Assembly (NCBI RefSeq): GCF_021729865.1
Contig: NZ_CP063400.1
Location: 4,464,001 to 4,528,000, forward strand
Length of the DNA stretch: 64,000 nt
Direction: 5' to 3'
DNA from: Hydrogenophaga sp. SL48
GTDB lineage: Bacteria > Pseudomonadota > Gammaproteobacteria > Burkholderiales > Burkholderiaceae_C
Shown: positions 1-64,000 of the stretch, piece after piece
How the letters are laid out: the number at the start of each line of letters is the position of its first letter
How positions within the stretch are numbered: the first letter of the stretch is position 1
Translations under genes and position numbers: made by a program
Notes under the pieces: generated by a model
Database searches by the model: none
What the model was told of the DNA's origin: nothing
The model's input: only the letters and a program-made list of their open reading frames with translations

Positions 1-348
1 AACGCGCGGCTGGAGGGCGGGCTGGTGCCGCTGCACTGGGCTTGTGCAGAGGGCAAGCCCGGGCTGGTGAAGCACATGATCGAACACGGGGCCAACGTGC
101 TGGACGCAGCGGCCGACGGGCAGACGCCGCTGACGATGGCGGTGAAGTCCGGGAGCTTTCAGGTGGTGATGATGGTGATCGACCGGCTCAAGGCGCTGGC
201 CGCGCCGCCGCCCGACGAGGCTTTGCGCCAGCGGCTGCACGACGCCTTCGGCCAGAGCCACACCGACGCGAAAAACCGCCTGCAGCAGACGCTGAAAGAC
301 TGGGACCGCATCGCGAGGAAGGCGGGCGGGCCGGCTTCCGCCCGCTGA
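1..348 (+). CDS. Ankyrin-repeat protein, C-terminal part (truncated by window edge)
   Basis: The reading frame is open from base 1, so the real start lies outside the window; only the last 115 codons are seen. Two ankyrin-type units are visible: one around PLHWACAEGKPGLVKHMI followed by EHGAN, and one around GQTPLTMAVKSGSFQVVMMV. The remaining ~55 residues are charged and helical and hold no further repeat. Ankyrin repeats mediate protein-protein contacts; nothing here says with what partner. It ends 10 bases from the convergent YitT gene. The family call is firm, the function is unknown. Confidence 0.75.
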   Translation, partial: NARLEGGLVPLHWACAEGKPGLVKHMIEHGANVLDAAADGQTPLTMAVKSGSFQVVMMVIDRLKALAAPPPDEALRQRLHDAFGQSHTDAKNRLQQTLKDWDRIARKAGGPASAR

Positions 349-358
349 CCGCAGGCGC

Positions 359-982
359 TCACACCCCGAGGTAGCGCCCCGGCCGGTGGTTGAGCGCGAG
401 GATGGCGCCGATGGCGATGGCGCCCACCACCGATTGCGCCACCTGCATGGGCGGCAGCACCCAGAACGCCGCGAGCACGACCACCAGGTCCACACACATC
501 TGCACCTTGCCGGCGCTGTAGCCTTTGGCCTGCTGCAGCCATTGCGCGAGGATGTTGACGCCGCCCACGCTGGCCTGGTGGCGCAGCAGGGCGAGCAGCC
601 CGAAGCCGATCAGGAAACCGCCGAGCACCGAGGCGACCCAGGGGTTGAGCAGCTCGAAACGCACCACCTTGGGCGCCAGCGTGGTGCAGGCGGACACGAG
701 CGCCACGGCGCCGAAGCTCTTGAAGGTGAACGCCGGGCCGAGCCGGTACCACGAGAGCACGAAAAACGGCAGGCTGAACAGGAAGAAGAACAGGCCGAAG
801 GCGAGGCCGGTGGCGTAGCTGGCCAGAAAGGCCACGCCCGCCACACCGCCGGTGAGCAGCCCGGCGTGCCCGAACATGGTCATGCCCAGCGCGACGAAGA
901 GCGAGCCGGCGATGAGCGCGTGGGTGTCGTCGAACCAGGAGTGGGCGTGCGGGGCGGGGGCGAGGGGGGTGGCGGGGTCCAT
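359..982 (-). CDS. YitT-family (DUF161) integral membrane protein
   Basis: A 207-residue hydrophobic protein with about five to six membrane segments, beginning at FDDTHALIAGSLFVALGMTM and continuing through LGGFLIGFGLLALLRHQ. The GHAGLLTGGVAG segment and the glycine-rich GGFLIGFGLLAL and SVGGVNILAQWL segments are typical of the YitT/DUF161 family, whose transport role is unsettled. An upstream ATG in the same frame (1078) would add 32 residues of non-membrane, low-quality sequence, so the ATG at 982 is preferred, although no strong ribosome binding site precedes either. It stands alone, facing the ankyrin gene. Confidence 0.75.
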   Translation of the reverse strand: MDPATPLAPAPHAHSWFDDTHALIAGSLFVALGMTMFGHAGLLTGGVAGVAFLASYATGLAFGLFFFLFSLPFFVLSWYRLGPAFTFKSFGAVALVSACTTLAPKVVRFELLNPWVASVLGGFLIGFGLLALLRHQASVGGVNILAQWLQQAKGYSAGKVQMCVDLVVVLAAFWVLPPMQVAQSVVGAIAIGAILALNHRPGRYLGV

Positions 983-1119
983 GCGGGGGAGGCAAGCATG
1001 GGGCGTGCCGTGGCCTTCGCATCGCTTGCCGCGCGCCCAGGCACGACCAACAAACCAACATAGATGTTGCTTTTTCATGGCACATCAAACATCTATGACG
1101 TGTCTTCGATGAACGTCGC

Positions 1120-1914
1120 TCAGGCCCCTTTGGCGGAAGCGTCCAGCCCGTCCAGATACGCCCGAACCAGGTCCCGCAAGCGCTCCCGCCCGAAGCTCGG
1201 GTCGTGGCCCGCGTGGACCACGCTCACCGGCAACGCCAGCAGGCGCTCCATGGTGCGCGCGTAGGCCGCCCGGTCGGAGTGGTGCAGGTTGTCGAGCAGC
1301 GGGCCGTCGTAGATGGCATCGCCGGAAAACAGCGTGCCGCTCTTCGCTTCCCACAGGCCGATGCTGCCGGGCGAGTGGCCGGGCAGGTGCAAGACCTCGA
1401 AGTGGCGGTTGCCGAGGTCGATGATGTCGCCTTCTTCCAGCCGGCGCGTGACGGTGGCCTGCTGGATTTCCCAGGCCGAGAGGTCGTAGTTGGGCGTGGG
1501 CAGGGCGGTGAGCGCGGGGCCGCCGGTCTCGTAGCCGGGCACCTGGATGTTCACTTCGCTGAGGTCGAAGTCGGCCAGTGTGCCGTCGGGGTCGGCCCGC
1601 GTGAGCGCGTCGGCTTCGAGACGGTGGCACCAGCATTCGGCGAACTCGTGGTGGCCGCCCACGTGGTCGAGGTGCACGTGGGTGGCGAGCGCGGCGATGC
1701 GCTGGCCGAAGAGGTGGCGCGAGGCGGCGTGCAGGCTGCTCACGCCGAGGCCGGTGTCGACCATGAGGTCGAGCCCGCGCCCGCGGACGTGCCAGATGTT
1801 GCAGCGAAGCAGCGGGATGACGTGCGGCTCGGTGATGAGGGTGATGCCCTCGCCGAGGTCGCGGAAGCTGAACCAGTCGCCGGGGGCGGTGGGCAGCGGG
1901 GTGTTGGCCGGCAT
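1120..1914 (-). CDS. Metallo-beta-lactamase-fold hydrolase
   Basis: A 264-residue cytoplasmic protein with the MBL metal signature THVHLDHVGG (HxHxDH), preceded by the strand LDLMVDTGLG and followed by further ligand motifs LHLPGHSPGS, FSGDAIYDG and VVHAGHDPSFG. Such enzymes are usually dinuclear zinc hydrolases of thioesters, lactones or phosphodiesters; the substrate cannot be read here. The ATG at 1914 is chosen because it lies 13 bases after the AraC gene's stop, which suggests co-transcription with that regulator and possibly a role near amine metabolism (inference). An in-frame start at 1992 would overlap the regulator by 65 bases. Confidence 0.85.
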   Translation of the reverse strand: MPANTPLPTAPGDWFSFRDLGEGITLITEPHVIPLLRCNIWHVRGRGLDLMVDTGLGVSSLHAASRHLFGQRIAALATHVHLDHVGGHHEFAECWCHRLEADALTRADPDGTLADFDLSEVNIQVPGYETGGPALTALPTPNYDLSAWEIQQATVTRRLEEGDIIDLGNRHFEVLHLPGHSPGSIGLWEAKSGTLFSGDAIYDGPLLDNLHHSDRAAYARTMERLLALPVSVVHAGHDPSFGRERLRDLVRAYLDGLDASAKGA

Positions 1915-1927
1915 CACGTCGCCCGGC

Positions 1928-2878
1928 TCAGGCCACGGCACGGGCGCCGCGCGTGGCCGACGGCAGCTCGCCGAACAGGGCCTTGTAGTCACTCGCGAAG
2001 CGCGAGGGGTGCCAGAAGCCCCAGCGCGCCGCGACGTCGCCCACCGGCGCCGCCCGGTTCTGGCGCAGCTCGCTGCGCACCTGGTTGAGGCGCATGGCGC
2101 GCAGGTAGGTGACGGGGCTGATCTGCATCACCTCTTCGAAGGCGTACTGCAGCGCGCGCCGCGAGGTGCCGATGGCCTGGCAGAGGTCGGGCACGGCGAT
2201 CACCTCTTGCGCGTGGGCCTGCATGTACTGGCGCGCGCGGGCGACGATGCGGCGCCGGCTGGCGGCCGAGGCGGGCAGCGCGCCCACCGGCCCGCCCGCG
2301 CGCAGGCAGGCGAGCAGGGCGTCGCAGAGCGAGAGCGCGAGCATGCGGCGCGAGGCGGGGTGCAGGTTGTCGCCGTCCGCGCCCTGTGCCAGGCCGAGCG
2401 CGGCCTGCAGCAGCCGGGCGTATTCGGCGCAGGCGGCGACCGAGGGGCTGAGGAGCAGGGGCACGGCGGGCAGTTCCGCGTCGGGGCCGTCGACCTGGGC
2501 CACCAGCGCGCGCAGGGTGGGCACGTCCACCGATAGCGCGAGGATCTGCGTGTCGGCGCCGGCCACGAGGTCGAACTCGCCTTGCGCGGCGACGCCGATG
2601 AGCTGTTCGCCCTGCAGGCGGTGGCCGCTGAACCAGCCGGGCGATGACGCGGCGCGCACGAGCGCGACGGCGACGCGGTCGGCGCTGACGCGGCCGGCCT
2701 GCATGACGGTCTGGTTGGCGCGCTCGGCAAACACCTGAACCGGGCCCACGCGCAGTTCGTCCACCTCGCCGTCGAAGCGCCCGGCCGAGAGCTGCTCGTA
2801 GCGCTGGTCCCAGTCGTGCAGGCTGGCGGCCTGCTCGCCGGCGTCGCGGGCGCGTTTGTGGGAGTGATCGAAGTTCAT
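1928..2878 (-). CDS. AraC-family transcriptional regulator (EutR-like), divergent from tynA
   Basis: A 316-residue regulator. The C-terminal ~100 residues form the AraC double helix-turn-helix (VPDLCQAIGTSRRALQYAFE, then the second unit around GDVAARWGFWHPSRFASDYK). The N-terminal part, with QRYEQLSAGRFDGEVDELRV, is closely similar in layout to the second AraC protein at 5991-6998, and both resemble ethanolamine regulators of the EutR type. It is divergently transcribed from tynA across 130 bases, so it most likely activates the amine oxidase in response to an amine or aldehyde (inference from position). The in-frame start at 3148 would run through the tynA promoter and is rejected. Confidence 0.85.
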   Translation of the reverse strand: MNFDHSHKRARDAGEQAASLHDWDQRYEQLSAGRFDGEVDELRVGPVQVFAERANQTVMQAGRVSADRVAVALVRAASSPGWFSGHRLQGEQLIGVAAQGEFDLVAGADTQILALSVDVPTLRALVAQVDGPDAELPAVPLLLSPSVAACAEYARLLQAALGLAQGADGDNLHPASRRMLALSLCDALLACLRAGGPVGALPASAASRRRIVARARQYMQAHAQEVIAVPDLCQAIGTSRRALQYAFEEVMQISPVTYLRAMRLNQVRSELRQNRAAPVGDVAARWGFWHPSRFASDYKALFGELPSATRGARAVA

Positions 2879-3008
2879 GCGCTCACCGATGCAAGTTGTG
2901 CGCCATTGTTGGGTCGGGCGCAAATTTGCCAAATACGGATAACCCCTCGGTGCCGGGCCACCGTACCGTCCGTGCCTTGTCCGAACCCGCTTCACGAGGA
3001 ACACCGCC
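2879..3008. promoter_or_regulatory. Divergent promoter region between araC-type gene and tynA
   Basis: The 130 bases separate two head-to-head genes and must hold both promoters and probably the AraC binding sites. There is an A/T-richer patch around 2925-2943 in otherwise GC-rich DNA. No clear direct repeats for an AraC dimer could be identified by eye. A GAGGA ribosome binding site lies about 8 bases before the tynA ATG. Confidence 0.4.
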
Positions 3009-5285
3009 ATGACCACCCGCTCCCTTCCCCTGGCACTGAGTGCCGTCGCCCTGGCCGCCGCCGCGCTGTGGGCGCCCCAGGCCCTGGCCCACGGCGGCAG
3101 CGCCAAGATGGTGCCGCTCAAAAAAGCCGCCAAAGACTTCAACGCCACGGTGCACTGGGACAGCTACGCCCGGCTGTTCACGATTGCGCGCAACAGCACC
3201 CTGGTGCGCGTGAAGCCGGGTGCGAAGACGGCGCAGGTCAACGGCGCGACGCTGCGGCTGGGCGTGCCGGTGGTGATGCGCCAGGGCCAGCCCTATGTGT
3301 CGAACGACTTCTTTCAGCAGGTGCTCCAGTCCGGTCTGGACAAGACCTTCGTGGTCGAGCGCAAGCCCAACCCGCTGAACCCGCTCACGGCGGCCGAGAT
3401 CCAGGCCACGCTGGAGGTGCTGAAGGCCTCGGGCCAGTTCAAGCCCGGCCACCGCTTCACCGAGATCGTGCTCAAGGCGCCGCCGAAAGACCAGGTGTGG
3501 GCGCACGCGCTGGAGGGCAAGCCGGTGCAGGCGCCGCGCCAGGCGGCGTTCGTCATCCTCGACGGCCGAAAGCTGATCGAAGGCACGGTGGACCTGGCCA
3601 CAAAGAAGCTCACGCAGTGGCAGTCGGTGGAGGGCGCACACGGCATGGTGCTGATCGACGATTTCGCCGGAGTGCAGGCGGCCATCGAGGGCAGCCCGGA
3701 GTACGCGAAGGCGCTGGCGCTGCGCGGCATCAACGACGTGAAGAAGGTGGTGGCCACGCCGCTGACCGTGGGCTACTTCGACGGCAAGGACGGGCTGAAA
3801 CAGGAAGAGCGCCTGCTCAAGGTGGTGAGCTACCTCGACGTGGGCGACAACAACTACTGGGCGCACCCGATCGAGAACCTGGTGGCCGTGGTGGACCTGG
3901 AGCAGAAGAAGGTCATCAAGATCGAGGACGCGGGCGTGATCCCCGTGCCCATGAAGCCCACGCCCTACGACGGCAGCGCCGGCCCGCGCAGCCTGCCGCA
4001 CAAGCCGCTGCACATCACCGAGCCCGAAGGCAAGAACTACACCATCAGCGGCAACACGCTGAACTGGCGCAACTGGGACTTCCACATCGGCCTGAACTCG
4101 CGCACCGGGCTTTCGCTCTCGACCGTGACCTACAACGACAAGGGCACCAAGCGCAAGGTGATGTACGAGGGCACGCTGGGCGGCATGATCGTGCCCTACG
4201 GCGACCCCGACGTGGGCTGGTACTTCAAGGCCTACCTGGATTCGGGCGAATACGGCATGGGCACGCTCACCTCGCCCATCGAGCCGGGCAAGGACGCACC
4301 GATGAACGCGGTGTACCTGGACGCGACCATCGCCGACTCCAGCGGCGCGCCGATGGTGATCCCCAACGCGATCGCGGTGTTCGAGCGCTACGCCGGCCCC
4401 GAGTACAAGCACCAGGAAATGGGCAAGCCCAACATCAGCGCCGAGCGCCGCGAGCTGGTGGTGCGCTGGATCAGCACCGTGGGCAACTACGACTACATGT
4501 TTGACTGGGTGTTCGCCGAAAACGGCACCATCGGCATCAACGCGGGCGCCACCGGCATCGAGGCGGTCAAGGGCGTGAAGGCGCGCACCATGAGCGACGC
4601 GAGCGCCGCCGCCGACACGACATACGGCACGCTGATCGACCACAACATCGTGGGCACCACGCACCAGCACATCTACAACTTCCGCCTCGACCTGGACGTG
4701 GACGGCGAGGCCAACTCGCTGACCGAGATGGACCCGGTGGTGCTGCCCAACACGGCCGGCGGCCCGCGCACCAGCACCATGCAGACGACGATGCGCACGG
4801 TGGCCACCGAAAAGCAGGCGGCTCAGAAATTCGACCCGGCCACGATCCGGCTGCTGAGCAACGGGAGCAAGACCAACAAGGTGGGCAACCCGGTGTCGTA
4901 CCAGCTGATCCCCTACGCGGGCGGCACGCACCCGGTGGCCAAGGGCGCCAACTTCGGCAAGGACGAGTGGATCTACAACCGCCTGAACTTCATGGACAAG
5001 CAGATCTGGGTCACGCGCTACCAGGTGGGTGAACAGTTCCCCGAGGGCCGTTTCCCCAACCGCTCCAGCAAGGACACGGGCCTGGGCCAGTTCAGCGCCG
5101 ACGACCAACCCATCGTGAACACCGACAACGTGGTCTGGCTGACCACGGGCACCACGCACGTGGCGCGCGCCGAAGAGTGGCCGATCATGCCGACCGAGTG
5201 GGTCAACGTGCTGCTCAAGCCCTGGAACTTCTTCAACGAGACGCCGACGCTGGGCCTGGTGCAGCCGGCCAAGTCCGCGAAGTAA
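3009..5285 (+). CDS. tynA: Copper-containing primary-amine oxidase (tyramine/phenylethylamine oxidase)
   Basis: A 758-residue periplasmic enzyme that oxidises primary amines to aldehydes with release of ammonia and hydrogen peroxide. The signal peptide is residues 1-27 (cut after PQALA). It follows the Escherichia coli TynA layout end to end, including the extra N-terminal domain (MVPLKKAAKDFNATVHW). The topaquinone precursor is Tyr494 in the NYDY motif, copper ligands are His552 and His554 (HQHIYNF) and His717 (TTHVARAEEW), and the catalytic base is Asp411 in YLDSGEYGMG. All key residues are intact. Its neighbour regulator is divergent. No aldehyde dehydrogenase (feaB) is adjacent, so the aldehyde must be handled elsewhere. 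Confidence 0.96.
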   Translation: MTTRSLPLALSAVALAAAALWAPQALAHGGSAKMVPLKKAAKDFNATVHWDSYARLFTIARNSTLVRVKPGAKTAQVNGATLRLGVPVVMRQGQPYVSNDFFQQVLQSGLDKTFVVERKPNPLNPLTAAEIQATLEVLKASGQFKPGHRFTEIVLKAPPKDQVWAHALEGKPVQAPRQAAFVILDGRKLIEGTVDLATKKLTQWQSVEGAHGMVLIDDFAGVQAAIEGSPEYAKALALRGINDVKKVVATPLTVGYFDGKDGLKQEERLLKVVSYLDVGDNNYWAHPIENLVAVVDLEQKKVIKIEDAGVIPVPMKPTPYDGSAGPRSLPHKPLHITEPEGKNYTISGNTLNWRNWDFHIGLNSRTGLSLSTVTYNDKGTKRKVMYEGTLGGMIVPYGDPDVGWYFKAYLDSGEYGMGTLTSPIEPGKDAPMNAVYLDATIADSSGAPMVIPNAIAVFERYAGPEYKHQEMGKPNISAERRELVVRWISTVGNYDYMFDWVFAENGTIGINAGATGIEAVKGVKARTMSDASAAADTTYGTLIDHNIVGTTHQHIYNFRLDLDVDGEANSLTEMDPVVLPNTAGGPRTSTMQTTMRTVATEKQAAQKFDPATIRLLSNGSKTNKVGNPVSYQLIPYAGGTHPVAKGANFGKDEWIYNRLNFMDKQIWVTRYQVGEQFPEGRFPNRSSKDTGLGQFSADDQPIVNTDNVVWLTTGTTHVARAEEWPIMPTEWVNVLLKPWNFFNETPTLGLVQPAKSAK

Positions 5286-5306
5286 ACCGCCTTTCGCAGA
5301 AACCAC

Positions 5307-5333
5307 CCGACAGGCCCTTCACGGGCCTGTCGG
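5307..5333 (+). terminator. Hairpin after tynA
   Basis: A perfect 11-bp stem, CCGACAGGCCC and GGGCCTGTCGG with a five-base loop, starts 21 bases after the tynA stop. No T-run follows, so it may stabilise the transcript end or work with Rho rather than be a classical intrinsic terminator. Confidence 0.6.
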
Positions 5334-5428
5334 CGTTGGTGGGCGCGCTGCAGCATTTGGACACCTTTGGACACCGTGCGTTGACACCGCCCCCCTACAT
5401 TGCGCTCCACACAAGAAGGAGTGTTCAC

Positions 5429-5980
5429 ATGGACAAGTCAATGATGAAGGGCATCGCCGTCGGCGGATTGGCCATGGTCGTGCTCGGCGCCAGCGGCGTC
5501 ACCGGTTACCAGGCGCTGACGAAACCGAAGTTCGCCGACGTGGTCGCGGTGAAGGCCGTGCGCGACACCGTGGTGACGCCCCAGGAGCGCTGCGGCTACG
5601 TGCAGACGCAGCGGCAGGCGCCCGTGAAAGACCAGCAACGCATCGCCGGCACGGTGATCGGTGGTGTGGCGGGTGGCCTGCTGGGCAGCCAGATCGGCGG
5701 CGGCAACGGCAAGAAGGTGGCCACCGTGGCCGGGGCGGTGGCCGGGGGCTACGCGGGTAACCAGGTGCAAAAAAACCTGCAGGAGAAAGACGTGGTCACG
5801 ACCAGCGAGCGCCGCTGCAGGACCGTGAACCTCAAGTCGCAGAAGCTGGTGGGCTACGACGTGACCTACCGGCTCGATGGGCGGGACGGCACGGTGCGCA
5901 CGTCCTTCAAACCCGGCAACACGCTGCCGGTGAAGGACGGCCAGGTGGTGACCACGCCACCGACCGATCTGCGCTCGTGA
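5429..5980 (+). CDS. Glycine-zipper 2TM-domain envelope protein
   Basis: A 183-residue protein with an N-terminal hydrophobic segment (GIAVGGLAMVVLGASGVTGY) and a central glycine-zipper hairpin (IAGTVIGGVAGGLLGSQIGG, then VAGAVAGGYAGNQVQ), the hallmark of the Rick_17kDa/SlyB-type 2TM family in the envelope. Two cysteines flank the zipper (ERCGY and RRCRTV). The C-terminal region (GYDVTYRLDGRDGTVRTSF) is the conserved tail seen in many beta- and gammaproteobacterial homologues. The ATG at 5429 is supported by AAGAAGGA eight bases upstream. It is monocistronic; family function is structural or stress related and not well defined. Confidence 0.85.
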   Translation: MDKSMMKGIAVGGLAMVVLGASGVTGYQALTKPKFADVVAVKAVRDTVVTPQERCGYVQTQRQAPVKDQQRIAGTVIGGVAGGLLGSQIGGGNGKKVATVAGAVAGGYAGNQVQKNLQEKDVVTTSERRCRTVNLKSQKLVGYDVTYRLDGRDGTVRTSFKPGNTLPVKDGQVVTTPPTDLRS

Positions 5981-5990
5981 GCCCGGGCGG

Positions 5991-6998
5991 TCAGTGCCCG
6001 CCGCTGTGCCGGTGCCGGCGCAGCGTGTGCGAAGGGCACTCGCCGAACAGGGCCTGGTAGTCGCCCGCGAAGTGGCCGAAGTGCCAGAAACCGAACTCGG
6101 TGGCGGCGTCGGTGACGGAGGCCGCGCTTTTGAGGCGGCGGCGCACGGCGTTGAGCCGCAGCGTCGTGAGCCAGGCCAGCGGGCCCATGCCCCAGCAGAC
6201 CTGAAACGCGCTCTGCAGCGTGCGCCGGCTCACGCCCAGCACCTCGCACAGCTCGCCCACCGAGGGCGGGTCGCCCAGCCGGCTGGCCACGTATTCGGTG
6301 GCGCGCACCACGAGCGCGCTCTGCCCGCTGGTGGCGCGCGCGTGGCGCTCGGCGGTGGCGGCCTCGCGCGGCGCCATGGCGAGCGCGATGCGGTCGAGCA
6401 GCTGGGTGCGCACCTGTTTGCGCAGCGGCGCGTGGCCCTCGCCCTGGCTCTCGGCCACCGGGCCGGCGCTCTGGAACAGGTCCACCAGAAAGCCGCGCAG
6501 CTCGCCGAGCACGGCGGGGTCGGCGTGGTGCAGGCCGGCGGTGGCGTGTTCGCCCGCCGCCGGGGCCACGTGGGCCTCGTACAGCGGGCGGTCCATCTCG
6601 ATGCCGATCATCACGTGGCGCTGCGGTGAGCGGAACTCGAAGCCGCTGCCGCCCGAGAACACGTGCAGCGTGTCGCTGCTGGCGGCGAGACCGCAGAAGC
6701 GCGCGTCGCCCTCCACCGCGAGCGGCACGCCGATGGCAAACACGTCGGGCCTCACCCAGCCGGTCTGGTGCACCGACTGGTGCAGGTCTTCGATGAACAG
6801 GCCCACGCCGTCGAGCTGCAGGCGCTGCACGGTGCCATCGAAGCGGCCGCGCGAGAGCTGCAGGTAACGCTGGTGCCAGCCGGTGAGCGCGGCGGCCTGT
6901 TCGTCGATGTCGCCGTAGCGCGAGTGGGTGACACCGCCCAGCGCCGCCCCAGGCCGCGGCGCGCGCTGCACTGGAATGGGGGGCATGGCCGGGGTCAT
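5991..6998 (-). CDS. eutR: AraC-family regulator, EutR-like, divergent from permease-eutBC
   Basis: A 335-residue regulator with the AraC double helix-turn-helix at its C-terminus (VGELCEVLGVSRRTLQSAFQ; second unit EFGFWHFGHFAGDYQALFGE). The N-terminal block WHQRYLQLSRGRFDGTVQRL mirrors the same block in the regulator at 1928-2878. It is divergent from the permease-eutB-eutC operon, so it is the obvious candidate for ethanolamine- and cobalamin-responsive activation as described for EutR (known for the family, inferred here). The start at 6998 is chosen over 7124, which has low-complexity leading sequence; 6986 is also possible. Confidence 0.85.
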   Translation of the reverse strand: MTPAMPPIPVQRAPRPGAALGGVTHSRYGDIDEQAAALTGWHQRYLQLSRGRFDGTVQRLQLDGVGLFIEDLHQSVHQTGWVRPDVFAIGVPLAVEGDARFCGLAASSDTLHVFSGGSGFEFRSPQRHVMIGIEMDRPLYEAHVAPAAGEHATAGLHHADPAVLGELRGFLVDLFQSAGPVAESQGEGHAPLRKQVRTQLLDRIALAMAPREAATAERHARATSGQSALVVRATEYVASRLGDPPSVGELCEVLGVSRRTLQSAFQVCWGMGPLAWLTTLRLNAVRRRLKSAASVTDAATEFGFWHFGHFAGDYQALFGECPSHTLRRHRHSGGH

Positions 6999-7205
6999 GG
7001 GCTCGAAAAGCAATCGCTGTGCCACAGGGTTGCGGTGGCCCGCATGCTGGAACTCCGCGGCGGCCGCGTCAATGGCCGGCGGTCGGTTCGCGCGGCGGGG
7101 GCGCTTGCCAAAACGGGATAGCACGGGGGTTGGATCGGTGCTGGAATGCGCCCGTACCCACCGGCCAACCCGGGCCGTTCGTGGGCCAACCCTCAGGAGA
7201 ATGCT

Positions 7206-8726
7206 GTGTCCAGTGAACCTCTAGCGCACCACGACGAAGACCTGAAAGTGCTGCACAGCATGGGCTATGCCCAGGAGCTGGCGCGCAACATGAAGGGCTT
7301 CCAGAACTTCGCGATTTCGTTTTCCATCATCTGCATCCTCTCCGGCGGCATCAACTCGCTGGGCCAGGGCATCGGCGGCGTGGGCGGCGCGGCCATCGGC
7401 ATCGGCTGGTTGCTGGGCTGTGGCGTGAGCTTCATCTTCGCGCTGGGCATGGCGCAGATCGGCTCGGCCTACCCGACGGCCGGCGGCCTCTACCACTGGA
7501 GCTCCATCCTCGGCGGGCGCGGCTACGGCTGGCTCACCGCCTGGCTCAACCTGCTGGGCCTGGTGACGGTGCTGGGCGCCATCAACGTGGGCACCTACAA
7601 CTTCTTCATCGGCGCCTTCGGCCCCACGCTGGGGCTGGAAACCAGCTTCGGCCTGCAGGCGGCCTTCGTCATCGGCATCACGGTGGTGCAGTCCATCATC
7701 AACCACGTCGGCATCCGCGCCACCGCGCGGCTCACCGACCTCTCGGGTTACCTGATCTTCGCGGTGGCCGTGGGGTTGACGCTGGCGCTGCTGGCCTACG
7801 CACCGAGCTGGGACTTCTCGCGCCTGTGGACCTTCAAGAACTACAGCGGCCCGGCGGGCGGCGACGTGTGGCCCGCCACCGACAGCCTGTTGCTGCTGTT
7901 CGGCCTGGGCCTGCTCCTGCCGATCTACACCATCACCGGTTTCGACGCCTCGGCCCACACCGCCGAAGAAACCAAGAACGCCTCGCGCGCCGTGCCCAGG
8001 GGCATCATCAACTCGGTGATCTATTCGGCGCTGTTCGGCTGGGTCATGCTCAGCGCCTTCGTGCTCGCGATCCCCGACATGGACAAGGCCGCCGCCAGCG
8101 GCTGGAGCGTGTTCTTCGTGACGCTGGACCAGGTGTTGCCCGCCACGCTCAAGCAGATTCTGTATGTGCTGATCCTGGTGTGCCAGCTGATCTGCGGCCT
8201 GGCCACGGTGACCTCGGCCTCGCGCATGATCTTCGCGTTTGCGCGCGACGGTGGCCTGCCCGCTTCGGGCGCGCTCAAGAAGGTGCACCCCGGCTTCCGC
8301 ACCCCCGTGGCCGCGATCTGGACCGCCGCCATCATCTCCATCCTGTTCACGCTCTACACCCCGGCCTACGCGACCATCGTCTCGGTCACGGTGATCTTCA
8401 TCTTCATCTCCTACGGCCTGCCTGTGATCGCCGGCCTGTTCGCCTATGGCAAGAGCTGGACCAAGATGGGCCCGTGGGACATGGGGCCGGCCTACCGCAT
8501 CGTCGGTGTGCTGGCCATCCTCGCGATCGCGCTGATCTTCTACCTCGGTGTGCAGCCGCCCAACGGAGCGGCGCTTGGCATCACGCTGGCCTTCCTCGCG
8601 CTGACCGCCGTGGTGTGGTTCGGTTTCGAGCGCCGCCGCTTCAAGGGCCCACCGGTCGGTGACGAAGTGGTCAAGCGCCAGGCGCAGATCGCCGCCGCCG
8701 AAAAGGCGTTGACCGCCGCGTCCTGA
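7206..8726 (+). CDS. APC-superfamily permease, probable ethanolamine/amine importer
   Basis: A 506-residue inner-membrane transporter with about 12 membrane segments, starting after NMKGFQNFAISFSIICILSG. The segment TGFDASAHTAEETKNASRAV is characteristic of the amino acid/choline/GABA branch of the APC superfamily rather than of the usual Eat ethanolamine permeases. The start is the GTG at 7206, five bases after an AGGAGA ribosome binding site; the ATG at 7201 is out of frame. It lies 60 bases before eutB on the same strand and opposite the EutR-like regulator, so ethanolamine is the expected substrate (inference from neighbours). It could equally move a related amine. Confidence 0.85.
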   Translation: MSSEPLAHHDEDLKVLHSMGYAQELARNMKGFQNFAISFSIICILSGGINSLGQGIGGVGGAAIGIGWLLGCGVSFIFALGMAQIGSAYPTAGGLYHWSSILGGRGYGWLTAWLNLLGLVTVLGAINVGTYNFFIGAFGPTLGLETSFGLQAAFVIGITVVQSIINHVGIRATARLTDLSGYLIFAVAVGLTLALLAYAPSWDFSRLWTFKNYSGPAGGDVWPATDSLLLLFGLGLLLPIYTITGFDASAHTAEETKNASRAVPRGIINSVIYSALFGWVMLSAFVLAIPDMDKAAASGWSVFFVTLDQVLPATLKQILYVLILVCQLICGLATVTSASRMIFAFARDGGLPASGALKKVHPGFRTPVAAIWTAAIISILFTLYTPAYATIVSVTVIFIFISYGLPVIAGLFAYGKSWTKMGPWDMGPAYRIVGVLAILAIALIFYLGVQPPNGAALGITLAFLALTAVVWFGFERRRFKGPPVGDEVVKRQAQIAAAEKALTAAS

Positions 8727-8786
8727 GCGGGTTTTGTGGACACAATGGCCGCAACGGACACCACAGGCCGTCGTGGCCCTTGACCC

Positions 8787-10199
8787 ATGAGCTACACCCA
8801 CACCGTCAACGCCCAGCGCCACACCTTCGTCGACCTGCGCGACCTGATGGCGCGCGCCACACCGATGCGCTCGGGCGACCGGCTGGCGGGCGTGGCGGCG
8901 GGCAGTGCGGCCGAGCGCATGGCCGCGCAGATGGCGCTGGCCGAGCTGCCGCTGCGCACGTTCCTGAACGAAGCGGTGGTGCCCTACGAGACCGACGCGG
9001 TGACGCGCCTGATCGTGGACACGCACGACGCCGCCGCCTTCGCGCCGGTCGCGCACCTCACGGTGGGCGACTTCCGCAACTGGCTGCTGTCGGACGCGGC
9101 GAGCAGCGAGACCCTGGCCGCGCTCGCGCCCGGGCTCACGCCCGAGATGGTGGCCGCCGTCAGCAAGATCTGCCGCCTGCAAGACCTCGCACTGATCGCG
9201 CGCAAGTGCCGCGTGGTCACGCGCTTTCGGGACACCATCGGTCTTCAAGGCCGCATGGCCACGCGCCTGCAGCCCAACCACCCGACCGACGCGGCCTCGG
9301 GCATCGCGGCCAGCCTGCTGGACGGTCTGCTGCACGGCAGCGGCGACGCGGTGATCGGCATCAACCCCGCGACCGACAACGTGCCGCAGGTGGTGCGCCT
9401 GCTGCAGATGCTGGACGGCGTGATCTCGCGCTACGGCATCCCCACGCAAAGCTGCGTGCTCACGCACGTGACGAACACGATCCAGGCCATCGAACGCGGC
9501 GCGCCGGTGGACCTGGTGTTCCAGTCCATCGGCGGCACCGAGGGCACGAACAGGAGCTTCGGCATCGACCTCGCGGTGATCGACGAGGCGCGCGAAGCCG
9601 CGCTGTCGCTGAAGCGCGGCTCGGTGTTCGAGGATGGGACGCGCGGTGACAACGTGATGTATTTCGAGACCGGCCAGGGCAGCGCGCTCTCGGCCGGCGC
9701 CAACGAAGGTTGCGACCAGCAGACCATCGAGGCGCGGGCCTACGCGGTGGCGCGGCACTTCAAGCCGCTGCTGGTGAACACGGTGGTGGGTTTCATCGGG
9801 CCGGAGTATTTGTACGACGGCAAGCAGATCATCCGCGCCGGGCTGGAAGACCACTTCTGCGGCAAGCTGCTGGGCGTGCCCATGGGCTGCGACGTCTGCT
9901 ACACCAACCACGCCGAGGCCGACAGCGACGACATGGACGCGCTCATGACGCTGCTGGGCGCGGCGGGCTGCAGCTTCATCATGGGCATCCCGGGTTCGGA
10001 CGACATCATGCTCAACTACCAGAGCACCTCGTTCCACGACGCCATGGTGCTGCGCGACCTGCTGGGCCTGCGCGCCTCGCCCGAGTTCGAAGCCTGGCTG
10101 CAGAAGATGGGCGTGTTCGAGCCCGGCGAAGGCTCGCGCCTCGCGCGTGAGTTGCCTGAGGCCTTTGCGCCGGTGCTGGCGCGGCTGGGGGTGCAATGA
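8787..10199 (+). CDS. eutB: Ethanolamine ammonia-lyase large subunit
   Basis: A 470-residue catalytic subunit of the adenosylcobalamin-dependent lyase that converts ethanolamine to acetaldehyde and ammonia. The length matches the family, and the TIM-barrel sequence is intact, with recognisable EutB segments such as KCRVVTRFRDTIGLQGRMAT, RLQPNHPTDAASGIAASLLD and GMPVGCD-like GVPMGCDVCYTNHAEADSDD. It overlaps eutC by four bases (ATGA), indicating translational coupling. No microcompartment shell genes, eutA reactivase or eutE aldehyde dehydrogenase are nearby, so this is the minimal, non-compartment form. Confidence 0.97.
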   Translation: MSYTHTVNAQRHTFVDLRDLMARATPMRSGDRLAGVAAGSAAERMAAQMALAELPLRTFLNEAVVPYETDAVTRLIVDTHDAAAFAPVAHLTVGDFRNWLLSDAASSETLAALAPGLTPEMVAAVSKICRLQDLALIARKCRVVTRFRDTIGLQGRMATRLQPNHPTDAASGIAASLLDGLLHGSGDAVIGINPATDNVPQVVRLLQMLDGVISRYGIPTQSCVLTHVTNTIQAIERGAPVDLVFQSIGGTEGTNRSFGIDLAVIDEAREAALSLKRGSVFEDGTRGDNVMYFETGQGSALSAGANEGCDQQTIEARAYAVARHFKPLLVNTVVGFIGPEYLYDGKQIIRAGLEDHFCGKLLGVPMGCDVCYTNHAEADSDDMDALMTLLGAAGCSFIMGIPGSDDIMLNYQSTSFHDAMVLRDLLGLRASPEFEAWLQKMGVFEPGEGSRLARELPEAFAPVLARLGVQ

Positions 10200-11035
10200 A
10201 CGAAGACGCCAAACTGATCAACCCCGACGAAGTGCCGAGCGTCACGCCCGCCGGCTGGGGCACGCTGCGCCGCTTCACCGACGCGCGCATCGCGCTCGGC
10301 CGTGCCGGCCACAGCCAGCCCACCGCGCCCCACCTCGCCTTCCAGCTCGCGCACGCCCAGGCCCGCGACGCCGTGCACCTGCCCTTCGACGCACACGGCG
10401 TGGCGGCGGGCGTGCAGGCGCTGGGACTGGCCGTGATGCACCTGCACAGCGCGGCGGCGGACCGCGCCACCTACCTGCAGCGCCCCGACCTCGGGCGACG
10501 CCTCGACGACGCGTCCCGCGCGCTGCTGCAACAGCGACCGACCGAGCCCGTCGACCTTGCCTTCGTGGTCGGCGACGGCCTCTCGGCACTCGCCATCCAC
10601 CAGAACGCCGTGCCCTTCATCGAGGCCACGCTGGCGCGGCTGCAGGCCGACGCCCATCCGTGGACCGTTGGCCCCGTCGCCATCGTCGAACAGGCGCGCG
10701 TGGCCGTGGGCGACGAAACCGGCGCGGGCCTCAGGGCGCGCTGCGTGGTGGTGCTGATCGGCGAACGCCCGGGCCTGAGTTCACCCGACAGCATGGGCCT
10801 GTACCTGACCTGGGCCCCGCAGCCGGGCCTGACCGACGCGAACCGCAACTGCATCTCCAACGTGCGCCCGGCAGGCCTGGCCATCGAGGCCGCCGCCAAC
10901 AAGCTGGTGCACCTGCTCGCGGCCGCGCGGCAGGGGCAGATCAGCGGCGTGGGCCTGAAGGACGATGCCGACGACCATCCTTCCGCGCTCGGCGGCGGCC
11001 ACGACCCGTCGCACAACTTCCTGCTCGGGCACTGA
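10196..11035 (+). CDS. eutC: Ethanolamine ammonia-lyase small subunit
   Basis: A 279-residue partner of EutB that completes the coenzyme B12 site. Family segments are present: LRRFTDARIALGRAGHSQPT near the N-terminus, FVVGDGLSALAIHQNAVPFI, VVVLIGERPGLSSPDSMGLY and DANRNCISNVRPAGLAIEAA. The start overlaps the eutB stop by four bases. It ends about 120 bases before an unrelated metalloprotease gene, so the eut operon is permease-eutB-eutC. Confidence 0.97.
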   Translation: MNEDAKLINPDEVPSVTPAGWGTLRRFTDARIALGRAGHSQPTAPHLAFQLAHAQARDAVHLPFDAHGVAAGVQALGLAVMHLHSAAADRATYLQRPDLGRRLDDASRALLQQRPTEPVDLAFVVGDGLSALAIHQNAVPFIEATLARLQADAHPWTVGPVAIVEQARVAVGDETGAGLRARCVVVLIGERPGLSSPDSMGLYLTWAPQPGLTDANRNCISNVRPAGLAIEAAANKLVHLLAAARQGQISGVGLKDDADDHPSALGGGHDPSHNFLLGH

Positions 11036-11153
11036 GGCGCAGCAAAACCTCCCTCGCATGGAGGATGCGTTCCCTCCCTTTGTTGATGCGCGCCCGCGCC
11101 GCGCTTCCTAGCATGGCCGCTCCACGGCACACCGCCGCCTTCAGGAGTTCACC

Positions 11154-13451
11154 ATGGGCACCGACATCTCCAGCGTCGTCGACAAGGCCTTGTTGTCCGA
11201 CGCGTGGGCCTTGAAGCTGCGCGAGCAGCACCTGCTCGGCCCGCACATCCTGGGCATCGAAGTGACGCAGGGCATCCAGTACTTCCGTGCGTCGCGCCAC
11301 CTGACCGACCCCGCCGACCGCGGCCCCAACAACGCCCTGCGGCTGGTGGCCTACAAGACCGCCTGGGTGCGGGTGTATGTGCGCGCCGGCTGGGGCGGAG
11401 CGGTGAACCTGACCGGCCACCTGCAGGTGAGCGCGATCCGCAGCAAGCGCTGGCTGCCGGTGTGGACCGACGTCGGCACGCTGGCGCCCCAGACGCCCGG
11501 CACCGTGACGGCGCAGTCGCTGCCCGACTACGCCACCGAGCGCGGCACCATCACCGCCACGCTCAACTTCATCGTGCCGGCCGAAGACATGGCCGGCACG
11601 ATGAGTTTCAAGGCCAACATCTGGCGCGCCGACGACGCCACCGAGGCCATCGTGGACAGCGAAACGGTGGAGGCCGACGTCTCGCTGCTGCAGACCTTGC
11701 GCGTGCGCGGCCTGATGGTGGCCTACAACGGCCCCAACGCGGCCGGCAACGGCACGCTCAGCATCGCCGCGCCCACGGTGGGCGAGCTGCAGACCACCGC
11801 CGCGTGGTCACACACCATCTTCCCGGTGCAGGCCGACGGCGTGTTTTCGAGCGCGGGCACCGTGACCCTCACCGTGCCGCTCACCGGGTCGCCGCCGAAC
11901 CCGGGCGGTTGTTCGGCGGGCTGGATCACGCTCAACGGACAGCTCGCGGCGGCCAAGGCCAACGACGGCAACCGCACCGACGTCGTGTACTACGGCCTGC
12001 TGCCCAACGGCGTGCCCATGGGCCCGGTGATCGGCTGCGCGAGCAACGGCGTGACCTCGGGCGGGGTCAACAACGGCACCACGATGGCGCACGAACTCGG
12101 CCATTTCGCGGGCCTGCCCCACGCGCCCTGCGGCACGCCCGGCAACGCCGCCTACCCGGCCTACGAACCCTACGACCCGGCCGGCACCCCGACGGCGTCC
12201 ATCGGCGAGTACGGGCTCGACATCAACAACGGCGCGATCCACCGTCCCGACGAGAAGGACTTCATGTCCTACTGCGGCCCCCGGTGGACCTCGATCTTCA
12301 CCCACCAGGTGCTGATCGACAACGCGATCTTCGCCCCCACGTCGGTCCATCCCCGCTTCCGCATCCCCGAGCTCTACGACCCGTGGCTGTGGCCCTGGGA
12401 GTACATCCCCGACCCGGCCCCGGAGCCCTGGGAACGCTGGAAAGACCGCATCGAGGAGCTGCGCATGCGCCCCGTCATCACCCTGATCGGCACCTTCGAG
12501 CGCGACGCCTCGATCACCATGCAGCACGTGATGCGCGTGAACGCGCAGTCCGCCATCACCACCGGCGTGCCCACCCAGATGGTGGCCGAGCTGGTGGGCG
12601 CGGACGGCGGGGTGCTGGCGAGCGCACCGGTGATGCGCATCCCCGCCGACGCCCACGGCGGTGGCTGCGGGTGCGGTGGCGGCTGTGGCTGCGGCGACGG
12701 GGAGCCGCCGGTGTTCGGCTTCCAGGCCATGGTGCCCGACGTGGGCCGTGGCGCAGCGCTGCGCATCGTTCATGTCGGCGCACTGGACAACACGGACGGC
12801 AAGTTGCAGCGCCCGCTCACCGTGGCCTGGGAACGCAAGGCCGCCGGCAGGGCGGTCAAGCTGGGCGAGATCGGCGCGAAAGCCGGCCCGCGCGGTGTGA
12901 CGCTCACCTGGAAGACCGACGGCGCGGGCGCCGACGGTGCGGCGGTGAGCTGCTCGGTGCAGTTCAGCAAGGACGGCGGGCGTTCGTGGAACGGCTGCGC
13001 CGTGGGCATCACCGAGGGCAAGGTGCAGATCCCGGCCGACGCGCTGCCGAGCGGCAAGGTCCAGTTCCGGGTGCTCGCGCACGACGGTTTTGACACGGCG
13101 GTGCGCACCTCGGACGCGGTGGAGATCGCGGCACGCGCCCCCAACGTGTCCATCATGAACCCCAGCGTCGGCGTGCGCATCGAAACCGCCACGCCGATGC
13201 GCCTCTGGGCCCACGCGCAGAGCGGTTCGGGCGAACGGATTCACAGCGAGGCCTTCGAGTGGCGGCTGGACGGCGAGACAGCGGGGGTCGGGCGCGAGCT
13301 GTGGATCATCGCGCCCAAGCCCGGGACCCACGAGGTGACGGTGGTGGTCACCGACGGCCGCCACAAAGGCGAAGCCCGCACCGCCTTCACCACCTTCGGC
13401 CCCGACCGCGACACACCGCCCCCCCGCAAACCCGGCCCACGCGGCCGTTGA
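11154..13451 (+). CDS. Putative metzincin-type zinc metalloprotease with Cys/Gly cluster and Ig-like tail
   Basis: A 765-residue protein. Residues 313-323 read HELGHFAGLPH, the full HExxHxxGxxH metzincin zinc site, and FMSYCG at 370-375 fits the Met-turn, so a zinc endopeptidase is likely. The first ~280 residues are beta-rich. Residues 502-515 hold a glycine/cysteine cluster with Cys505, 507, 511 and 513 (CxCx3CxC). After it come domains that resemble immunoglobulin or PKD-like modules (VTLTWKTDGAGADG; APNVSIMNPSVG; THEVTVVVTDG). No signal peptide is visible at the chosen ATG, so export, if any, is by an unusual route. It appears monocistronic. The protease call is moderate; the substrate is unknown. 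Confidence 0.65.
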   Translation: MGTDISSVVDKALLSDAWALKLREQHLLGPHILGIEVTQGIQYFRASRHLTDPADRGPNNALRLVAYKTAWVRVYVRAGWGGAVNLTGHLQVSAIRSKRWLPVWTDVGTLAPQTPGTVTAQSLPDYATERGTITATLNFIVPAEDMAGTMSFKANIWRADDATEAIVDSETVEADVSLLQTLRVRGLMVAYNGPNAAGNGTLSIAAPTVGELQTTAAWSHTIFPVQADGVFSSAGTVTLTVPLTGSPPNPGGCSAGWITLNGQLAAAKANDGNRTDVVYYGLLPNGVPMGPVIGCASNGVTSGGVNNGTTMAHELGHFAGLPHAPCGTPGNAAYPAYEPYDPAGTPTASIGEYGLDINNGAIHRPDEKDFMSYCGPRWTSIFTHQVLIDNAIFAPTSVHPRFRIPELYDPWLWPWEYIPDPAPEPWERWKDRIEELRMRPVITLIGTFERDASITMQHVMRVNAQSAITTGVPTQMVAELVGADGGVLASAPVMRIPADAHGGGCGCGGGCGCGDGEPPVFGFQAMVPDVGRGAALRIVHVGALDNTDGKLQRPLTVAWERKAAGRAVKLGEIGAKAGPRGVTLTWKTDGAGADGAAVSCSVQFSKDGGRSWNGCAVGITEGKVQIPADALPSGKVQFRVLAHDGFDTAVRTSDAVEIAARAPNVSIMNPSVGVRIETATPMRLWAHAQSGSGERIHSEAFEWRLDGETAGVGRELWIIAPKPGTHEVTVVVTDGRHKGEARTAFTTFGPDRDTPPPRKPGPRGR

Positions 13452-13551
13452 CGCCACCCTCGCGCGCGCCCCGCGAAGGCCAAGCCCACGGGCGCGCGCG
13501 GGGGCGCCAGTTCTGGCATTCTTGGGGCCCCTCAACGGATGGAGATCCTGA

Positions 13552-14232
13552 ATGTCGCTTCTCGGAAAAGCCTGCCTGGCCATGTGGTGGGACATGGCCC
13601 CGGACATGCGGGCCGAGTTTGAACACTGGCACTCGCACGAACATTTTCCCGAACGCCTGGCGATCCCCGGCTTTCAGCGCGCCACGCGCTTCACCAGCGC
13701 CGACGGCGGCGAAGGCGTCTTCGTGATGTACGAGCTGGAGGCCCACGAGGTGGTGTCCTCGCCCGGCTACCTGGCCTCGCTGAACGCGCCCTCGCCCTGG
13801 TCCACCCAAATGATGCCGCACCACCGGAACATGGTGCGCTCCCAGTGCCAGGTGCTGGCGAGCCGGGGCGCGGGCGTGGCCCGGCAGGTGCTCACGCTGC
13901 GGCTCTCGCCCGCCAGTGGACGGGCCGGCGAACTCCAGGCCTCGCTGGCCGCGCGCATGCCCGGCTGGGCAGGGCAGCCGGGTCTCGCGGGCGTGCACCT
14001 GCTGCGGCACCAGCCCCCGGCCATCGCGCAGACCACCGAGCAGAAAATCCGCGGCGGTGACCAGGCGGCCGACTGGGTGCTGGTGGTCTGTGGCTACGAC
14101 GCGGCGGCGCTGGAGACCTGGGCGCAGACGGCGGTGTCGGAATCGGCGCTGGTCGCGCTGGGCGCCCGCCCGGGGCAGGTGCGGGGGCGTTACGCGCTCT
14201 CGCTCTCGGCCACCCCGGCCGACATGCGCTGA
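13552..14232 (+). CDS. EthD-like/dimeric alpha-beta-barrel-type protein of unknown function
   Basis: A 226-residue soluble protein. The start (WWDMAPDMRAEFEHWHSHEH, then FPERLAIPGFQRATRF) resembles the dimeric alpha-beta-barrel fold of EthD or antibiotic-monooxygenase-like proteins, where an EFxxWHxxEHxPER motif is common. The second half seems to be a second copy of the same fold. No catalytic function can be assigned. It sits convergent to the copper ATPase gene and 100 bases after the protease gene with its own ribosome binding site (GGAGAT) and is probably transcribed alone. Confidence 0.65.
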   Translation: MSLLGKACLAMWWDMAPDMRAEFEHWHSHEHFPERLAIPGFQRATRFTSADGGEGVFVMYELEAHEVVSSPGYLASLNAPSPWSTQMMPHHRNMVRSQCQVLASRGAGVARQVLTLRLSPASGRAGELQASLAARMPGWAGQPGLAGVHLLRHQPPAIAQTTEQKIRGGDQAADWVLVVCGYDAAALETWAQTAVSESALVALGARPGQVRGRYALSLSATPADMR

Positions 14233-14278
14233 CCACCGTGCGGCGTTCAGCCGCCGACCGCCTGGCTGAGGGCCAGCC

Positions 14279-16492
<2,214 letters not shown>

Positions 16493-16585
16493 CGCAGGTG
16501 CCCTTTCAACGCCGCAGCGGGTTCGGTGGCCGGGCCGGCCTTCGCGCCTGTGCGCCACGGTGCGGCCGGTCAGGAAGGCAGTCTG

Positions 16586-16608
16586 GACCTTGACACGGCG
16601 TCAAGGTC
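16586..16608 (-). promoter_or_regulatory. CueR/MerR-type operator upstream of copA
   Basis: A perfect palindrome, GACCTTGAC-ACGGC-GTCAAGGTC, lies 94 bases before the copA ATG. Read on the minus strand, TTGACC serves as a -35 box and a 19-base spacer, longer than the usual 17, leads to CAGACT as a weak -10 box. Palindromes placed in a 19-20 base spacer are the mark of promoters bent open by MerR-family activators such as CueR. No merR/cueR gene is present in the window, so the regulator must be elsewhere. Confidence 0.75.
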
Positions 16609-16664
16609 AAGCCGGGAGGCGCAGCGCCCCATCATCCCGGCCCCGGCGTGTCCCGGCAAGCGCC

Positions 16665-17432
16665 TCAGGGCGTGTGCACGTCCCGGGTGTCGTCCAGCCA
16701 CTCCAGCAGCTGCCACCGGCCCGCCAGCGGGCCCCTCTCCACGCGGGCCTGCGCGGCGTCCACGCGGTGCAGCGCACAGGGCAGGGCCTGGCCCTCCAGC
16801 GCGGGCCGGGTGGCGCGCTCCACCGTCCACACGCCGTGCGCCATCGGGCCGAAGGCGATGTCGACGTCCAGCCACGCCGCCGCGCGGTCGGGGTGGCGCT
16901 GCACCACGTCGCCCAGGGTCTCGTCGGGCACCAGGTCGGCCGGCCAGGCGGCGGCGCGAGGACGCAGGTGCATGAGGAACTGTCCCGCCACCAGCAGGCG
17001 CTCGGCGGTGGGCTGGCCGTCCGCATCGAGCCGGGCGAGCGCGATGCGCCGACCGAGCGAGCCGGGCACGCGCTCCCACACCTCAAGGTAGGTCCCGTGG
17101 ATGCCGGTCTCGATCACGCGCGAGGGTGTCTCGAACACCATGTGGCCGGCGTCGGGCGTGCTGCGCGGGGGCTGCACATCGATGACGCGCTGCCAGGTGC
17201 AGACCTCGGGCTGGTCGGGGTCGGGGCGGGTGATGGCGGTGGTGCCGGCGAAGCCCTGCTGTTGCGCCAGGCCCTGCGGCGTGCGGCGGTCTGCGTCGGC
17301 GGGCACGCGCAGGTCGCCGTGCCACAGGCCGGTCTGCAGCCAGCGCACCCAGGTGGTGGTGTCGCGGCCCCCGGGCGTCTCCAGCAGGGTGCGCGCCCAC
17401 ACGCCGTGGTATCGCTCGGGCACCACGGTCAT
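16665..17432 (-). CDS. Conserved unknown protein, possibly HRI1/lipocalin-like, last gene of the riboswitch cluster
   Basis: A 255-residue soluble protein without signal peptide or membrane segment. The sequence looks like two related beta-barrel halves: YHGVWARTLLETPGG and WLQTGLWHGDLRVPA in the first, AFGPMAHGVWTVERATRPALEG and RWQLLEWLDDTRD in the second. This recalls the HRI1-like double-lipocalin family, a weak recollection only. Its ATG overlaps the stop of the cysteine hydrolase gene by four bases, so it is translationally coupled and probably part of the same pathway. Function is unknown. Confidence 0.7.
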   Translation of the reverse strand: MTVVPERYHGVWARTLLETPGGRDTTTWVRWLQTGLWHGDLRVPADADRRTPQGLAQQQGFAGTTAITRPDPDQPEVCTWQRVIDVQPPRSTPDAGHMVFETPSRVIETGIHGTYLEVWERVPGSLGRRIALARLDADGQPTAERLLVAGQFLMHLRPRAAAWPADLVPDETLGDVVQRHPDRAAAWLDVDIAFGPMAHGVWTVERATRPALEGQALPCALHRVDAAQARVERGPLAGRWQLLEWLDDTRDVHTP

Positions 17433-18097
17433 GCAACGACCTGCGCGAGTTGAAGCGCGTCGATCACCTCGTGGGTGCTGCAGACCTTTCCAAAGATGCC
17501 GCCCTCGACACCGATCATGGCCAGCGCCGGGGCCTGCAGCTCGGGCAGGCTGGCAGCGGTGGCGTCGCCGATGGTGAGGCAGTCGAATCCGCGGTCCACC
17601 GCCTCGCGCAGCGTGGAGTGCACGCAAACCTCGGTGGTCACGCCGCAAAGGATGAGCCGGCGGATGCCCAAGGCGGCGAGCAGCGGACCGAGCGTGGTCT
17701 GGTGGAAGGCGCCGTACCCGGGTTTGTCGATCACGTGTTCGCTCGCCAGCGGGCGCAGCGCGGGCACGAAGTCGTGGCCTTGCTCGCCGCGCACCAGCAG
17801 GCGGCCGAGCGGGCCGTGGCTGCCGATGGGCGCGCCGGCCGCGACGCTGCGCGCGAGCTTGGGCGCCGGGCAGTCGGAGAGGTCGGGCAGGTGGCCTTCG
17901 CGGGTGTGCACGATGGTCAGGCCGGCGGCGCGCGCGGCGGCCAGCAGTCGCTGCACATGCGACACCACGGCCTGCATGGGCGCGATGTCGATGCCGGCCT
18001 GGTGGGCGTAGCCGCCGGGGCTGCAGAAGTCGCGCTGCATGTCGATCACGATCAGGGCGGTGAGCGCGGGGTCGAAGCGGTCGGCGGAATGGCTCAT
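17429..18097 (-). CDS. Isochorismatase-family cysteine hydrolase
   Basis: A 222-residue hydrolase with the complete triad of the family: Asp19 in VIDMQRDF, Lys125 in DKPGYGAF and Cys158 in CGVTTEVCVHST. Members include N-carbamoylsarcosine amidase, biuret hydrolase, nicotinamidase and RutB; they cleave C-N amide or carbamoyl bonds. Next to a creatininase-family gene, which it overlaps by four bases, an N-carbamoyl- or ureido-amidase role is the natural guess (inference). It overlaps the following unknown gene in the same manner, so three genes are tightly coupled. Confidence 0.88.
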   Translation of the reverse strand: MSHSADRFDPALTALIVIDMQRDFCSPGGYAHQAGIDIAPMQAVVSHVQRLLAAARAAGLTIVHTREGHLPDLSDCPAPKLARSVAAGAPIGSHGPLGRLLVRGEQGHDFVPALRPLASEHVIDKPGYGAFHQTTLGPLLAALGIRRLILCGVTTEVCVHSTLREAVDRGFDCLTIGDATAASLPELQAPALAMIGVEGGIFGKVCSTHEVIDALQLAQVVA

Positions 18098-18885
18098 GGC
18101 GCGGGGCGGGTGAAGCCGGTGGTGATGGCCTCGGCCATGCGGCGCGCCACCTCGTCGGCGAGCAGCTGGCCCTTGGCGGCGTCGGAACCCCTGGCCGAAG
18201 ACAGCACGCCCGAGGGCGGCACCCAGTCGGTGCGCGGCGGGTACATGTCGTAGGGCGGGAAGTCGGCCGGGCCGTCGTCGGGCAGCAGGTCCAAACGCAC
18301 CAGGCTGGGGTGGTAATGCAACATCATGGACGTTTCGAGCACGGCGGCGTGCTCCAGCGCGAAGCCCGGGAAGCCGTCGGGGAACACGTCACCCAGGGTG
18401 TCGGGCGTCATGAAGTCCCAGTACTCCAGGCGCATCACCTGCAGCGCACAGGCCGGGTCGGCGGCTTTCGCGTCGCGCAGGCCGAGGTCGATGCCCTCGA
18501 TCAGGAACCACTGGTTCTCGTAGTGGCCGTTGACGACCACAAGTTTCGTCAGGCCGTGGCGCGCGAACTCGCGCACCGCATCGCGCACCTGGCCGATCAG
18601 CGTGGCGGCGTCCACGCTGGTGGTGCCGCAGAAGTGTTGCCCGCCGCCGCACTTGGGCTGCGACTTGTAGCCGTAGCTCAGCGTGGGCGCCACCAGCCCG
18701 CCCACCAATGCCGCGGTGTCGGCCGCCACGGCGCTGGCGAGCAGGCCGTCGGTGCCCAGCGGCAGGTGCGGGCCGTGTTGTTCGAGCGCGCCCACGGGCA
18801 GCAACACGGGCGGGTGGTCGGTCTGGATGCGGGCCTGGTAATCGAGCCAGGACAGTTGGTTCATCCACACGGTGGGGGGGTTCAT
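18094..18885 (-). CDS. Creatininase-family amidohydrolase
   Basis: A 263-residue protein with the metal-binding signature of creatinine amidohydrolases: Glu35, His37 and Asp46 in GALEQHGPHLPLGTD, then VVNGHYEN (the family usually has GHGGN) and Glu-rich LEHAAVLETSMMLHYHP. Creatininase opens the creatinine ring to creatine with two divalent metals; relatives act on other cyclic or amide substrates, including MftE peptidases. The gene is 23 bases after the EamA transporter gene and overlaps the cysteine hydrolase gene by four bases. Whether creatinine itself is the substrate is not shown. Confidence 0.85.
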   Translation of the reverse strand: MNPPTVWMNQLSWLDYQARIQTDHPPVLLPVGALEQHGPHLPLGTDGLLASAVAADTAALVGGLVAPTLSYGYKSQPKCGGGQHFCGTTSVDAATLIGQVRDAVREFARHGLTKLVVVNGHYENQWFLIEGIDLGLRDAKAADPACALQVMRLEYWDFMTPDTLGDVFPDGFPGFALEHAAVLETSMMLHYHPSLVRLDLLPDDGPADFPPYDMYPPRTDWVPPSGVLSSARGSDAAKGQLLADEVARRMAEAITTGFTRPAP

Positions 18886-18908
18886 CGGGTCTCCGGTGTC
18901 AGGCGGTG

Positions 18909-19835
18909 TCATGCGGTGGTGTCGGCGGTTCGGGTCGCGGGGGTGTCGGCGGGTGTGCCCCCCAGGGCCTCCACCCCAGCGGCTGTAGCAATGAGCGCGC
19001 CACCCGCCCAGCCCAGGGGCGTGAGGCTTTCGCCGCCGAAGGCGATGGCGGTGCCGACCGAGACCACCAGCTCGGCCAGCAGGATCACCCCCGCGCGGCT
19101 GCTCTCCAGGTGGCTCACGCCGTACTGCCAGGTCACGGTGGCGAGCAGCATCCAGCCGAAGCCGTAGGCCAGCAGCGCCAGCCACACCAGCGGACCGACA
19201 GTGGGCAGGCCCTGGCCGCCCGCGCCAGTGGCCAGGGCCGAGAGCAGGCCGCAGCCGATGAAGACGCAGAAGGTCTTGGTGCGCAGGGGCACGCGGTGCG
19301 CGGCGCGGGCGATCACGTTGTTGGCGGCGAAGGCGAAGCCGGCCGAGAGCGAGAGCGCGTCGACCCAGGTGAAGGCCAGCGCGGTGGAATCGCCCAGCCC
19401 CGGCCCGCCGAGCACCATCCACAGGCCCACGATGGCGGCAACCACGGCCAGCCAGCGCGTGGGCGGAATGCGCTCTTTCAGGAACAGCCAGCCGCCCAGC
19501 ACCGACCACACGGGCGAGAGGTAGAACAGGAACATCACGCGCACCACGTCGCCCAGCATCAGCGCGTTGACGAACGAGGTGTTGGCCCAGCCGCCCACGA
19601 AGGTGAGCGCCAGCACCAGCGCCCACTGCGCGCGCCAGGTCGCGCGGTCGCGCCAGAGCAGCGCCACCGCCAGCAAGCCCACCGAGCCGTAGGTGATCAG
19701 CGCCACCAGCGGCCCCGAGAGGCCCTGCGCGATGAAGCCCTTGAGCGGCATCCACGAGAGGCCCCAGAGCGAGGCGGAGAACAGCAGGACGCCGGTGGCG
19801 ACGCGGTCCGAGGGATGGGCGGGCAGGAGTGTCAT
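18909..19835 (-). CDS. EamA/DMT-family transporter
   Basis: A 308-residue inner-membrane protein with ten predicted helices in two EamA repeats (GVLLFSASLWGLSWMPLKGF opening the first; WVDALSLSAGFAFAANNVIA opening the second). EamA proteins are mostly metabolite exporters, some importers; substrate cannot be read. The ATG at 19835 follows a plausible ribosome binding site. A copy of the window's 3'-UTR repeat lies between it and the upstream SDR gene, after which the same-strand run continues into creatininase only 23 bases downstream, so it probably belongs to the riboswitch-led cluster. Confidence 0.85.
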   Translation of the reverse strand: MTLLPAHPSDRVATGVLLFSASLWGLSWMPLKGFIAQGLSGPLVALITYGSVGLLAVALLWRDRATWRAQWALVLALTFVGGWANTSFVNALMLGDVVRVMFLFYLSPVWSVLGGWLFLKERIPPTRWLAVVAAIVGLWMVLGGPGLGDSTALAFTWVDALSLSAGFAFAANNVIARAAHRVPLRTKTFCVFIGCGLLSALATGAGGQGLPTVGPLVWLALLAYGFGWMLLATVTWQYGVSHLESSRAGVILLAELVVSVGTAIAFGGESLTPLGWAGGALIATAAGVEALGGTPADTPATRTADTTA

Positions 19836-19867
19836 CGGTTGTCCATGACGCCGGAGCAACGACACCC

Positions 19868-19950
19868 AGGGGCACCGAGGAACCGGCTTTGCCGGGCCTC
19901 TGGTGCCGCCCCCCTTGAGGGGGGTGACGCGAAGCGGCGCAGGGGGTGCT
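19868..19950 (-). repeat. 3'-UTR two-hairpin repeat, copy A
   Basis: Directly after the SDR stop codon. On the plus strand it carries GGAACCGGCTTTGCCGGGCC, a small CCGGC-TTT-GCCGG hairpin, flanked by a GGCACC/GGTGCC outer stem, then CCCCCC-TTGA-GGGGGG and a GTGACGCGAAGCGGCGC end. The same arrangement recurs at 29389-29490, 35937-36030, 36468-36546 and 60077-60180. Confidence 0.85.
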
Positions 19951-20712
19951 TCATGTCATCACCGAGCCGCCGTTTGGGCCGAGCACCTGACCGGTGTAGA
20001 AGCGGGAGAGATCGGACGCGAGAAAGAGCGCGCTGGCCGCGATCTCTTCGGGTTCGCCCAGCCGGTGCTGCGGGATGGCCAGTTCCTTCTCGACCCACTC
20101 GGCGCTCATGTGTTCGAGCGAGACCATGGCGGTCGCCACCGGCCCGGGCGCAATGGCGTTGATGCGCACCTGCTGCGGCGCGAACTCGCGCGCCAGCGAT
20201 CTGGTGAGGCCGATCACGCCGGCCTTGGCAGCGCAGTAGGGCGCATACCGCTCGCGACCGAGGATGCCGAGATCGGACGCGATGTTGACGATGGCGCCAC
20301 CGCCGCGCGCCAGCATGCCGGGCAACACCGCGCGACACACCAGGAAAACCGACTTGAGGTCGGTGCCGAGCATCCGGTCCCAGTCGGCCTCGGTGGTGTC
20401 GAGAAAGGCCTTCTCCTGGATGATGCCGGCGTTGTTCACCAGCACGTCGATCGCGCCGAACGCCGCGAGGGCGCCGTCCACCAGGCGCTGCACCTCGGCG
20501 GCCTGGCCCACGTCGGCGCTGATCTCGATGGCCTCGCCGCCCAGGACCTGAATGGCCTGCACCAGCGCGGCGGCTTCGGCGGCTTGCCCGAGGTGGTTGA
20601 CCACCACGCGCGCGCCGGCCTGCGCGAACAGCAGCGCGGTCGCGCGGCCGATGCCGGTGGCGGCGCCGGTGATGAGCGCCGTGCGTCCTTGCAAAGAAAG
20701 CGTGGGCGTCAC
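19951..20712 (-). CDS. Short-chain dehydrogenase/reductase (FabG-like)
   Basis: A 253-residue classical SDR: cofactor loop TGAATGIG, NNAG, catalytic Tyr/Lys in YCAAK and a C-terminal GGSVM ending. VVVNHLG after the second strand lacks the acidic residue that selects NAD, so NADP is possible. It overlaps the next SDR gene upstream by four bases, placing it third in the desaturase-SDR-SDR set. Together with the second SDR it probably oxidises a hydroxylated product of the desaturase-like enzyme, or reduces a carbonyl (inference). The stop is followed at once by a copy of the repeat. Confidence 0.88.
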   Translation of the reverse strand: MTPTLSLQGRTALITGAATGIGRATALLFAQAGARVVVNHLGQAAEAAALVQAIQVLGGEAIEISADVGQAAEVQRLVDGALAAFGAIDVLVNNAGIIQEKAFLDTTEADWDRMLGTDLKSVFLVCRAVLPGMLARGGGAIVNIASDLGILGRERYAPYCAAKAGVIGLTRSLAREFAPQQVRINAIAPGPVATAMVSLEHMSAEWVEKELAIPQHRLGEPEEIAASALFLASDLSRFYTGQVLGPNGGSVMT

Positions 20713-21494
20713 AGCATCACCTCACCGTGGCTGGGCGAGAGGCACTGGCCCGTGAGCGGCGCGGCGCCCTCACTCGCAAGAAACAGGAACACGCCCGCGA
20801 GCTCGGCGGGTGTGAGCATCGTCTGCACGGCCTGGCGCGACAGGATCTCGCGCTCGACCTCGGCCTCGCTTTTGCCCTGCTCCAAGGCCATGGCGGCGAG
20901 CGAACGCATCGCCGCCTCGGTGCGCACCCAGCCCGGGCAGACCGCGTTGACGCGGATGCCGCGCGGCCCGAGTTCGAGCGCGAGCGAACGCGTGACGCCC
21001 ACGACCGCGTGCTTGCTCGCGCTGTAGGCCGAGAAGCCGGCCACGCCGGTGCGGCCCCAGATGGAACTCTGGTTGATCACGCTCGCGCCGCGCGGCAGCA
21101 GGGGCAACAGCGCCTGCGTGAGCCGCACCATGGACGAGACGTTGTTGTCGAGCAAGCCGGCCCAGCGCGCCATGAACCCAGGGTCCACATCCGCCAGCGG
21201 TGTCGGGTATTCGGTGCCGGCGTTGTTGACCAGCACGTCGAGCAGGCCGTATCGGTCTTTCACCTGCGCGGCCACCACCGCCACCTCGGCATCGCTGCTG
21301 AGATCGCACACAGCGCTGTGCACCTGGTGGCTGTGCAGCGACTCGACCAGTGCGTCCAGCGGCGCGGCCGCGCGGTCCAGCAGCATCAGGCGCGCGCCCT
21401 GCGCGAGGAAGGCGCGCGACAGCGCGCTGCCGATGCCGCCGGCCGCGCCGGTGATGAGCACCGTCTTGCCCTGCAGGCCGTAGTTCACAGTCAC
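20709..21494 (-). CDS. Short-chain dehydrogenase/reductase
   Basis: A 261-residue classical SDR with TGAAGGIG, acidic Asp in MLLDRAAAP (favouring NAD), NNAG and the catalytic YSASK. It shares four bases with the stop of the desaturase-like gene and four with the next SDR, so the three are one translational unit. The C-terminus departs from the other SDR (LSPSHGEVML), so the two are not a simple recent duplication. Substrate unknown; an alcohol generated by the upstream oxygenase is a reasonable guess. Confidence 0.88.
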   Translation of the reverse strand: MTVNYGLQGKTVLITGAAGGIGSALSRAFLAQGARLMLLDRAAAPLDALVESLHSHQVHSAVCDLSSDAEVAVVAAQVKDRYGLLDVLVNNAGTEYPTPLADVDPGFMARWAGLLDNNVSSMVRLTQALLPLLPRGASVINQSSIWGRTGVAGFSAYSASKHAVVGVTRSLALELGPRGIRVNAVCPGWVRTEAAMRSLAAMALEQGKSEAEVEREILSRQAVQTMLTPAELAGVFLFLASEGAAPLTGQCLSPSHGEVML

Positions 21495-22501
21495 ACCGCC
21501 GTCAGGAACGACACACCGACAGCGCCCACGAACCCATCCGCACGGTGCGGCGCGCCCGGCGGCAGCACCGCACCATAGTCGCTGGCCAGCACGCGGGTCA
21601 CGCGGTGGCGGTGGTAGGCGCGCAGCAGCTCACCCACCGTGACCACCTGCGCATTGCCCTCGGGGTAGAGCTCGCGGTGCAGCTTCGGCAGCTGGTACCA
21701 GGGCGCGACCGGCCGCTCGTGGTGCGCGTTGTGGAAGCCGAAGTTGAGCCACACCAGGTTGAGCCACTTCGCATCGAGTCCGACCACGTCGCTGTAGGTG
21801 TTGGCCTGCTCGTAGGCGCGGTCGCGCAGCTTGTCTTTGGGGATCGGCGTTTCGTCAAGGATGGGGTAGGCGTCGTAGGTGTGCTGGAAGCAGTCGGCGA
21901 AACGCAGCAGGTGCACGAACAGCAGGTAGGCCAGCGCGTAGAGCGCCAGGGCCTTGAGCGACCACCAGGCGAGCAACGCCCAGGCGGTGAGCCGCACCAC
22001 GGCGACACCGATCACACGGCCACGCGCCGCCTGCTTGCGCTCGCCCATGAAGGGCAGCGCGACCACGAAGCCGCGCATGACGAACTCCACCGCCGGGATG
22101 TGCAGCCACTCCAGCGCGAGCACCACGCGCCGCACCAGCGGGTGCGCGCGCAGGAAACCCTGCAGGTCGAAGGTGATGACGTCGGCGCGCTCGACGTGGT
22201 GGCGCATGTGTTTGCGGCGCAGGTCGGCGAAGCTCGCGTAGGCGCTGCCGTTGATCCAGCTCATGAATTTTCCCCAGCGCTCGTTGGCCTGCGGCGTGCG
22301 GAAGATGGCGTGGTGCGCGAACTCGTGGATGAAGTAGGCCGACCAGGTGAGCGTGAGCGTGACCAGCAACACGCCGAGCGCGTTGAGCGCCCAGTGCGAC
22401 TGCCCGAGCAGGGCGATGCCCAGCGGCCAGCCGAGCACGGTGAAGCTGAGGGCGGCGGTGTTGGGCCACACGCCGTCGGCATGACGGAAAAGGGATGGCA
22501 T
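21491..22501 (-). CDS. Membrane fatty-acid-desaturase-family diiron enzyme
   Basis: A 336-residue integral membrane protein with the three histidine boxes of the desaturase/hydroxylase superfamily: HEFAHH (59-64), HMRHH (98-102) and HNAHH (about residue 270). These bind two irons and activate oxygen for C-H oxidation. Family members include lipid desaturases but also small-molecule hydroxylases and alkane monooxygenases. The position, behind a guanidine-type riboswitch and fused by overlap to two SDR genes, argues for a metabolite oxidation step instead of membrane-lipid desaturation, but this is inference. No ferredoxin or reductase partner is adjacent. Confidence 0.85.
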   Translation of the reverse strand: MPSLFRHADGVWPNTAALSFTVLGWPLGIALLGQSHWALNALGVLLVTLTLTWSAYFIHEFAHHAIFRTPQANERWGKFMSWINGSAYASFADLRRKHMRHHVERADVITFDLQGFLRAHPLVRRVVLALEWLHIPAVEFVMRGFVVALPFMGERKQAARGRVIGVAVVRLTAWALLAWWSLKALALYALAYLLFVHLLRFADCFQHTYDAYPILDETPIPKDKLRDRAYEQANTYSDVVGLDAKWLNLVWLNFGFHNAHHERPVAPWYQLPKLHRELYPEGNAQVVTVGELLRAYHRHRVTRVLASDYGAVLPPGAPHRADGFVGAVGVSFLTAV

Positions 22502-22587
22502 CGTTGCGGCTCCGGAGAGGACCACAGGCTTGACGCACCGGCCGCCGCGCGAGGCACGCGCAGGGCCGGGCGGCAAGGGCTTGGCAC

Positions 22588-23616
22588 TTACTTGGCGAGC
22601 GCCTTGACGAGCGAGGCGTCGAAGGTGGCTTCGGTGGCCGGGGCGGCCTTGATCTGGCCCTTGGCCACGAGCAGTTGGCCAATGATTTCGCCGCTGGCGT
22701 AGTAGGAGGTGGTTTCCTTGGCCTTGACGAAGGCCTTGGGCATCTCGGCGAGCGGGATGTTGTACACACCGCTCATCTGCTCCTTGGCCTCTTTGGCGGA
22801 GACGCCCATGAACTTGCCGATGATCTTGGCGGCGTCGTCCGGCTTGGCCTTGATGTAGGCCAGGCCTTCAAGGTAGGCCTTCATGATGCCGGTGATCTCG
22901 GCGGGCTTGGCCTTGATGACCTTGTCGTCGAACACCAGCACGTCGGCGATCAGGCCCGGCGCGTCTTTCGAGGAGAACACCACCTTGAACTTCTTGCCAC
23001 CACCCTGGCCGAGGATCTGCGACAGGCTGGGCTCGTAGGTCACGCCGATCGGCAGCGCGCCCGAGGCCATGGCGGCCGGCACGGCCTCGGGCGTCATGCT
23101 CACGGGGTTGATGTCTTTCTCGCTGAGATTGACCGTTTTCAGCGCATACGAGAGCAGGAAGTCACTGGGCGAGAGCGGGTTGTAGCCGATCTTCTTGCCC
23201 TTGAAATCGGCCACCTTGCCGATGCTGCCGTCGGCCACGATGGCGTCGCCACCGTTGGAGTAATCGATGGGCATGACCACCTTCATGTTCTTGCCGCCAG
23301 CCACCTGGCCGACCACCTGGTCGTAGGTCAGCATGCCGCCGTCGACCGCGCCCGAGGCGATGGCGGCCGGGATCAGGGCCGGGTCGCTGAAGACCTGCAG
23401 CGAGACCTTGAGCTTCTGTTTTTTGTAGAGGTCGAGCGCGTCGGCGACGTAGAACGGGCCGTAGCCGATCCAGACCACGGTGGCGATTTTCATCTGCGTC
23501 TGCGCGAAGGCCGAGGCGGTGGCCAGGGTGAGCGCCGCGCCCACGGCGGGCTTGAGCCAGCGTCCCAGCGGGGACGGCGAAACAGAAGAGGAAGAGAAGA
23601 GGCCTGCCAATGTCAT
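22588..23616 (-). CDS. NMT1/THI5-type ABC transporter substrate-binding protein, riboswitch controlled
   Basis: A 342-residue periplasmic binding protein with a long signal region ending near residue 38 (TASAFAQ). The mature start MKIATVVWIGYGPFYVADAL is the hallmark of the nitrate/sulfonate/taurine/thiamine-precursor group. No permease or ATPase gene is present beside it, so it is an orphan in this window and must share a transporter. It is the first gene after the guanidine-I riboswitch; binding proteins of this type are a usual target of that riboswitch class. The ATG at 23616 follows GGAG with a six-base gap. The ligand is not proven. Confidence 0.88.
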   Translation of the reverse strand: MTLAGLFSSSSVSPSPLGRWLKPAVGAALTLATASAFAQTQMKIATVVWIGYGPFYVADALDLYKKQKLKVSLQVFSDPALIPAAIASGAVDGGMLTYDQVVGQVAGGKNMKVVMPIDYSNGGDAIVADGSIGKVADFKGKKIGYNPLSPSDFLLSYALKTVNLSEKDINPVSMTPEAVPAAMASGALPIGVTYEPSLSQILGQGGGKKFKVVFSSKDAPGLIADVLVFDDKVIKAKPAEITGIMKAYLEGLAYIKAKPDDAAKIIGKFMGVSAKEAKEQMSGVYNIPLAEMPKAFVKAKETTSYYASGEIIGQLLVAKGQIKAAPATEATFDASLVKALAK

Positions 23617-23646
23617 GTGAAGCTCCGGTGGTGGGTGAAAGGCGCA

Positions 23647-23675
23647 GGGAGAACACGATCAGACGTCGTTCTCCC
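23647..23675 (-). promoter_or_regulatory. Expression-platform hairpin overlapping the riboswitch 3' end
   Basis: The arms GGGAGAAC and GTTCTCCC form a perfect 8-bp stem with a 13-base loop. One arm shares the GGGAGA that forms the conserved 3' end of the aptamer, so the ligand-bound aptamer and this hairpin exclude each other. There is no U-run after it, so transcription termination is not certain. Confidence 0.55.
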
Positions 23676-23775
23676 GGGCTTTTGTCCCTCCGTGGAGCCT
23701 GCGATCAGGCCGGACCACTCTCGGACCAGACCCCACGTGTGACGGTGGACGGAACCCTAGTGGACCTACGCACGA
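23668..23775 (-). promoter_or_regulatory. ykkC/guanidine-I riboswitch
   Basis: Read on the minus strand, the region contains in order the conserved blocks of the ykkC class: ACTAGGGTTCCG (about 23763-23752), CTGGTCCGAGAG (about 23729-23718) and ACGGAGGGACAAAAGCCCGG followed by GAGA (about 23693-23670). These are the nucleotides that build the guanidinium pocket in subtype-1 RNAs. Spacing and the GTCCAC/GTGGTCC-type flanking pairs fit the published fold. It lies about 55 bases before the binding-protein ATG and in the right orientation. Guanidine normally turns such genes on. Subtype 2 variants (ppGpp, PRPP) are less likely given the intact CCCGGGAGA end. Confidence 0.9.
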
Positions 23776-23802
23776 GCCGCTGCCAACCACGTGCAGACCG
23801 CT

Positions 23803-23831
23803 CTCCATGCTGCAACGGTCAATGCATGGAG
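23803..23831. promoter_or_regulatory. Inverted repeat upstream of the riboswitch
   Basis: Arms CTCCATGC and GCATGGAG are separated by 13 bases and lie just upstream of the aptamer. On the minus strand a TTGACC sequence (23822-23817) sits between the arms and could be a -35 box. It could be a protein operator acting above the riboswitch, or chance. The rest of the 335-base gap (23617-23951) holds no gene. Confidence 0.35.
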
Positions 23832-23951
23832 CGTGCCAGGGCCTGATGGCACCCATTTGCACCAAAGCACGGCGTCACGGCGGTTCGGGCCACCAGGAGC
23901 GCACCGACCCGGGGCATAGAATGCCCGCCACCTCCCGGAACCCCCACCCCC

Positions 23952-24305
23952 ATGCCCCACACCACGCCAGCCTGTCCGCAATGCGGCCTTGAAAACACCT
24001 ACCCCGACGGCAGCAACTTCGTCTGCCCCGACTGCGCCTTTGAATGGCCTCAAGCCGCCGCCACCGGCGACGAGGAAGCGGCCGGCGACGGCACCGTGAA
24101 GGACGCCCACGGCAACCCGCTGGCCGACGGCGACTCGGTGATCCTGATCAAGGACCTGAAGGTCAAGGGCTCGTCCACCGTGCTCAAGAAGGGCAGCAAG
24201 ATCAAGGGCATCCGCCTGGTCGACGGCCACGACGGCCACAACGTGGACGGCAAGACCGAGCTGGGCCCCATGCTGCTGAAGTCCGAATTTCTGAAGAAGG
24301 CCTGA
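23952..24305 (+). CDS. yjdM: Zinc-ribbon protein YjdM (PhnA family)
   Basis: A 117-residue protein with an N-terminal zinc ribbon (CPQCG at 9-13 and CPDC at 25-28) and the conserved PhnA C-terminal domain (VKDAHGNPLADGDSVILIKD, then LKVKGSSTVLKKGSKIKGIR). Despite the old name it is not the phosphonoacetate hydrolase. The cellular role is unknown. It is divergent from the riboswitch cluster and 67 bases before an FAD protein gene. Confidence 0.95.
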   Translation: MPHTTPACPQCGLENTYPDGSNFVCPDCAFEWPQAAATGDEEAAGDGTVKDAHGNPLADGDSVILIKDLKVKGSSTVLKKGSKIKGIRLVDGHDGHNVDGKTELGPMLLKSEFLKKA

Positions 24306-24372
24306 ACGGCCGGGGCTGCGCGCTGCAGCGGGTGGTTCTGGTACTGTTGCCTGTCGAACATCCGGGGCACCC

Positions 24373-25713
24373 ATGGTCCGTCAGCACTTTGAGGTCATCA
24401 TCCTGGGCGCGGGGGTCTCCGGCCTGACGGCCGCCCATGCGCTGCTGCCCTCGACCCAGCGCCTCGCGATCATCGAAGACTACCCCGGCGCGGGCGGCAA
24501 CCACCTGTCGAAAGACATGGGCGGCTGCAGCTTCGATGTCGGCGCCATCTTCTTCTGGTCGGACAGCCCCCTGCTCAAGATGTTTCCCGGCATCGAGGCC
24601 CACTGGTCGCCGGTCAACTACAGCATCGCCCGCGTCACGCCGCAGGGGGAGGTGCGTGCCTACCCGTTCGACGCGCGGGGCGAGCTGGGTGCGCGGCCCT
24701 GGCGCTACCGGTTCGCGGTGTTCGCCGATGTGCTGGCCCACAAGCTGTTCCATCATCACAAGGCCTCGGCGGCGGATTTTGCCAAGGCCTACATGGGCGC
24801 AAAGCTGTTCCGCGACAGCGGGCTGTCCGACTACATGCGCCGCTTCTACGGCTTCTCAGCCGAGGAGATCAGCTACCCGTTCGCGCTGCGCCGCATGAAA
24901 TGGATCGCCAGGAACGCGGGCGTCGCCCCGCGTGCGCTGCGCCTCGTGCGTTCGGCCGGCCAGCGGCTGGGGCTGGTGGCACGCCCGGCAACGCTGCGGT
25001 GTTTCGCCCGGTCGCCCGAAGGGTTTCAGGGCATGTACCGCCATGCACTGGGGTGCCTGCAGGCCTCTGGGGCCGAGGCCTTTCTGAACGCGGGCACCGC
25101 TTCCGTCCGGAAGACGCCAGAAGGTTTTGAGGTGCACACCGCCGCCGGCACCTTCACCGCCCCGCGACTCATCAACACGCTCCCCCTGGTCAGGATCACC
25201 GGCTTGCTGGGACTGGACGCAGCGGCCCCGCCGGAGTCCACCTCGCTGGTCACGGCGTGTTTCCGGTTTCGGGGTCGGCGGAATTTCGCGGCGCTGATCC
25301 TGCACAACTTCGCGGCCGACGGCCTGTGGAAGCGACTGACCATGCACTCCGACTACCACGGTCAGGTCGACGGCTGGGCGTACTGCAGCGTGGAGGTGTC
25401 GGTTCGCGGCCCCTTGCCGTCGGTGAACACCATCGTCGCCGACTTCCGGACCACCACGGCCCGCGCCGGCCTGTTCGACGGTGAGCTGGAATGCCTGGGC
25501 AGCTTTGTGACGGACTTTGCCTATCCCGTGTACGACCAGTCCGCCGACGCGCGCAAGGCGGCCGTGTTGCGGTCCCTGGCGGCACTGGGCATTGAAAGCC
25601 TCGGTCGCCAGGGCGGCTTCGACTACATCCCGTCGACCACGGAGGCGGTGGCCCTGGCCCAGGCGCAGCTGAATCGGGCGCCGATGGTGGTGCGTCGCAC
25701 CACCAACAGCTGA
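24373..25713 (+). CDS. FAD-dependent oxidoreductase, amine-oxidase/UDP-galactopyranose-mutase-like fold
   Basis: A 446-residue flavoprotein with an N-terminal dinucleotide-binding motif, ILGAGVSGLTAAHAL, followed by an acidic residue after strand two (IIEDYPGAGGNHLSKD) and the GGxxFDVGA motif seen in protoporphyrinogen-oxidase and UGM-like enzymes that keep FAD in the active site. The middle part is variable and the end does not contain a clear second FAD motif. No partner gene suggests a substrate. It converges on the SH3-domain protein gene with only 15 bases between stops. Confidence 0.75.
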   Translation: MVRQHFEVIILGAGVSGLTAAHALLPSTQRLAIIEDYPGAGGNHLSKDMGGCSFDVGAIFFWSDSPLLKMFPGIEAHWSPVNYSIARVTPQGEVRAYPFDARGELGARPWRYRFAVFADVLAHKLFHHHKASAADFAKAYMGAKLFRDSGLSDYMRRFYGFSAEEISYPFALRRMKWIARNAGVAPRALRLVRSAGQRLGLVARPATLRCFARSPEGFQGMYRHALGCLQASGAEAFLNAGTASVRKTPEGFEVHTAAGTFTAPRLINTLPLVRITGLLGLDAAAPPESTSLVTACFRFRGRRNFAALILHNFAADGLWKRLTMHSDYHGQVDGWAYCSVEVSVRGPLPSVNTIVADFRTTTARAGLFDGELECLGSFVTDFAYPVYDQSADARKAAVLRSLAALGIESLGRQGGFDYIPSTTEAVALAQAQLNRAPMVVRRTTNS

Positions 25714-25728
25714 GGCGGATTCGCCCGC

Positions 25729-27240
25729 TCAGCGCAGCGCCAGCGAATCCCGCTTCCAGGCCGCATCGGGCCAGCGTGCGAACGGCCCCAGCGCGTCGGG
25801 TTCGAAGGCGGTGCGCTGCGGGGTGAGCGTGTTCAGCTCCACCACCTCGAAGCGGCGCACCGTGCGACCTTCGGCCATCGCTTCGCGCGCCACCAGCATC
25901 TGCCGCCCGCCGGGCACCCAGCCCGCGAGTTCGGCGTAGCCCAGGCCGGGGTTGAGCGCGGCGGGCGGCAGCACCTGCACCGTCCAGCCCTGCGCGGTTT
26001 TGCGGAACACCCACAGCTCGCGCCAGCCGTCGATCGGCTGCACCGCGAGCGCGGCGGCGTTGCCTTCGCGGTTGACCGAGGCCGACGCCGCCCAGACCAC
26101 GCCCCAGGAACAGCGCTCGGCCAGGGGTTGCGCGGCTTTCTGGCGCGGGTCGATCAGGCTGGCGCAGGTCTGGCCGTCGTCCAGCTTCCGGGTGGTGATG
26201 CTGAGCGCGGCGGCGGGCGCCACGCCGCTGCCGGCGGCCCAGCGCACGGCGTTGGCACGCAGGGCGGCTTCGGTGTGGCGGGTGAGGTCGTCGTCGGCCA
26301 GCTCGGCGCGGTCCACGCGGGCAATGGCCTGCAGCGCGCGCTCGGCGGCGCTGCGGGCGGCGGTGGCGTCACCGCGCTGGGCGCGGGCGAAGGCCAGGCC
26401 ACTCCAGACGCTGGCCTGCCGGGTGGCGAGGCGGGCACGCCAATGGGCGGCCAGGGTGGTGGTGGGGACGCGGTCGAGCAAGGCGGCGCGGGCCTGGTCG
26501 GCGGCCTCGCGCTCGCCGGGCCGGGCCTGGGGGTTCTGGCAGTCGGAGCGGGTGAGCGCGAGCGCGGCGCGGGCCTGTTGCTCGGCGCTGGCGGCGGGCA
26601 TCGCCAGCAGGCGGCGGTGGGCGTCGCCTTCGTAACACAGGCGCACGCGCTCACCGTCTTCGATGCTCTGGAACGTGACGCCATGGCGCCGCGCCACGTC
26701 GAGGTGGGCGGTCAACATCGCCCGGTCCTGCGAACGTTGCGCGCCTTGCGACGCGCGCTCGGCGAGGCGCTCGGCCTGGCGGCCGATGGCATCGAGCACG
26801 CGGGCGCCGTCGGGACCTTGCAGCGCGGCGCCCGGCAGCGCCTGGATCGCGGCGGCCGCGAGCGCCAGGCCCAGGGTTTCCGAGCCCGGCTGTTCGCTCA
26901 CGAAGCCCAGCAACGCCAGCAGCTCGGGCGCGGCCTGCTCGCCGCTGCCCACGCCCAGCAGCTGCGAGCGCTTCACGTAACCACCGCGCTCGCGCTGGTG
27001 GTCCCAGACCTGCACGAAGTCGCCGCGTTCGGCGCGGATCTCCACCACCTCGCCGCGCCAGAGCACGGTCTGGGCGGCGGCGCTGTCGCGCGGGGCGGCG
27101 CGCAGGGTGACGGCGTCGCGGGTCACCAGGGCCACGGCCGCCACCGGCTCGGCCGCGCGGGCCGACACACTGAACACCGCCGCCAGCACCGCGACCACTG
27201 CCGCAGCCAGGAGGACATTGCCAAGCTGTTTCATGGTCAC
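25729..27240 (-). CDS. Secreted SH3-domain protein, partner of the SPFH protein
   Basis: A 503-residue protein with a signal peptide (MKQLGNVLLAAAVVAVLAAV, cut after SARA near residue 29) and a bacterial SH3 domain at about 38-96 (VTRDAVTLRAAPRDSAAAQT; GEVVEIRAERGDFVQVWD). The long middle is helical, alanine-rich and repeat-like (about 120-330), and the C-terminal part is beta-rich. SH3b domains commonly bind cell wall peptides. Its start overlaps the stop of the SPFH gene by four bases, so the two are co-translated. Exact role unknown. Confidence 0.7.
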   Translation of the reverse strand: MTMKQLGNVLLAAAVVAVLAAVFSVSARAAEPVAAVALVTRDAVTLRAAPRDSAAAQTVLWRGEVVEIRAERGDFVQVWDHQRERGGYVKRSQLLGVGSGEQAAPELLALLGFVSEQPGSETLGLALAAAAIQALPGAALQGPDGARVLDAIGRQAERLAERASQGAQRSQDRAMLTAHLDVARRHGVTFQSIEDGERVRLCYEGDAHRRLLAMPAASAEQQARAALALTRSDCQNPQARPGEREAADQARAALLDRVPTTTLAAHWRARLATRQASVWSGLAFARAQRGDATAARSAAERALQAIARVDRAELADDDLTRHTEAALRANAVRWAAGSGVAPAAALSITTRKLDDGQTCASLIDPRQKAAQPLAERCSWGVVWAASASVNREGNAAALAVQPIDGWRELWVFRKTAQGWTVQVLPPAALNPGLGYAELAGWVPGGRQMLVAREAMAEGRTVRRFEVVELNTLTPQRTAFEPDALGPFARWPDAAWKRDSLALR

Positions 27241-28532
27241 TGCTCCGTGTTGTCGGTGTCGACTTCGGTCGAAGCGGTCTGCGCCCGCGCCACGCTGCCC
27301 AGCAGGTTGTTGCCGATGAAGCCGCCCTGCGAGGGTGAGGCGATGATGACCTGCACCTTGTCGCTCAGGCGGTCGGCCATGGTCTTCTGGATCAGCAGCG
27401 GGTGCTTGGTGATGAGCGCGCCTTCGGCCGCCATCTGTTCGGCGTTGGCCTTGCCCACTCGGGTGAGGCGGTAGGCCTCGGCGTCGGCGAGCTTCTGCCG
27501 CGCCTCGGCCTCGCCCGCGGCTTCGATGCGGCGCGCCTGGGCTTCGCCCTCGGCCTGCTGCACGCGGCTCACGCGGTTGGCCTCGGCTTCGAGCTTGCGC
27601 TGCTCGATCTGGCGCTGCTTGAAGGGCAACACGTGTTTCATCGCCTCTTCCTGCGCCTTGGCGGCGATCACCTGCTCGCGCCCGGCGGCTTCGGCGGCGA
27701 TCTCGCGGCGGGCCTTCTCGGCACTGGCGGTGAGCTCACTTTCTTTGACCTGCTTCTCGCGCAGCTCCAGCGTGTAGCGCATCTTCTCGGCCGAGAGGCC
27801 TTCGGTCAGCAGCACCTCCATGCCGCGGCGGTAGTCCTCGGGCAGGTCGATCTTGCCGATGTGGATGGAGCGCAGCAGCAGGCCGTCGGCCGCGAGTTTG
27901 GTGCGGATCTGGCCTTCGATCTCCTGTTCGATCTGGGCGCGTTGCGACGAGAAGATTTCGCGCACGGTGTGGCGGGCGATGATCTTGTAGACCGTGGCCT
28001 GCACCGCCGGCTCGACGATCTGGGTGACGAGCCGCTCGGGCAGCGACGCGGCTTTGGCCGCCGTCAGGCGCGCCGGATCGATGGCGTAGCGCACGCTCAG
28101 GTCGAGGCCGATGGACAGGCCCTCGACCGACTGCGCCGGCGAAGGGCCGTCGGCGCTGGCCATGCTGGCGGCGTGCCAGGTCTGGTCTTGCAGCGGGTAG
28201 CGGGTCACCTGGTACAGGCCGGGCAGCGCCCACACCGGGCCACTGCGCCAGACCGTCGTGTCGCCGGTGAGCTGGTTGGTGCGCAGCGCCAGGTGGCCGG
28301 GGGCGAGCTGCTGCACCGGCGGGTGCTTCACGATCACGTAACCGGCGCCCAGCGCCGCCGCCGTCACGCCGAGGGTCAGCAGGATGGGGCGCAAGGACAC
28401 GGAAGGCATGGCGCGCAACGGGCGCACAGCGGACGCGTCGTCGCCCGACGCCGCCCCCGGGGCGGCGCGGCGGACCAAGCGGGCCAGGGCGATCCGGACG
28501 GAACGGGTCAGGGACTTGAGACGCAGCAACAT
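27237..28532 (-). CDS. SPFH/Band-7 domain membrane protein
   Basis: A 431-residue protein with one N-terminal membrane helix (PILLTLGVTAAALGAGYVIV, about 48-67), an SPFH/Band-7 domain (about 80-260, including LDLSVRYAIDPARL and RTKLAADGLLLRSIHIGKID) and a long charged coiled coil (about 260-390, KAREEI/EAEA repeats). Such proteins make HflK/stomatin-like scaffold rings. AGGAGAAA precedes the ATG. It is coupled to the SH3-domain protein downstream and divergent from the response-regulator gene. Confidence 0.88.
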   Translation of the reverse strand: MLLRLKSLTRSVRIALARLVRRAAPGAASGDDASAVRPLRAMPSVSLRPILLTLGVTAAALGAGYVIVKHPPVQQLAPGHLALRTNQLTGDTTVWRSGPVWALPGLYQVTRYPLQDQTWHAASMASADGPSPAQSVEGLSIGLDLSVRYAIDPARLTAAKAASLPERLVTQIVEPAVQATVYKIIARHTVREIFSSQRAQIEQEIEGQIRTKLAADGLLLRSIHIGKIDLPEDYRRGMEVLLTEGLSAEKMRYTLELREKQVKESELTASAEKARREIAAEAAGREQVIAAKAQEEAMKHVLPFKQRQIEQRKLEAEANRVSRVQQAEGEAQARRIEAAGEAEARQKLADAEAYRLTRVGKANAEQMAAEGALITKHPLLIQKTMADRLSDKVQVIIASPSQGGFIGNNLLGSVARAQTASTEVDTDNTEQ

Positions 28533-28697
28533 GGAATTTCTCCTGTGAACCGGAGCCGCCCACCGTGGGCTTCTCCATGACCTGCATCGTTCCGGGAAGG
28601 CGCGGAAGTCTCAATGCGGTCGCCGGGCGGGTTCACCACCGGCCCCGGAAGAAAAACTCACAGCGGCCCGCGCGACCGCCCTTCGATAATGGGCGCC

Positions 28698-29387
28698 ATG
28701 CACACCATCGCCGTCATCGAAGACGACCGCCCCACCAGCGACCAGTTGGCCGGCTGGATCCAGGCCGCACGCCCCGAACTGACCGTGCACCAGTGGTTCG
28801 ACCGCGACAGCGCCGAGGCCGCGCTGGCGCGCGAGCGCTACGACCTGGTGGTGCTGGACATCGAGCTGGGCCGCGAGCGGCACGCGGGCGTGGCGATCAT
28901 CAACACCATCAACAAGCTGCACCAGGGCACGCCGGTGCTGGTGGTCTCGGCCATGCCGGCCGCGATCTACCGCAGCATCATGAAGGCGCTGGACGCCTGG
29001 GACTACCTGCAGAAGACCAGCTTCGACGAGGCCGAATTCGTCGAGACCTTTCTCGACATCCTGCGCACCGCACGGGCGCAGAAAAGTGCTGAGCCCGCGC
29101 CCGCCGCCGACGAGCTGAGCCTCGACCCGCTGTGGCAACGAAGCCCCACCTGGCGCGGCCAACGCATCAACCTGCCGCTCACCGCGCAACGCATCCTCGC
29201 CACGCTGGTGCAGAAGAAGGGCCAGACCGTGAGCTACGAGGAGCTGTACGAGGTGGTCAAGAGCGGGCGCAACCGCGACAACGTGCGCAAGCACGTGAGC
29301 AGCATCCGCGATGCCTTCCGCGAACTCGACCCATCTTTTGAGGCGATCGAAAACGTGCCCATGCGTGGCTTCCGCTGGGGACGATGA
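28698..29387 (+). CDS. Response regulator, OmpR-like winged helix
   Basis: A 229-residue regulator. The receiver has the acidic pair Asp9-Asp10, the phospho-acceptor Asp54 in VVLDIELG and Lys106 in YLQKTS. The C-terminal 90 residues form a winged-helix DNA-binding domain (INLPLTAQRILATLVQKKGQ; NVRKHVSSIRDAFREL; PMRGFRWGR). The start at 28698 puts the receiver's first strand in the usual place; 28689 is possible. It pairs with the kinase gene that starts 165 bases downstream. A repeat copy lies in between. Confidence 0.9.
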   Translation: MHTIAVIEDDRPTSDQLAGWIQAARPELTVHQWFDRDSAEAALARERYDLVVLDIELGRERHAGVAIINTINKLHQGTPVLVVSAMPAAIYRSIMKALDAWDYLQKTSFDEAEFVETFLDILRTARAQKSAEPAPAADELSLDPLWQRSPTWRGQRINLPLTAQRILATLVQKKGQTVSYEELYEVVKSGRNRDNVRKHVSSIRDAFRELDPSFEAIENVPMRGFRWGR

Positions 29388-29388
29388 G

Positions 29389-29490
29389 CACCCCCTGCGC
29401 CGCTTCGCGTCTTCCCCCTCTCTCGCCTGCGGCGGGAGGGGGACGCAGCCCTGTGGCCCGGCAAAGCCGGTTCCACGGCTGCCCCTGGTT
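29389..29490 (+). repeat. 3'-UTR two-hairpin repeat, copy B
   Basis: Begins at the response-regulator stop. On the minus strand it reads GGAACCGGCTTTGCCGGGCC, so relative to the flanking plus-strand genes it has the same orientation as the other four copies have to theirs. The second hairpin is longer here (TCCCCCTCCCGCCGCAGGCG-type), matching the copy at 60077-60180 best. Confidence 0.85.
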
Positions 29491-29552
29491 GGGTCACGCG
29501 CTCCGGGTCAGCTTTCATCACCTCCCCCGCTCCTGTCTGACGACCCAGTGAC

Positions 29553-31685
29553 ATGAAGTTCGGCCCCCTCGATCTTCCTTCGCTGCCGGCGCTGGCGCTG
29601 CCGCGCCTGCCGCTCTCGGCGTTCCGCCGCCGCATCGTCTTTCACGGGGTGTTCCTGCTGCTGGCGCTGGCCGTGGTGGGGCTGGCGCTGACGCTGCTGG
29701 CCGAAGAAAAGCAGCGCGCGCGTGAGCGCTACGAAGCGGGTTTCCGGCAGACGCTGTCGACCATGGCGGCGCAGCTTCGCCACCCCACCGGGCAGCTGGC
29801 GCTGATCAACGCCGACGCGGCGGCGCCCTCGGGCGCCGGGCTCACGCCGGTGGTGCTGCCGTTTTCGGCGCTGGACTATTCCGACCCGTTCAAGGCGCGG
29901 CAAGCGGTGGAGATGAGCGGCTGCGCCGTGCACTGGCCCGACGACGGCGGGCAGCTCTGCGTGGGCATGGGCAACAGCGCCTACGCGGGCGGCGTGGTCT
30001 ACCTCGTGGCCGACCTGGTGCTGCCGCCGGCGGTGGCGCGCGAAAAAGGCACGCTCGACCTGGCGCCTGTGAGCCATGCGGTGGTCCGGGCGGAGACCGG
30101 CGCCGGCACCGAGCACTGGGTCGCGCCCTTCGAGGCACCGGGTGATGCGCCGGTGGACGTGGGCGACGGCGGCCTGCGCGGCCGCGTGACCGGATTCAGC
30201 GGCGAGGGCAGCGCCCTGGTCAAGGGCTCTCGGCCGGTGCGCGACTTCCGCGGCTGGCTCTGGCAGGAGGCCGGCTGCGCCGTGCCCGGTCAGGCACTGC
30301 CCGGCTGCGCGCGCCGCACGCTGATCTCGCTGCGGGTGCCGGTGGAAGCCTGGCGCAAGGCGCTGTTCAGCCAGGGCCCGCGCACCTGGCCGCCGGCCGA
30401 CCTCGGCCGCACCCGGCTGCGCCTGCAGTGGGTCGCACCGGGCGGCCAGGTGCTGTTTGACAGCGCGCGCGCCGGTGCGGTGCAGCCGTTTTCGCTGCAG
30501 CACCTCGGCTCCACGCTCGCGGGCGGCGAGGTGCTGCGCATTGAGCGCCTGGGCAGCGGGGCGCCGCAGCTGGTGACGCAGCTGCGCGGGCAGGACAGCT
30601 CGGACGAGGTGGCGGCGCCCTGGCTCACGCGCCTGGTCCTGAAGCTGCCGTCGAGCGACACCCGCACGCAGGTGCAGGCGAGCGAAACCGTCAACACCTC
30701 CAGCGGCCGCTACCAGCTCAGCCTCACCGGCGACCTGACCAGCGTCGACCGCAGCCTGAGCGCGACCGCCACCCGCATGAGCGGTTTTGTCGGCGCCATG
30801 CTGGCCGCCATCGTGCTGGCCTGGCTGGTGATCGAGTTGGGGCTGATCCGGCCGGTGGCCCGGCTGACCCAGCGCGCGGCGGCGCTGAACTACAACATGC
30901 AGGACCCGCAGGTCGAACGGCGGCTGGGCGATCTGGACGTGCGCGACATGGCCGGGCGCGACGAGATGGGCATCCTGGCCAGCACGCTGGCCGGGCTGTT
31001 GCAGCGGGTGAAGGAGGGCGTGCGGCGTGAGCACCTGCGCAACGAGCAGGAGCGCGACATGTGGCACGCGGTGGGCCACGAGATCATGTCGCCGCTGCAG
31101 TCGCTGATGGTGCTGCACGGCGACGCCGCCGACCCCAGCCACCGCTACGTGCACCGCATGCAGCAGGCGGTGCGGGTGCTCTACGGCAGCGCGTCGCCGA
31201 GCGAGGCCATCAGCTCGGCCTCGGTCGAGGTGGACACGCTGGACCTGAATCAATTCCTTCAGCACGTGGCGGTCAACGCGCCCTACGCGGGCATTCAGAA
31301 CGTGGTCTTCGAAACCGCCGGCGCGCCGGTGTGGGTGCAGGCCAGCGAGCACTCGCTGGAGGACGTGGTGACCCACGTGCTGCGCAACGCCGACCGCTAC
31401 CGCCCACCAGGCTCGCCCATCACCCTCACGCTCGACGACCGCGGCGCCATGGCCGGCTTCGCCATCCACAACACCGGACCGGCCATCGACGCCGAGCGGC
31501 TGGAGGCGATCTTCGAATACGGCGTGACCGACGCCAGCGCCCCCGGCGAGAGCCGGGGACAGGGCCTGTTCGTGGCTCGCACCTACATGGCGAAAATGGG
31601 GGGCACGATCACCGCGGCCAACGCCGACGGCGGCGTGCGCTTCGTCCTCCACCTGCCCCGCGCCACCCCACGAGTTTCCGCATGA
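29553..31685 (+). CDS. Sensor histidine kinase
   Basis: A 710-residue membrane kinase. One helix at about 27-49 (IVFHGVFLLLALAVVGLALT) and a second near 412-432 (FVGAMLAAIVLAWLVIELGL) enclose a large periplasmic sensor domain. A HAMP-like linker follows, then the H-box with His509 in HAVGHEIMSPLQSL, and the ATPase with an N-box LRNADRY, a degenerate G1 region (GFAIHNTGPAI) and SRGQGLFVARTYMAKMGGT. The partner is the regulator just upstream; the stop overlaps the exonuclease gene by four bases. The signal sensed is unknown. Confidence 0.9.
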   Translation: MKFGPLDLPSLPALALPRLPLSAFRRRIVFHGVFLLLALAVVGLALTLLAEEKQRARERYEAGFRQTLSTMAAQLRHPTGQLALINADAAAPSGAGLTPVVLPFSALDYSDPFKARQAVEMSGCAVHWPDDGGQLCVGMGNSAYAGGVVYLVADLVLPPAVAREKGTLDLAPVSHAVVRAETGAGTEHWVAPFEAPGDAPVDVGDGGLRGRVTGFSGEGSALVKGSRPVRDFRGWLWQEAGCAVPGQALPGCARRTLISLRVPVEAWRKALFSQGPRTWPPADLGRTRLRLQWVAPGGQVLFDSARAGAVQPFSLQHLGSTLAGGEVLRIERLGSGAPQLVTQLRGQDSSDEVAAPWLTRLVLKLPSSDTRTQVQASETVNTSSGRYQLSLTGDLTSVDRSLSATATRMSGFVGAMLAAIVLAWLVIELGLIRPVARLTQRAAALNYNMQDPQVERRLGDLDVRDMAGRDEMGILASTLAGLLQRVKEGVRREHLRNEQERDMWHAVGHEIMSPLQSLMVLHGDAADPSHRYVHRMQQAVRVLYGSASPSEAISSASVEVDTLDLNQFLQHVAVNAPYAGIQNVVFETAGAPVWVQASEHSLEDVVTHVLRNADRYRPPGSPITLTLDDRGAMAGFAIHNTGPAIDAERLEAIFEYGVTDASAPGESRGQGLFVARTYMAKMGGTITAANADGGVRFVLHLPRATPRVSA

Positions 31686-32314
31686 ACCGCATCGCCGTCA
31701 TCGACTTCGAAACCACCGGCATCTCGCCCGGCATGGGCGACCGCGCCACCGAGGTGGCCATCGTGATCACCGAGGGCGACCGCATCGTCGACCGCTACCA
31801 GAGCCTGATGAACGCGGGCGTGTACATCCCCGGCTTCATCACGCAGCTGACCGGCATCACCAACGCGATGGTGCAGGCCGCGCCACCCGCAACGACGGTG
31901 ATGGCCGAGGCGGCGCGCTTCGTCGGCGACGTGCCGATGGTGGCGCACAACGCCTCGTTCGACCGCCGCTTCTGGCAGGCCGAGCTGGCGCTGTGCGGCC
32001 AGCCCGCGTTGCAGCCCTTTGCCTGCACGGTGCTGCTGTCGCGCCGGCTCTACCCCGAGGCGCCGAGCCACAAGCTGGGTTCGCTGGTGGACCGCTTTGG
32101 CCTGCCGCGCACGGGCAAGGCCCACCGCGCGCTGGCCGACGCCGAGATGGCGACCGAGCTGCTGCACCGCATGCGCCACGACCTGCGCACGCGGCATGGC
32201 GTGGCCGACCCCGACCACAGCTACCTGATGGGTCTGCAGCGCTGCACCAAGGCGGCCGTGGCCAAGCTGCTGGCGCGCCCCGCCGTGGCACGCGGGGCCT
32301 TGAGCGCCCGCTGA
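31682..32314 (+). CDS. DnaQ-like 3'-5' exonuclease
   Basis: A 210-residue DEDDh exonuclease: VIDFETTG (ExoI, Asp and Glu), HNASFDRRFW (ExoII Asp) and HRALADAEM (ExoIII His and Asp). Homologous to the proofreading subunit epsilon but short and without a polymerase-binding tail, so likely a repair or RNA/DNA trimming nuclease. The start codon overlaps the kinase stop by four bases, an unusual neighbour for a two-component system. Confidence 0.9.
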   Translation: MNRIAVIDFETTGISPGMGDRATEVAIVITEGDRIVDRYQSLMNAGVYIPGFITQLTGITNAMVQAAPPATTVMAEAARFVGDVPMVAHNASFDRRFWQAELALCGQPALQPFACTVLLSRRLYPEAPSHKLGSLVDRFGLPRTGKAHRALADAEMATELLHRMRHDLRTRHGVADPDHSYLMGLQRCTKAAVAKLLARPAVARGALSAR

Positions 32315-32397
32315 GCGGCCCTCGCGCCGGGCGAAGAATGCCCACCGCCCGTCCGCCGGTGGGCCCGCACTCGAACGCCCATGCTACGATTTGCGCC

Positions 32398-32484
32398 ATG
32401 CAACGCCGCACGTCCCTGACCACCCTATCGCTAAGCCTAGTGCTCGGCCGGGGTCTGCCTGCGTTCGCCTTTTCTGTTGCCTGA
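32398..32484 (+). CDS. leuL: Leucine leader peptide for leuA attenuation
   Basis: A 28-residue reading frame, ATG at 32398, stop TGA at 32482-32484. It contains SLTTLSLSLVLGRGL, with six leucines; three of them (codons 10, 12, 14) are CTA, the rarest leucine codon in such a GC-rich genome and otherwise nearly absent from the genes around it. This is what a ribosome-stalling leader for leucine starvation should look like, and it is 116 bases before leuA on the same strand. No strong ribosome binding site precedes it; TACGAT at 32385-32390 could be a -10 box that would put the transcript start right at the ATG. Confidence 0.75.
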   Translation: MQRRTSLTTLSLSLVLGRGLPAFAFSVA

Positions 32485-32524
32485 AGCGCAACACCCGACT
32501 TCCCCCTGACCCCGGCCCACGAAC

Positions 32525-32573
32525 CAGCCTCCATCACCATGGAGGGCTGCAGGGGATGTCGCCTTTGTTTTTT
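32525..32573 (+). terminator. Attenuator region before leuA
   Basis: Two adjacent hairpins. The first pairs CAGCCTCCAT with ATGGAGGGCTG (one bulge). The second is weaker, CAGGGG with CCTTTG (two G-U pairs), and is followed at once by TTTTTT (32568-32573). With the leader peptide this fits transcription attenuation, though which hairpin is terminator and which is alternative structure needs folding. Confidence 0.5.
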
Positions 32574-32600
32574 CAGATCCCCCGATTCGTGGAGCCGCTC

Positions 32601-34304
32601 ATGATTGCCCAACCCGCCCGCAAGTACCAGGCCTTTGCCCCCGTCGAGTTGCACGACCGCACCTGGCCGTCCCAGTCCCTCAACCGTGCCCCCATCTGGC
32701 TGTCCACCGACCTGCGTGACGGCAACCAGGCCCTGTTCGAGCCCATGAACGTCGAGCGCAAGCTGAAGCTCTTTCAGGAGCTGGTGCGCATCGGCTTCAA
32801 GGAGATCGAGGTGGGTTTTCCGGCGGCCTCGCAGACCGACCATGACTTCGTGCGCCGCCTCATCGACGAAGACCTCGTGCCCGACGACGTGACGCTGATG
32901 GTGATGACGCAGTCGCGCGCCGATCTCATCGAACGCACGGTGGACGCCGTGCGCGGCGCACCGCGCGCCATCGTTCACCTCTACAACGCCACGGCCAGGG
33001 TCTGGCGCCGCGTGGTGTCCGGCATGAACGTGACGCAGGTGATGGCCTTCGTGCAGGAGCACGTGTCGCTCCTGAAGCGCCTCACCGACGCCCGGCCCGA
33101 GACGCGCTGGACCCTGCAGTACTCGCCCGAGACCTTCAGCGCCACCGAGCTGGAGGTGTCGCTCAAGGCCTGCCAGACCGCCATCGCCGCCTGGGGCGCT
33201 GGCCCCGGGCGCGAGGTGATCATCAACCTGCCCAGCACGGTGGAGAACGCCACGCCCAATGTGTTCGCCGATCAGATCGAGTGGATGCACCGGCACCTGA
33301 GCCCGCGCGAGCACATCGTGCTCTCGGTGCACCCGCACAACGACCGCGGCACCGGCGTGGCCGCGGCCGAGCTGGCGATGCTGGCCGGGGCGCAGCGCGT
33401 GGAAGGCTGCCTGTTCGGCAACGGCGAGCGCTGCGGCAACCTCGACCTCGTCACGGTCGCGCTCAACCTCTACACCCAGGGCATCCACCCGGGCCTCGAC
33501 TTCTCCGACATCAACGGCGTGGCGCGCGTGGCCCAGGCCTGCACGGGCCTGCCCGTCCACCCGCGCCATCCCTACGCGGGCGACCTCGTGTTCACGTCGT
33601 TCTCCGGCTCGCACCAGGACGCGATCAAGAAGGGTTTCGCGGCGCACGATCCCGAGGGTCTGTGGCAGATCCCCTACCTGCCCATCGACCCGGCCGACCT
33701 GGGCCGCACCTACGACAGCGTGATCCGCGTCAACAGCCAGTCGGGCAAGGGCGGCATCGCCTTCCTGCTGGAGCGCGAACGCGGCGTGGTGATGCCCCGG
33801 CGCCTGCAGGTGGCGTTCAGCGCGGTGGTGCAGCGCCACACCGACGCCAGCGAAACCGAGATGAGCGGCCCCGCGCTGTGGGCGCTGTTCCAGACCACCT
33901 ACCTCGACCCGGGCATGGCGCAACCCGCGACAGCGCAGGCCATCACCTGCCACGCGCACCGACTGTCGGAGGACGGCCAGGGCATCGAGCTGGACGTCAC
34001 GATCGAAGGCGTGCGGCAGACGCTGCAAGGGCAGGGCAACGGCCCGATTGCTGCCACCGTGGACGCCCTGGGCCTGCCGCTGGAGGTGCACGGTTACGAG
34101 GAACGGGCCACCGGCGCGGGCGCCCAGGCGCAGGCCCTGGCCATCGTGGAAGCGGGGCTCGCCGGCACGCCCGGCGCGACCTTTGGCGTGGGCCTGGACA
34201 GCAACATCGTCACCGCCTCGGTGAGGGCCGTGTTGAGCGTGGCGAACCGCCTGGTGGCGCCGCCCCGGACGGCGCCTGCAGTGGCGGCCACGGCAGTAGG
34301 TTGA
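32601..34304 (+). CDS. leuA: 2-isopropylmalate synthase
   Basis: A 567-residue enzyme joining acetyl-CoA and 2-oxoisovalerate, the first step of leucine synthesis. It is the long LeuA form: the barrel has STDLRDGNQALFEPM with the metal Asp, EIEVGFPAASQTD, VHPHNDRGTGVAAAE with the HxH metal pair, and GNGERCGNLDLVT. The C-terminal regulatory domain (about 430-550) should bind leucine for feedback control. The ATG at 32601 has GGAG seven bases before it; upstream in-frame codons run through the leader and are rejected. Expression is probably set by the leader peptide. Confidence 0.97.
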   Translation: MIAQPARKYQAFAPVELHDRTWPSQSLNRAPIWLSTDLRDGNQALFEPMNVERKLKLFQELVRIGFKEIEVGFPAASQTDHDFVRRLIDEDLVPDDVTLMVMTQSRADLIERTVDAVRGAPRAIVHLYNATARVWRRVVSGMNVTQVMAFVQEHVSLLKRLTDARPETRWTLQYSPETFSATELEVSLKACQTAIAAWGAGPGREVIINLPSTVENATPNVFADQIEWMHRHLSPREHIVLSVHPHNDRGTGVAAAELAMLAGAQRVEGCLFGNGERCGNLDLVTVALNLYTQGIHPGLDFSDINGVARVAQACTGLPVHPRHPYAGDLVFTSFSGSHQDAIKKGFAAHDPEGLWQIPYLPIDPADLGRTYDSVIRVNSQSGKGGIAFLLERERGVVMPRRLQVAFSAVVQRHTDASETEMSGPALWALFQTTYLDPGMAQPATAQAITCHAHRLSEDGQGIELDVTIEGVRQTLQGQGNGPIAATVDALGLPLEVHGYEERATGAGAQAQALAIVEAGLAGTPGATFGVGLDSNIVTASVRAVLSVANRLVAPPRTAPAVAATAVG

Positions 34305-34360
34305 TCCGATCCCCCGGCACGGATGGGCTGGCGATGGCCCATCCGTTACCCTTGGCACCC

Positions 34361-34831
34361 ATGCGCCGTGTCCTGCCCTGTCTCGCCCTGACCGCCACCC
34401 TGCTGATCGCGGGCTGCGGCAGCACGCCACCGTCGCGCGGTCCGGCGTACCGCGCGCTCTCGGCCGAGCAGTCGAGCGACATCGCGATCCACGCGTTGGG
34501 TCTGGTGGGCACGCCCTACCGCTGGGGCGGCAACACACCGGAAAGTGGCTTCGACTGCAGCGGCCTGATCGGCTACGTGTACAAGCGCCGCGCCGGCATC
34601 GCCCCGCCGCGCACGGTGGCCCAGCTGTCCGGCTTTGGCGAGCGGGTGGACGCCGATGACTTGCGCACCGGCGACCTGGTGATCTTCGGCAGCGGAAAGC
34701 CTTTTCACGCGGGCATCTACGTGGGCGAAGGCCGCTTCGTGCACGCCCCGTCCACCGGCGGCACGGTGCGGCTGGACCGCCTGAACAACGCCTACTGGGC
34801 GCGCCAGCCCACCGCCTTCCGCCGTCCCTGA
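34361..34831 (+). CDS. NlpC/P60-family lipoprotein, cell wall endopeptidase
   Basis: A 156-residue lipoprotein. The signal has the lipobox LIAGC with Cys19. The NlpC/P60 papain-like domain carries catalytic Cys66 in DCSGLIGY, His116 in HAGIYVG and His128. It is of the Spr/MepS size and probably cuts peptidoglycan cross-bridges or stem peptides in the periplasm. An ATG nine codons upstream would disturb the signal peptide, so 34361 is preferred. It lies 56 bases after leuA but is unrelated in function. Confidence 0.9.
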   Translation: MRRVLPCLALTATLLIAGCGSTPPSRGPAYRALSAEQSSDIAIHALGLVGTPYRWGGNTPESGFDCSGLIGYVYKRRAGIAPPRTVAQLSGFGERVDADDLRTGDLVIFGSGKPFHAGIYVGEGRFVHAPSTGGTVRLDRLNNAYWARQPTAFRRP

Positions 34832-35018
34832 GGCGCACGTCAACTCCGTCGGTACCTATTGCCCCGCTGGCGTTTCTTGCTTCAGAGGCCTTTCTTTCTC
34901 AGCGGGTGCGCTGAGCCGAGGGTGCGGGCAAGAGAACGCAGATGGCGCCATCGGCCTGGCGCGAGGTCTTCGCGCGCACAACGCCACCGGCGGCGCAACA
35001 CCACCCAAAAAGAAAGGA

Positions 35019-35930
35019 TCAGTCGCTCAACAACCCCGCCAGCGACAACGTGCCGGTGACCGCAGGCAGCGTCGGTGCCTGCCACTGCAAGCCGCTCTCC
35101 TGCGCCCACCGCTGCAGCTCACCGCTGGCACCGCTGCGCTGGACCACGCGGTTCACCACGTCCAGCAGATCGGCTTTGCCCGAGAGCGCGACCCAGCCCA
35201 GGTTGATGCCCAGCGGCCGCGCCGGACCCGCCTGCAGGGTGCTGGCGGGCTGGCGCAGGCGGTGCGCGTCGAAGGCCGCCGTGGGCACCAGCATCGCGTC
35301 CACGCGACCGCTCTCCAGCGCCGCCCAGACATCGTCACGCTGGCCCATCGACACCATGCGCGGCGTGAGCGCGCCGCCCCGGTACATGGCCACCAGCGTG
35401 CCTTCGAGCGTGCCGGCCACGGCACCGACCTTGCGCCCCACCACATCGCCCAGCGAACGCGCGGCCGGCACCCCGGCCCGCTGCACCAGCGCCAGCGCGG
35501 TGCCCTGGTAGGGTTGGCTCGCGACCAGCGTGCCCAGCGTTTCGAAGGGCCGCTCGCGGGCGCGCTTGGCGCCGGGGTAGTCCGGCGTCTTGAAGCGTTC
35601 GCGCGTGGGCGGGCCGAGATCGGACTTCAGCAGCGGGAAACCGCTCGCCACATCACACAGCCCGGCCGACAGCAGGGCGTTGACCTCGTGCGTCAGCATC
35701 GCCTCTTTCTCCAGCTCGGGCTCGAAGGGCAACAGCTTCAGCTCGCGCCCCAGCTCCCGCGCCACCGCCTCGGCGATCTTCACGTCAAAGCCGGTGACCT
35801 GCCCCTTGCGCGCCAATGAGAACGGCGGGTTGTCCTCGGCCATGCAGACGGTCAGCGGCTCAGCGCTCGCTAGAGCGCTCACAGTCGACAACGCCACGGC
35901 AACACCCCAACGCCGCGAAAGAAGAAGCAC
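35019..35930 (-). CDS. Periplasmic binding protein of the PQQ dehydrogenase cluster (MxaJ/XoxJ-like)
   Basis: A 303-residue family-3 type solute-binding protein. From the GTG at 35930 it has a signal peptide ending ALASAEP (about residue 24), then LTVCMAEDNPPFSLARKGQV and GFDVKIAEAVARELGRELKL. No permease partner is near. Its place, downstream of a PQQ alcohol dehydrogenase and a cytochrome c, matches the MxaJ/XoxJ/PedB-type proteins that assist dehydrogenase maturation or activation. There is no ATG in a suitable place; the repeat copy C lies just upstream, so a GTG start is the best compatible choice and remains uncertain. Confidence 0.8.
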   Translation of the reverse strand: MLLLSRRWGVAVALSTVSALASAEPLTVCMAEDNPPFSLARKGQVTGFDVKIAEAVARELGRELKLLPFEPELEKEAMLTHEVNALLSAGLCDVASGFPLLKSDLGPPTRERFKTPDYPGAKRARERPFETLGTLVASQPYQGTALALVQRAGVPAARSLGDVVGRKVGAVAGTLEGTLVAMYRGGALTPRMVSMGQRDDVWAALESGRVDAMLVPTAAFDAHRLRQPASTLQAGPARPLGINLGWVALSGKADLLDVVNRVVQRSGASGELQRWAQESGLQWQAPTLPAVTGTLSLAGLLSD

Positions 35931-35936
35931 CGCCCG

Positions 35937-36030
35937 GAAGCGTCGCGGAACCGGCTTTGCCGGGCCGCTGACGCTGCCCCCCTTCAGGGGGGTGACGCCG
36001 AAGGCGGCGCGGGGGGTGTTTCCAGTTTTT
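35937..36030 (-). repeat. 3'-UTR two-hairpin repeat, copy C
   Basis: Fills the gap between the cytochrome c stop (36041) and the binding protein start. Plus strand carries GGAACCGGCTTTGCCGGGCC, then CCCCCC-TTCA-GGGGGG and GTGACGCCGAAGGCGGCGCG. Confidence 0.85.
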
Positions 36031-36040
36031 CGGGGGGTGC

Positions 36041-36409
36041 TCACAACTCTTTTCCTCCACGCGTGGCCACGTAGCTCCACAGCAGCTCGATCGCTCCCGG
36101 CTCCAGTGCACCCTTGAACGAGGGCATGTTGCCCTTGCCGTTGGTCACCGAGGTGTAGAAGCGGTCGCGCTGCTCGGTCGGGAACTTGCGCAGGTCGTAC
36201 ACCGTGGTGCCGCTGTTGACCATGTTGCGGCCGTGGCACTGCGCGCAGGTGCGGTGAAACTGCTCGCGGCCCTTCTCCACCATCTCGGCGGTGAAGGGCG
36301 TGGCGGGCGGAACGCTCACGGCCTGGGCGTCGGGAGTGCCAGCCGACTGCGCCCGCACGAAACCCGACAGCGTCAGGGCCAGTGCACACAAAACAAATCG
36401 AATCATCAA
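36041..36409 (-). CDS. Monohaem c-type cytochrome, electron acceptor of the PQQ dehydrogenase
   Basis: A 122-residue periplasmic protein: signal peptide cut after GFVRA (residue 20), haem-binding CAQCH at 55-59, and GNMPSF supplying the likely methionine ligand. It sits between the PQQ dehydrogenase and the binding protein in one direction, and matches the XoxG/ExaB role of passing electrons from the quinoprotein to the respiratory chain (inference from position). Confidence 0.9.
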   Translation of the reverse strand: MMIRFVLCALALTLSGFVRAQSAGTPDAQAVSVPPATPFTAEMVEKGREQFHRTCAQCHGRNMVNSGTTVYDLRKFPTEQRDRFYTSVTNGKGNMPSFKGALEPGAIELLWSYVATRGGKEL

Positions 36410-36467
36410 TCAAGGTCCAGAAAGAAGTGCGCCGCCGTACCGGAGCGAGTGCCTGTGCCGGTCAAGG

Positions 36468-36546
36468 ATGCCGTGGAACCGGCTTTGCCGGGCCACAGGC
36501 ATTGCCCCCGGGGGGTGACGCCGCAGGCGGCGCGGGGGGTGCACTG
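36468..36546 (-). repeat. 3'-UTR two-hairpin repeat, copy D
   Basis: Lies 22 bases after the dehydrogenase stop, before the cytochrome gene. Contains GGAACCGGCTTTGCCGGGCC and a shortened second stem (GCCCCCGGGGGGTG), then GACGCCGCAGGCGGCGCGGG. Confidence 0.85.
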
Positions 36547-36568
36547 TCCTGCGGCGCGGGGGGGTCAA

Positions 36569-38236
36569 TCACTCCAAAGCGAAGGTCCAGACCGACCCCC
36601 CAGCCGGCACCTGGCTCATGCGCTCGTCGCCCAGCAGGGCCCAGACGCCGCCCGCCCCCGACACCACCGTCACGTACTGCTTGCCTTTGAGGTCGAAGGT
36701 CACGGGCAGGCCGATGATGCCGCTGCTGGTCTGGAACTGATACAGCTTCTTGCCGTTGTTCGCGTCCACCGCGATGAACTCGCCCGTGGCCGCGCCGGTG
36801 AACACCAGGCCGCCGGCGGTCGAGAGCGTGCCGGCCATGCTCGGCTGGCCCGGCCAGGCCATCTGCCACTTGCTCTTGCCCGTCATCGGGTCGATGGCGC
36901 TGAGGTAGCCGTGCGGCTCGTTCTTGGGCATGTTCACGCCCCTGAAATTCACGCCCAGGTACCACTCGCCCTTCTTGTACTCGGGCTTGGCCAGCTGGTA
37001 GGGCCAGCTCATGTTGAGCGTGTTGGCGTAGGCGAGACCGGTGGCCGGGTTCCACGACATCGGTGTCCAGTTCTTGCCACCCACCACCGAGGGGAAGATT
37101 TCCACGTCTTCACCGGCGCGGGCCTTCTTGTCGATCTCGCTGTGCACCGGGCGCCCGGTCTTGAGGTCGATGCGGTCGGCCCAGTTGACCTTGACGTAGG
37201 GGTTGGCCGCGAGCAGCTCGCCGTTGGCGCGGTCGAGCACGTACATGAAGCCGTTGCGGTTGGCCTGGGTGAGCACCTTGCGGTCCTTGCCGCCGATCTT
37301 CATGTCGACCAGCATGCCGACCTCGGTGGCGTCGTAGTCGTAGGGGTCGTTGGGGCTGAACTGGTAGTGCCACACGAGTTCGCCGGTCTTGGGGCGGATG
37401 GCCACGACCGAGGCGATGTAGAGGTTGTCGCCCTTGCGCGCGTTCGGGTTCCAGGGGCCGCCATTGCCGGTGCCCCAGTAGACGAGGTCGAGCTCGGGGT
37501 CGTAGGCGCCGGTCAGCCAGGTCGGTGCGCCGCCCTTCTGGTGGGTGTCGCCGGGCCAGGTGTCGCCGCCCTTCTGGTCGGGCGCGGCGGTGGTGTAGAA
37601 GCGCCAGAGCTGTTTGCCGGTGGCCGGATCCCAGCCGTCGATGAAGCCGCGCGTGCCGTACTCGCCGCCGGCAATGCCGGTGATCACCACACCATTGGCG
37701 ATCAGCGGCGCGCTGGTCATGGCCTGACCGTCCAGGTAGTCGGCGGCCTTGCTCTTCCAGAGCTGCTTGCCGGTCTTGGCGTCCATCGCCATCACGTGCG
37801 CGTCGAGCGTGACGCGGTAGAGCTTGCCGTCGAGGATGGCGGCGCCCCGGTTCAGGATGCCGCAGCAGGCCATCTTGAACACGTCCTGCGGCAGCTCGAT
37901 GTCCTGCTTCCAGATCTGCTTGCCGGTGGCCGGGTCGAGGGCCACGGTGCTGTTGTGCGTGGTCACGTACATCACGCCGTTGTGCACGATGGGCTGCGAC
38001 TCCTGGCCCTGCGGGTTGTTCAGGCTGTAGGCCCAGACCGGGCGCAGCTTGCCGGCGTTCTTCGTGTTGATCTGCTTGAGCGGGCTGTAGCGCTGGTTGT
38101 TGTAGCCCATGCCGTAGGTGAGCACGTCGCCGGGCGTGGCGTTGTCGCGCTGGAGGTCCTGAAGGCTCTGGGCCTGGACCGAGCCGATGAGGGCCGCCAA
38201 TGCGACGCCTCCCAGAATCCGGGATGTCGTGACCAT
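36569..38236 (-). CDS. PQQ-dependent alcohol dehydrogenase with lanthanide-type active site
   Basis: A 555-residue periplasmic quinoprotein. The signal peptide ends SVQA (about residue 22). The eight-bladed propeller has repeated W motifs (LDPATGKQIWK, MDAKTGKQLWK, WDPATGKQLWR). The adjacent cysteines in MACCGILNRG form the ring over PQQ. The catalytic Asp is residue 300 in PYDYDAT, and the second Asp, 302, is the residue that distinguishes lanthanide enzymes (XoxF, PedH, ExaF) from calcium ones. No C-terminal haem domain. Starts at 38236 with AGGAG in front. Clustered with a cytochrome and a binding protein, and opposite a GAF-Fis regulator. Alcohol substrate is unknown. Confidence 0.92.
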   Translation of the reverse strand: MVTTSRILGGVALAALIGSVQAQSLQDLQRDNATPGDVLTYGMGYNNQRYSPLKQINTKNAGKLRPVWAYSLNNPQGQESQPIVHNGVMYVTTHNSTVALDPATGKQIWKQDIELPQDVFKMACCGILNRGAAILDGKLYRVTLDAHVMAMDAKTGKQLWKSKAADYLDGQAMTSAPLIANGVVITGIAGGEYGTRGFIDGWDPATGKQLWRFYTTAAPDQKGGDTWPGDTHQKGGAPTWLTGAYDPELDLVYWGTGNGGPWNPNARKGDNLYIASVVAIRPKTGELVWHYQFSPNDPYDYDATEVGMLVDMKIGGKDRKVLTQANRNGFMYVLDRANGELLAANPYVKVNWADRIDLKTGRPVHSEIDKKARAGEDVEIFPSVVGGKNWTPMSWNPATGLAYANTLNMSWPYQLAKPEYKKGEWYLGVNFRGVNMPKNEPHGYLSAIDPMTGKSKWQMAWPGQPSMAGTLSTAGGLVFTGAATGEFIAVDANNGKKLYQFQTSSGIIGLPVTFDLKGKQYVTVVSGAGGVWALLGDERMSQVPAGGSVWTFALE

Positions 38237-38458
38237 GCGTTGTCTCCTGTGGGGATGGTGGAACCGTCGTTGTTGTGAAAGCCCACCCATTTTGGGAAAT
38301 TGCACCCTGGCGCACACGCCCGGGTTTTCCCGGTTATGGAAGTGTTCTGCCGTGGAACACCGGTTGCCCGCGCGACAGCGATGCGGGTTTACCCGCTTGT
38401 TCGGGGCCGCCCCGCTTCGGAAGCTCGGGCTTTCCGCCCCCCCCGGTTCCCCATCCCC

Positions 38459-39736
38459 ATGCGCACCGCACCCCGCACGCTGTCCACCGAAGGTCTGCCC
38501 GCGCAACCGTTTTTCCAGACCCCGGAGCAGCGCGCCGCGCTCGCGCGCCAGCGCTTCTTCGACGAAGACGTGCGGCCCTCGGGCCTGGTGAGCGAGGCGG
38601 TGATCCAGTCGTGGGGCCGCAGCCGGTCGCTCGGCCACACCCGCCACAAATGCCCCTCGCTGGACCCGGTGAGCCGCGCCTCGCTCAACGCCACGCTGGC
38701 GCGCAACCGCGAGTTGCTCGACGCGGCGCAGCTGGACCTGAACCAACTGGAAGCGTCGCTCACGGGCACCCAGTGCCGCGTGCTGCTGACCGACGCCACC
38801 GGCGTGATCGTGCACGTCACCCACGGCGCGCGCGAGCCCGGACAGGGCACCCTGAACGTCGCCTCGCGCGTGGGTGTCAACCTCGCCGAGGGCCACATCG
38901 GCACCACCGCGCCCGGCATCGTGGTGCGCACGGGCCTGGCCAGCACGGTGCTGGGCTGCGAACACTATTACGACATGTTCCAGGACATGCGCTGCGCGGC
39001 CGCGCCCATCCGTGACGTGCAGGGCCGGCTGGTGGGCGTGCTCGACCTGTCCACCGAATCGCGCGGCTTCGGTTTTGACGCGGCCTCGGTGGTCGGCGTG
39101 TTCGCCACCTCGATCGAAAACCGCCTGCTGCAGGCCCAGTCGGACCGGCACCTGGTGCTGCATTTCCAGGCCGCACCGGCCTTGCTGGGCACGCCAATGG
39201 AAGGGCTGGCCGGCGTGTCCACCGACGGCGAGGTGGTCTGGCTCAACGCCACCGGCCACAGCCTGCTGGGACGAGGCCCCAAGCAGCCGCAGGGCAGCGT
39301 GGGCGAGCTGCTCGGGCTGGAGATGCGGCAGCTGCTGGCGCTGTGTGGCACGCCGAGCGCGCGCCTGGTGCAACTGCCCAGCGGGCTGGGCATCTGGATG
39401 AAGGTCGAGCTGCGCATGCCCGACGGGGTGGACGTCCCGCACGGCGTTGGCTGGTCGGCCGCTCCGGCACCCGTGGCACCGGCGACGTCGGTACCGCACG
39501 AACGCGACGCACCCGCGCAGCACCATGAAGCCGATGAGGCCGCCGAGGCGAACGGTGTCGTGCCTGCGCCGGCCGCGGCCGCACCCACGGGTGCGCCGTC
39601 GCTGGCCGAGGCCCAGCAGGCGCTGATCGTTCGCAGCCTGCAGGCCAACGGCGGCAACGTCGCCAGGACCGCCCGCCAGCTGGGTGTTTCCCGGGGCCTG
39701 GTTTACCGGCACCTGCGCAAACCTGCGACGGACTGA
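38459..39736 (+). CDS. AcoR-like regulator: GAF and PAS-like domains with Fis helix-turn-helix, no AAA+ domain
   Basis: A 425-residue regulator. The N-terminal region (RPSGLVSEAVIQSWGRSRSL) and GAF domain (VASRVGVNLAEGHIGTTAPG; CEHYYDMFQDMRCAAAPI) are those of AcoR-type alcohol/acetoin regulators. A PAS-like segment follows (GVSTDGEVVWLNATGHSLLG), then an alanine/proline-rich linker and the Fis-type HTH_8 (NGGNVARTARQLGVSRGLVY). No Walker A or GAFTGA is found, so the sigma-54 activating AAA+ domain is missing. It is divergent from the PQQ dehydrogenase (222 bases) and presumably controls it. Confidence 0.85.
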   Translation: MRTAPRTLSTEGLPAQPFFQTPEQRAALARQRFFDEDVRPSGLVSEAVIQSWGRSRSLGHTRHKCPSLDPVSRASLNATLARNRELLDAAQLDLNQLEASLTGTQCRVLLTDATGVIVHVTHGAREPGQGTLNVASRVGVNLAEGHIGTTAPGIVVRTGLASTVLGCEHYYDMFQDMRCAAAPIRDVQGRLVGVLDLSTESRGFGFDAASVVGVFATSIENRLLQAQSDRHLVLHFQAAPALLGTPMEGLAGVSTDGEVVWLNATGHSLLGRGPKQPQGSVGELLGLEMRQLLALCGTPSARLVQLPSGLGIWMKVELRMPDGVDVPHGVGWSAAPAPVAPATSVPHERDAPAQHHEADEAAEANGVVPAPAAAAPTGAPSLAEAQQALIVRSLQANGGNVARTARQLGVSRGLVYRHLRKPATD

Positions 39737-39773
39737 CGCCAACGGGTGTGAGGTGGGCTGCGACAATCGGCGC

Positions 39774-40880
39774 ATGCCCCACCACGTCCACACCGCCACC
39801 CCCCTGTCCACCCACGACACCACCCGCGTTGACGACCTGCGCATCGGCGCGGTGCGCCCGCTCATCACGCCCGCGCTGCTGCAGGAGTGGCTGCCCACGC
39901 CGCCGGCCGCGCAGGCGCTGGTGGAAGGCAGCCGCGCCGCGCTCTCGCGCGTGCTGCACGGGCAGGATCACCGTCTCATCGTGGTGGTGGGACCTTGCTC
40001 CATCCACGACCACGGCCAGGCCATGGCCTACGCGCGCCTGCTGAAAGAACAGGCCGACGCGCTGAGTGGCGAGCTGCTGATCGTCATGCGTGTGTACTTC
40101 GAGAAACCGCGCACCACGGTGGGCTGGAAGGGCTACATCAACGACCCGCACCTGGACGGCAGTTTCGCCATCAACGAAGGGCTGGAACTGGCGCGCCAGC
40201 TGCTGCTGGACGTGCTCGCGGTCGGCCTGCCGGTGGGCACCGAATTCCTCGATCTGCTGTCGCCGCAGTTCATCAGCGACCTGGTGAGCTGGGGCGCCAT
40301 CGGCGCGCGCACGACGGAGAGCCAGAGCCACCGCCAGCTCGCCAGCGGCCTCTCCTGCCCGGTGGGTTTCAAGAACGGCACCGACGGCGGCATCAAGGTC
40401 GCGAGCGACGCCATCCAGGCCGCGCAGGCCTCACACGCCTTCATGGGCATGACCAAGATGGGCCAGGCCGCGATCTTCGAGACGCGCGGCAACGCGGACT
40501 GCCACATCATCCTGCGCGGCGGCAAGCAGCCCAACTATGCGAAGGCCGACGTGGACGCCGCCTGCGCGCTGCTCAGGGCCGCCGGCCTGCGCGAGCAGGT
40601 GATGATCGACGTCTCGCACGCCAACAGCAGCAAGCAGCACCGCAAGCAGATCGAGGTGGCGGCCGACGTGGCGCAGCAGATCGCGGCGGGCGACGCGCGC
40701 ATCACCGGTGTGATGATCGAAAGCCACCTGAACGAAGGCCGGCAGGACATCGTGCCCGGCCAGCCGCTGCAACCCGGCGTGAGCGTGACCGACGCCTGCA
40801 TCAGTTTCGAACAGACCGTGCCGGTGCTGCAAGGCCTGGCGGCGGCGGTGCGGGCGCGGCGCGCGCTCCTGCAGGGCTGA
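39774..40880 (+). CDS. aroG: 3-deoxy-7-phosphoheptulonate synthase, class I (AroG-type)
   Basis: A 368-residue cytoplasmic enzyme that condenses phosphoenolpyruvate and erythrose 4-phosphate, the first step of aromatic amino acid synthesis. Class I motifs are present: VGPCSIHDHGQAMAYA, MRVYFEKPRTTVGWKGYIND, IGARTTESQSHRQLASGLSC, GFKNGTDG and DVSHANSSKQHRKQ. The N-terminal LRIGAVRPLITPALL is the typical feedback-binding region. Which of Phe, Tyr or Trp inhibits it cannot be read. It stands alone after the regulator gene. Confidence 0.95.
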   Translation: MPHHVHTATPLSTHDTTRVDDLRIGAVRPLITPALLQEWLPTPPAAQALVEGSRAALSRVLHGQDHRLIVVVGPCSIHDHGQAMAYARLLKEQADALSGELLIVMRVYFEKPRTTVGWKGYINDPHLDGSFAINEGLELARQLLLDVLAVGLPVGTEFLDLLSPQFISDLVSWGAIGARTTESQSHRQLASGLSCPVGFKNGTDGGIKVASDAIQAAQASHAFMGMTKMGQAAIFETRGNADCHIILRGGKQPNYAKADVDAACALLRAAGLREQVMIDVSHANSSKQHRKQIEVAADVAQQIAAGDARITGVMIESHLNEGRQDIVPGQPLQPGVSVTDACISFEQTVPVLQGLAAAVRARRALLQG

Positions 40881-41013
40881 ACCACCGCCCGTCCAGCGGG
40901 CGGCTGCGTCAATGTCGACAGGGGGTTTCGCCCCCGGTTCCCTGGTTCTGGCTAGAGTGCCGTCGGCCCGGGCATCGCCCAGGCCTTCATTCATTCAGAC
41001 ACAGGAGGGTTGC

Positions 41014-41817
41014 ATGCCAGTTTTCGATCTCAGGGGCCGCAAGGCCTTGGTCACCGGAGGCGCCCGGGGGCTGGGCGCCGGCATGGCGGTGGCGCTGGCC
41101 GCCTCTGGGGCCGCGGTGATGATCGGCGACGTGCTGGAGGACGAGGGGCGGGACACCGCACGCGCGCTGACCACCACCGGCGCCCAGGCCGCTTTCGTGA
41201 ACCTGGACGTGACCGACGAAGCCAGCTGGCTCACGGCCGTGAGCGCCACCCACACCGCCTTCGGCGGCTTCGACATCCTGATCAACAACGCCGGCGTCGA
41301 GGTCACCGCCCTGGTGACCGAGATCGAACCCGACGCGCTGCGGCGCATGCTCGACGTCAACATCGTCGGCACCGCGCTGGGCCTCAAGCACGCCTTTCGC
41401 ACCATGCGTCCGGGCGGTCTGGCCGGGCAGGGCGGCGTGGTGGTCAACGTGTCGTCGGTGGCGGCCACCATCGCCTTCCCGGCGATCGCGGGCTATTCGG
41501 CCACCAAGTCGGCGGTGGACCGGCTCACGCGTGTGGCGGCGATGGAGTCGGGCAAGCTGGGGTATGGCGTGCGGGTGAACTGCGTCTACCCGGGGCTGGT
41601 GCCCACCGACATGGGCATGAAACTCGCGGGCGACGTGGTCACGGCCGGGCTCTTCCCGACACCGGAAGAAGCCGTCGGCGCGATCATCGAGCAGACGCCG
41701 CTCGGGCGCCTGGGCACCGTGAGCGACATGGCCGACGCGGTGGTCTTCCTGTGCTCCGGCGCCTCGCGCTTCATCACCGGCGCGGGCCTGCCGGTGGACG
41801 GCGGCATGGGCATGTGA
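41014..41817 (+). CDS. Short-chain dehydrogenase/reductase
   Basis: A 267-residue classical SDR: TGGARGLG cofactor loop, Asp in MIGDVLEDEG (NAD preference), NNAG, VNVSSVAATIAFPAI with the catalytic Ser, and YSATK. C-terminal DGGMGM. It has a good ribosome binding site (AGGAGGG) and its own promoter region of about 130 bases. No neighbours point to a substrate; 3-alpha/20-beta-hydroxysteroid or 3-hydroxyacyl dehydrogenase-like subfamilies are possible. Confidence 0.85.
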   Translation: MPVFDLRGRKALVTGGARGLGAGMAVALAASGAAVMIGDVLEDEGRDTARALTTTGAQAAFVNLDVTDEASWLTAVSATHTAFGGFDILINNAGVEVTALVTEIEPDALRRMLDVNIVGTALGLKHAFRTMRPGGLAGQGGVVVNVSSVAATIAFPAIAGYSATKSAVDRLTRVAAMESGKLGYGVRVNCVYPGLVPTDMGMKLAGDVVTAGLFPTPEEAVGAIIEQTPLGRLGTVSDMADAVVFLCSGASRFITGAGLPVDGGMGM

Positions 41818-41847
41818 GCCCGGCCGCCGTCGAAAGGGGCGGTTCGA

Positions 41848-42102
41848 TCAGCGCGGCTTGCGCGGAACGATCGGGCCGCGGCCTTCGATGTGGCGGAAAT
41901 TGATCCGGCCCTTGGTCAGGTCGTAGGGCGAGAGTTCGAGCGAGACCCGGTCACCCGCGAGGATGCGGATGTGGTTCTTCTTCATCTTGCCGGCGGAGTA
42001 GGCGATCAGCTGGTGACCGTTGTCCAGCGTCACACGAAAGCGCGTGTCGGGCAGCACCTCGTTGACGATGCCCATCATGTCGATCAGTTCTTCCTTGGCC
42101 AT
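41848..42102 (-). CDS. infA: Translation initiation factor IF-1, extended paralogue
   Basis: An 84-residue S1/OB-fold protein ([60 protein letters not shown]). It aligns with the whole of classical IF-1 (72 residues) and then has an extra, basic tail [14 protein letters not shown]. Many Burkholderiales carry such a second infA away from the ribosomal operon, often beside cold-shock genes; no ribosomal proteins are near here. It binds the 30S A-site in the known role. Confidence 0.93.
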
Positions 42103-42118
42103 GTGTGGCTCCTTTGCT

Positions 42119-42418
42119 TCAAATACAAATCTGAGGCGCCGCAGCGGCACCGGGGCGGGCGCGCGCGCGGAGTGCGTCGTTCACCCAGTCAATGCCCTGC
42201 GCCACGGCGTAGTCGGCCGCAGCGTCGTGGGTCGCGAAATCATCGTGGAAACGCATGACACGGGCGGTACAGGCGCTGCCGGAGCCGCTGGCGATGGACA
42301 CCTGTGCGGCAAAACGCCCGCTGTCCAGCGGGCGAGAGCCAGCCGCAATGCGGTACTGGCCCAGGGTGAGAGAAGAAAGACCTTGCGAAGGCGTGGTCGT
42401 GGAAATCGTATGAATCAT
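42119..42418 (-). CDS. Small conserved unknown protein upstream of infA
   Basis: A 99-residue protein starting [20 protein letters not shown], with two blocks [20 protein letters not shown] and [21 protein letters not shown] recall short proteins of this sort next to cold-shock or infA genes in Burkholderiales, without known function. Start is 42418 (42427 possible). It lies 16 bases before infA on the same strand and is probably in its transcript. Real-gene call is moderate. Confidence 0.6.
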
Positions 42419-42788
42419 CAAAAACATCAAAGGGCTGGGACCGCCGCCAAAGCAGCAGACCCCGTCAGCGCCCGTACAAACACATGTGGCAGCCCCAAGC
42501 GCCGGGGTGCCCAACTGAAAAACCAGGAACCACCAGATTGCAGGACAGAGCAGGCAACCCGGTAGCACCAGCGCACGACCCTCGGCAGGGGCATCGGCAC
42601 AACAGCAGGGAAAGGATTTGCGACGTTACCGCCCTCGAAGAGGGAGCGGAGCAGGCGCGGCTCGCGATGGAGGGGCTGGACCGGCCACCCCTCTGCCGGG
42701 GGTGGTACGCCAGGGCATCCACAGACGCTTGACGTGCTCGGTCGCCCAAGGCGAACCCTGTAATGTACCACGATGCGGAATATTTGTG
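42419..42788 (-). other. 370-base non-coding stretch, possible long 5' leader of the infA transcript
   Basis: No convincing gene on either strand. On the minus strand TACATT near 42761-42756 might be a -10 box, which would give a leader of more than 300 bases. Long leaders are common for cold-shock transcripts, but no specific RNA motif was recognised. Confidence 0.35.
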
Positions 42789-43559
42789 TCAGCACCGCAG
42801 GCGGAAATGCTGATCTGTGGCGGTTCTTCGCTCAAAACGCACCCGGTCCTGTTCGCCCGGCGGCAAGGGCTGCCGGGCGTAGGCGTCCAGCGCGGCGATC
42901 TCTTCCTTGAGGCGCCTGCAACGCCAGGCCTTGTCGTCGGGGGCCCGGGCCGCCACGGTCGCGCCGCCTTGAGGGGCCGGTGGTGGCGGGGTGAGATCGG
43001 CCATGCGGTGGCGCGCAAAGGCAATCTGGTCGGCCAGGGGCAGGTCGGCCGGCACGGTGTAGGCCCGGACGACGTAGGCGCCGCGGTGCTGGCAATGCAC
43101 GCGGGACCAGACCAACCCCGCCCCCTTGCAGCGGTAGAGCGTGATGCTCTCGCCGCCCGCGTTGAGCGGGTCGGAGACGTCCACGCCCCGGGACGTCGAT
43201 CCGCCCGGGCAGGCTTGGTCGGTGTAGAGCACCTGGCCCGTGTGGTCACAGCGCTGCGGGCTGGCGGGTGGACGGGCTGCGTTTGAGGTGTCGGGTGTGG
43301 GCACAGCAGCGGCCGCAAGCGAGGCCGGCCGGGCGGGGGGCATTTCCGCGGTGGCGCGCAGAGGTAATGGCGACGGGGCGGGCACGGGGGTCTTGGGTGA
43401 GCCCGGCCAGTTGAACACGGCGTAAGCGCCGAACACCAGCGCCGCGAGCACCAGACCGATCGACAGGCCACTGACACCGGCGTGGGCCGGCGGGCGGAAA
43501 AGGGTCGCGGCGTCCAGCCCCTCTCGACCAGCGTTTCCGTCGTCGGGCGCAGCGCTCAT
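42789..43559 (-). CDS. Single-pass membrane protein of unknown function (DUF4124-like part)
   Basis: A 256-residue protein with one membrane helix at about 30-50 (LSIGLVLAALVFGAYAVF), a proline/alanine-rich linker and a C-terminal domain with paired cysteines (QRCDHTGQVLYTDQACPGGS, then LYRCKGAGLVWSRVHCQHRG), which resembles the Cys-containing start of DUF4124 domains. Likely periplasmic after the helix. Its stop region overlaps the M48 protease start codon side by four bases at 43556-43559, so it is read first and the protease gene upstream is a separate unit; co-expression is still likely. Confidence 0.65.
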   Translation of the reverse strand: MSAAPDDGNAGREGLDAATLFRPPAHAGVSGLSIGLVLAALVFGAYAVFNWPGSPKTPVPAPSPLPLRATAEMPPARPASLAAAAVPTPDTSNAARPPASPQRCDHTGQVLYTDQACPGGSTSRGVDVSDPLNAGGESITLYRCKGAGLVWSRVHCQHRGAYVVRAYTVPADLPLADQIAFARHRMADLTPPPPAPQGGATVAARAPDDKAWRCRRLKEEIAALDAYARQPLPPGEQDRVRFERRTATDQHFRLRC

Positions 43560-45049
43560 TCCGCCTTCACCACCTTGACCATCTGCCCCACCGGCGGGTC
43601 GCTGCGGCCATAGGTGCCGTTGAGCAGCTGCAGGCGTTTTTCAGGCACGGCCGACTGGCGCGCCAGCTCGGCAAAGCCGCCGCGCGGAAAGGGCACGAGG
43701 CGCACGACCCAGGGCCGGGCGGCCTGCTGGTCGGCTGCGTTCATCGCGCGGAACGATTTTTCAGCGGCCATCATCCCGGGCATGGCGCGCTGGCGCGCGG
43801 CCGGGTCCACCGAGAGGTAGAGCATCACGAAGGTGTTCTGCTTCGGCCCGGTCACGAGCGTGGCCTCAAGGGCCTGCGGTTGGCCGTTGCTCCCTTTTCG
43901 CGCACCGACGAAGTGGGTGGCGGTGAACCCGTTGATGTTGCCTCGCGTGGTTTTGCCTTCGCTGGGCTGGAGGGCGTTGCGAATGATGTCGTCGTGCGTG
44001 TTGCCGGCGTTGGGGGGCACGGCGAGCACGCGCAGCGCGGCGTCGCCCTGTGGGCTGGTGAAGGTGAGGGCATCCGCCGCGTTCTCGATGCGCCAGCCGG
44101 CGGGCGCGGCCATGGTGATGCCCATGGCAGGGTGGTAGAAGTTCTGCCCCCGCGTGAGCCCCTGCTCGGGACTTTCGCCGAAGCGCACGCCGTCGATCAT
44201 CTGCATGAACCGCTGGCTGCCATCGGAGGCGAACGTGCCCTGGTATTTGGCGGCGTTCTGGCTGATGGATTGCAGGCGCTGGTCGTTGCTGGGGTGGGAC
44301 GAGAGCCAGCTGTCGCGTTCTGGCGCGGGCTGGCCGGCGGCGCGGGCTTCATCAATGGCAAAGGCTTCCTGCAGCTTGAGCACGCGGATGACGTCGATCA
44401 TGTGGCGCGGGTCGTACTGGCTGCGCGCGAGGTACTCGGCGCCGAGGGTGTCGGCCTGCAGCTCCTGTTCGCGGCTGTATTTCGCCACGTAGCCGGCGGC
44501 CACGCCCTGCGCCATCTGGCCAAACATCTCGGTGCCGCCGCTCACGCCGACCTTGCTTTCGAGCACCGCACCGAGCACGGTGGCGGCGAGCACGCCCAGG
44601 CCGGCGGTCTGCTGGCGGGTGGCGCGCTGGGCGCCGTGTCGGGCGGTCACGTGGCCGATCTCGTGGCCGATCACACCGGCCATGTCGGCCTCGTTCTCCA
44701 TGTAGGCCAGGATGCCGCGCGTGACGTAGACGTAGCCACCGGGCAGCGCAAAGGCGTTGATCTCCGAGCTGTCGAGCACGGTGAAGGTCCAGGGGATGTT
44801 GGCGCGGTGCGATTGTTTCGCCAGCTTCTGGCCGACCTCGTTCACGTAGGCCTGCAGGCGGGCGTCCTGGTAGACGCCGTACTCCTTCAACACCTCGGCG
44901 TGGGCCTTCTTGCCTTCGGCAAGCTCGGCGGACTCATCCATGGTGGTGCGCTCGGACTCGCCAGTGACCGGGTTGACCACCGTGGTGCCGCAGCCGCCGA
45001 CCAGCAGGCCCAGCGCCAGCACGAAGGGAAGCATGCGTTTCACGATCAT
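43556..45049 (-). CDS. M48-family zinc metalloprotease lipoprotein
   Basis: A 497-residue protein. The signal has a lipobox LVGGC with Cys20. HEIGH at 129-133 is the zinc site, and the third ligand is the Glu in REQELQADTLGAEYL. The remainder (about 290-497) is a beta-rich domain that includes a PrsW-free, TPR-free region; it resembles the LoiP/BepA-type outer-membrane quality control proteases but with a different C-terminal module. It overlaps the next gene by four bases. Substrate unknown. Confidence 0.9.
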   Translation of the reverse strand: MIVKRMLPFVLALGLLVGGCGTTVVNPVTGESERTTMDESAELAEGKKAHAEVLKEYGVYQDARLQAYVNEVGQKLAKQSHRANIPWTFTVLDSSEINAFALPGGYVYVTRGILAYMENEADMAGVIGHEIGHVTARHGAQRATRQQTAGLGVLAATVLGAVLESKVGVSGGTEMFGQMAQGVAAGYVAKYSREQELQADTLGAEYLARSQYDPRHMIDVIRVLKLQEAFAIDEARAAGQPAPERDSWLSSHPSNDQRLQSISQNAAKYQGTFASDGSQRFMQMIDGVRFGESPEQGLTRGQNFYHPAMGITMAAPAGWRIENAADALTFTSPQGDAALRVLAVPPNAGNTHDDIIRNALQPSEGKTTRGNINGFTATHFVGARKGSNGQPQALEATLVTGPKQNTFVMLYLSVDPAARQRAMPGMMAAEKSFRAMNAADQQAARPWVVRLVPFPRGGFAELARQSAVPEKRLQLLNGTYGRSDPPVGQMVKVVKAE

Positions 45050-45087
45050 CTGCGGTGACTCCTCGTTGGGTGGGACGCGGACGGGCG

Positions 45088-46791
45088 TCAGTCGCCGTCG
45101 GGCAGGTCGCGCCCCTTGCTGCTGCGCCAGATCGCGCGCACCAGCCACAGGCCACCCGCAAAAGCGCTGGCGAAGCCGATGAAACCAAAGGCGGGCAGGC
45201 CAAACAGGGTGGGACCGCCCTGCACCGTCATGACGATGGACGAACCGACGATGAGCGCGGCGATCACCAGCGCCATCGTCAGCCGGTTGGCGGCACGGTC
45301 GATCTGGTCGCCCACGCGCTTGAGGTGCGCCACATCGATGCCCACGTGCACGCGGCCTCTGCGCGCGTTGCGCAGCAGGCGCGACACGTCGTGCGGCAGC
45401 TGCTCGGCCACGGCGAGCGTGCGCCGCAGCGTCTGCCAGGCACGGCCCGCCACCACCTTGGGCTCGTAGCGTGCGCGCACCACGCGCTTGAGCATGGGCA
45501 GGGCCTCGGTGGTCATGTGAAACCCCGGGTCGAGCCCGCGCCCCATGCCTTCGAGCGTGATGAAGGCCTTGATGAGCAGGGCCATGTCGGACGGCAGACC
45601 CAGGTGGTGTTCGCGCAGGATGGTGGTGACGTCGCCCAGCATCTGCCCGAGGTTGAGCTCGGCCAGCGGCGCACCGTGGTACTGGTCCACAAAGGTTTCG
45701 ATCTCGGTTTCCAGCGCGCTCAGGTTGAGGCCGTGGTCGTCGCCGGTCCAGTCGAGCAGCACGTCGGCCACCGTCTGCGGGTTGCGTTCGACCAGGCCCA
45801 GCAGCAGCTGCAGCAGCTCTTCGCGCCGGCGTGCCGAAAGGCGGCCAACCATGCCGAAGTCGATGAAGGCGATGCGGTTGCCGTCGAGGTAGAACACGTT
45901 GCCGGGGTGCGGGTCGGCGTGGAAGAAGCCGTCTTCCACGATCATCTTCAGCACGGCCTGCGCGCCGCGCCGCGCGAGCAGGTTGCGGTCCAGCCCCTCG
46001 GTGTCGAGCCGGGCCAGGTCGTGGCCGGGGACGCCCCCCACGAAGTCCTGCACGTTGACGCGTTCTTTGGTGTGCGCCCAGTGCACCTTGGGCACCACGA
46101 TCCAGGGCAGGGCGACCATGTTCGCTGCGATGCGCTCGGCGCTGCGGCATTCGCTGGCCAGATCGAGTTCGCGCTGCAGCGAACGGGCGAGTTCACGCAC
46201 CAGCTGTTGTGGACGGTAGGGCTTCAAGGCCGGCAGCTCGGCCTCGGCCAGCGCGGCCAGGCGGGCGAGCAGGCGCAGGTCGGCCTCGATGATCTCGGTG
46301 ATGCCGGGGCGGCGGATCTTGACGATCACCTCGCTGCCGTCGTGCAACTGCGCGCGGTGCACCTGCGCGATGCTCGCGGCGGCCAGCGGTTCCACGTCGA
46401 AGCGCGCGAACACGTCTTCGGGCTCGCCACCCAGGTCTTCGCGCAGCTGGGGCCGCAGCTGCTCCAGCGGCAGCGCGGGCACGTTGCTGTGCAGTTTTTC
46501 AAACTCGGCGATGTAGTCGGGGCCGAACAGGTCGGCACGGCCGGCCAGGATCTGGCCGAGCTTGACGAAGGTGGGGCCGAGCTCTTCGAGCGTGAGGCGC
46601 AGCTGCACCGGTGGCTCCAGCCGGGCCAGGTCGGCGGCGTGGTCCCATTTGATGGCGTGGCCCGCCTGTTCCAGCCGGTCGGCCAGGCCGAGGCGGCGCA
46701 CGCTGTCGCCAAAGCCGTGGCGGATCAGCACGCCGAGGATGGCGTTCAGACGGCCCATGTCGCGGGCGGCACCCAGGGTTTCGATCAGCAT
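45088..46791 (-). CDS. ABC1/UbiB-family atypical kinase
   Basis: A 567-residue protein with the UbiB kinase-like domain: LGPTFVKLGQILAGRADLFG (the KxGQ motif), ASIAQVHRAQL, the ExD-like region LDLASECRSAERIAAN, FFHADPHPGNVFYL and IDFGMVGRLS. Two C-terminal membrane helices (TMALVIAALIVGSSIVMTV; FGFIGFASAFAGGLWLV). UbiB proteins support ubiquinone synthesis, probably by an ATPase activity; this long form may be a paralogue instead of the canonical ubiB, which is normally with ubiE. It is 39 bases before the M48 gene. Confidence 0.9.
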   Translation of the reverse strand: MLIETLGAARDMGRLNAILGVLIRHGFGDSVRRLGLADRLEQAGHAIKWDHAADLARLEPPVQLRLTLEELGPTFVKLGQILAGRADLFGPDYIAEFEKLHSNVPALPLEQLRPQLREDLGGEPEDVFARFDVEPLAAASIAQVHRAQLHDGSEVIVKIRRPGITEIIEADLRLLARLAALAEAELPALKPYRPQQLVRELARSLQRELDLASECRSAERIAANMVALPWIVVPKVHWAHTKERVNVQDFVGGVPGHDLARLDTEGLDRNLLARRGAQAVLKMIVEDGFFHADPHPGNVFYLDGNRIAFIDFGMVGRLSARRREELLQLLLGLVERNPQTVADVLLDWTGDDHGLNLSALETEIETFVDQYHGAPLAELNLGQMLGDVTTILREHHLGLPSDMALLIKAFITLEGMGRGLDPGFHMTTEALPMLKRVVRARYEPKVVAGRAWQTLRRTLAVAEQLPHDVSRLLRNARRGRVHVGIDVAHLKRVGDQIDRAANRLTMALVIAALIVGSSIVMTVQGGPTLFGLPAFGFIGFASAFAGGLWLVRAIWRSSKGRDLPDGD

Positions 46792-46831
46792 GCGGCCATG
46801 ATAGACCGGCTCACCCGTCCGCCGAAGCCGC

Positions 46832-47272
46832 TCAGGCCACCGGCTGCAGCGCGGCCAGCTGGGCCAGGAAAGCCGGCGGTACCGGGGCAGGCTTGCGCGC
46901 CGCGCGGTCAATGAAGACGATGCCGATCTTGCCCCGCGCCACCTCGCGGCCGGTCTCGACGCAGTCCATGCAATAGACCAGGTCGAAGCCGCAGCGGCTG
47001 AGGTCCTGCGGCAGCATGCGCACGCGCATGGTTTCGCCGTGGAAGCCTTCGGATTTGTACTGGGCCACAAGGTCGCCCACCACGATGGGGCAACCCGCCA
47101 CGTCGGATTCGCGGTGGCCGAGCGACTTGAAAAAACGCACCCGCGCCTCGGACACCAGGGTCAGCAACTGGGCGTTGTCCAGGTGCCCACCCTGGTTCAC
47201 GTGGCTGATGTAGATCTGGATCTCCGTCGCGAAGACGAAGCGGTCGGGCAGTTCGAACTGGATGCGGGGCAT
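46832..47272 (-). CDS. Hotdog-fold acyl-CoA thioesterase
   Basis: A 146-residue protein of the 4-hydroxybenzoyl-CoA thioesterase group: YISHVNQGGHLDNAQLLTLV holds the conserved active-site region, although the usual Asp is replaced by Asn in HVNQGGH; RVRFFKSLG and FHGETMRVRM follow. The substrate is not known. It starts in the terminator region downstream of minE on the same strand, so is probably transcribed separately. Confidence 0.8.
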   Translation of the reverse strand: MPRIQFELPDRFVFATEIQIYISHVNQGGHLDNAQLLTLVSEARVRFFKSLGHRESDVAGCPIVVGDLVAQYKSEGFHGETMRVRMLPQDLSRCGFDLVYCMDCVETGREVARGKIGIVFIDRAARKPAPVPPAFLAQLAALQPVA

Positions 47273-47276
47273 GCGG

Positions 47277-47306
47277 AAAAAGACAACGGGGCCTTGGGAG
47301 GCCCCG
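47277..47306 (-). terminator. Intrinsic terminator of the min operon
   Basis: On the minus strand GGGGCCT-CCCA-AGGCCCC is followed by a T-rich tract (TTGTCTTTTT). It starts five bases after the minE stop and reaches almost to the thioesterase start. Confidence 0.8.
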
Positions 47307-47310
47307 GGGT

Positions 47311-47571
47311 TCACTTGCGGTCGGGCAGCTCGATCTTGACTTCCAGCACGTCGAGGTTGTCCTGGCGGTCCAGCTGAACCTTGATGTCGTCCTGGTTGAT
47401 CTTGATGTACTTGCTGATCACGGCCACCAGCTCGCGCTGCAGCGCGGGCAGGTAGTCGGGCTCAGAAGCGCTGCGACCGCTGCGCTCGTGCGCCAGGATG
47501 ATCTGCAGGCGCTCCTTGGCGACGCTGGCGGTCTTCTTTTTCTCGCCCAGAAAGAAGGACAGGAAGGACAT
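47311..47571 (-). CDS. minE: Cell division topological factor MinE
   Basis: An 86-residue protein of normal length. It has the membrane-contact and MinD-binding N-terminus ([20 protein letters not shown], then [11 protein letters not shown]) and the dimerising topological domain ([20 protein letters not shown]). MinE drives pole-to-pole oscillation by stimulating MinD ATPase. Three bases after minD. Confidence 0.97.
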
Positions 47572-47574
47572 GGC

Positions 47575-48390
47575 TCATTTGCTCCCGAACAGGCGCTTGA
47601 AGAAGCCGGGCTTCTCGGCGTCGATGAAGCGCAGGGGCTTGTCGCCGCCCAGGAAGCGGTCGATCACATCGCTGTAGGCCTCGGCCACGTCGGTGCCCTT
47701 GAGGTGGATCGCCGGCATGCCCTGGTTGGACGCGGTCAGCACGTTCTCGCTCTCGGGGATCACGCCGATCAGCTTGATGCGCAGGATGTCCTGGATGTCT
47801 TCGAGCGAAAGCATCTGGCCGTCGGCCACGCGCGTGGGGTTGTAGCGCGTGATCAGCAGGTGTTCCTTGATCGGCTCCTTGCCTTCGATGGCGCGTTTGG
47901 TCTTGCTGCCCAACATGCCCAGGATGCGGTCGGAGTCGCGCACGCTGGAGACCTCGGGGTTGGTCACGATCAGCGCTTCGTCGGCGAAGTGCATGGCCAT
48001 GAGCGCGCCGGTCTCGATGCCGGCGGGCGAGTCGCAGACGATGTATTCAAAACCCATCTCGGACAGGTCGGACAGCACTTTTTCCACGCCGTCCTGCGTG
48101 AGCGCGTCCTTGTCGCGCGTCTGGCTGGCCGCGAGCACGAACAGGTTGTCGCACTGCTTGTCCTTGATCAGCGCCTGGTTCAGGTTGGCTTCCCCGTGGA
48201 TGACGTTGATCAGGTCGTAGACCACGCGGCGTTCGCAGCCCATGATCAGGTCGAGGTTGCGCAGGCCGACGTCGAAGTCGATCACGGCGGTCTTGTGGCC
48301 GCGCAGGGCGAGGCCGGAGGCGAAGCTGGCGCTGGTGGTGGTTTTGCCCACGCCACCTTTGCCGGAGGTGACGACAACGATTTTGGTCAT
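47575..48390 (-). CDS. minD: Septum site-determining ATPase MinD
   Basis: A 271-residue ParA/Mrp-type ATPase with the deviant Walker A GKGGVGKTT (10-18), switch regions VIDFDVGLRNLD and YIVCDSPAGIE, and a C-terminal amphipathic membrane helix (EKPGFFKRLFGSK). It recruits MinC to the membrane. The adjoining minE shows the normal order minC-minD-minE, but 215 bases with a palindromic element separate it from minC. Confidence 0.97.
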   Translation of the reverse strand: MTKIVVVTSGKGGVGKTTTSASFASGLALRGHKTAVIDFDVGLRNLDLIMGCERRVVYDLINVIHGEANLNQALIKDKQCDNLFVLAASQTRDKDALTQDGVEKVLSDLSEMGFEYIVCDSPAGIETGALMAMHFADEALIVTNPEVSSVRDSDRILGMLGSKTKRAIEGKEPIKEHLLITRYNPTRVADGQMLSLEDIQDILRIKLIGVIPESENVLTASNQGMPAIHLKGTDVAEAYSDVIDRFLGGDKPLRFIDAEKPGFFKRLFGSK

Positions 48391-48446
48391 GGTGAGGGGG
48401 TCTTTCAGGATCGGGGTGGAATCGGTGGTCGGGGGCTTCGGCCTCA

Positions 48447-48605
48447 GAGGCTGAGCGTTTTTCGGGCGTGTCCGAGCAACGCCCCAAGGCGCGCCCGATC
48501 AAGGCGCAAAGCACAGTCATAGCTCGGGCTATGGCGCGCATTTGCAACGCCGAGCGGGTGTGTTTTGGGGTGGTGAGCGGGCATGAACGAAAGACTCTCA
48601 GCCTC
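48447..48605 (-). repeat. 159-bp palindromic MITE-like element between minC and minD
   Basis: The ends are perfect inverted repeats GAGGCTGAG (48447-48455) and CTCAGCCTC (48597-48605); the right end abuts the minC stop. The interior is an imperfect palindrome over its whole length and the centre is CATAGC-TCGG-GCTATG. The two halves align through GTTTTTCG/CGAAAGAC, CCCCAA and GCGCAAAGC-type blocks. It contains no gene. I recall similar CATAGC/GCTATG repeats in other betaproteobacteria, without certain naming. Confidence 0.7.
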
Positions 48606-49367
48606 TTAAACCGAGATGGCGTCGACGACAAGTTTGTCGCCGTCGGGGCCGGGTGTGAGGCGCACCTGGGCGGCTTTGCCCTGCACCTCGGGGGGCAGGG
48701 GTTTTTCGCTGGTGCGGTAGATGCCGGCGATGGAAATCAGCTCGGGCGACATGGCCAGCGCGAAGATGCGCGCGTCGGCGTTGCCGCGCGCGCCGGCGAT
48801 GGCCTTGCCGCGCAGCGGGGCGTAGACATGGATGTGGCCGTCCGCGATCACCTCGGCGCCGGGGTTGACCATGGCCATGACCACCAGGTCACGGCCGCGT
48901 GCGTAGACCTGCTGACCCGAGCGCAGGGGCTTGTCGATCACCATCGCGCCCGCGGCGGGCGCCGGGGATGCGGCGGGCTCGGGCGCTGGCGCCACCTCGA
49001 CGGGCGCGGCCGGCATCGGGCGGTGCACCGTCGCGTCGGGCGCCGCGATCAGGCCGGCCGAGGCCGCCTGGGCCATCTGCCCGGCGTCACCGCCGCGCAC
49101 GGCCAGCGGGCTCAGGCGGTGTTCACGCAACAGGCCCACCAGCGAGGCAAAGTCGATGGTGGCGCCGGGGTCGGCGGCCTGCAGGGGGAAAAGGTCGATG
49201 ACCAGCGGGTCGTGGTCGAAAAAATCGGGAATGTCACCGAAGCGCTGGGCGAATTCGGCGCTCAGGCGGGTGAGGTCGGCGGATTTGAGCAGCAAGGCCA
49301 CCAAAGGCAGGTTGGCGCTCTTGATTTCGAAGGCGGTGGGAGCGCTGGCGCTGAGGATGGTGGACAT
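48606..49367 (-). CDS. minC: Septum site-determining protein MinC
   Basis: A 253-residue FtsZ inhibitor. It has the N-terminal FtsZ-binding domain (FEIKSANLPLVALLLKSADL), an alanine/proline linker (about 125-150) and the beta-helical C-terminal domain (LRSGQQVYARGRDLVVMAMV, NPGAEVIADGHIHVYAPLRG) that binds MinD. First gene of minC-minD-minE; the promoter should lie in 49368-49500. Confidence 0.96.
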   Translation of the reverse strand: MSTILSASAPTAFEIKSANLPLVALLLKSADLTRLSAEFAQRFGDIPDFFDHDPLVIDLFPLQAADPGATIDFASLVGLLREHRLSPLAVRGGDAGQMAQAASAGLIAAPDATVHRPMPAAPVEVAPAPEPAASPAPAAGAMVIDKPLRSGQQVYARGRDLVVMAMVNPGAEVIADGHIHVYAPLRGKAIAGARGNADARIFALAMSPELISIAGIYRTSEKPLPPEVQGKAAQVRLTPGPDGDKLVVDAISV

Positions 49368-49484
49368 GTATCCGTGCGGAGGCTGGGTGACGCCGGAGAC
49401 CCTCCGGCGAATGCAGCGGGCAGTTTACCAGCCACCCGCCTGCTCAAGGCGTACAAGCGCTGCGCGCCAATACATGCGAGCGGC

Positions 49485-49522
49485 TTACAAAATGTAATTA
49501 CTTCCCTGTCAGATGTGACAGG
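49485..49522. promoter_or_regulatory. Two small palindromes at the left edge of the accessory island
   Basis: TTACA-AAA-TGTAA (49485-49497) and CCTGTCA-GATG-TGACAGG (49505-49522). Both are perfect and sit between minC and the lipoprotein gene where base composition falls sharply. They look like operators for a helix-turn-helix repressor, most likely of the island genes. The whole gap, 49368-49660, has no gene. Confidence 0.45.
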
Positions 49523-49660
49523 CAGTAATACGATTGACTGTATTTGTTGGCTATGCTCTGGGCGCCTCAAATCAACGACCGTGTTGAACTTGGCCGCTGG
49601 TTTGGGCATTTCATCCGTTCAAAGCAATCCAAAGCAATCACATCTCAGGCAGGAAAAGAC

Positions 49661-50038
49661 ATGAAGCACATCTCCCCCATCCCCCATTTTTTGAACCGCC
49701 GGCGGCTGCTGGGCCGCTTGGCGCTTGGTGGCACTGCGTCCTTGGTGCTGGCGGCATGTGGAGGCGGCGGAGGGGCCGACGACGACGGGGCGGCGTTGGA
49801 CTTGAGAGCGGCTTACGACCGTGTGTTGGAAGGCATGGACCATGAAGAGGTCAACAAGGCGGTTGGTGGGGCCCCTCTTGACGTCAGTGATTTCTCAAGG
49901 GGATGGAGCTCTGGAAATCAAAGGTTGTATGTAACCTTCACCAAAATGATCTCTTCTGGTGAGTTTTATGTAAACGGTGTTCAGTGGAAGCAAATCGGGG
50001 GCGGTGAGCTGACAAAATCTTTTAACCCCAACGATTGA
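49661..50038 (+). CDS. Small lipoprotein with BamE/SmpA-like domain
   Basis: A 125-residue lipoprotein. The long signal has NRRRLLGRLALGGTASLVLA then a lipobox with the lipid cysteine in LAACGGGG; the RRR-LL context could also be a Tat signal. The mature part has LEGMDHEEVNKAVGGAPLDV, then WSSGNQRLYVTFTKMISSGE, a pattern recalling the BamE/SmpA fold. First gene of the island, 10 bases before the VirB5-like gene. It could be a VirB7-like lipoprotein or an immunity lipoprotein; neither is proven. Base composition falls below the chromosomal average. Confidence 0.65.
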   Translation: MKHISPIPHFLNRRRLLGRLALGGTASLVLAACGGGGGADDDGAALDLRAAYDRVLEGMDHEEVNKAVGGAPLDVSDFSRGWSSGNQRLYVTFTKMISSGEFYVNGVQWKQIGGGELTKSFNPND

Positions 50039-50048
50039 AAGAACTCTT

Positions 50049-50684
50049 ATGAAGAAGATTTTGATATTGTTGTTGACTTTTTCTGGCTCTTCGTTTGCTC
50101 AATGGGCTGTGCATGATGAAGAATTGCTGAAAGAAGTTCGAAAAATAAATAACGTTAGCGCCACGAACATTGCGAGCCTAAAAGATCTGGAATCGCCGGT
50201 GAAGCTGGAAAAGCTGGATGTTGATTTCGCCAAACTCAGCTCGCTGACGGATGCCGACAAAAAGAAATACATTGGCACAGTTCAAGATTGTGGTGACGAG
50301 AAGTTGAACCCGCAACACTTTGCAGCATGTGTGGGCCTGCGCAACCTTCGCATTCAAACGTTGAAGCAACGGCAGAGCATTCTTGGAGTGATGGACGAAC
50401 GCCGAAAGACAATTGACCAAACCATCAAAGACGCGAGAAACAACAGCGGCAAAGAATCAGGCATTCTTCAGCGCTACCACTTCGAGCTGCAAGGCCTGCA
50501 AGCCCAGATGCAGTCCGACGCCATGAAGCTCGAAATCTTGCTCGGTGGCTACCGGGATCGTGAAAGGGTTTATGAAATGCAAATGGCGGAAGCGCGGCGG
50601 GTGAGCGACACGCGCAAGCCGGATTCGGTGTTCAAACTCGGCCCAGTGCCATTTCCTTCCGGCCTATTGAAGTCTTCAAATTAA
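50049..50684 (+). CDS. VirB5/TrbJ-like type IV secretion protein
   Basis: A 211-residue exported protein, signal peptide MKKILILLLTFSGSSFA and mature start QWAVHDEELLKEV. The rest is largely alpha-helical and charged, with a small cysteine pair (QDCGDEKLNPQHFAACVGLR). VirB5-family proteins are minor pilus proteins with such helical bundles. The call rests on signal peptide, size and position right before a VirB6-like gene. It is AT-rich compared with the rest of the window. Confidence 0.55.
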   Translation: MKKILILLLTFSGSSFAQWAVHDEELLKEVRKINNVSATNIASLKDLESPVKLEKLDVDFAKLSSLTDADKKKYIGTVQDCGDEKLNPQHFAACVGLRNLRIQTLKQRQSILGVMDERRKTIDQTIKDARNNSGKESGILQRYHFELQGLQAQMQSDAMKLEILLGGYRDRERVYEMQMAEARRVSDTRKPDSVFKLGPVPFPSGLLKSSN

Positions 50685-50774
50685 TGCTTGGCTTCTTCTC
50701 GGCTGCACAGACATCGTTAATGCCCCGTCGAAAGCAGGCGGCAATTTTTTCTCCATTTGACATTGGGTGACTCC

Positions 50775-52460
50775 ATGGCCTGCGCATCTGCCGCTCTTCC
50801 TGCCTTCTTCTTGACCGCCTTGGTGGGGGTGGACAACACCTACATCAGCAAACTCAACGATGCCTTGTTTGTTTGCGAGATTCGGGAATATCTCGTGGAC
50901 GAGATGCTCATTGGAACCTACCGTGATCAGGTAGCGGCGCAGCTGGGCAAAGCCTTGACCTACATGTCCACCGTGATCATGACCATTTGGGTGGCGTACC
51001 AGGGTTTCATGATCATTTCGGGCAGCAATCGGAAACCGATTCTGGCGCTGGCTTTGCAAACCGGCAAGATGGTACTGATTCTTTCGCTGGTGGCGTTGGT
51101 GGCACGCCAATCGCCGTTCATAGCCGAAACAGTGCTGAATTTTCAGGCGCTGATCACCGCCGCCATTGTGGGCGAGGGCACCGACATCTACCGCACCGTG
51201 GACCTCAATGTGGGCCTGGCGCTGATGTTCAACGCATTGGTCGATGGATTGGTGGGTGGGCAGCAAGCCGGGGCCGATGGAAAATCCATGACGACGATTG
51301 CCGGTATGGTCGGGCAGGCCGGGCCTGCGATGGTGATCTCGGCTTACGCGCTGGCGGCTGAGGTGTTCATCACGTTGGCCATCATGTTGTCGCCCGTGTT
51401 CATCTTCTTTCTGCTGTTTCAGCAAACGGCGGGGAAGTTCTGGAGCTGGACGCGTTATTTGCTGGGCACCATGTTTTCGCTGGCGGTGCTGGTGTTGGTG
51501 GGCGGCGTCTTGCTCAAGATGATGATGGCGTATGGCGCAATGGTGATTGCGGCATTTTTCCTCAATGGGTCGGCGTTGGGCAGCCTGGTTTCGGTGGACA
51601 TTGCCGGGAGCGCCATGCGCATGGGCATGATGGGCGCTCTCTCCAGTGCGCTGTTGCTGATGATTCCGCCGGTGATCATGGGTTTTTTCAATTCTGGAGC
51701 TTCGTTTGCCGCCAATGCCTTGGCTGGCGCGGTGGGCGGCGGCACGGCGGCCATGATGCAGGCGATGCAGAAGGATGGCGGGGCGGGTGGCGGCGCAGCA
51801 AGCTCTGCCGGCGCATCGGGCCACCCTGCGCTGGGACACTCGGGCGGCACGAACGAAGGCGGCACGGCGGCTGGGTCGTCGGCGCTCAATCACCAGATTC
51901 AGCAGAGCATTGCCGCCAAGAGCGCTCAACCGATGGGCGGGGCAGGAGCCAATGGCCTCTGGGGTGGTGCGCGCCCGCTGGGCGCGGGCTCCAGAGGCCA
52001 CGCCTCTGTCGAGGCGATGGGGAGCGCGCCTGGTTTGCGACAGGCACAGCGGCAGCAGCAGGACTTGGCCACCAGTGGTGAGCTGCGTGAGAACAAAGCC
52101 ACGGGGGTGTACGAAACGGCCGAAACCGCGCAGCAACTGCGCAATGATCCGAGTTTGGGCAGGGGCGGGCATTTCTCCGTAGGCGCTGATGGCGGCTCGG
52201 TTGGCGGCACAGCAACTTCTCAACACGCTGGCGCCGCCTACAGCCACTCCACAAAGGCAGAAAGCCCCCTCGGAAACGGTTCTTCATCGGGGTCATCGGT
52301 TGGTGCGTCGGTCGCCACCCCGGTGCACTCGTTGCCTCCCACTGGAGTGGCTAAAACAGTGCCTCCGACCGGTGGACCGGCGGCGTATGACGTTGCAGCG
52401 CGAGAGGTGCGCAACCCCGTTGCACCTCGGCCTTCGATGCCCGATCGCACTGGAAGATGA
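50775..52460 (+). CDS. VirB6/TrbL-like inner-membrane component
   Basis: A 561-residue protein. The first ~320 residues hold about six to seven membrane helices (ALTYMSTVIMTIWVAYQGFM; MVLILSLVALVARQ; EVFITLAIMLSPVFIFFLLF; FSLAVLVLVGGVLLKMMM) as in VirB6/TrbL. The remaining ~240 are hydrophilic, glycine/serine/alanine/glutamine-rich and probably disordered, and longer than in textbook VirB6. The start is the ATG at 50775; a TTG at 50757 is in frame. It overlaps the next gene by four bases. Confidence 0.75.
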   Translation: MACASAALPAFFLTALVGVDNTYISKLNDALFVCEIREYLVDEMLIGTYRDQVAAQLGKALTYMSTVIMTIWVAYQGFMIISGSNRKPILALALQTGKMVLILSLVALVARQSPFIAETVLNFQALITAAIVGEGTDIYRTVDLNVGLALMFNALVDGLVGGQQAGADGKSMTTIAGMVGQAGPAMVISAYALAAEVFITLAIMLSPVFIFFLLFQQTAGKFWSWTRYLLGTMFSLAVLVLVGGVLLKMMMAYGAMVIAAFFLNGSALGSLVSVDIAGSAMRMGMMGALSSALLLMIPPVIMGFFNSGASFAANALAGAVGGGTAAMMQAMQKDGGAGGGAASSAGASGHPALGHSGGTNEGGTAAGSSALNHQIQQSIAAKSAQPMGGAGANGLWGGARPLGAGSRGHASVEAMGSAPGLRQAQRQQQDLATSGELRENKATGVYETAETAQQLRNDPSLGRGGHFSVGADGGSVGGTATSQHAGAAYSHSTKAESPLGNGSSSGSSVGASVATPVHSLPPTGVAKTVPPTGGPAAYDVAAREVRNPVAPRPSMPDRTGR

Positions 52461-53071
52461 GCAGCGGCCTCGCAAAGCAGCTTGCAGCAGGGCTGGGGGC
52501 ACTGGTCTTGTGGAGCATCGGCGTTTTGCAGCAGGCTTCGCTCAAAGCCGAGCGCTGGACGCTTCAAGAAGTGTTTCTCTGGCAATGGCGGCTTTCGCTT
52601 CGCGTGGCGCTGTTGGCCATGCTTTTCTTTGTGGCAGCCCATCACTGGCATTGGTGGCGTCTCTGGGTCAATGGTCCTCTGAGCGATTCCTTGTTGCAGG
52701 AGGTACTTCAGGAACGGGAATCCCTGGGTGCTCACAAAAGCAAGACGGTGCGGTTTCGGTGTTTCGTTCCGGCCAGCGCGAGCGCGGCGGGTTTGTTGCC
52801 ATATCTCAACGCCGCGAGTCTGGCCAGCGCCCAAGCATGGATTGAGCCAGGTTTGCCTTGGCTCGAAGGCGATTGGTGGGTCGTTGATGTGGTGGATCAG
52901 CGCATCACGAAGATGAGCCGCATGGACAAGGCCTTGCTTCAACCGCACCCGCGCATGAAAGAAGCGCAATGTGCGCCCGCGAACGCGATGAAGTTGATCA
53001 ACGCGGGGGTCAACGGGCAGGGGCAGCGGGAGTTTCAGGTGATTGATCTGAACCGTTCGGCTGCGTTTTGA
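52457..53071 (+). CDS. Island membrane protein of unknown function
   Basis: A 204-residue protein with two N-terminal membrane helices (GLGALVLWSIGVLQQ and LSLRVALLAMLFFVAAHHW) and a soluble remainder (VVDVVDQRITKMSRM; QREFQVIDLNRS). Its ATG overlaps the VirB6-like stop, so it is translationally coupled to it. I do not recognise it. It might be an extra secretion-channel part or an accessory of the following effector. Confidence 0.65.
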   Translation: MSSGLAKQLAAGLGALVLWSIGVLQQASLKAERWTLQEVFLWQWRLSLRVALLAMLFFVAAHHWHWWRLWVNGPLSDSLLQEVLQERESLGAHKSKTVRFRCFVPASASAAGLLPYLNAASLASAQAWIEPGLPWLEGDWWVVDVVDQRITKMSRMDKALLQPHPRMKEAQCAPANAMKLINAGVNGQGQREFQVIDLNRSAAF

Positions 53072-53221
53072 CCGAGACCAAACAGCGGTCAAGAAAAACC
53101 GTGCGGGACGAGTCAACCGTGGCCTCTGCAACATACCCGTTTCAATACCGCTGGCGCCCTGGCCCAGCAGCCAAAAGCGAACACGCCCGTTGAGAATCCA
53201 ACACCAATTCAAGAAGCCGAA

Positions 53222-53569
53222 ATGCCCCCCTTCACCGAACACCCACCTGTGCCCAAGGTCTTGCAGGACGCGCTCAAGGACTACCCGGAGCTGATCGCTG
53301 ATTTGCAGGAAGGTCTCAAGAAGGTGGGCCTTCGACCGGGCATGAGCAGGGAACAGCGGGCTGATCAGTTTGAAGAAGCGATATAGCGCCTCGAAGATGC
53401 ACTTAGCCATTACATGACAGAAGCCGCTGCTGAAGTCAGGGCCGCCGAAGCCACTGGCGACACTGCGTTGATTGCCAAGTTGAAGGAGAAAAAAATGCTG
53501 ATGAGCGGCTGTCGCCACGAATTTGGGGTGGATGAGTTGGCTGACTTCTTCCGCATGGGCCAAGACTGA
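53222..53569 (+). pseudogene. 115-codon gene interrupted by an in-frame amber codon
   Basis: From ATG 53222 the frame runs PPFTEHPPVPKVLQDALKDY and so on to a TAG at codon 55 (53384-53386), then continues without any further stop for 60 codons to TGA at 53567-53569. The two halves join as one coherent acidic, helical protein (QFEEAI-stop-RLEDALSHYM). I recall homologues in which a Trp stands at the same place, so TGG to TAG is the simplest change. A downstream ATG (53414) might give a 52-residue remnant. Small proteins of this kind occur near T4SS effector genes. Confidence 0.65.
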
Positions 53570-53580
53570 GGGATCTGTTC

Positions 53581-53640
53581 ATGGCACACGACTACCCCGT
53601 CAAAAATCAACGAACGCCATTGATAACCAAGGAGATCTGA
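53581..53640 (+). CDS. 19-residue mini-gene overlapping the next ribosome binding site
   Basis: ATG 53581 to TGA 53638-53640, reading MAHDYPVKNQRTPLITKEI. The AAGGAG of the following gene is inside it and its stop is one base before that gene's GTG, so it could couple translation. It may also be the start of a lost gene. Weak support. Confidence 0.3.
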   Translation: MAHDYPVKNQRTPLITKEI

Positions 53641-53641
53641 C

Positions 53642-54004
53642 GTGGCTCAAAAAATCGATCCGATCAAACTCAAGGCTGCCGCCGAACGCCTGGAGTGGGT
53701 GTGTCAGCAATACCCGGGTGAGGCTGCGGTGCAGTCGCTGTACCAGGGCCTTCGATCCTTGATCGAGGACGCCAAGGCGGGCAGGGTTCTCGTGCCTGTG
53801 TCCGATCGACAGGACATTCCTTCGCGCTGGGCTGTGTCTGCCGAGGGCCTGTACCGGGACTACGAAAATCCAAGCATCGAAAGCGCCTATGTGGCGTTTG
53901 CGATTGAAATGGAAGGCGGGTTGACCGAGCAAGACAAGCGGATCCTTGCCAAGTTCGCAGCTCGCATTGCCGCCAAATCGAATGGCACAGGGGAAGCCTC
54001 ATGA
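53642..54004 (+). CDS. Small cytoplasmic protein, possible partner or immunity protein of the effector
   Basis: A 120-residue protein with a GTG start (53642) seven bases after AAGGAG. It has no signal peptide or membrane helix; IDPIKLKAAAERLEWVCQQY opens it and YAGF-like SAYVAFAIEMEGGLTEQDKR ends it. The stop overlaps the effector ATG by four bases (ATGA), so both are made together. In effector operons such a small upstream gene usually is an immunity or adaptor protein; here that is inference from position. Confidence 0.65.
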   Translation: MAQKIDPIKLKAAAERLEWVCQQYPGEAAVQSLYQGLRSLIEDAKAGRVLVPVSDRQDIPSRWAVSAEGLYRDYENPSIESAYVAFAIEMEGGLTEQDKRILAKFAARIAAKSNGTGEAS

Positions 54005-56079
54005 GAGAGCATGAGCTGACCCCTGATGCTCTCAAAAAGCGGTACGAGGAAGAGGTCGTCTCAAAGGCGAAGACTTTTGTGACCCATGGGGTAGGCCAAG
54101 AGGCTGCCCGAAATTTTCTCGAGACGGTGGAAGGTGAGTTGTATCTTGATCGGTTGCATGAAGCGTCACCGGCCACGCCACTGGTTGATCTCCAGCAACG
54201 GGCTATCGACCAGATCACCTCCGGCCGAGAACTCCCCCGCATGGAGACCATCGACGAGCCCTTGGTCAAGATCGTCCCCAAAGGCCAGCAACCTTCGCCC
54301 TTCTCCCCCTTCTGGGCCAAGGAAGCCGATCTCGATGCCGCAGTGAAAGAAGGCAAGAATCTTTCAGACCATTTCGCTCTGCCCATCGCCAGCGAATCGC
54401 CGCAATACGACGTCTACAAAATCACCCCGAAGGCCCCCACCGAAGCCTTCGTCAACACCGTTGCGCCGACCAGCGAGCTGGACGGAAAAGTCACCAAGCC
54501 TGGCGGCGCACGCCAGTACCTGACACCCAACCGCAATCTCTACGAACCCGCCGAGTTCGTCAAAACAGTCGACAACCGCCTGCACGTCCCGCTGCAGAAG
54601 TCTCCCGACCACACCACGCCCCACTCGACCAGCGCCCGCACCTTCACCCACACCGTCAAAGGCGCAGGCATCGCCGGCACGGTCTACGGCGCCTTTGACG
54701 CCAAAGGCCAGATCGAGACTGCCATCGACACCGCACGCTCCAACCGCGAGCAGTGGGTTCGCGGCAGCGAGGAAGCGGTCAACCAGGGCACCAAGGCCGT
54801 GGTCACCGGCGCTGCCGCCACTGTCGGCGCGATCCCCGGTGCCGCCGCCGGCACGCTCACCAGCCCCGTCACCGGCCCGGTCGGCCCCGTGGTCGGTGGC
54901 CTGGCCACCGGCGGGGTGGCCGCCTACGGCGCCGAGAAGCTCTACGAAGACTCGCGCCTGCAGCGGTGGAGCAAGGCGCTGGGCCGCGAGGTCGGTGAAC
55001 TGGGCTACTACCACGTGTCAAAGGAAGGCCGCTTGCTCGGCCAGGTCAACAGCCTGAAGCAAGACCTGCAGAGCGAAACCGACCCCGCCAAACGCGCCCA
55101 GCTGAAGACCCGCTTGAACGAGACCAGCGAAACATTCAGCACGGAAGCCGAGCGCAACGGCCGCACCTTCGAAGCCCGTGCCGGCATCGACAAAGCCTGG
55201 GAGCAGACCCACGCGAAGTACCCCAAGGTGGACAAGGACGACATCAACGACGCGCTGGCGAAACACATCGACGCGGGCAAGCGCCCCGCCGACGCAGCGC
55301 GTGGCGCTTTGAGCGACGCCGTGCACGAGCGCTACCCGCGCGCCCTGCCCCACCAGCCGGTGGAGAACTACCGGGCTCTGAGCAACCAGCAGTTGGCCGA
55401 GAAACACGGCCAGTATGTGGGCGAGGTGGCCCAGGGCCGCCAAGCCGTTTTGGCGCTGGCGGTCAACAAGGACTCACACAACAACGTCGACCAGGGCTGG
55501 CCCAAAGCCCTGGCGCAAGAGCGACAGGCTGGGCGGGTAAAGGACGGGCTCAACGAACTTTGGCGCGACACCGGCCACTTGGGCGCGATCCGCGAAAGCA
55601 TGCAAGAGCGCGGCATGAAGCTGCCCGAACTGCCGGCCGAACTGAGGCCCAAGGCGACATCAACGACGACATCAACGAGCCCCCAGGCCGATCTCTCACC
55701 GCAGCAGGCGCGCCACCACCAGCTCGCACAGACTCAGCTCGGACCGGCCCTGAGCGCGCGGGGCCACAGCCCTGAACAGATCGACCGTGTCAGCGCGGCC
55801 GCCGTGGGCCATGCCCAGCAACACGCGCACCGGGGCGACGTGCGCGCGTTTCACCTGAGCAAGGACGGCGAGCGCGTGGCGGTGGTGCAGGAGCGCGCGC
55901 CCGTCAGCGAGTTCAGCGTGAAGGCCGCACAGAGCCAGAGCGCCGACCAGCACCTGGAGCGCGCCCACGCGGTGGCCCAGACGCAGGTGCGGGAACAGAC
56001 AGGGGAACGCAGCCCGGGCCGGGAGTCGTCGTTGGCTCGAGAACCACAGCATGAGGCGCCGCAGCGCGCCATGGCTTGA
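54001..56079 (+). CDS. Putative T4SS effector: TNT-like segment, glycine zipper and C-terminal XVIPCD-like domain
   Basis: A 692-residue protein. Residues 564-662 resemble the XVIPCD secretion signal of Xanthomonas-type T4SS effectors: LSPQQARHHQLAQTQLGPAL, then VRAFHLSKDGERVAVVQE, then SEFSVKAAQSQSADQHLERA, with a glutamine-rich tail. Residues about 125-200 (FALP, YDVYKITP, VAP, PGGARQYLTP) weakly recall the TNT NAD-glycohydrolase fold with its GGxxQY. Residues about 222-325 are a long glycine/alanine zipper (VVTGAAATVGAIPGAAAG; GPVVGGLATGGVAAYGAEKL) that could insert into membranes. No signal peptide, as expected for such effectors. GC content rises to chromosomal level in this gene. Confidence 0.6.
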   Translation: MREHELTPDALKKRYEEEVVSKAKTFVTHGVGQEAARNFLETVEGELYLDRLHEASPATPLVDLQQRAIDQITSGRELPRMETIDEPLVKIVPKGQQPSPFSPFWAKEADLDAAVKEGKNLSDHFALPIASESPQYDVYKITPKAPTEAFVNTVAPTSELDGKVTKPGGARQYLTPNRNLYEPAEFVKTVDNRLHVPLQKSPDHTTPHSTSARTFTHTVKGAGIAGTVYGAFDAKGQIETAIDTARSNREQWVRGSEEAVNQGTKAVVTGAAATVGAIPGAAAGTLTSPVTGPVGPVVGGLATGGVAAYGAEKLYEDSRLQRWSKALGREVGELGYYHVSKEGRLLGQVNSLKQDLQSETDPAKRAQLKTRLNETSETFSTEAERNGRTFEARAGIDKAWEQTHAKYPKVDKDDINDALAKHIDAGKRPADAARGALSDAVHERYPRALPHQPVENYRALSNQQLAEKHGQYVGEVAQGRQAVLALAVNKDSHNNVDQGWPKALAQERQAGRVKDGLNELWRDTGHLGAIRESMQERGMKLPELPAELRPKATSTTTSTSPQADLSPQQARHHQLAQTQLGPALSARGHSPEQIDRVSAAAVGHAQQHAHRGDVRAFHLSKDGERVAVVQERAPVSEFSVKAAQSQSADQHLERAHAVAQTQVREQTGERSPGRESSLAREPQHEAPQRAMA

Positions 56080-56226
56080 GCGTTTGACGGCCCTGGACCT
56101 GACGCTGCTCATTCCATGAACAGCGTCGATCACGCACCACCCCCTTCACCGTTGGTGCCAGCGCCGGTGTGCGGGCCAGACAAACGTCAAGGCAGCCGGG
56201 CTCTTGGACGCCCATACTGGGATGCC

Positions 56227-57171
56227 ATGACGCCCGACGCTCTCGAACCCCGGACCACCCCCTCCCTGTTGACCTGGGTGCGCATGACGCGCCCGGCCTT
56301 TCTGCTGCTCACGGTGGTGGGCTGCGCGCTGGGCACGGCCACCGCCGCGGCCTGCGGTTGCGGATTGGACCCCTGGCTGGCGCTGGCCGCCACCGGGCTG
56401 GCGGTGCTGGCCCACGCGACGGGCAACGTGCTCAACGACCTGCACGACGCGCGCAACGGCGCCGACGCCGCCAACACCGGGGGCATTTTTCCGTTCACGG
56501 GCGGTTCGCGGCTGATCCAGAACGGCCGCGTGAGCGAGCGCGACACCGCCGATCTGGCCAAAGGCCTGCTGCTGTTCCTGGTGCCGGCTGGCCTGCTGCT
56601 GGCGGTGAAGACCGGCGGCGGCGTGTTGCTGCTGGGCATGGCCGGGCTGTTGCTGGCCTGGGCCTATTCGGCGCCGCCGCTCAAGCTGATGTCGCGCGGC
56701 CTGGGCGAGCTGGCGGTGGCGCTGGTGTGGTTTCTGGTGGTGATCGGGGCCGATTACGTGCAACGGCGCCAGTTTTTCGTGATCCCGGCGAGCGCGGCGC
56801 TGGGTTTTGCGCTGATGGTGGCGGCGCTGCTGCTGATCAACGGGTTCCCCGACGCCACGGCCGATGCCCGGGTGGGCAAACGCACGCTGGTGGTGCGGCT
56901 CGGCCCCACCGGGGCCGCCGGGCTGTATGCCGGACTGGTGGTGGGCGCCCACGGATGGCTGGTGCTCAGTGCGGGGCTGTTGATCCCGCCCAGGGAGGCG
57001 CTCTGGGGCCTGGTGTCGCTGCCGGTCTCGCTGGCCGCCGCGTGGCTGCTCTGGCGGCGGCGCCACCAGACCGAACGCCTCAAGGCCGCGCTGGCGCTCA
57101 CCGTCGCCGCCACCTTGCTGCACGGCCTGGGCATGGCCGCGGGTTTCGCGTGGCTGGCGCGCCTGCACTGA
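56227..57171 (+). CDS. UbiA-family prenyltransferase (MenA-like)
   Basis: A 314-residue membrane enzyme with about eight to nine helices. The prenyl-diphosphate Asp motifs are NVLNDLHDARNGAD (NDxxDxxxD) and the second one in GFPDATADARVGKRTL. The size and motif context are those of the 1,4-dihydroxy-2-naphthoate prenyltransferase branch, but no other menaquinone genes are here. Upstream ATG 56116 would add an unlikely 37-residue leader, so 56227 is used. First chromosomal gene after the island. Confidence 0.88.
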   Translation: MTPDALEPRTTPSLLTWVRMTRPAFLLLTVVGCALGTATAAACGCGLDPWLALAATGLAVLAHATGNVLNDLHDARNGADAANTGGIFPFTGGSRLIQNGRVSERDTADLAKGLLLFLVPAGLLLAVKTGGGVLLLGMAGLLLAWAYSAPPLKLMSRGLGELAVALVWFLVVIGADYVQRRQFFVIPASAALGFALMVAALLLINGFPDATADARVGKRTLVVRLGPTGAAGLYAGLVVGAHGWLVLSAGLLIPPREALWGLVSLPVSLAAAWLLWRRRHQTERLKAALALTVAATLLHGLGMAAGFAWLARLH

Positions 57172-57185
57172 GGCGCTCGGCCAGG

Positions 57186-57392
57186 TCATTTGGGCCGGGC
57201 GTCTTCCGTGGTCAGCGGTTTGCCACCGGAACCCCACCAGCCGCTGCGAATCTCCTGGATCACGCAGCGCGTCATGGGCCGGAAGCCCTCGCCGCCGACC
57301 TGGACCACGGCTTCGGTGATGGCCGCGATGAGCGCGTGTTTCTTGTCGTCGGGCAGCACGCCCTCGATGATCTTGACGTCGATGAATGGCAT
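57186..57392 (-). CDS. 4-oxalocrotonate tautomerase-family enzyme
   Basis: A 68-residue protein. Pro follows the start Met (MPFIDVKIIEGVL) and becomes the N-terminal catalytic base. Basic residues typical of the trimer site are less clear (RPMTRCVIQEIRSGWWG), so the exact activity (tautomerase, dehalogenase-like) is open. Members usually act on 2-hydroxymuconate-type products of aromatic ring cleavage. It is nine bases after the nitroreductase gene, in the same direction as the catabolic run upstream. Confidence 0.88.
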   Translation of the reverse strand: MPFIDVKIIEGVLPDDKKHALIAAITEAVVQVGGEGFRPMTRCVIQEIRSGWWGSGGKPLTTEDARPK

Positions 57393-57401
57393 GGGGTTCT
57401 C

Positions 57402-57992
57402 CTATTCGATGGTGGCGACGGTGTCGAACGCCAGCCGGGGACCGCGCGGGCGCAAGGTCGAGGTATCGCCATGGCCGAGGTTGACCAGGAAGTTCGAGCG
57501 GTGACGGCCGTCGGGAAAGAAGCAACGGTCCAGTGCCTCGGCGTCGAAGCCGCTCATGGGGCCGCAGTCCAGGCCCAGCAGGCGCGCGGCCACCATCAGG
57601 TAGGCGCCCTGCAGGCTGCTGTTGCGCAAGCCCACCGTCTGCGCGAGCGCGGGGTTGTTGTCATAGGGCGCGGCGGCCGTGGGCATGTGGGGGAACTGGG
57701 TCGCCAAGTGCTCGTGAAACCGGCTGTCCTGCGCCACGATCACGGTCACGGGCGCGCCCATGACCTTGTCCACGTTGCCCGGCGACAGGCAGGCGCGCAG
57801 CTTCTCCTTGGCCTCGGCGCTGCGCACGAACACGTAGCGCGCGGGCTGACAGTTGGAGGCTGTGGGGCCCCATTTGGCGAGTTCGTAGAGCGCCTTCAGG
57901 GTTTCGTCGCTGATCGGCTCGTCGCGGAATTTTGAAAACGTCCGAGCGGCTGAAAACGCCTGTTCGGCGGGGGAGGTCGGTGGGTTGGTCAT
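57402..57992 (-). CDS. RutE-like nitroreductase-family flavoenzyme
   Basis: A 196-residue FMN enzyme. It has the RutE pattern FRDEPISDETLKALYELAKW, GPTASNCQPARYVFV, NSSLQGAYLMVAARLLGLDC, GPMSGFD and NFLVNLGHGD, and the same length as RutE (proposed malonic semialdehyde reductase). No other rut genes are nearby, so the substrate may be another aldehyde or enone. The ATG at 57992 is taken because the longer frame overlaps the aldehyde dehydrogenase gene. Confidence 0.88.
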   Translation of the reverse strand: MTNPPTSPAEQAFSAARTFSKFRDEPISDETLKALYELAKWGPTASNCQPARYVFVRSAEAKEKLRACLSPGNVDKVMGAPVTVIVAQDSRFHEHLATQFPHMPTAAAPYDNNPALAQTVGLRNSSLQGAYLMVAARLLGLDCGPMSGFDAEALDRCFFPDGRHRSNFLVNLGHGDTSTLRPRGPRLAFDTVATIE

Positions 57993-58017
57993 GGGTCTTC
58001 GAGGGGGGTTGGAGTGG

Positions 58018-59463
58018 TCAGGCCGCGGTGTAGGCCGTCTTGACCGTGGTGTAGAACTCGGCGGCATGGCTGCCCTGCTCGCGCGGGCCGACGCTGGAGC
58101 CTTTGCGCCCGCCGAACGGCACGTGGTAATCAACACCCGCCGTGGGCGCATTGACCATCACCATGCCCGCTTGCGCCTGCCGCTTGAAGTGGGTGGCGTG
58201 TTTGAGGCTGGTGGTGCACAGGCCGCTGGACAGGCCGAACGGCGTGTCGTTGGCCAGCGCCAGGGCCTCGTCGTAGTCGCGTGCACGGATCACGTTGGCC
58301 ACCGGCCCGAACACCTCCTCGCGGCTGATGCGCATGGCGTTGTGTGTGTCGGTGAACAGCGCCGGGGTGAGGTAGTGGCCGGGCTGACCCGAGTCACTGG
58401 TGGCGCGGTGCTCGCCGCCAAACGCCAGCGTGGCGCCTTCGGCCTGCGCGATGCGGATGTAGTCCAGGTCCACCGCGAGCTGCCGCTCGTCGACCACCGG
58501 ACCGATGTCGGTACCGGGGCTGCGCGCGTCGTCCACCTTGAGCTGCTTCAGGCGCTCCACCACGGCCGCCACGAAACGGTCGTGGATGCCCTCGGAGACG
58601 ATCAGCCGGCTCGACGCCGTGCAGCGCTGGCCGGTGGAATAGAACGAGCCCATCACCGCACAGTTCACCGCCACCGCCAGGTCGGCGTCGTCGAGCACGA
58701 TCAGCGGGTTCTTGCCGCCCATCTCCAGCTGGTGTTTGGCGCCGCGCGCCGCGCAGGCCACAGCCAGGCGGCGGCCGGTGGCCACCGAGCCGGTGAAGCT
58801 CACGCCGGCCACGCGCGGATCGTCCACCAGCGCCGGGCCGATCTCCGCGCCCGAACCCATCACCAGATTGAACACCCCCGCCGGCAGGCCGCTGCGCGAG
58901 AGGATGTCGGCCAGCGCCCAGGCCGAGCCGGGCACCAGCTCGGCGGGCTTGAACACCACGCAGTTGCCGAAGGCCAGCGCGGGCGCGATCTTCCAGGCGG
59001 GGATCGCGATGGGGAAGTTCCAGGGCGTGATCAGGCTCACCACACCCAGCGGTTCGCGCGTGACCTCGACCGAGATGCCCGGCCGCACCGAGGCCAGCAG
59101 CTCGCCGCGCTGGCGCAGCGCCTCACCGGCGAAGAACTTGAAGATCTGTCCGGCGCGCACCACTTCGCCCACCGCTTCCGGCAGGGTCTTGCCCTCTTCG
59201 CGCGCCAGCAGGTCGCCGAGTTCGGCGCTGCGCGCCAGGATCTCGCTGCCCGCCTTGTCCAGCACGTCACAACGCTGCTGCGGCCCCGACAGCGACCAGG
59301 CGGGGAACGCCGCCGCCGCCGCAGCCACCGCCGCCCGCGCTTGCGCCATGTCGGCCAACGCGTACTCGCCGATCACGTCGCGCGTGTCCGAGGGGTTGAT
59401 GTTGCGCACGCTGCGCGCGCCCGCCACCCACTCACCACCGATGAAGTTGTGTCCCAGCGTCAT
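58018..59463 (-). CDS. NAD(P)-dependent aldehyde dehydrogenase
   Basis: A 481-residue enzyme of the ALDH superfamily: TPWNFPIAIPAWKIAPALAF, the FTGS loop (GVSFTGSVATGRRLA), the general base Glu in HQLEMGGKNPLIV, the catalytic Cys in GQRCTASSRLIV and the EEVFGPVANV motif. Alpha-ketoglutaric-semialdehyde dehydrogenase and succinate-semialdehyde dehydrogenase are the nearest-looking groups (recollection). The ATG at 59463 shares one base with the stop of the VOC gene, so they are co-translated. Probable role: oxidise the aldehyde from the ring-cleavage or hydrolysis steps around it. Confidence 0.93.
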   Translation of the reverse strand: MTLGHNFIGGEWVAGARSVRNINPSDTRDVIGEYALADMAQARAAVAAAAAAFPAWSLSGPQQRCDVLDKAGSEILARSAELGDLLAREEGKTLPEAVGEVVRAGQIFKFFAGEALRQRGELLASVRPGISVEVTREPLGVVSLITPWNFPIAIPAWKIAPALAFGNCVVFKPAELVPGSAWALADILSRSGLPAGVFNLVMGSGAEIGPALVDDPRVAGVSFTGSVATGRRLAVACAARGAKHQLEMGGKNPLIVLDDADLAVAVNCAVMGSFYSTGQRCTASSRLIVSEGIHDRFVAAVVERLKQLKVDDARSPGTDIGPVVDERQLAVDLDYIRIAQAEGATLAFGGEHRATSDSGQPGHYLTPALFTDTHNAMRISREEVFGPVANVIRARDYDEALALANDTPFGLSSGLCTTSLKHATHFKRQAQAGMVMVNAPTAGVDYHVPFGGRKGSSVGPREQGSHAAEFYTTVKTAYTAA

Positions 59464-60011
59464 CACGCGCGCCCCGCGCCGCGCTGGCGAAAGCGCGCCT
59501 GCCACTCGGCCAGCGGCATGTAGCTCGGGTCGTCGCGCACCATGGCGAAGGTCTCGGCCAGCAGCTGATCTTCGCTCTTGCTCAGATCGAGCGGCGTGCC
59601 GTAGGGCTGGTTGACGTAGTACGGCGTGTCCAGGTAGACCTCGACCCGGTTGCCCTCGGGATCGAAGTAGTACAGCGACCAGGCGTTGCCGTGGTTCATG
59701 GGGCGCATCTCATAGGCGCCCAGGGCCTCGGCCTTGTCGCGGTTCCAGCGCAGCTCGGCCAGGTCGGGCACCAGGAACGACACCTGCATGATGGTGCTGA
59801 CCTTGGACTCGGCCGAGCGACCCTCGGACAGCACGATCTGGTGGTGCTGGTCTTCGGAGGCGCTCATGAAGACCAGCCGGTTGCCAAAGTTCTTGCCCAG
59901 GCCTTCGTCGGTGATGGTGAGCTTGAACACCTGGGTGTAGAAATTCACCATCTTGTCCAGGTCGTAGACGAAGAAGCCAAAGTGGGCGGGGGTGGGGCGG
60001 GTGACATTCAT
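59463..60011 (-). CDS. VOC-superfamily protein, glyoxalase/extradiol dioxygenase-like
   Basis: A 182-residue protein with the paired beta-alpha-beta modules of the vicinal-oxygen-chelate fold: PAHFGFFVYDLDKMVNFYTQ, HHQIVLSEGR, VSFLVPDLAELRWNRDK and YYFDPEGNRVEVYLDTPYY. Conserved ligand positions (His10, His in HHQ or NHG, Glu in RVEVY) suggest one divalent metal. It could be a small ring-cleaving dioxygenase. Coupled with the aldehyde dehydrogenase. Confidence 0.85.
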   Translation of the reverse strand: MNVTRPTPAHFGFFVYDLDKMVNFYTQVFKLTITDEGLGKNFGNRLVFMSASEDQHHQIVLSEGRSAESKVSTIMQVSFLVPDLAELRWNRDKAEALGAYEMRPMNHGNAWSLYYFDPEGNRVEVYLDTPYYVNQPYGTPLDLSKSEDQLLAETFAMVRDDPSYMPLAEWQARFRQRGAGRA

Positions 60012-60076
60012 AGATAGGGGTCCTTCTCAGTTCTTCACGGCGCCGAAGCGCGACCCGCGACGCATACAACAACGCC

Positions 60077-60180
60077 AACCGGGGGCACCGAGGAACCGGC
60101 TTTGCCGGGCCTCTGGTGCCGTCCCCCTCCCGCCGAAGGCGAGAGAGGGGGGTGACGCGAAGCGGCGCGGGGGGTGATTT
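60077..60180 (-). repeat. 3'-UTR two-hairpin repeat, copy E
   Basis: Directly after the Bug binding-protein stop (60182). Plus strand: GGCACC, GGAACCGGCTTTGCCGGGCC, GGTGCC, then a long second stem (TCCCCCTCCCGCC with GGCGAGAGAGGGGGG) and GTGACGCGAAGCGGCGCGGG. Confidence 0.85.
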
Positions 60181-60181
60181 C

Positions 60182-61165
60182 TTAATCCTTCTGGATCTTG
60201 GCGTCCTTGACCAGCTGCGCCCAGCGCTTGAGGTCGCCCTCGATGGTGGCCTGCAGTTCCTTCGGCGTGCTGGCGTGCACGTCGCCGCCGGTGGCCTCGG
60301 CCAGCTTGCCGCGCAGAGTGGCGTCTTGCAGCGCGGTGGTGACCTGCGCGTTCAGGCGATCGATCACCGGCTGCGGCGTGCCGGCCGGCGCCAGCAGCGC
60401 GGTCCAGGAACGCACCTCGAAGTTGGGCACGCCCTGTTCGGCCACCGTGGGCACGTCGGGCAGGCCGCTCCAGCGGGCGCTGCCCGAGGTGCCGAGCGCG
60501 CGCAGCTTGCCGGCCTTGACCTGCGGCAGGGCGGTGGTCGGCGCGATCACGACGAAGTCCACCTCGTTGCCCAGCAGCGCGGTCACCGACGCGCTCTCGC
60601 CGCGGTAGGGCACGTGGGTGAAGGCCGCGCCGGCGCGGTTGGCCAGCAGCTCGCCCGTCATGTGCTGCCCGGTGCCGATGCCGGCCGAACCGAAGGTCAT
60701 GGGGTTGGGCCGGGCCTTGGCCGCCTTGAGCAGGTCACCCAGGCTGTTGTGCGGGCTGGCGGCGTTGACCACCACCAGGAACGGGAACGAGGTCAGCGCC
60801 GAGATCGGCTGGAAGGACTTGGCGGTGTCGTAGGGCAGCTTGTCATAGAGCACACCCGCGATGGCGTGGCCGCCGGTGGCCAGCAGCAGGTTGTAGCCAT
60901 CGGGTTTGGCCGAGGCCACCGTGGCCGCCGCGATGGTGCCGCCGGCGCCGGCCTTGGGCTCGATCACCAGCGGCTGGCCCAGGCCCTTGGCCATTTCCGC
61001 GCCCACCAGGCGCGCCACCGCGTCGGCGTTGCCGCCCGCGGCGAAGCCGTGCAGCACCTTCACGGGGCGATCGGGGTAGGTCTGTGCGCCGGCGACAGTG
61101 GGCAACGCCAGCGGCAGCGCCAGCGCCAGGGCGGCGCCGAAAGAGGTGAACGGGTTCTTGGTCAT
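60182..61165 (-). CDS. Bug/TctC-family tripartite tricarboxylate transporter binding protein
   Basis: A 327-residue periplasmic protein. The signal peptide ends TVAGAQT (about residue 28); YPDRPVKVLHGFAAGGNADA, then RLVGAEMAKGLGQPLVIEPK and GAGGTIAAATVASAKPDGYN are the Bug family signature. Such proteins are expanded in Comamonadaceae and bind small carboxylates. No TctAB membrane genes are adjacent. It follows the FAH-family gene by 39 bases, so the ligand may be a carboxylate entering this pathway. Confidence 0.93.
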   Translation of the reverse strand: MTKNPFTSFGAALALALPLALPTVAGAQTYPDRPVKVLHGFAAGGNADAVARLVGAEMAKGLGQPLVIEPKAGAGGTIAAATVASAKPDGYNLLLATGGHAIAGVLYDKLPYDTAKSFQPISALTSFPFLVVVNAASPHNSLGDLLKAAKARPNPMTFGSAGIGTGQHMTGELLANRAGAAFTHVPYRGESASVTALLGNEVDFVVIAPTTALPQVKAGKLRALGTSGSARWSGLPDVPTVAEQGVPNFEVRSWTALLAPAGTPQPVIDRLNAQVTTALQDATLRGKLAEATGGDVHASTPKELQATIEGDLKRWAQLVKDAKIQKD

Positions 61166-61204
61166 GGTCTTGTCTCCTGTGTTTTTGAGGCTGATTGCCT
61201 GGGG

Positions 61205-62071
61205 TTACTGCGGGGCCTGTTCGATGGTGTTGCGCAGGATGCCGATGCCTTCGATCTCGACCTCCACCACATCGCCCGGCACCATGAAGCGCGGCGGCTT
61301 CTTGCTCCAGCCCACGCCGCCAGGCGTGCCGGTGACGATGACGTCGCCCGGCACCAGGGTGAAGATGGTCGAGGCGTAGGCGATCTGCTGCGCCACCGAA
61401 AAGATCATGTCGTCGGTGGTGGTGGACTGCATCTGCTCGCCGCTGAGGCGGGTGACCAGCTTGAGCGGGCGGTCGGGCGCGATCTGATCGGCCGTGACCA
61501 TCCAGGGCCCGAAGGCGCCGGTGGACTCGAAGTTCTTGCCCGCGCAGATCGACTTGGCGTGGAACTGCCACTCGCGGATGCTGGCGTCGTTGTAGATCGA
61601 ATAACCGGCGATGTGCTCGTGCGCGCGGGCCTCCGGGATGTTGCGGCCGGGCTTGCCGATCACCACGGCCAGCTCGCCTTCCCAGTCCAGCGAATCCGAG
61701 CAGTGCGGGCGCAGGATGGGCTGGCCGTGCGCCACCTGCGAGCGCCAGACGCGCAGGAAGATCGGCGGAAATTCGGACAGCTCACGGTCGAGGCCGGCGG
61801 CCACGACCTCGCGGTGGTGGTCGTGGTAGTTGCGGATCGCGCAGACGATTTTTTCGGGGTGGGGGATCACCGGCAGGAAACGGATGCTGGAGAGCGGCAG
61901 ATCGGCCGGCACTCTCGCGGTGTCGGCGGCCGCGTGCGGCGTGCGGCCCGCCGCGATGTAGGCCTGCAGCGTGGGGTATTGCGGGTAGGCGCGGCCCAGA
62001 TCGGCGACGTGTTCGCCGACGACGGCGCCCCAGGAGGCTTGGCCTTGGTGTTCAAACGACAGCAGTTTCAT
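61205..62071 (-). CDS. Fumarylacetoacetate-hydrolase-family enzyme
   Basis: A 288-residue metal-dependent enzyme with DSLDWEGELAVVIGKPGRNI (the metal-binding DxxxExE), IAGYSIYNDASIREWQF, and VPGDVIVTGTPGGVG. Members cleave 1,3-diketones or decarboxylate and isomerise muconate derivatives; many are acylpyruvases. It has the fuller N-terminal domain. In this run it would follow ring cleavage by the VOC protein or serve another keto-acid, but that is inference. Confidence 0.93.
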   Translation of the reverse strand: MKLLSFEHQGQASWGAVVGEHVADLGRAYPQYPTLQAYIAAGRTPHAAADTARVPADLPLSSIRFLPVIPHPEKIVCAIRNYHDHHREVVAAGLDRELSEFPPIFLRVWRSQVAHGQPILRPHCSDSLDWEGELAVVIGKPGRNIPEARAHEHIAGYSIYNDASIREWQFHAKSICAGKNFESTGAFGPWMVTADQIAPDRPLKLVTRLSGEQMQSTTTDDMIFSVAQQIAYASTIFTLVPGDVIVTGTPGGVGWSKKPPRFMVPGDVVEVEIEGIGILRNTIEQAPQ

Positions 62072-62129
62072 GGGGTGCTTTCAAAAAGTGAGATGAGAGG
62101 AAGGGGACGTTGCCCCGTGGACAAAAAGA

Positions 62130-63344
62130 TCAGGCGTCTGGCACAGAGGATTCCCGCAGGCGCGCCAGTATCGGTTCGGTGTGGGCGCCCAGCGCGGGCG
62201 CGGCCCAGCGGTACTGCACCGGCGTGCGCGAAAAGCGCAGCGGGCTGGCCACCGCCGGGGCCGTGCCCGCGAGCGGGTGCGGCAGGTCCACGCGCAGGCC
62301 GCGCGCCTGCACCTGCGGGTCGGCAAACACCTGCTCCAGCGTGTTGATCGGACCGCAGGGCACGTTGGCTTTCTCCAGCGCTTCGATCCACTGCGCCGTG
62401 CTGCGCTGCACCGTCACCTGGCGCAGCAGCGGCACCAGCTCGCCGCGGTGCGCCACGCGCGCAGCGTTGGTGGCGAAACGCGGATCGGCGGCCCACCCGG
62501 CGTGCCCCGCTTCATGGCACAGCGAGGCGAACTGGCTGTCGTTGCCGACGGCCAGGATCATCTCGCCGTCGGCGGTGGGGAAGGACTGGTAGGGCACGAT
62601 GCTCGGGTGGGCGTTGCCCAGGCGGCGCGGCGACTGGCCAGTCACCAGGTGGCTGAGCGCCTGGTTGGCCAGGCACGCCACCTGCACGTCCAGCAGGGCC
62701 AGGTCGATGTGCTGGCCCAGGCCCGAGCGCTCGCGCCAGGCGACTGCGGCCAGGATGCCGGCCACCGCGTGCAGGCCGGTGAGCACGTCGGTCAGCGCCA
62801 CACCCACCTTCATCGGGCCGGCGCCGTCTTCACCGTCGGGCACACCGGTCAGGCTCATCAGCCCGCCCATGCCCTGCACCATGAAGTCGTAGCCGGGGCG
62901 CTGCGCGTAGGGGCCGGTCTGGCCGAAGCCGGTGATCGAGCAGTAGATCAGGCGCGGGTTGAGCGCGCTCAGGGTGGCGTGGTCCAGCCCGTAGCGCGCC
63001 AGGCCGCCGACCTTGAAGTTCTCGATCAGCACGTCGGCGCGCAGCGCCAGCTCGCGGATCTGGCGCTGGCCCTCGGGTGTGGCCATGTCGAGCGCGACCG
63101 ACTGCTTGTTGCGGTTGGTGCACAGGAAGTAGGCCGATTCGAGGTCGTTGCCCTGCGGGTCCTTCAGGTAGGGCGGGCCCCAGCCGCGCGTGTCGTCGCC
63201 GCGCTCCGGGTGCTCGATCTTGATCACCTCGGCGCCCATGTCGGCCAGCATCTGGCTGGCCCAGGGGCCGGCGAGCACGCGCGAGAGGTCGAGCACCTTC
63301 AGGTGCGAGAGCGCGCCGTCGGTGGTGGTGGATGCTTGGGTCAT
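62130..63344 (-). CDS. CaiB/BaiF family CoA transferase, probably glutarate CoA-transferase
   Basis: A 404-residue class III CoA transferase: [51 protein letters not shown], and [13 protein letters not shown] with the catalytic Asp153. The start codon overlaps the gcdH stop by four bases. CoA transferases placed like this beside glutaryl-CoA dehydrogenase activate glutarate with succinyl-CoA (known for human SUGCT and bacterial counterparts), so that role is likely. The upstream start in frame would run into gcdH. Confidence 0.92.
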
Positions 63345-64000
63345 GATGCAAACGCCTGCAGGCCGGTCTGTGCGCGACCGAGGATCAGCGCGTGGATGTC
63401 GTGCGTGCCTTCGTAGGTGTTGACCACCTCCAGGTTCACCAGGTGGCGGGCCACGCCGTATTCGTCGCTGATGCCGTTGCCGCCGAGCATGTCGCGCGCG
63501 ACGCGGGCGATGTCCAGCGCCTTGCCGCAGCTGTTGCGCTTGAGCATGCTGGTGAGCTCCACCGAGGCGGTGCCCGCGTCCTTCATGCGGCCAAAGCGTA
63601 GGCAACCCTGCAGCCCCAGCGCGATCTCGGTCTGCATGTCGGCGAGCTTCTTCTGCACCAGCTGGTTGGCTGCGAGCGGGCGGCCGAACTGCTGGCGGTC
63701 GAGCACGTAGCGGCGCGCGCGGTGCCAGCAGTCTTCGGCCGCGCCGAACGCGCCCCAGGCGATGCCGTAGCGCGCGCTGTCCAGGCAGGTGAACGGGCCC
63801 TTCAGGCCGCGCACGCCGGGCAGCAGGTTCTCGTCCGGCACGAACACCGCGTCCATCACGATCTGGCCGGTGACCGAGGCCCGCATGCCGACCTTGCCCT
63901 CGATCACGGGTGCGCTCAGGCCCTTCCAGCCCTTTTCCAGGATGAAGCCGCGGATCTGGTTCCGCCCGCTGTCCTCGTCGGCCAGTTGGGCCCAGACCAC
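63341..64000 (-). CDS. gcdH: Glutaryl-CoA dehydrogenase, C-terminal part (truncated by window edge)
   Basis: The last 219 residues are seen; the gene continues past base 64000. Family features: [80 protein letters not shown] and [20 protein letters not shown] with the catalytic Glu of TYEGTHD. It oxidises and decarboxylates glutaryl-CoA to crotonyl-CoA using FAD. First gene in the minus-strand catabolic run. Confidence 0.93.

Follow-up and report, generated by a model that had tools for sequence, protein, structure and literature searches.

A guanidine-I riboswitch of Hydrogenophaga sp. SL48 precedes a conserved oxygenase, dehydrogenase and amide hydrolase cassette that probably releases guanidine from a larger compound

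The window, a stretch of 64,000 nucleotides of the Hydrogenophaga sp. SL48 genome, contains a riboswitch of the guanidine-I class (ykkC subtype 1). The aptamer itself is unremarkable, and it is the operon behind it that is of interest. With a probability of roughly 0.6, we read this operon as the upper pathway of guanidine catabolism, which would free guanidine from a substituted or cyclic guanidine under the control of an ON riboswitch. The reading draws on the class of the riboswitch, the conservation of the cassette, its co-occurrence with a carboxylase operon, the protein families and the patterns of key residues, from which we infer every enzymatic step, the substrate and the switching mechanism. 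The features of the locus are as follows.

23669 to 23771, minus strand: guanidine-I riboswitch aptamer (RF00442, 79.6 bits, full-length match)
23647 to 23675, minus strand: predicted expression-platform hairpin re-using the aptamer 3' GGGAG, terminator-like and U-poor
23623 to 23626, minus strand: likely ribosome binding site GGAG, read from the sequence, before the SBP start codon at 23616
22588 to 23616, minus strand: SBP, substrate-binding protein of the NMT1/SsuA type (PF09084, PF13379)
21491 to 22501, minus strand: DES, membrane di-iron enzyme of the AlkB/fatty-acid-desaturase type (PF00487; His boxes invariant in 16/16)
20709 to 21494, minus strand: SDR1, short-chain dehydrogenase (PF13561, PF00106; YxxxK in 58/58)
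19951 to 20712, minus strand: SDR2, short-chain dehydrogenase (PF13561, PF00106; YxxxK in 65/65)
18909 to 19865, minus strand: EAM, EamA transporter of the DMT superfamily (PF00892)
18094 to 18885, minus strand: CREA, creatininase-family hydrolase with altered lid residues (TIGR04448, 348 bits; PDB creatininase, 251 bits)
17429 to 18097, minus strand: ISO, isochorismatase-family hydrolase of the biuret hydrolase branch (PF00857; PDB biuret hydrolase, 217 bits)
16665 to 17432, minus strand: HYP, HRI1-like double beta-barrel protein (pLDDT 95.1; 3rby, E 3.7e-6, prob 1.00)

The genes follow the switch in the order SBP, DES, SDR1, SDR2, EAM, CREA, ISO and HYP; four of the seven junctions overlap and the remaining ones are shorter than 100 bases. 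On the same strand, a CopA-like heavy-metal P-type ATPase gene (14279-16558) begins about 100 bases past the operon, and in several relatives the second guanidine operon, described below, stands near this position instead.

The sequence-only reading had placed a subtype 1 guanidine aptamer of the ykkC class at 23668-23775 on the minus strand, directly before an NMT1-type binding protein gene, and the covariance search bears out both the class and the place. RF00442 matches 23771-23669 (-) with 79.6 bits against a cut-off of 63 (E = 1.6e-12 for the whole window), aligning over the entire model (1-107 of 107) and containing each of the three conserved blocks, and the ATG of the SBP gene lies 53 bases past the 3' end of the aptamer. 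This is the sole Rfam match at the gathering threshold in the 64-kb window. For the region 23600-23850, where the same reading had proposed a covariance search, a permissive scan (E <= 10) returned guanidine-I and two sub-threshold miRNA models and no second riboswitch class, in a release (Rfam 15) that may lack separate models for the subtype-2 RNAs (ppGpp, PRPP). The window RNA thus shares with guanidine-I the full-length covariance match, the site in a 5' leader and a 3' GGGAG common to a downstream hairpin; no difference was found within the aptamer, and the only departure is the small number of U's after that hairpin. Upstream of the riboswitch lies a small divergent gene, 23952-24305 (+), whose product presumably resembles a PhnA/YjdM zinc-ribbon protein.

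Of 74 distinct switch sequences, some taken from second operons, 71 are predicted to form a hairpin in which the aptamer 3' GGGAG is used again. Its stability exceeds that of dinucleotide shuffles with a mean z of -2.1 (n = 65), and 57% of the sequences reach the 5% level. The following U tract is poor, with one to three U in the next eight bases in 61 of 71, a consensus terminator scan of the window called no terminator, and the window leader alone folds no better than shuffles (z -0.78, an uninformative value); these three observations count against the upper-pathway reading. The ribosome binding site falls outside the hairpin. Judged from sequence, the guanidine-I switch before SBP is most likely an ON switch, and its mode is likely to be transcription termination that guanidine prevents: bound guanidine would hold the GGGAG in the ligand-bound fold, so that the downstream hairpin, which would otherwise end transcription before the SBP gene, could not form.

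The host genome (5.43 Mb, one contig) contains exactly two guanidine-I matches at E <= 0.001, the second of which, at C1:4461672-4461790 (-), lies some 2.2 kb beyond the left edge of the window, about 26 kb from the first. Behind it come a TauC-like permease, an ATPase, UAAP1, UAAP2 (which we take to be CgdB and CgdA), a 1207-residue carboxylase and an allophanate hydrolase. In NCBIfam, the model that this carboxylase matches is that of urea carboxylase (1887.9 bits against a cut-off of 1303.85), which counts against the upper-pathway reading, but we read the protein as a putative guanidine carboxylase because of the switches, the UAAP1/2 genes and the usual make-up of such operons. This second operon is the known guanidine degradation route, and the operon in the window is therefore something additional. 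The two share a genome, a guanidine-I switch and the logic of an NMT1-type ABC transporter, whereas the window operon is without carboxylase, CgdAB and allophanate hydrolase, has DES, the SDRs, CREA, ISO and HYP in their place, and encodes a binding protein only 33% identical to the canonical one. The description of the window genes as a catabolic-looking operon consequently stands with two amendments: the known guanidine-degrading enzymes sit behind the other switch, 26 kb off, and the window operon, guanidine-linked as had been proposed, is better read as a route yielding guanidine than as one consuming it.

The second operon also holds a riboswitch of another class, a guanidine-II aptamer outside the window (L083:12084-12131 (-), 39.7 bits, cut-off 32) between UAAP2 and the carboxylase gene. 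Guanidine-II lies inside the carboxylase operon in L097, L098, L100, L101, L106, L107, L109, L110, L111, L069 and L082 as well, and was called just before the carboxylase gene in 8/14 loci of one set, in 3/8 of another and in L097. These operons also start with guanidine-I, giving one operon, one ligand and two riboswitch classes.

Co-occurrence ties the cassette to guanidine metabolism. Among 200 genomes of the host family, host included and not chosen on DES, guanidine-I is found in 16 and DES in seven, all of them within the 16 (hypergeometric 5e-9, counting genomes as unrelated). In six of these seven, aptamer and DES share a strand, with the aptamer 1.1-1.2 kb upstream; the seventh is a Tepidimonas operon. 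A protein of the carboxylase family (urea/guanidine) is encoded in 12/12 DES genomes examined, seven from the host family and five from other families, which links the genes downstream of the switch to guanidine metabolism. Among the best 80 of 92 loci, 33 have carboxylase, Cgd or allophanate hydrolase matches in the fetched DNA, and 11 further loci have permease or ATPase matches only. The canonical SBP before the permease of the second operon is missing in 5/7 DES genomes and present in 7/9 guanidine-I genomes without DES (in L098 at only 37% identity); the stretch fetched for L099 and L104, which have guanidine-I without DES, gave no transporter match. From this pattern, the cassette SBP seems to stand in for the canonical binding protein on a shared transporter.

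Genome contigs were scanned for DES and the best 80 of 92 loci were kept; with the window added to these 80, the cassette count covered 79, L039 and L052 being left out by a filter that had missed their DES, present on later inspection. Of the 73 cassettes, window included, that have 1.5 kb or more of upstream sequence, 71 carry a guanidine-I motif ahead of SBP-DES, a count of pattern matches rather than covariance scores; in a cmscan of nine motif-bearing loci besides the window, eight passed and L040 missed the covariance cut-off. That most of the 71 motifs rest on a pattern, and that L040 failed, weakens the upper-pathway reading. The two motif-less cassettes, L028 and L078, stand directly behind carboxylase and allophanate hydrolase genes. 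The genome of L028, taken as the same Tepidimonas contig as L097, has everything in a single extended operon, which runs from guanidine-I through the canonical SBP, permease, ATPase, UAAP1, UAAP2 and guanidine-II to carboxylase, allophanate hydrolase, SBP, DES, SDR2 and CREA. The expectation that the switch would name the chemistry of otherwise odd genes agrees with the cassette-wide motif and with the co-occurrence counts. A side observation is L061, where two guanidine-I aptamers lie back to back (2415-2557 (-) and 2851-2968 (+)), one facing the cassette and the other permease and ATPase genes.

Of the loci retrieved, that of Hydrogenophaga sp. A37 (L003) is nearest to the host, its DES being 94-95% identical. 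In the 55 loci with full flanks we counted SBP in 55, DES in 55 (a constancy built in, as DES was the bait), HYP in 53, EAM and ISO in 48 each, SDR2 and CREA in 46 each, SDR1 in 42 and an AiiA-like MBL hydrolase in 37. The modules are dispensable, as the CREA and ISO counts show, and this tells against the upper-pathway reading. SDR2 and CREA occur together in 46/46 full-flank loci having either; outside this set the pairing is broken in L061, where CREA stands without SDR2, and in L033, L034, L044, L063 and L066, five loci in which SDR2 stands without CREA. The MBL hydrolase, where present, lies between ISO and HYP; profile A3, which detects it in genomes G428 and G387, found none in the window or the host genome. 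We searched SBP-HYP gaps longer than 550 bases and found no extra gene inside variant cassettes that hints at a substrate: such gaps held only the missed DES of L039 and L052, and the others lay outside the cassette.

In a wider set, 398 Pseudomonadota genomes gave DES in seven, host included. In three of these seven, L091-L093, from another family, a single guanidine-I aptamer precedes cassette, permease and ATPase alike; SDR1 gave no match in L093, and neither L092 nor L093 has an MBL match. Two further genomes have a more distant DES (42-45%; L094 and L095). The 20 kb retrieved around it contains no aptamer, a point against the upper-pathway reading, although both genomes have one elsewhere. 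The neighbours of this DES are a TIM-barrel protein (AP_endonuc_2) and a second ABC transporter of the NMT1 type (L094:8996-13709, L095:6794-11556), which did not reveal a substrate; as a side reading, these loci may represent a kindred pathway that acts on a different compound. On a plasmid of Gloeothece verrucosa PCC 7822, a relative of DES (36%; L096:8920-10023) has genes for ectoine synthase, GNAT and tryptophan halogenase next to it; this neighbourhood may be a biosynthetic cluster but is suggestive only.

The residues of the enzymes give further indications of their chemistry. In DES, the His-box residues H58, H62, H97, H100, H101, H206, H256, H259 and H260 are invariant in 16/16 sequences, as expected of a membrane di-iron oxygenase of the fatty acid desaturase superfamily. 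DES shares PF00487 and the His boxes with AlkB and the fatty acid desaturases but differs from them in having no significant PDB relative in a sequence search and no match at E <= 0.001 in a structure search; in the latter, with a model of confidence 73.1, FtAlkB was third in the list (prob 0.93, E 0.13), a weak structural resemblance to AlkB as far as the model goes. ISO keeps the catalytic Asp, Lys and Cys of biuret hydrolase (PDB 6xjm), with D19 in 59/59 and K125 and C158 in 58/59 with one gap each, whereas Glu198 (58/59, one gap) stands where the two aligned PDB hydrolases of the biuret/triuret type have Gln, and the score of 252 bits is below the BiuH equivalog cut-off of 370. The branch placement of ISO stands, and on these two grounds we rejected it as a true biuret hydrolase; a carboxylate in place of the Gln suits a guanidinium group, and guanylurea hydrolase, presumably, is a close known system, by description rather than sequence. 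HYP reaches 19.7 bits against PF16815 (HRI1 family; cut-off 27), and its model (pLDDT 95.1) has as best structural match 3rby, which we take to be YLR301w, that is HRI1 (prob 1.00, E 3.7e-6, TM 0.56).

CREA passes the NCBIfam creatininase model TIGR04448 (348.1 bits, cut-off 235) and resembles Pseudomonas putida creatininase (PDB 1j2t, 3a6e) in overall family and in its metal ligands. It differs in the lid, where the W and D of the P. putida enzyme are F175 (55/56) and A176 (56/56) across the cassette family; the roles of ligands and lid are those we assume for the creatininase positions. The family placement stands, and a true creatininase was rejected on the two lid residues.

Taken together, the DES His boxes, the Glu of ISO, the family of CREA and the exchange of SBP suggest import of a substituted guanidine, its oxidation and the hydrolysis of an acylguanidine. 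SBP would import a substituted or cyclic guanidine together with the permease and ATPase of the second guanidine-I operon, and DES would hydroxylate a carbon adjoining a guanidine nitrogen. Oxidation by the SDRs may then give an N-acyl or cyclic acyl guanidine, from which CREA, acting on a ring amide, and ISO, acting on a linear acylguanidine, would release guanidine and a carboxylic acid. The guanidine released would induce both operons by product feedback and would in turn be degraded through the carboxylase, UAAP1/2 (CgdAB) and allophanate hydrolase. The fuller proposal, an as yet undescribed oxygen-dependent pathway that releases guanidine from a natural substituted or cyclic guanidine, with its own SBP replacing the guanidine-binding one on a shared ABC transporter and a riboswitch that senses the pathway's product, is more tentative, and we place it somewhat below even odds.

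A creatinine-type pathway is a named special case of the upper-pathway explanation, and as a specific proposal it is unlikely: creatinine or its nor-analogue would be hydroxylated at the ring CH2 by DES and oxidised by an SDR, after which CREA would open the ring and ISO would split the product to oxalate and methylguanidine or guanidine. The creatininase score, the retained metal ligands and the pairing of SDR2 with CREA in full-flank loci are consistent with it, but the altered lid, the nine of 55 full-flank loci without CREA and the CREA without SDR2 in L061 are not. Less probable still is an alternative route consuming free guanidine, for example through oxidation by DES. The switch, by its class, senses guanidine, but with the carboxylase route in all 12 DES genomes, judged by the carboxylase alone, a second such route would be redundant, and it offers no obvious place for the amide hydrolases. 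A tolerance operon, with guanidine as a membrane-disturbing toxin, DES tuning the lipids and EamA exporting guanidine or its relatives, appears slightly more doubtful again. DES belongs to the fatty acid desaturase Pfam family and the drug/metabolite transporter superfamily of EamA also contains guanidine exporters, but the closest equivalog among the fatty acid desaturases (cut-off 500) gives DES 24 bits, leaving the lipid-adaptation reading weak, and the cassette encodes a binding protein along with two amide hydrolases and is found in the company of carboxylase genes. That the aptamer is a ykkC subtype-2 RNA for ppGpp, PRPP or another nucleotide, the subtypes having their core in common, is very improbable and was ruled out on score given the full-length guanidine-I match, the lack of a rival class in a model set that may omit subtype 2, and the carboxylase operon in its company.

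Returning to the upper-pathway reading, the switch hints at the function of genes that annotation by itself would class as desaturase, dehydrogenase, creatininase and isochorismatase. A conserved cassette under a guanidine switch, combining oxygenase, dehydrogenases and amide hydrolases and accompanied by the carboxylase in 12/12 DES genomes examined, points to a definite precursor class and narrows the enzymes worth assaying to a few. To our knowledge, it is largely open where bacteria meet enough free guanidine to warrant dedicated riboswitches and degradation operons. The cassette probably cuts guanidine out of some larger compound, which would help to explain the source of the guanidine that bacteria sense; if true, a guanidine-releasing pathway names a biological source of the free guanidine sensed by these riboswitches.
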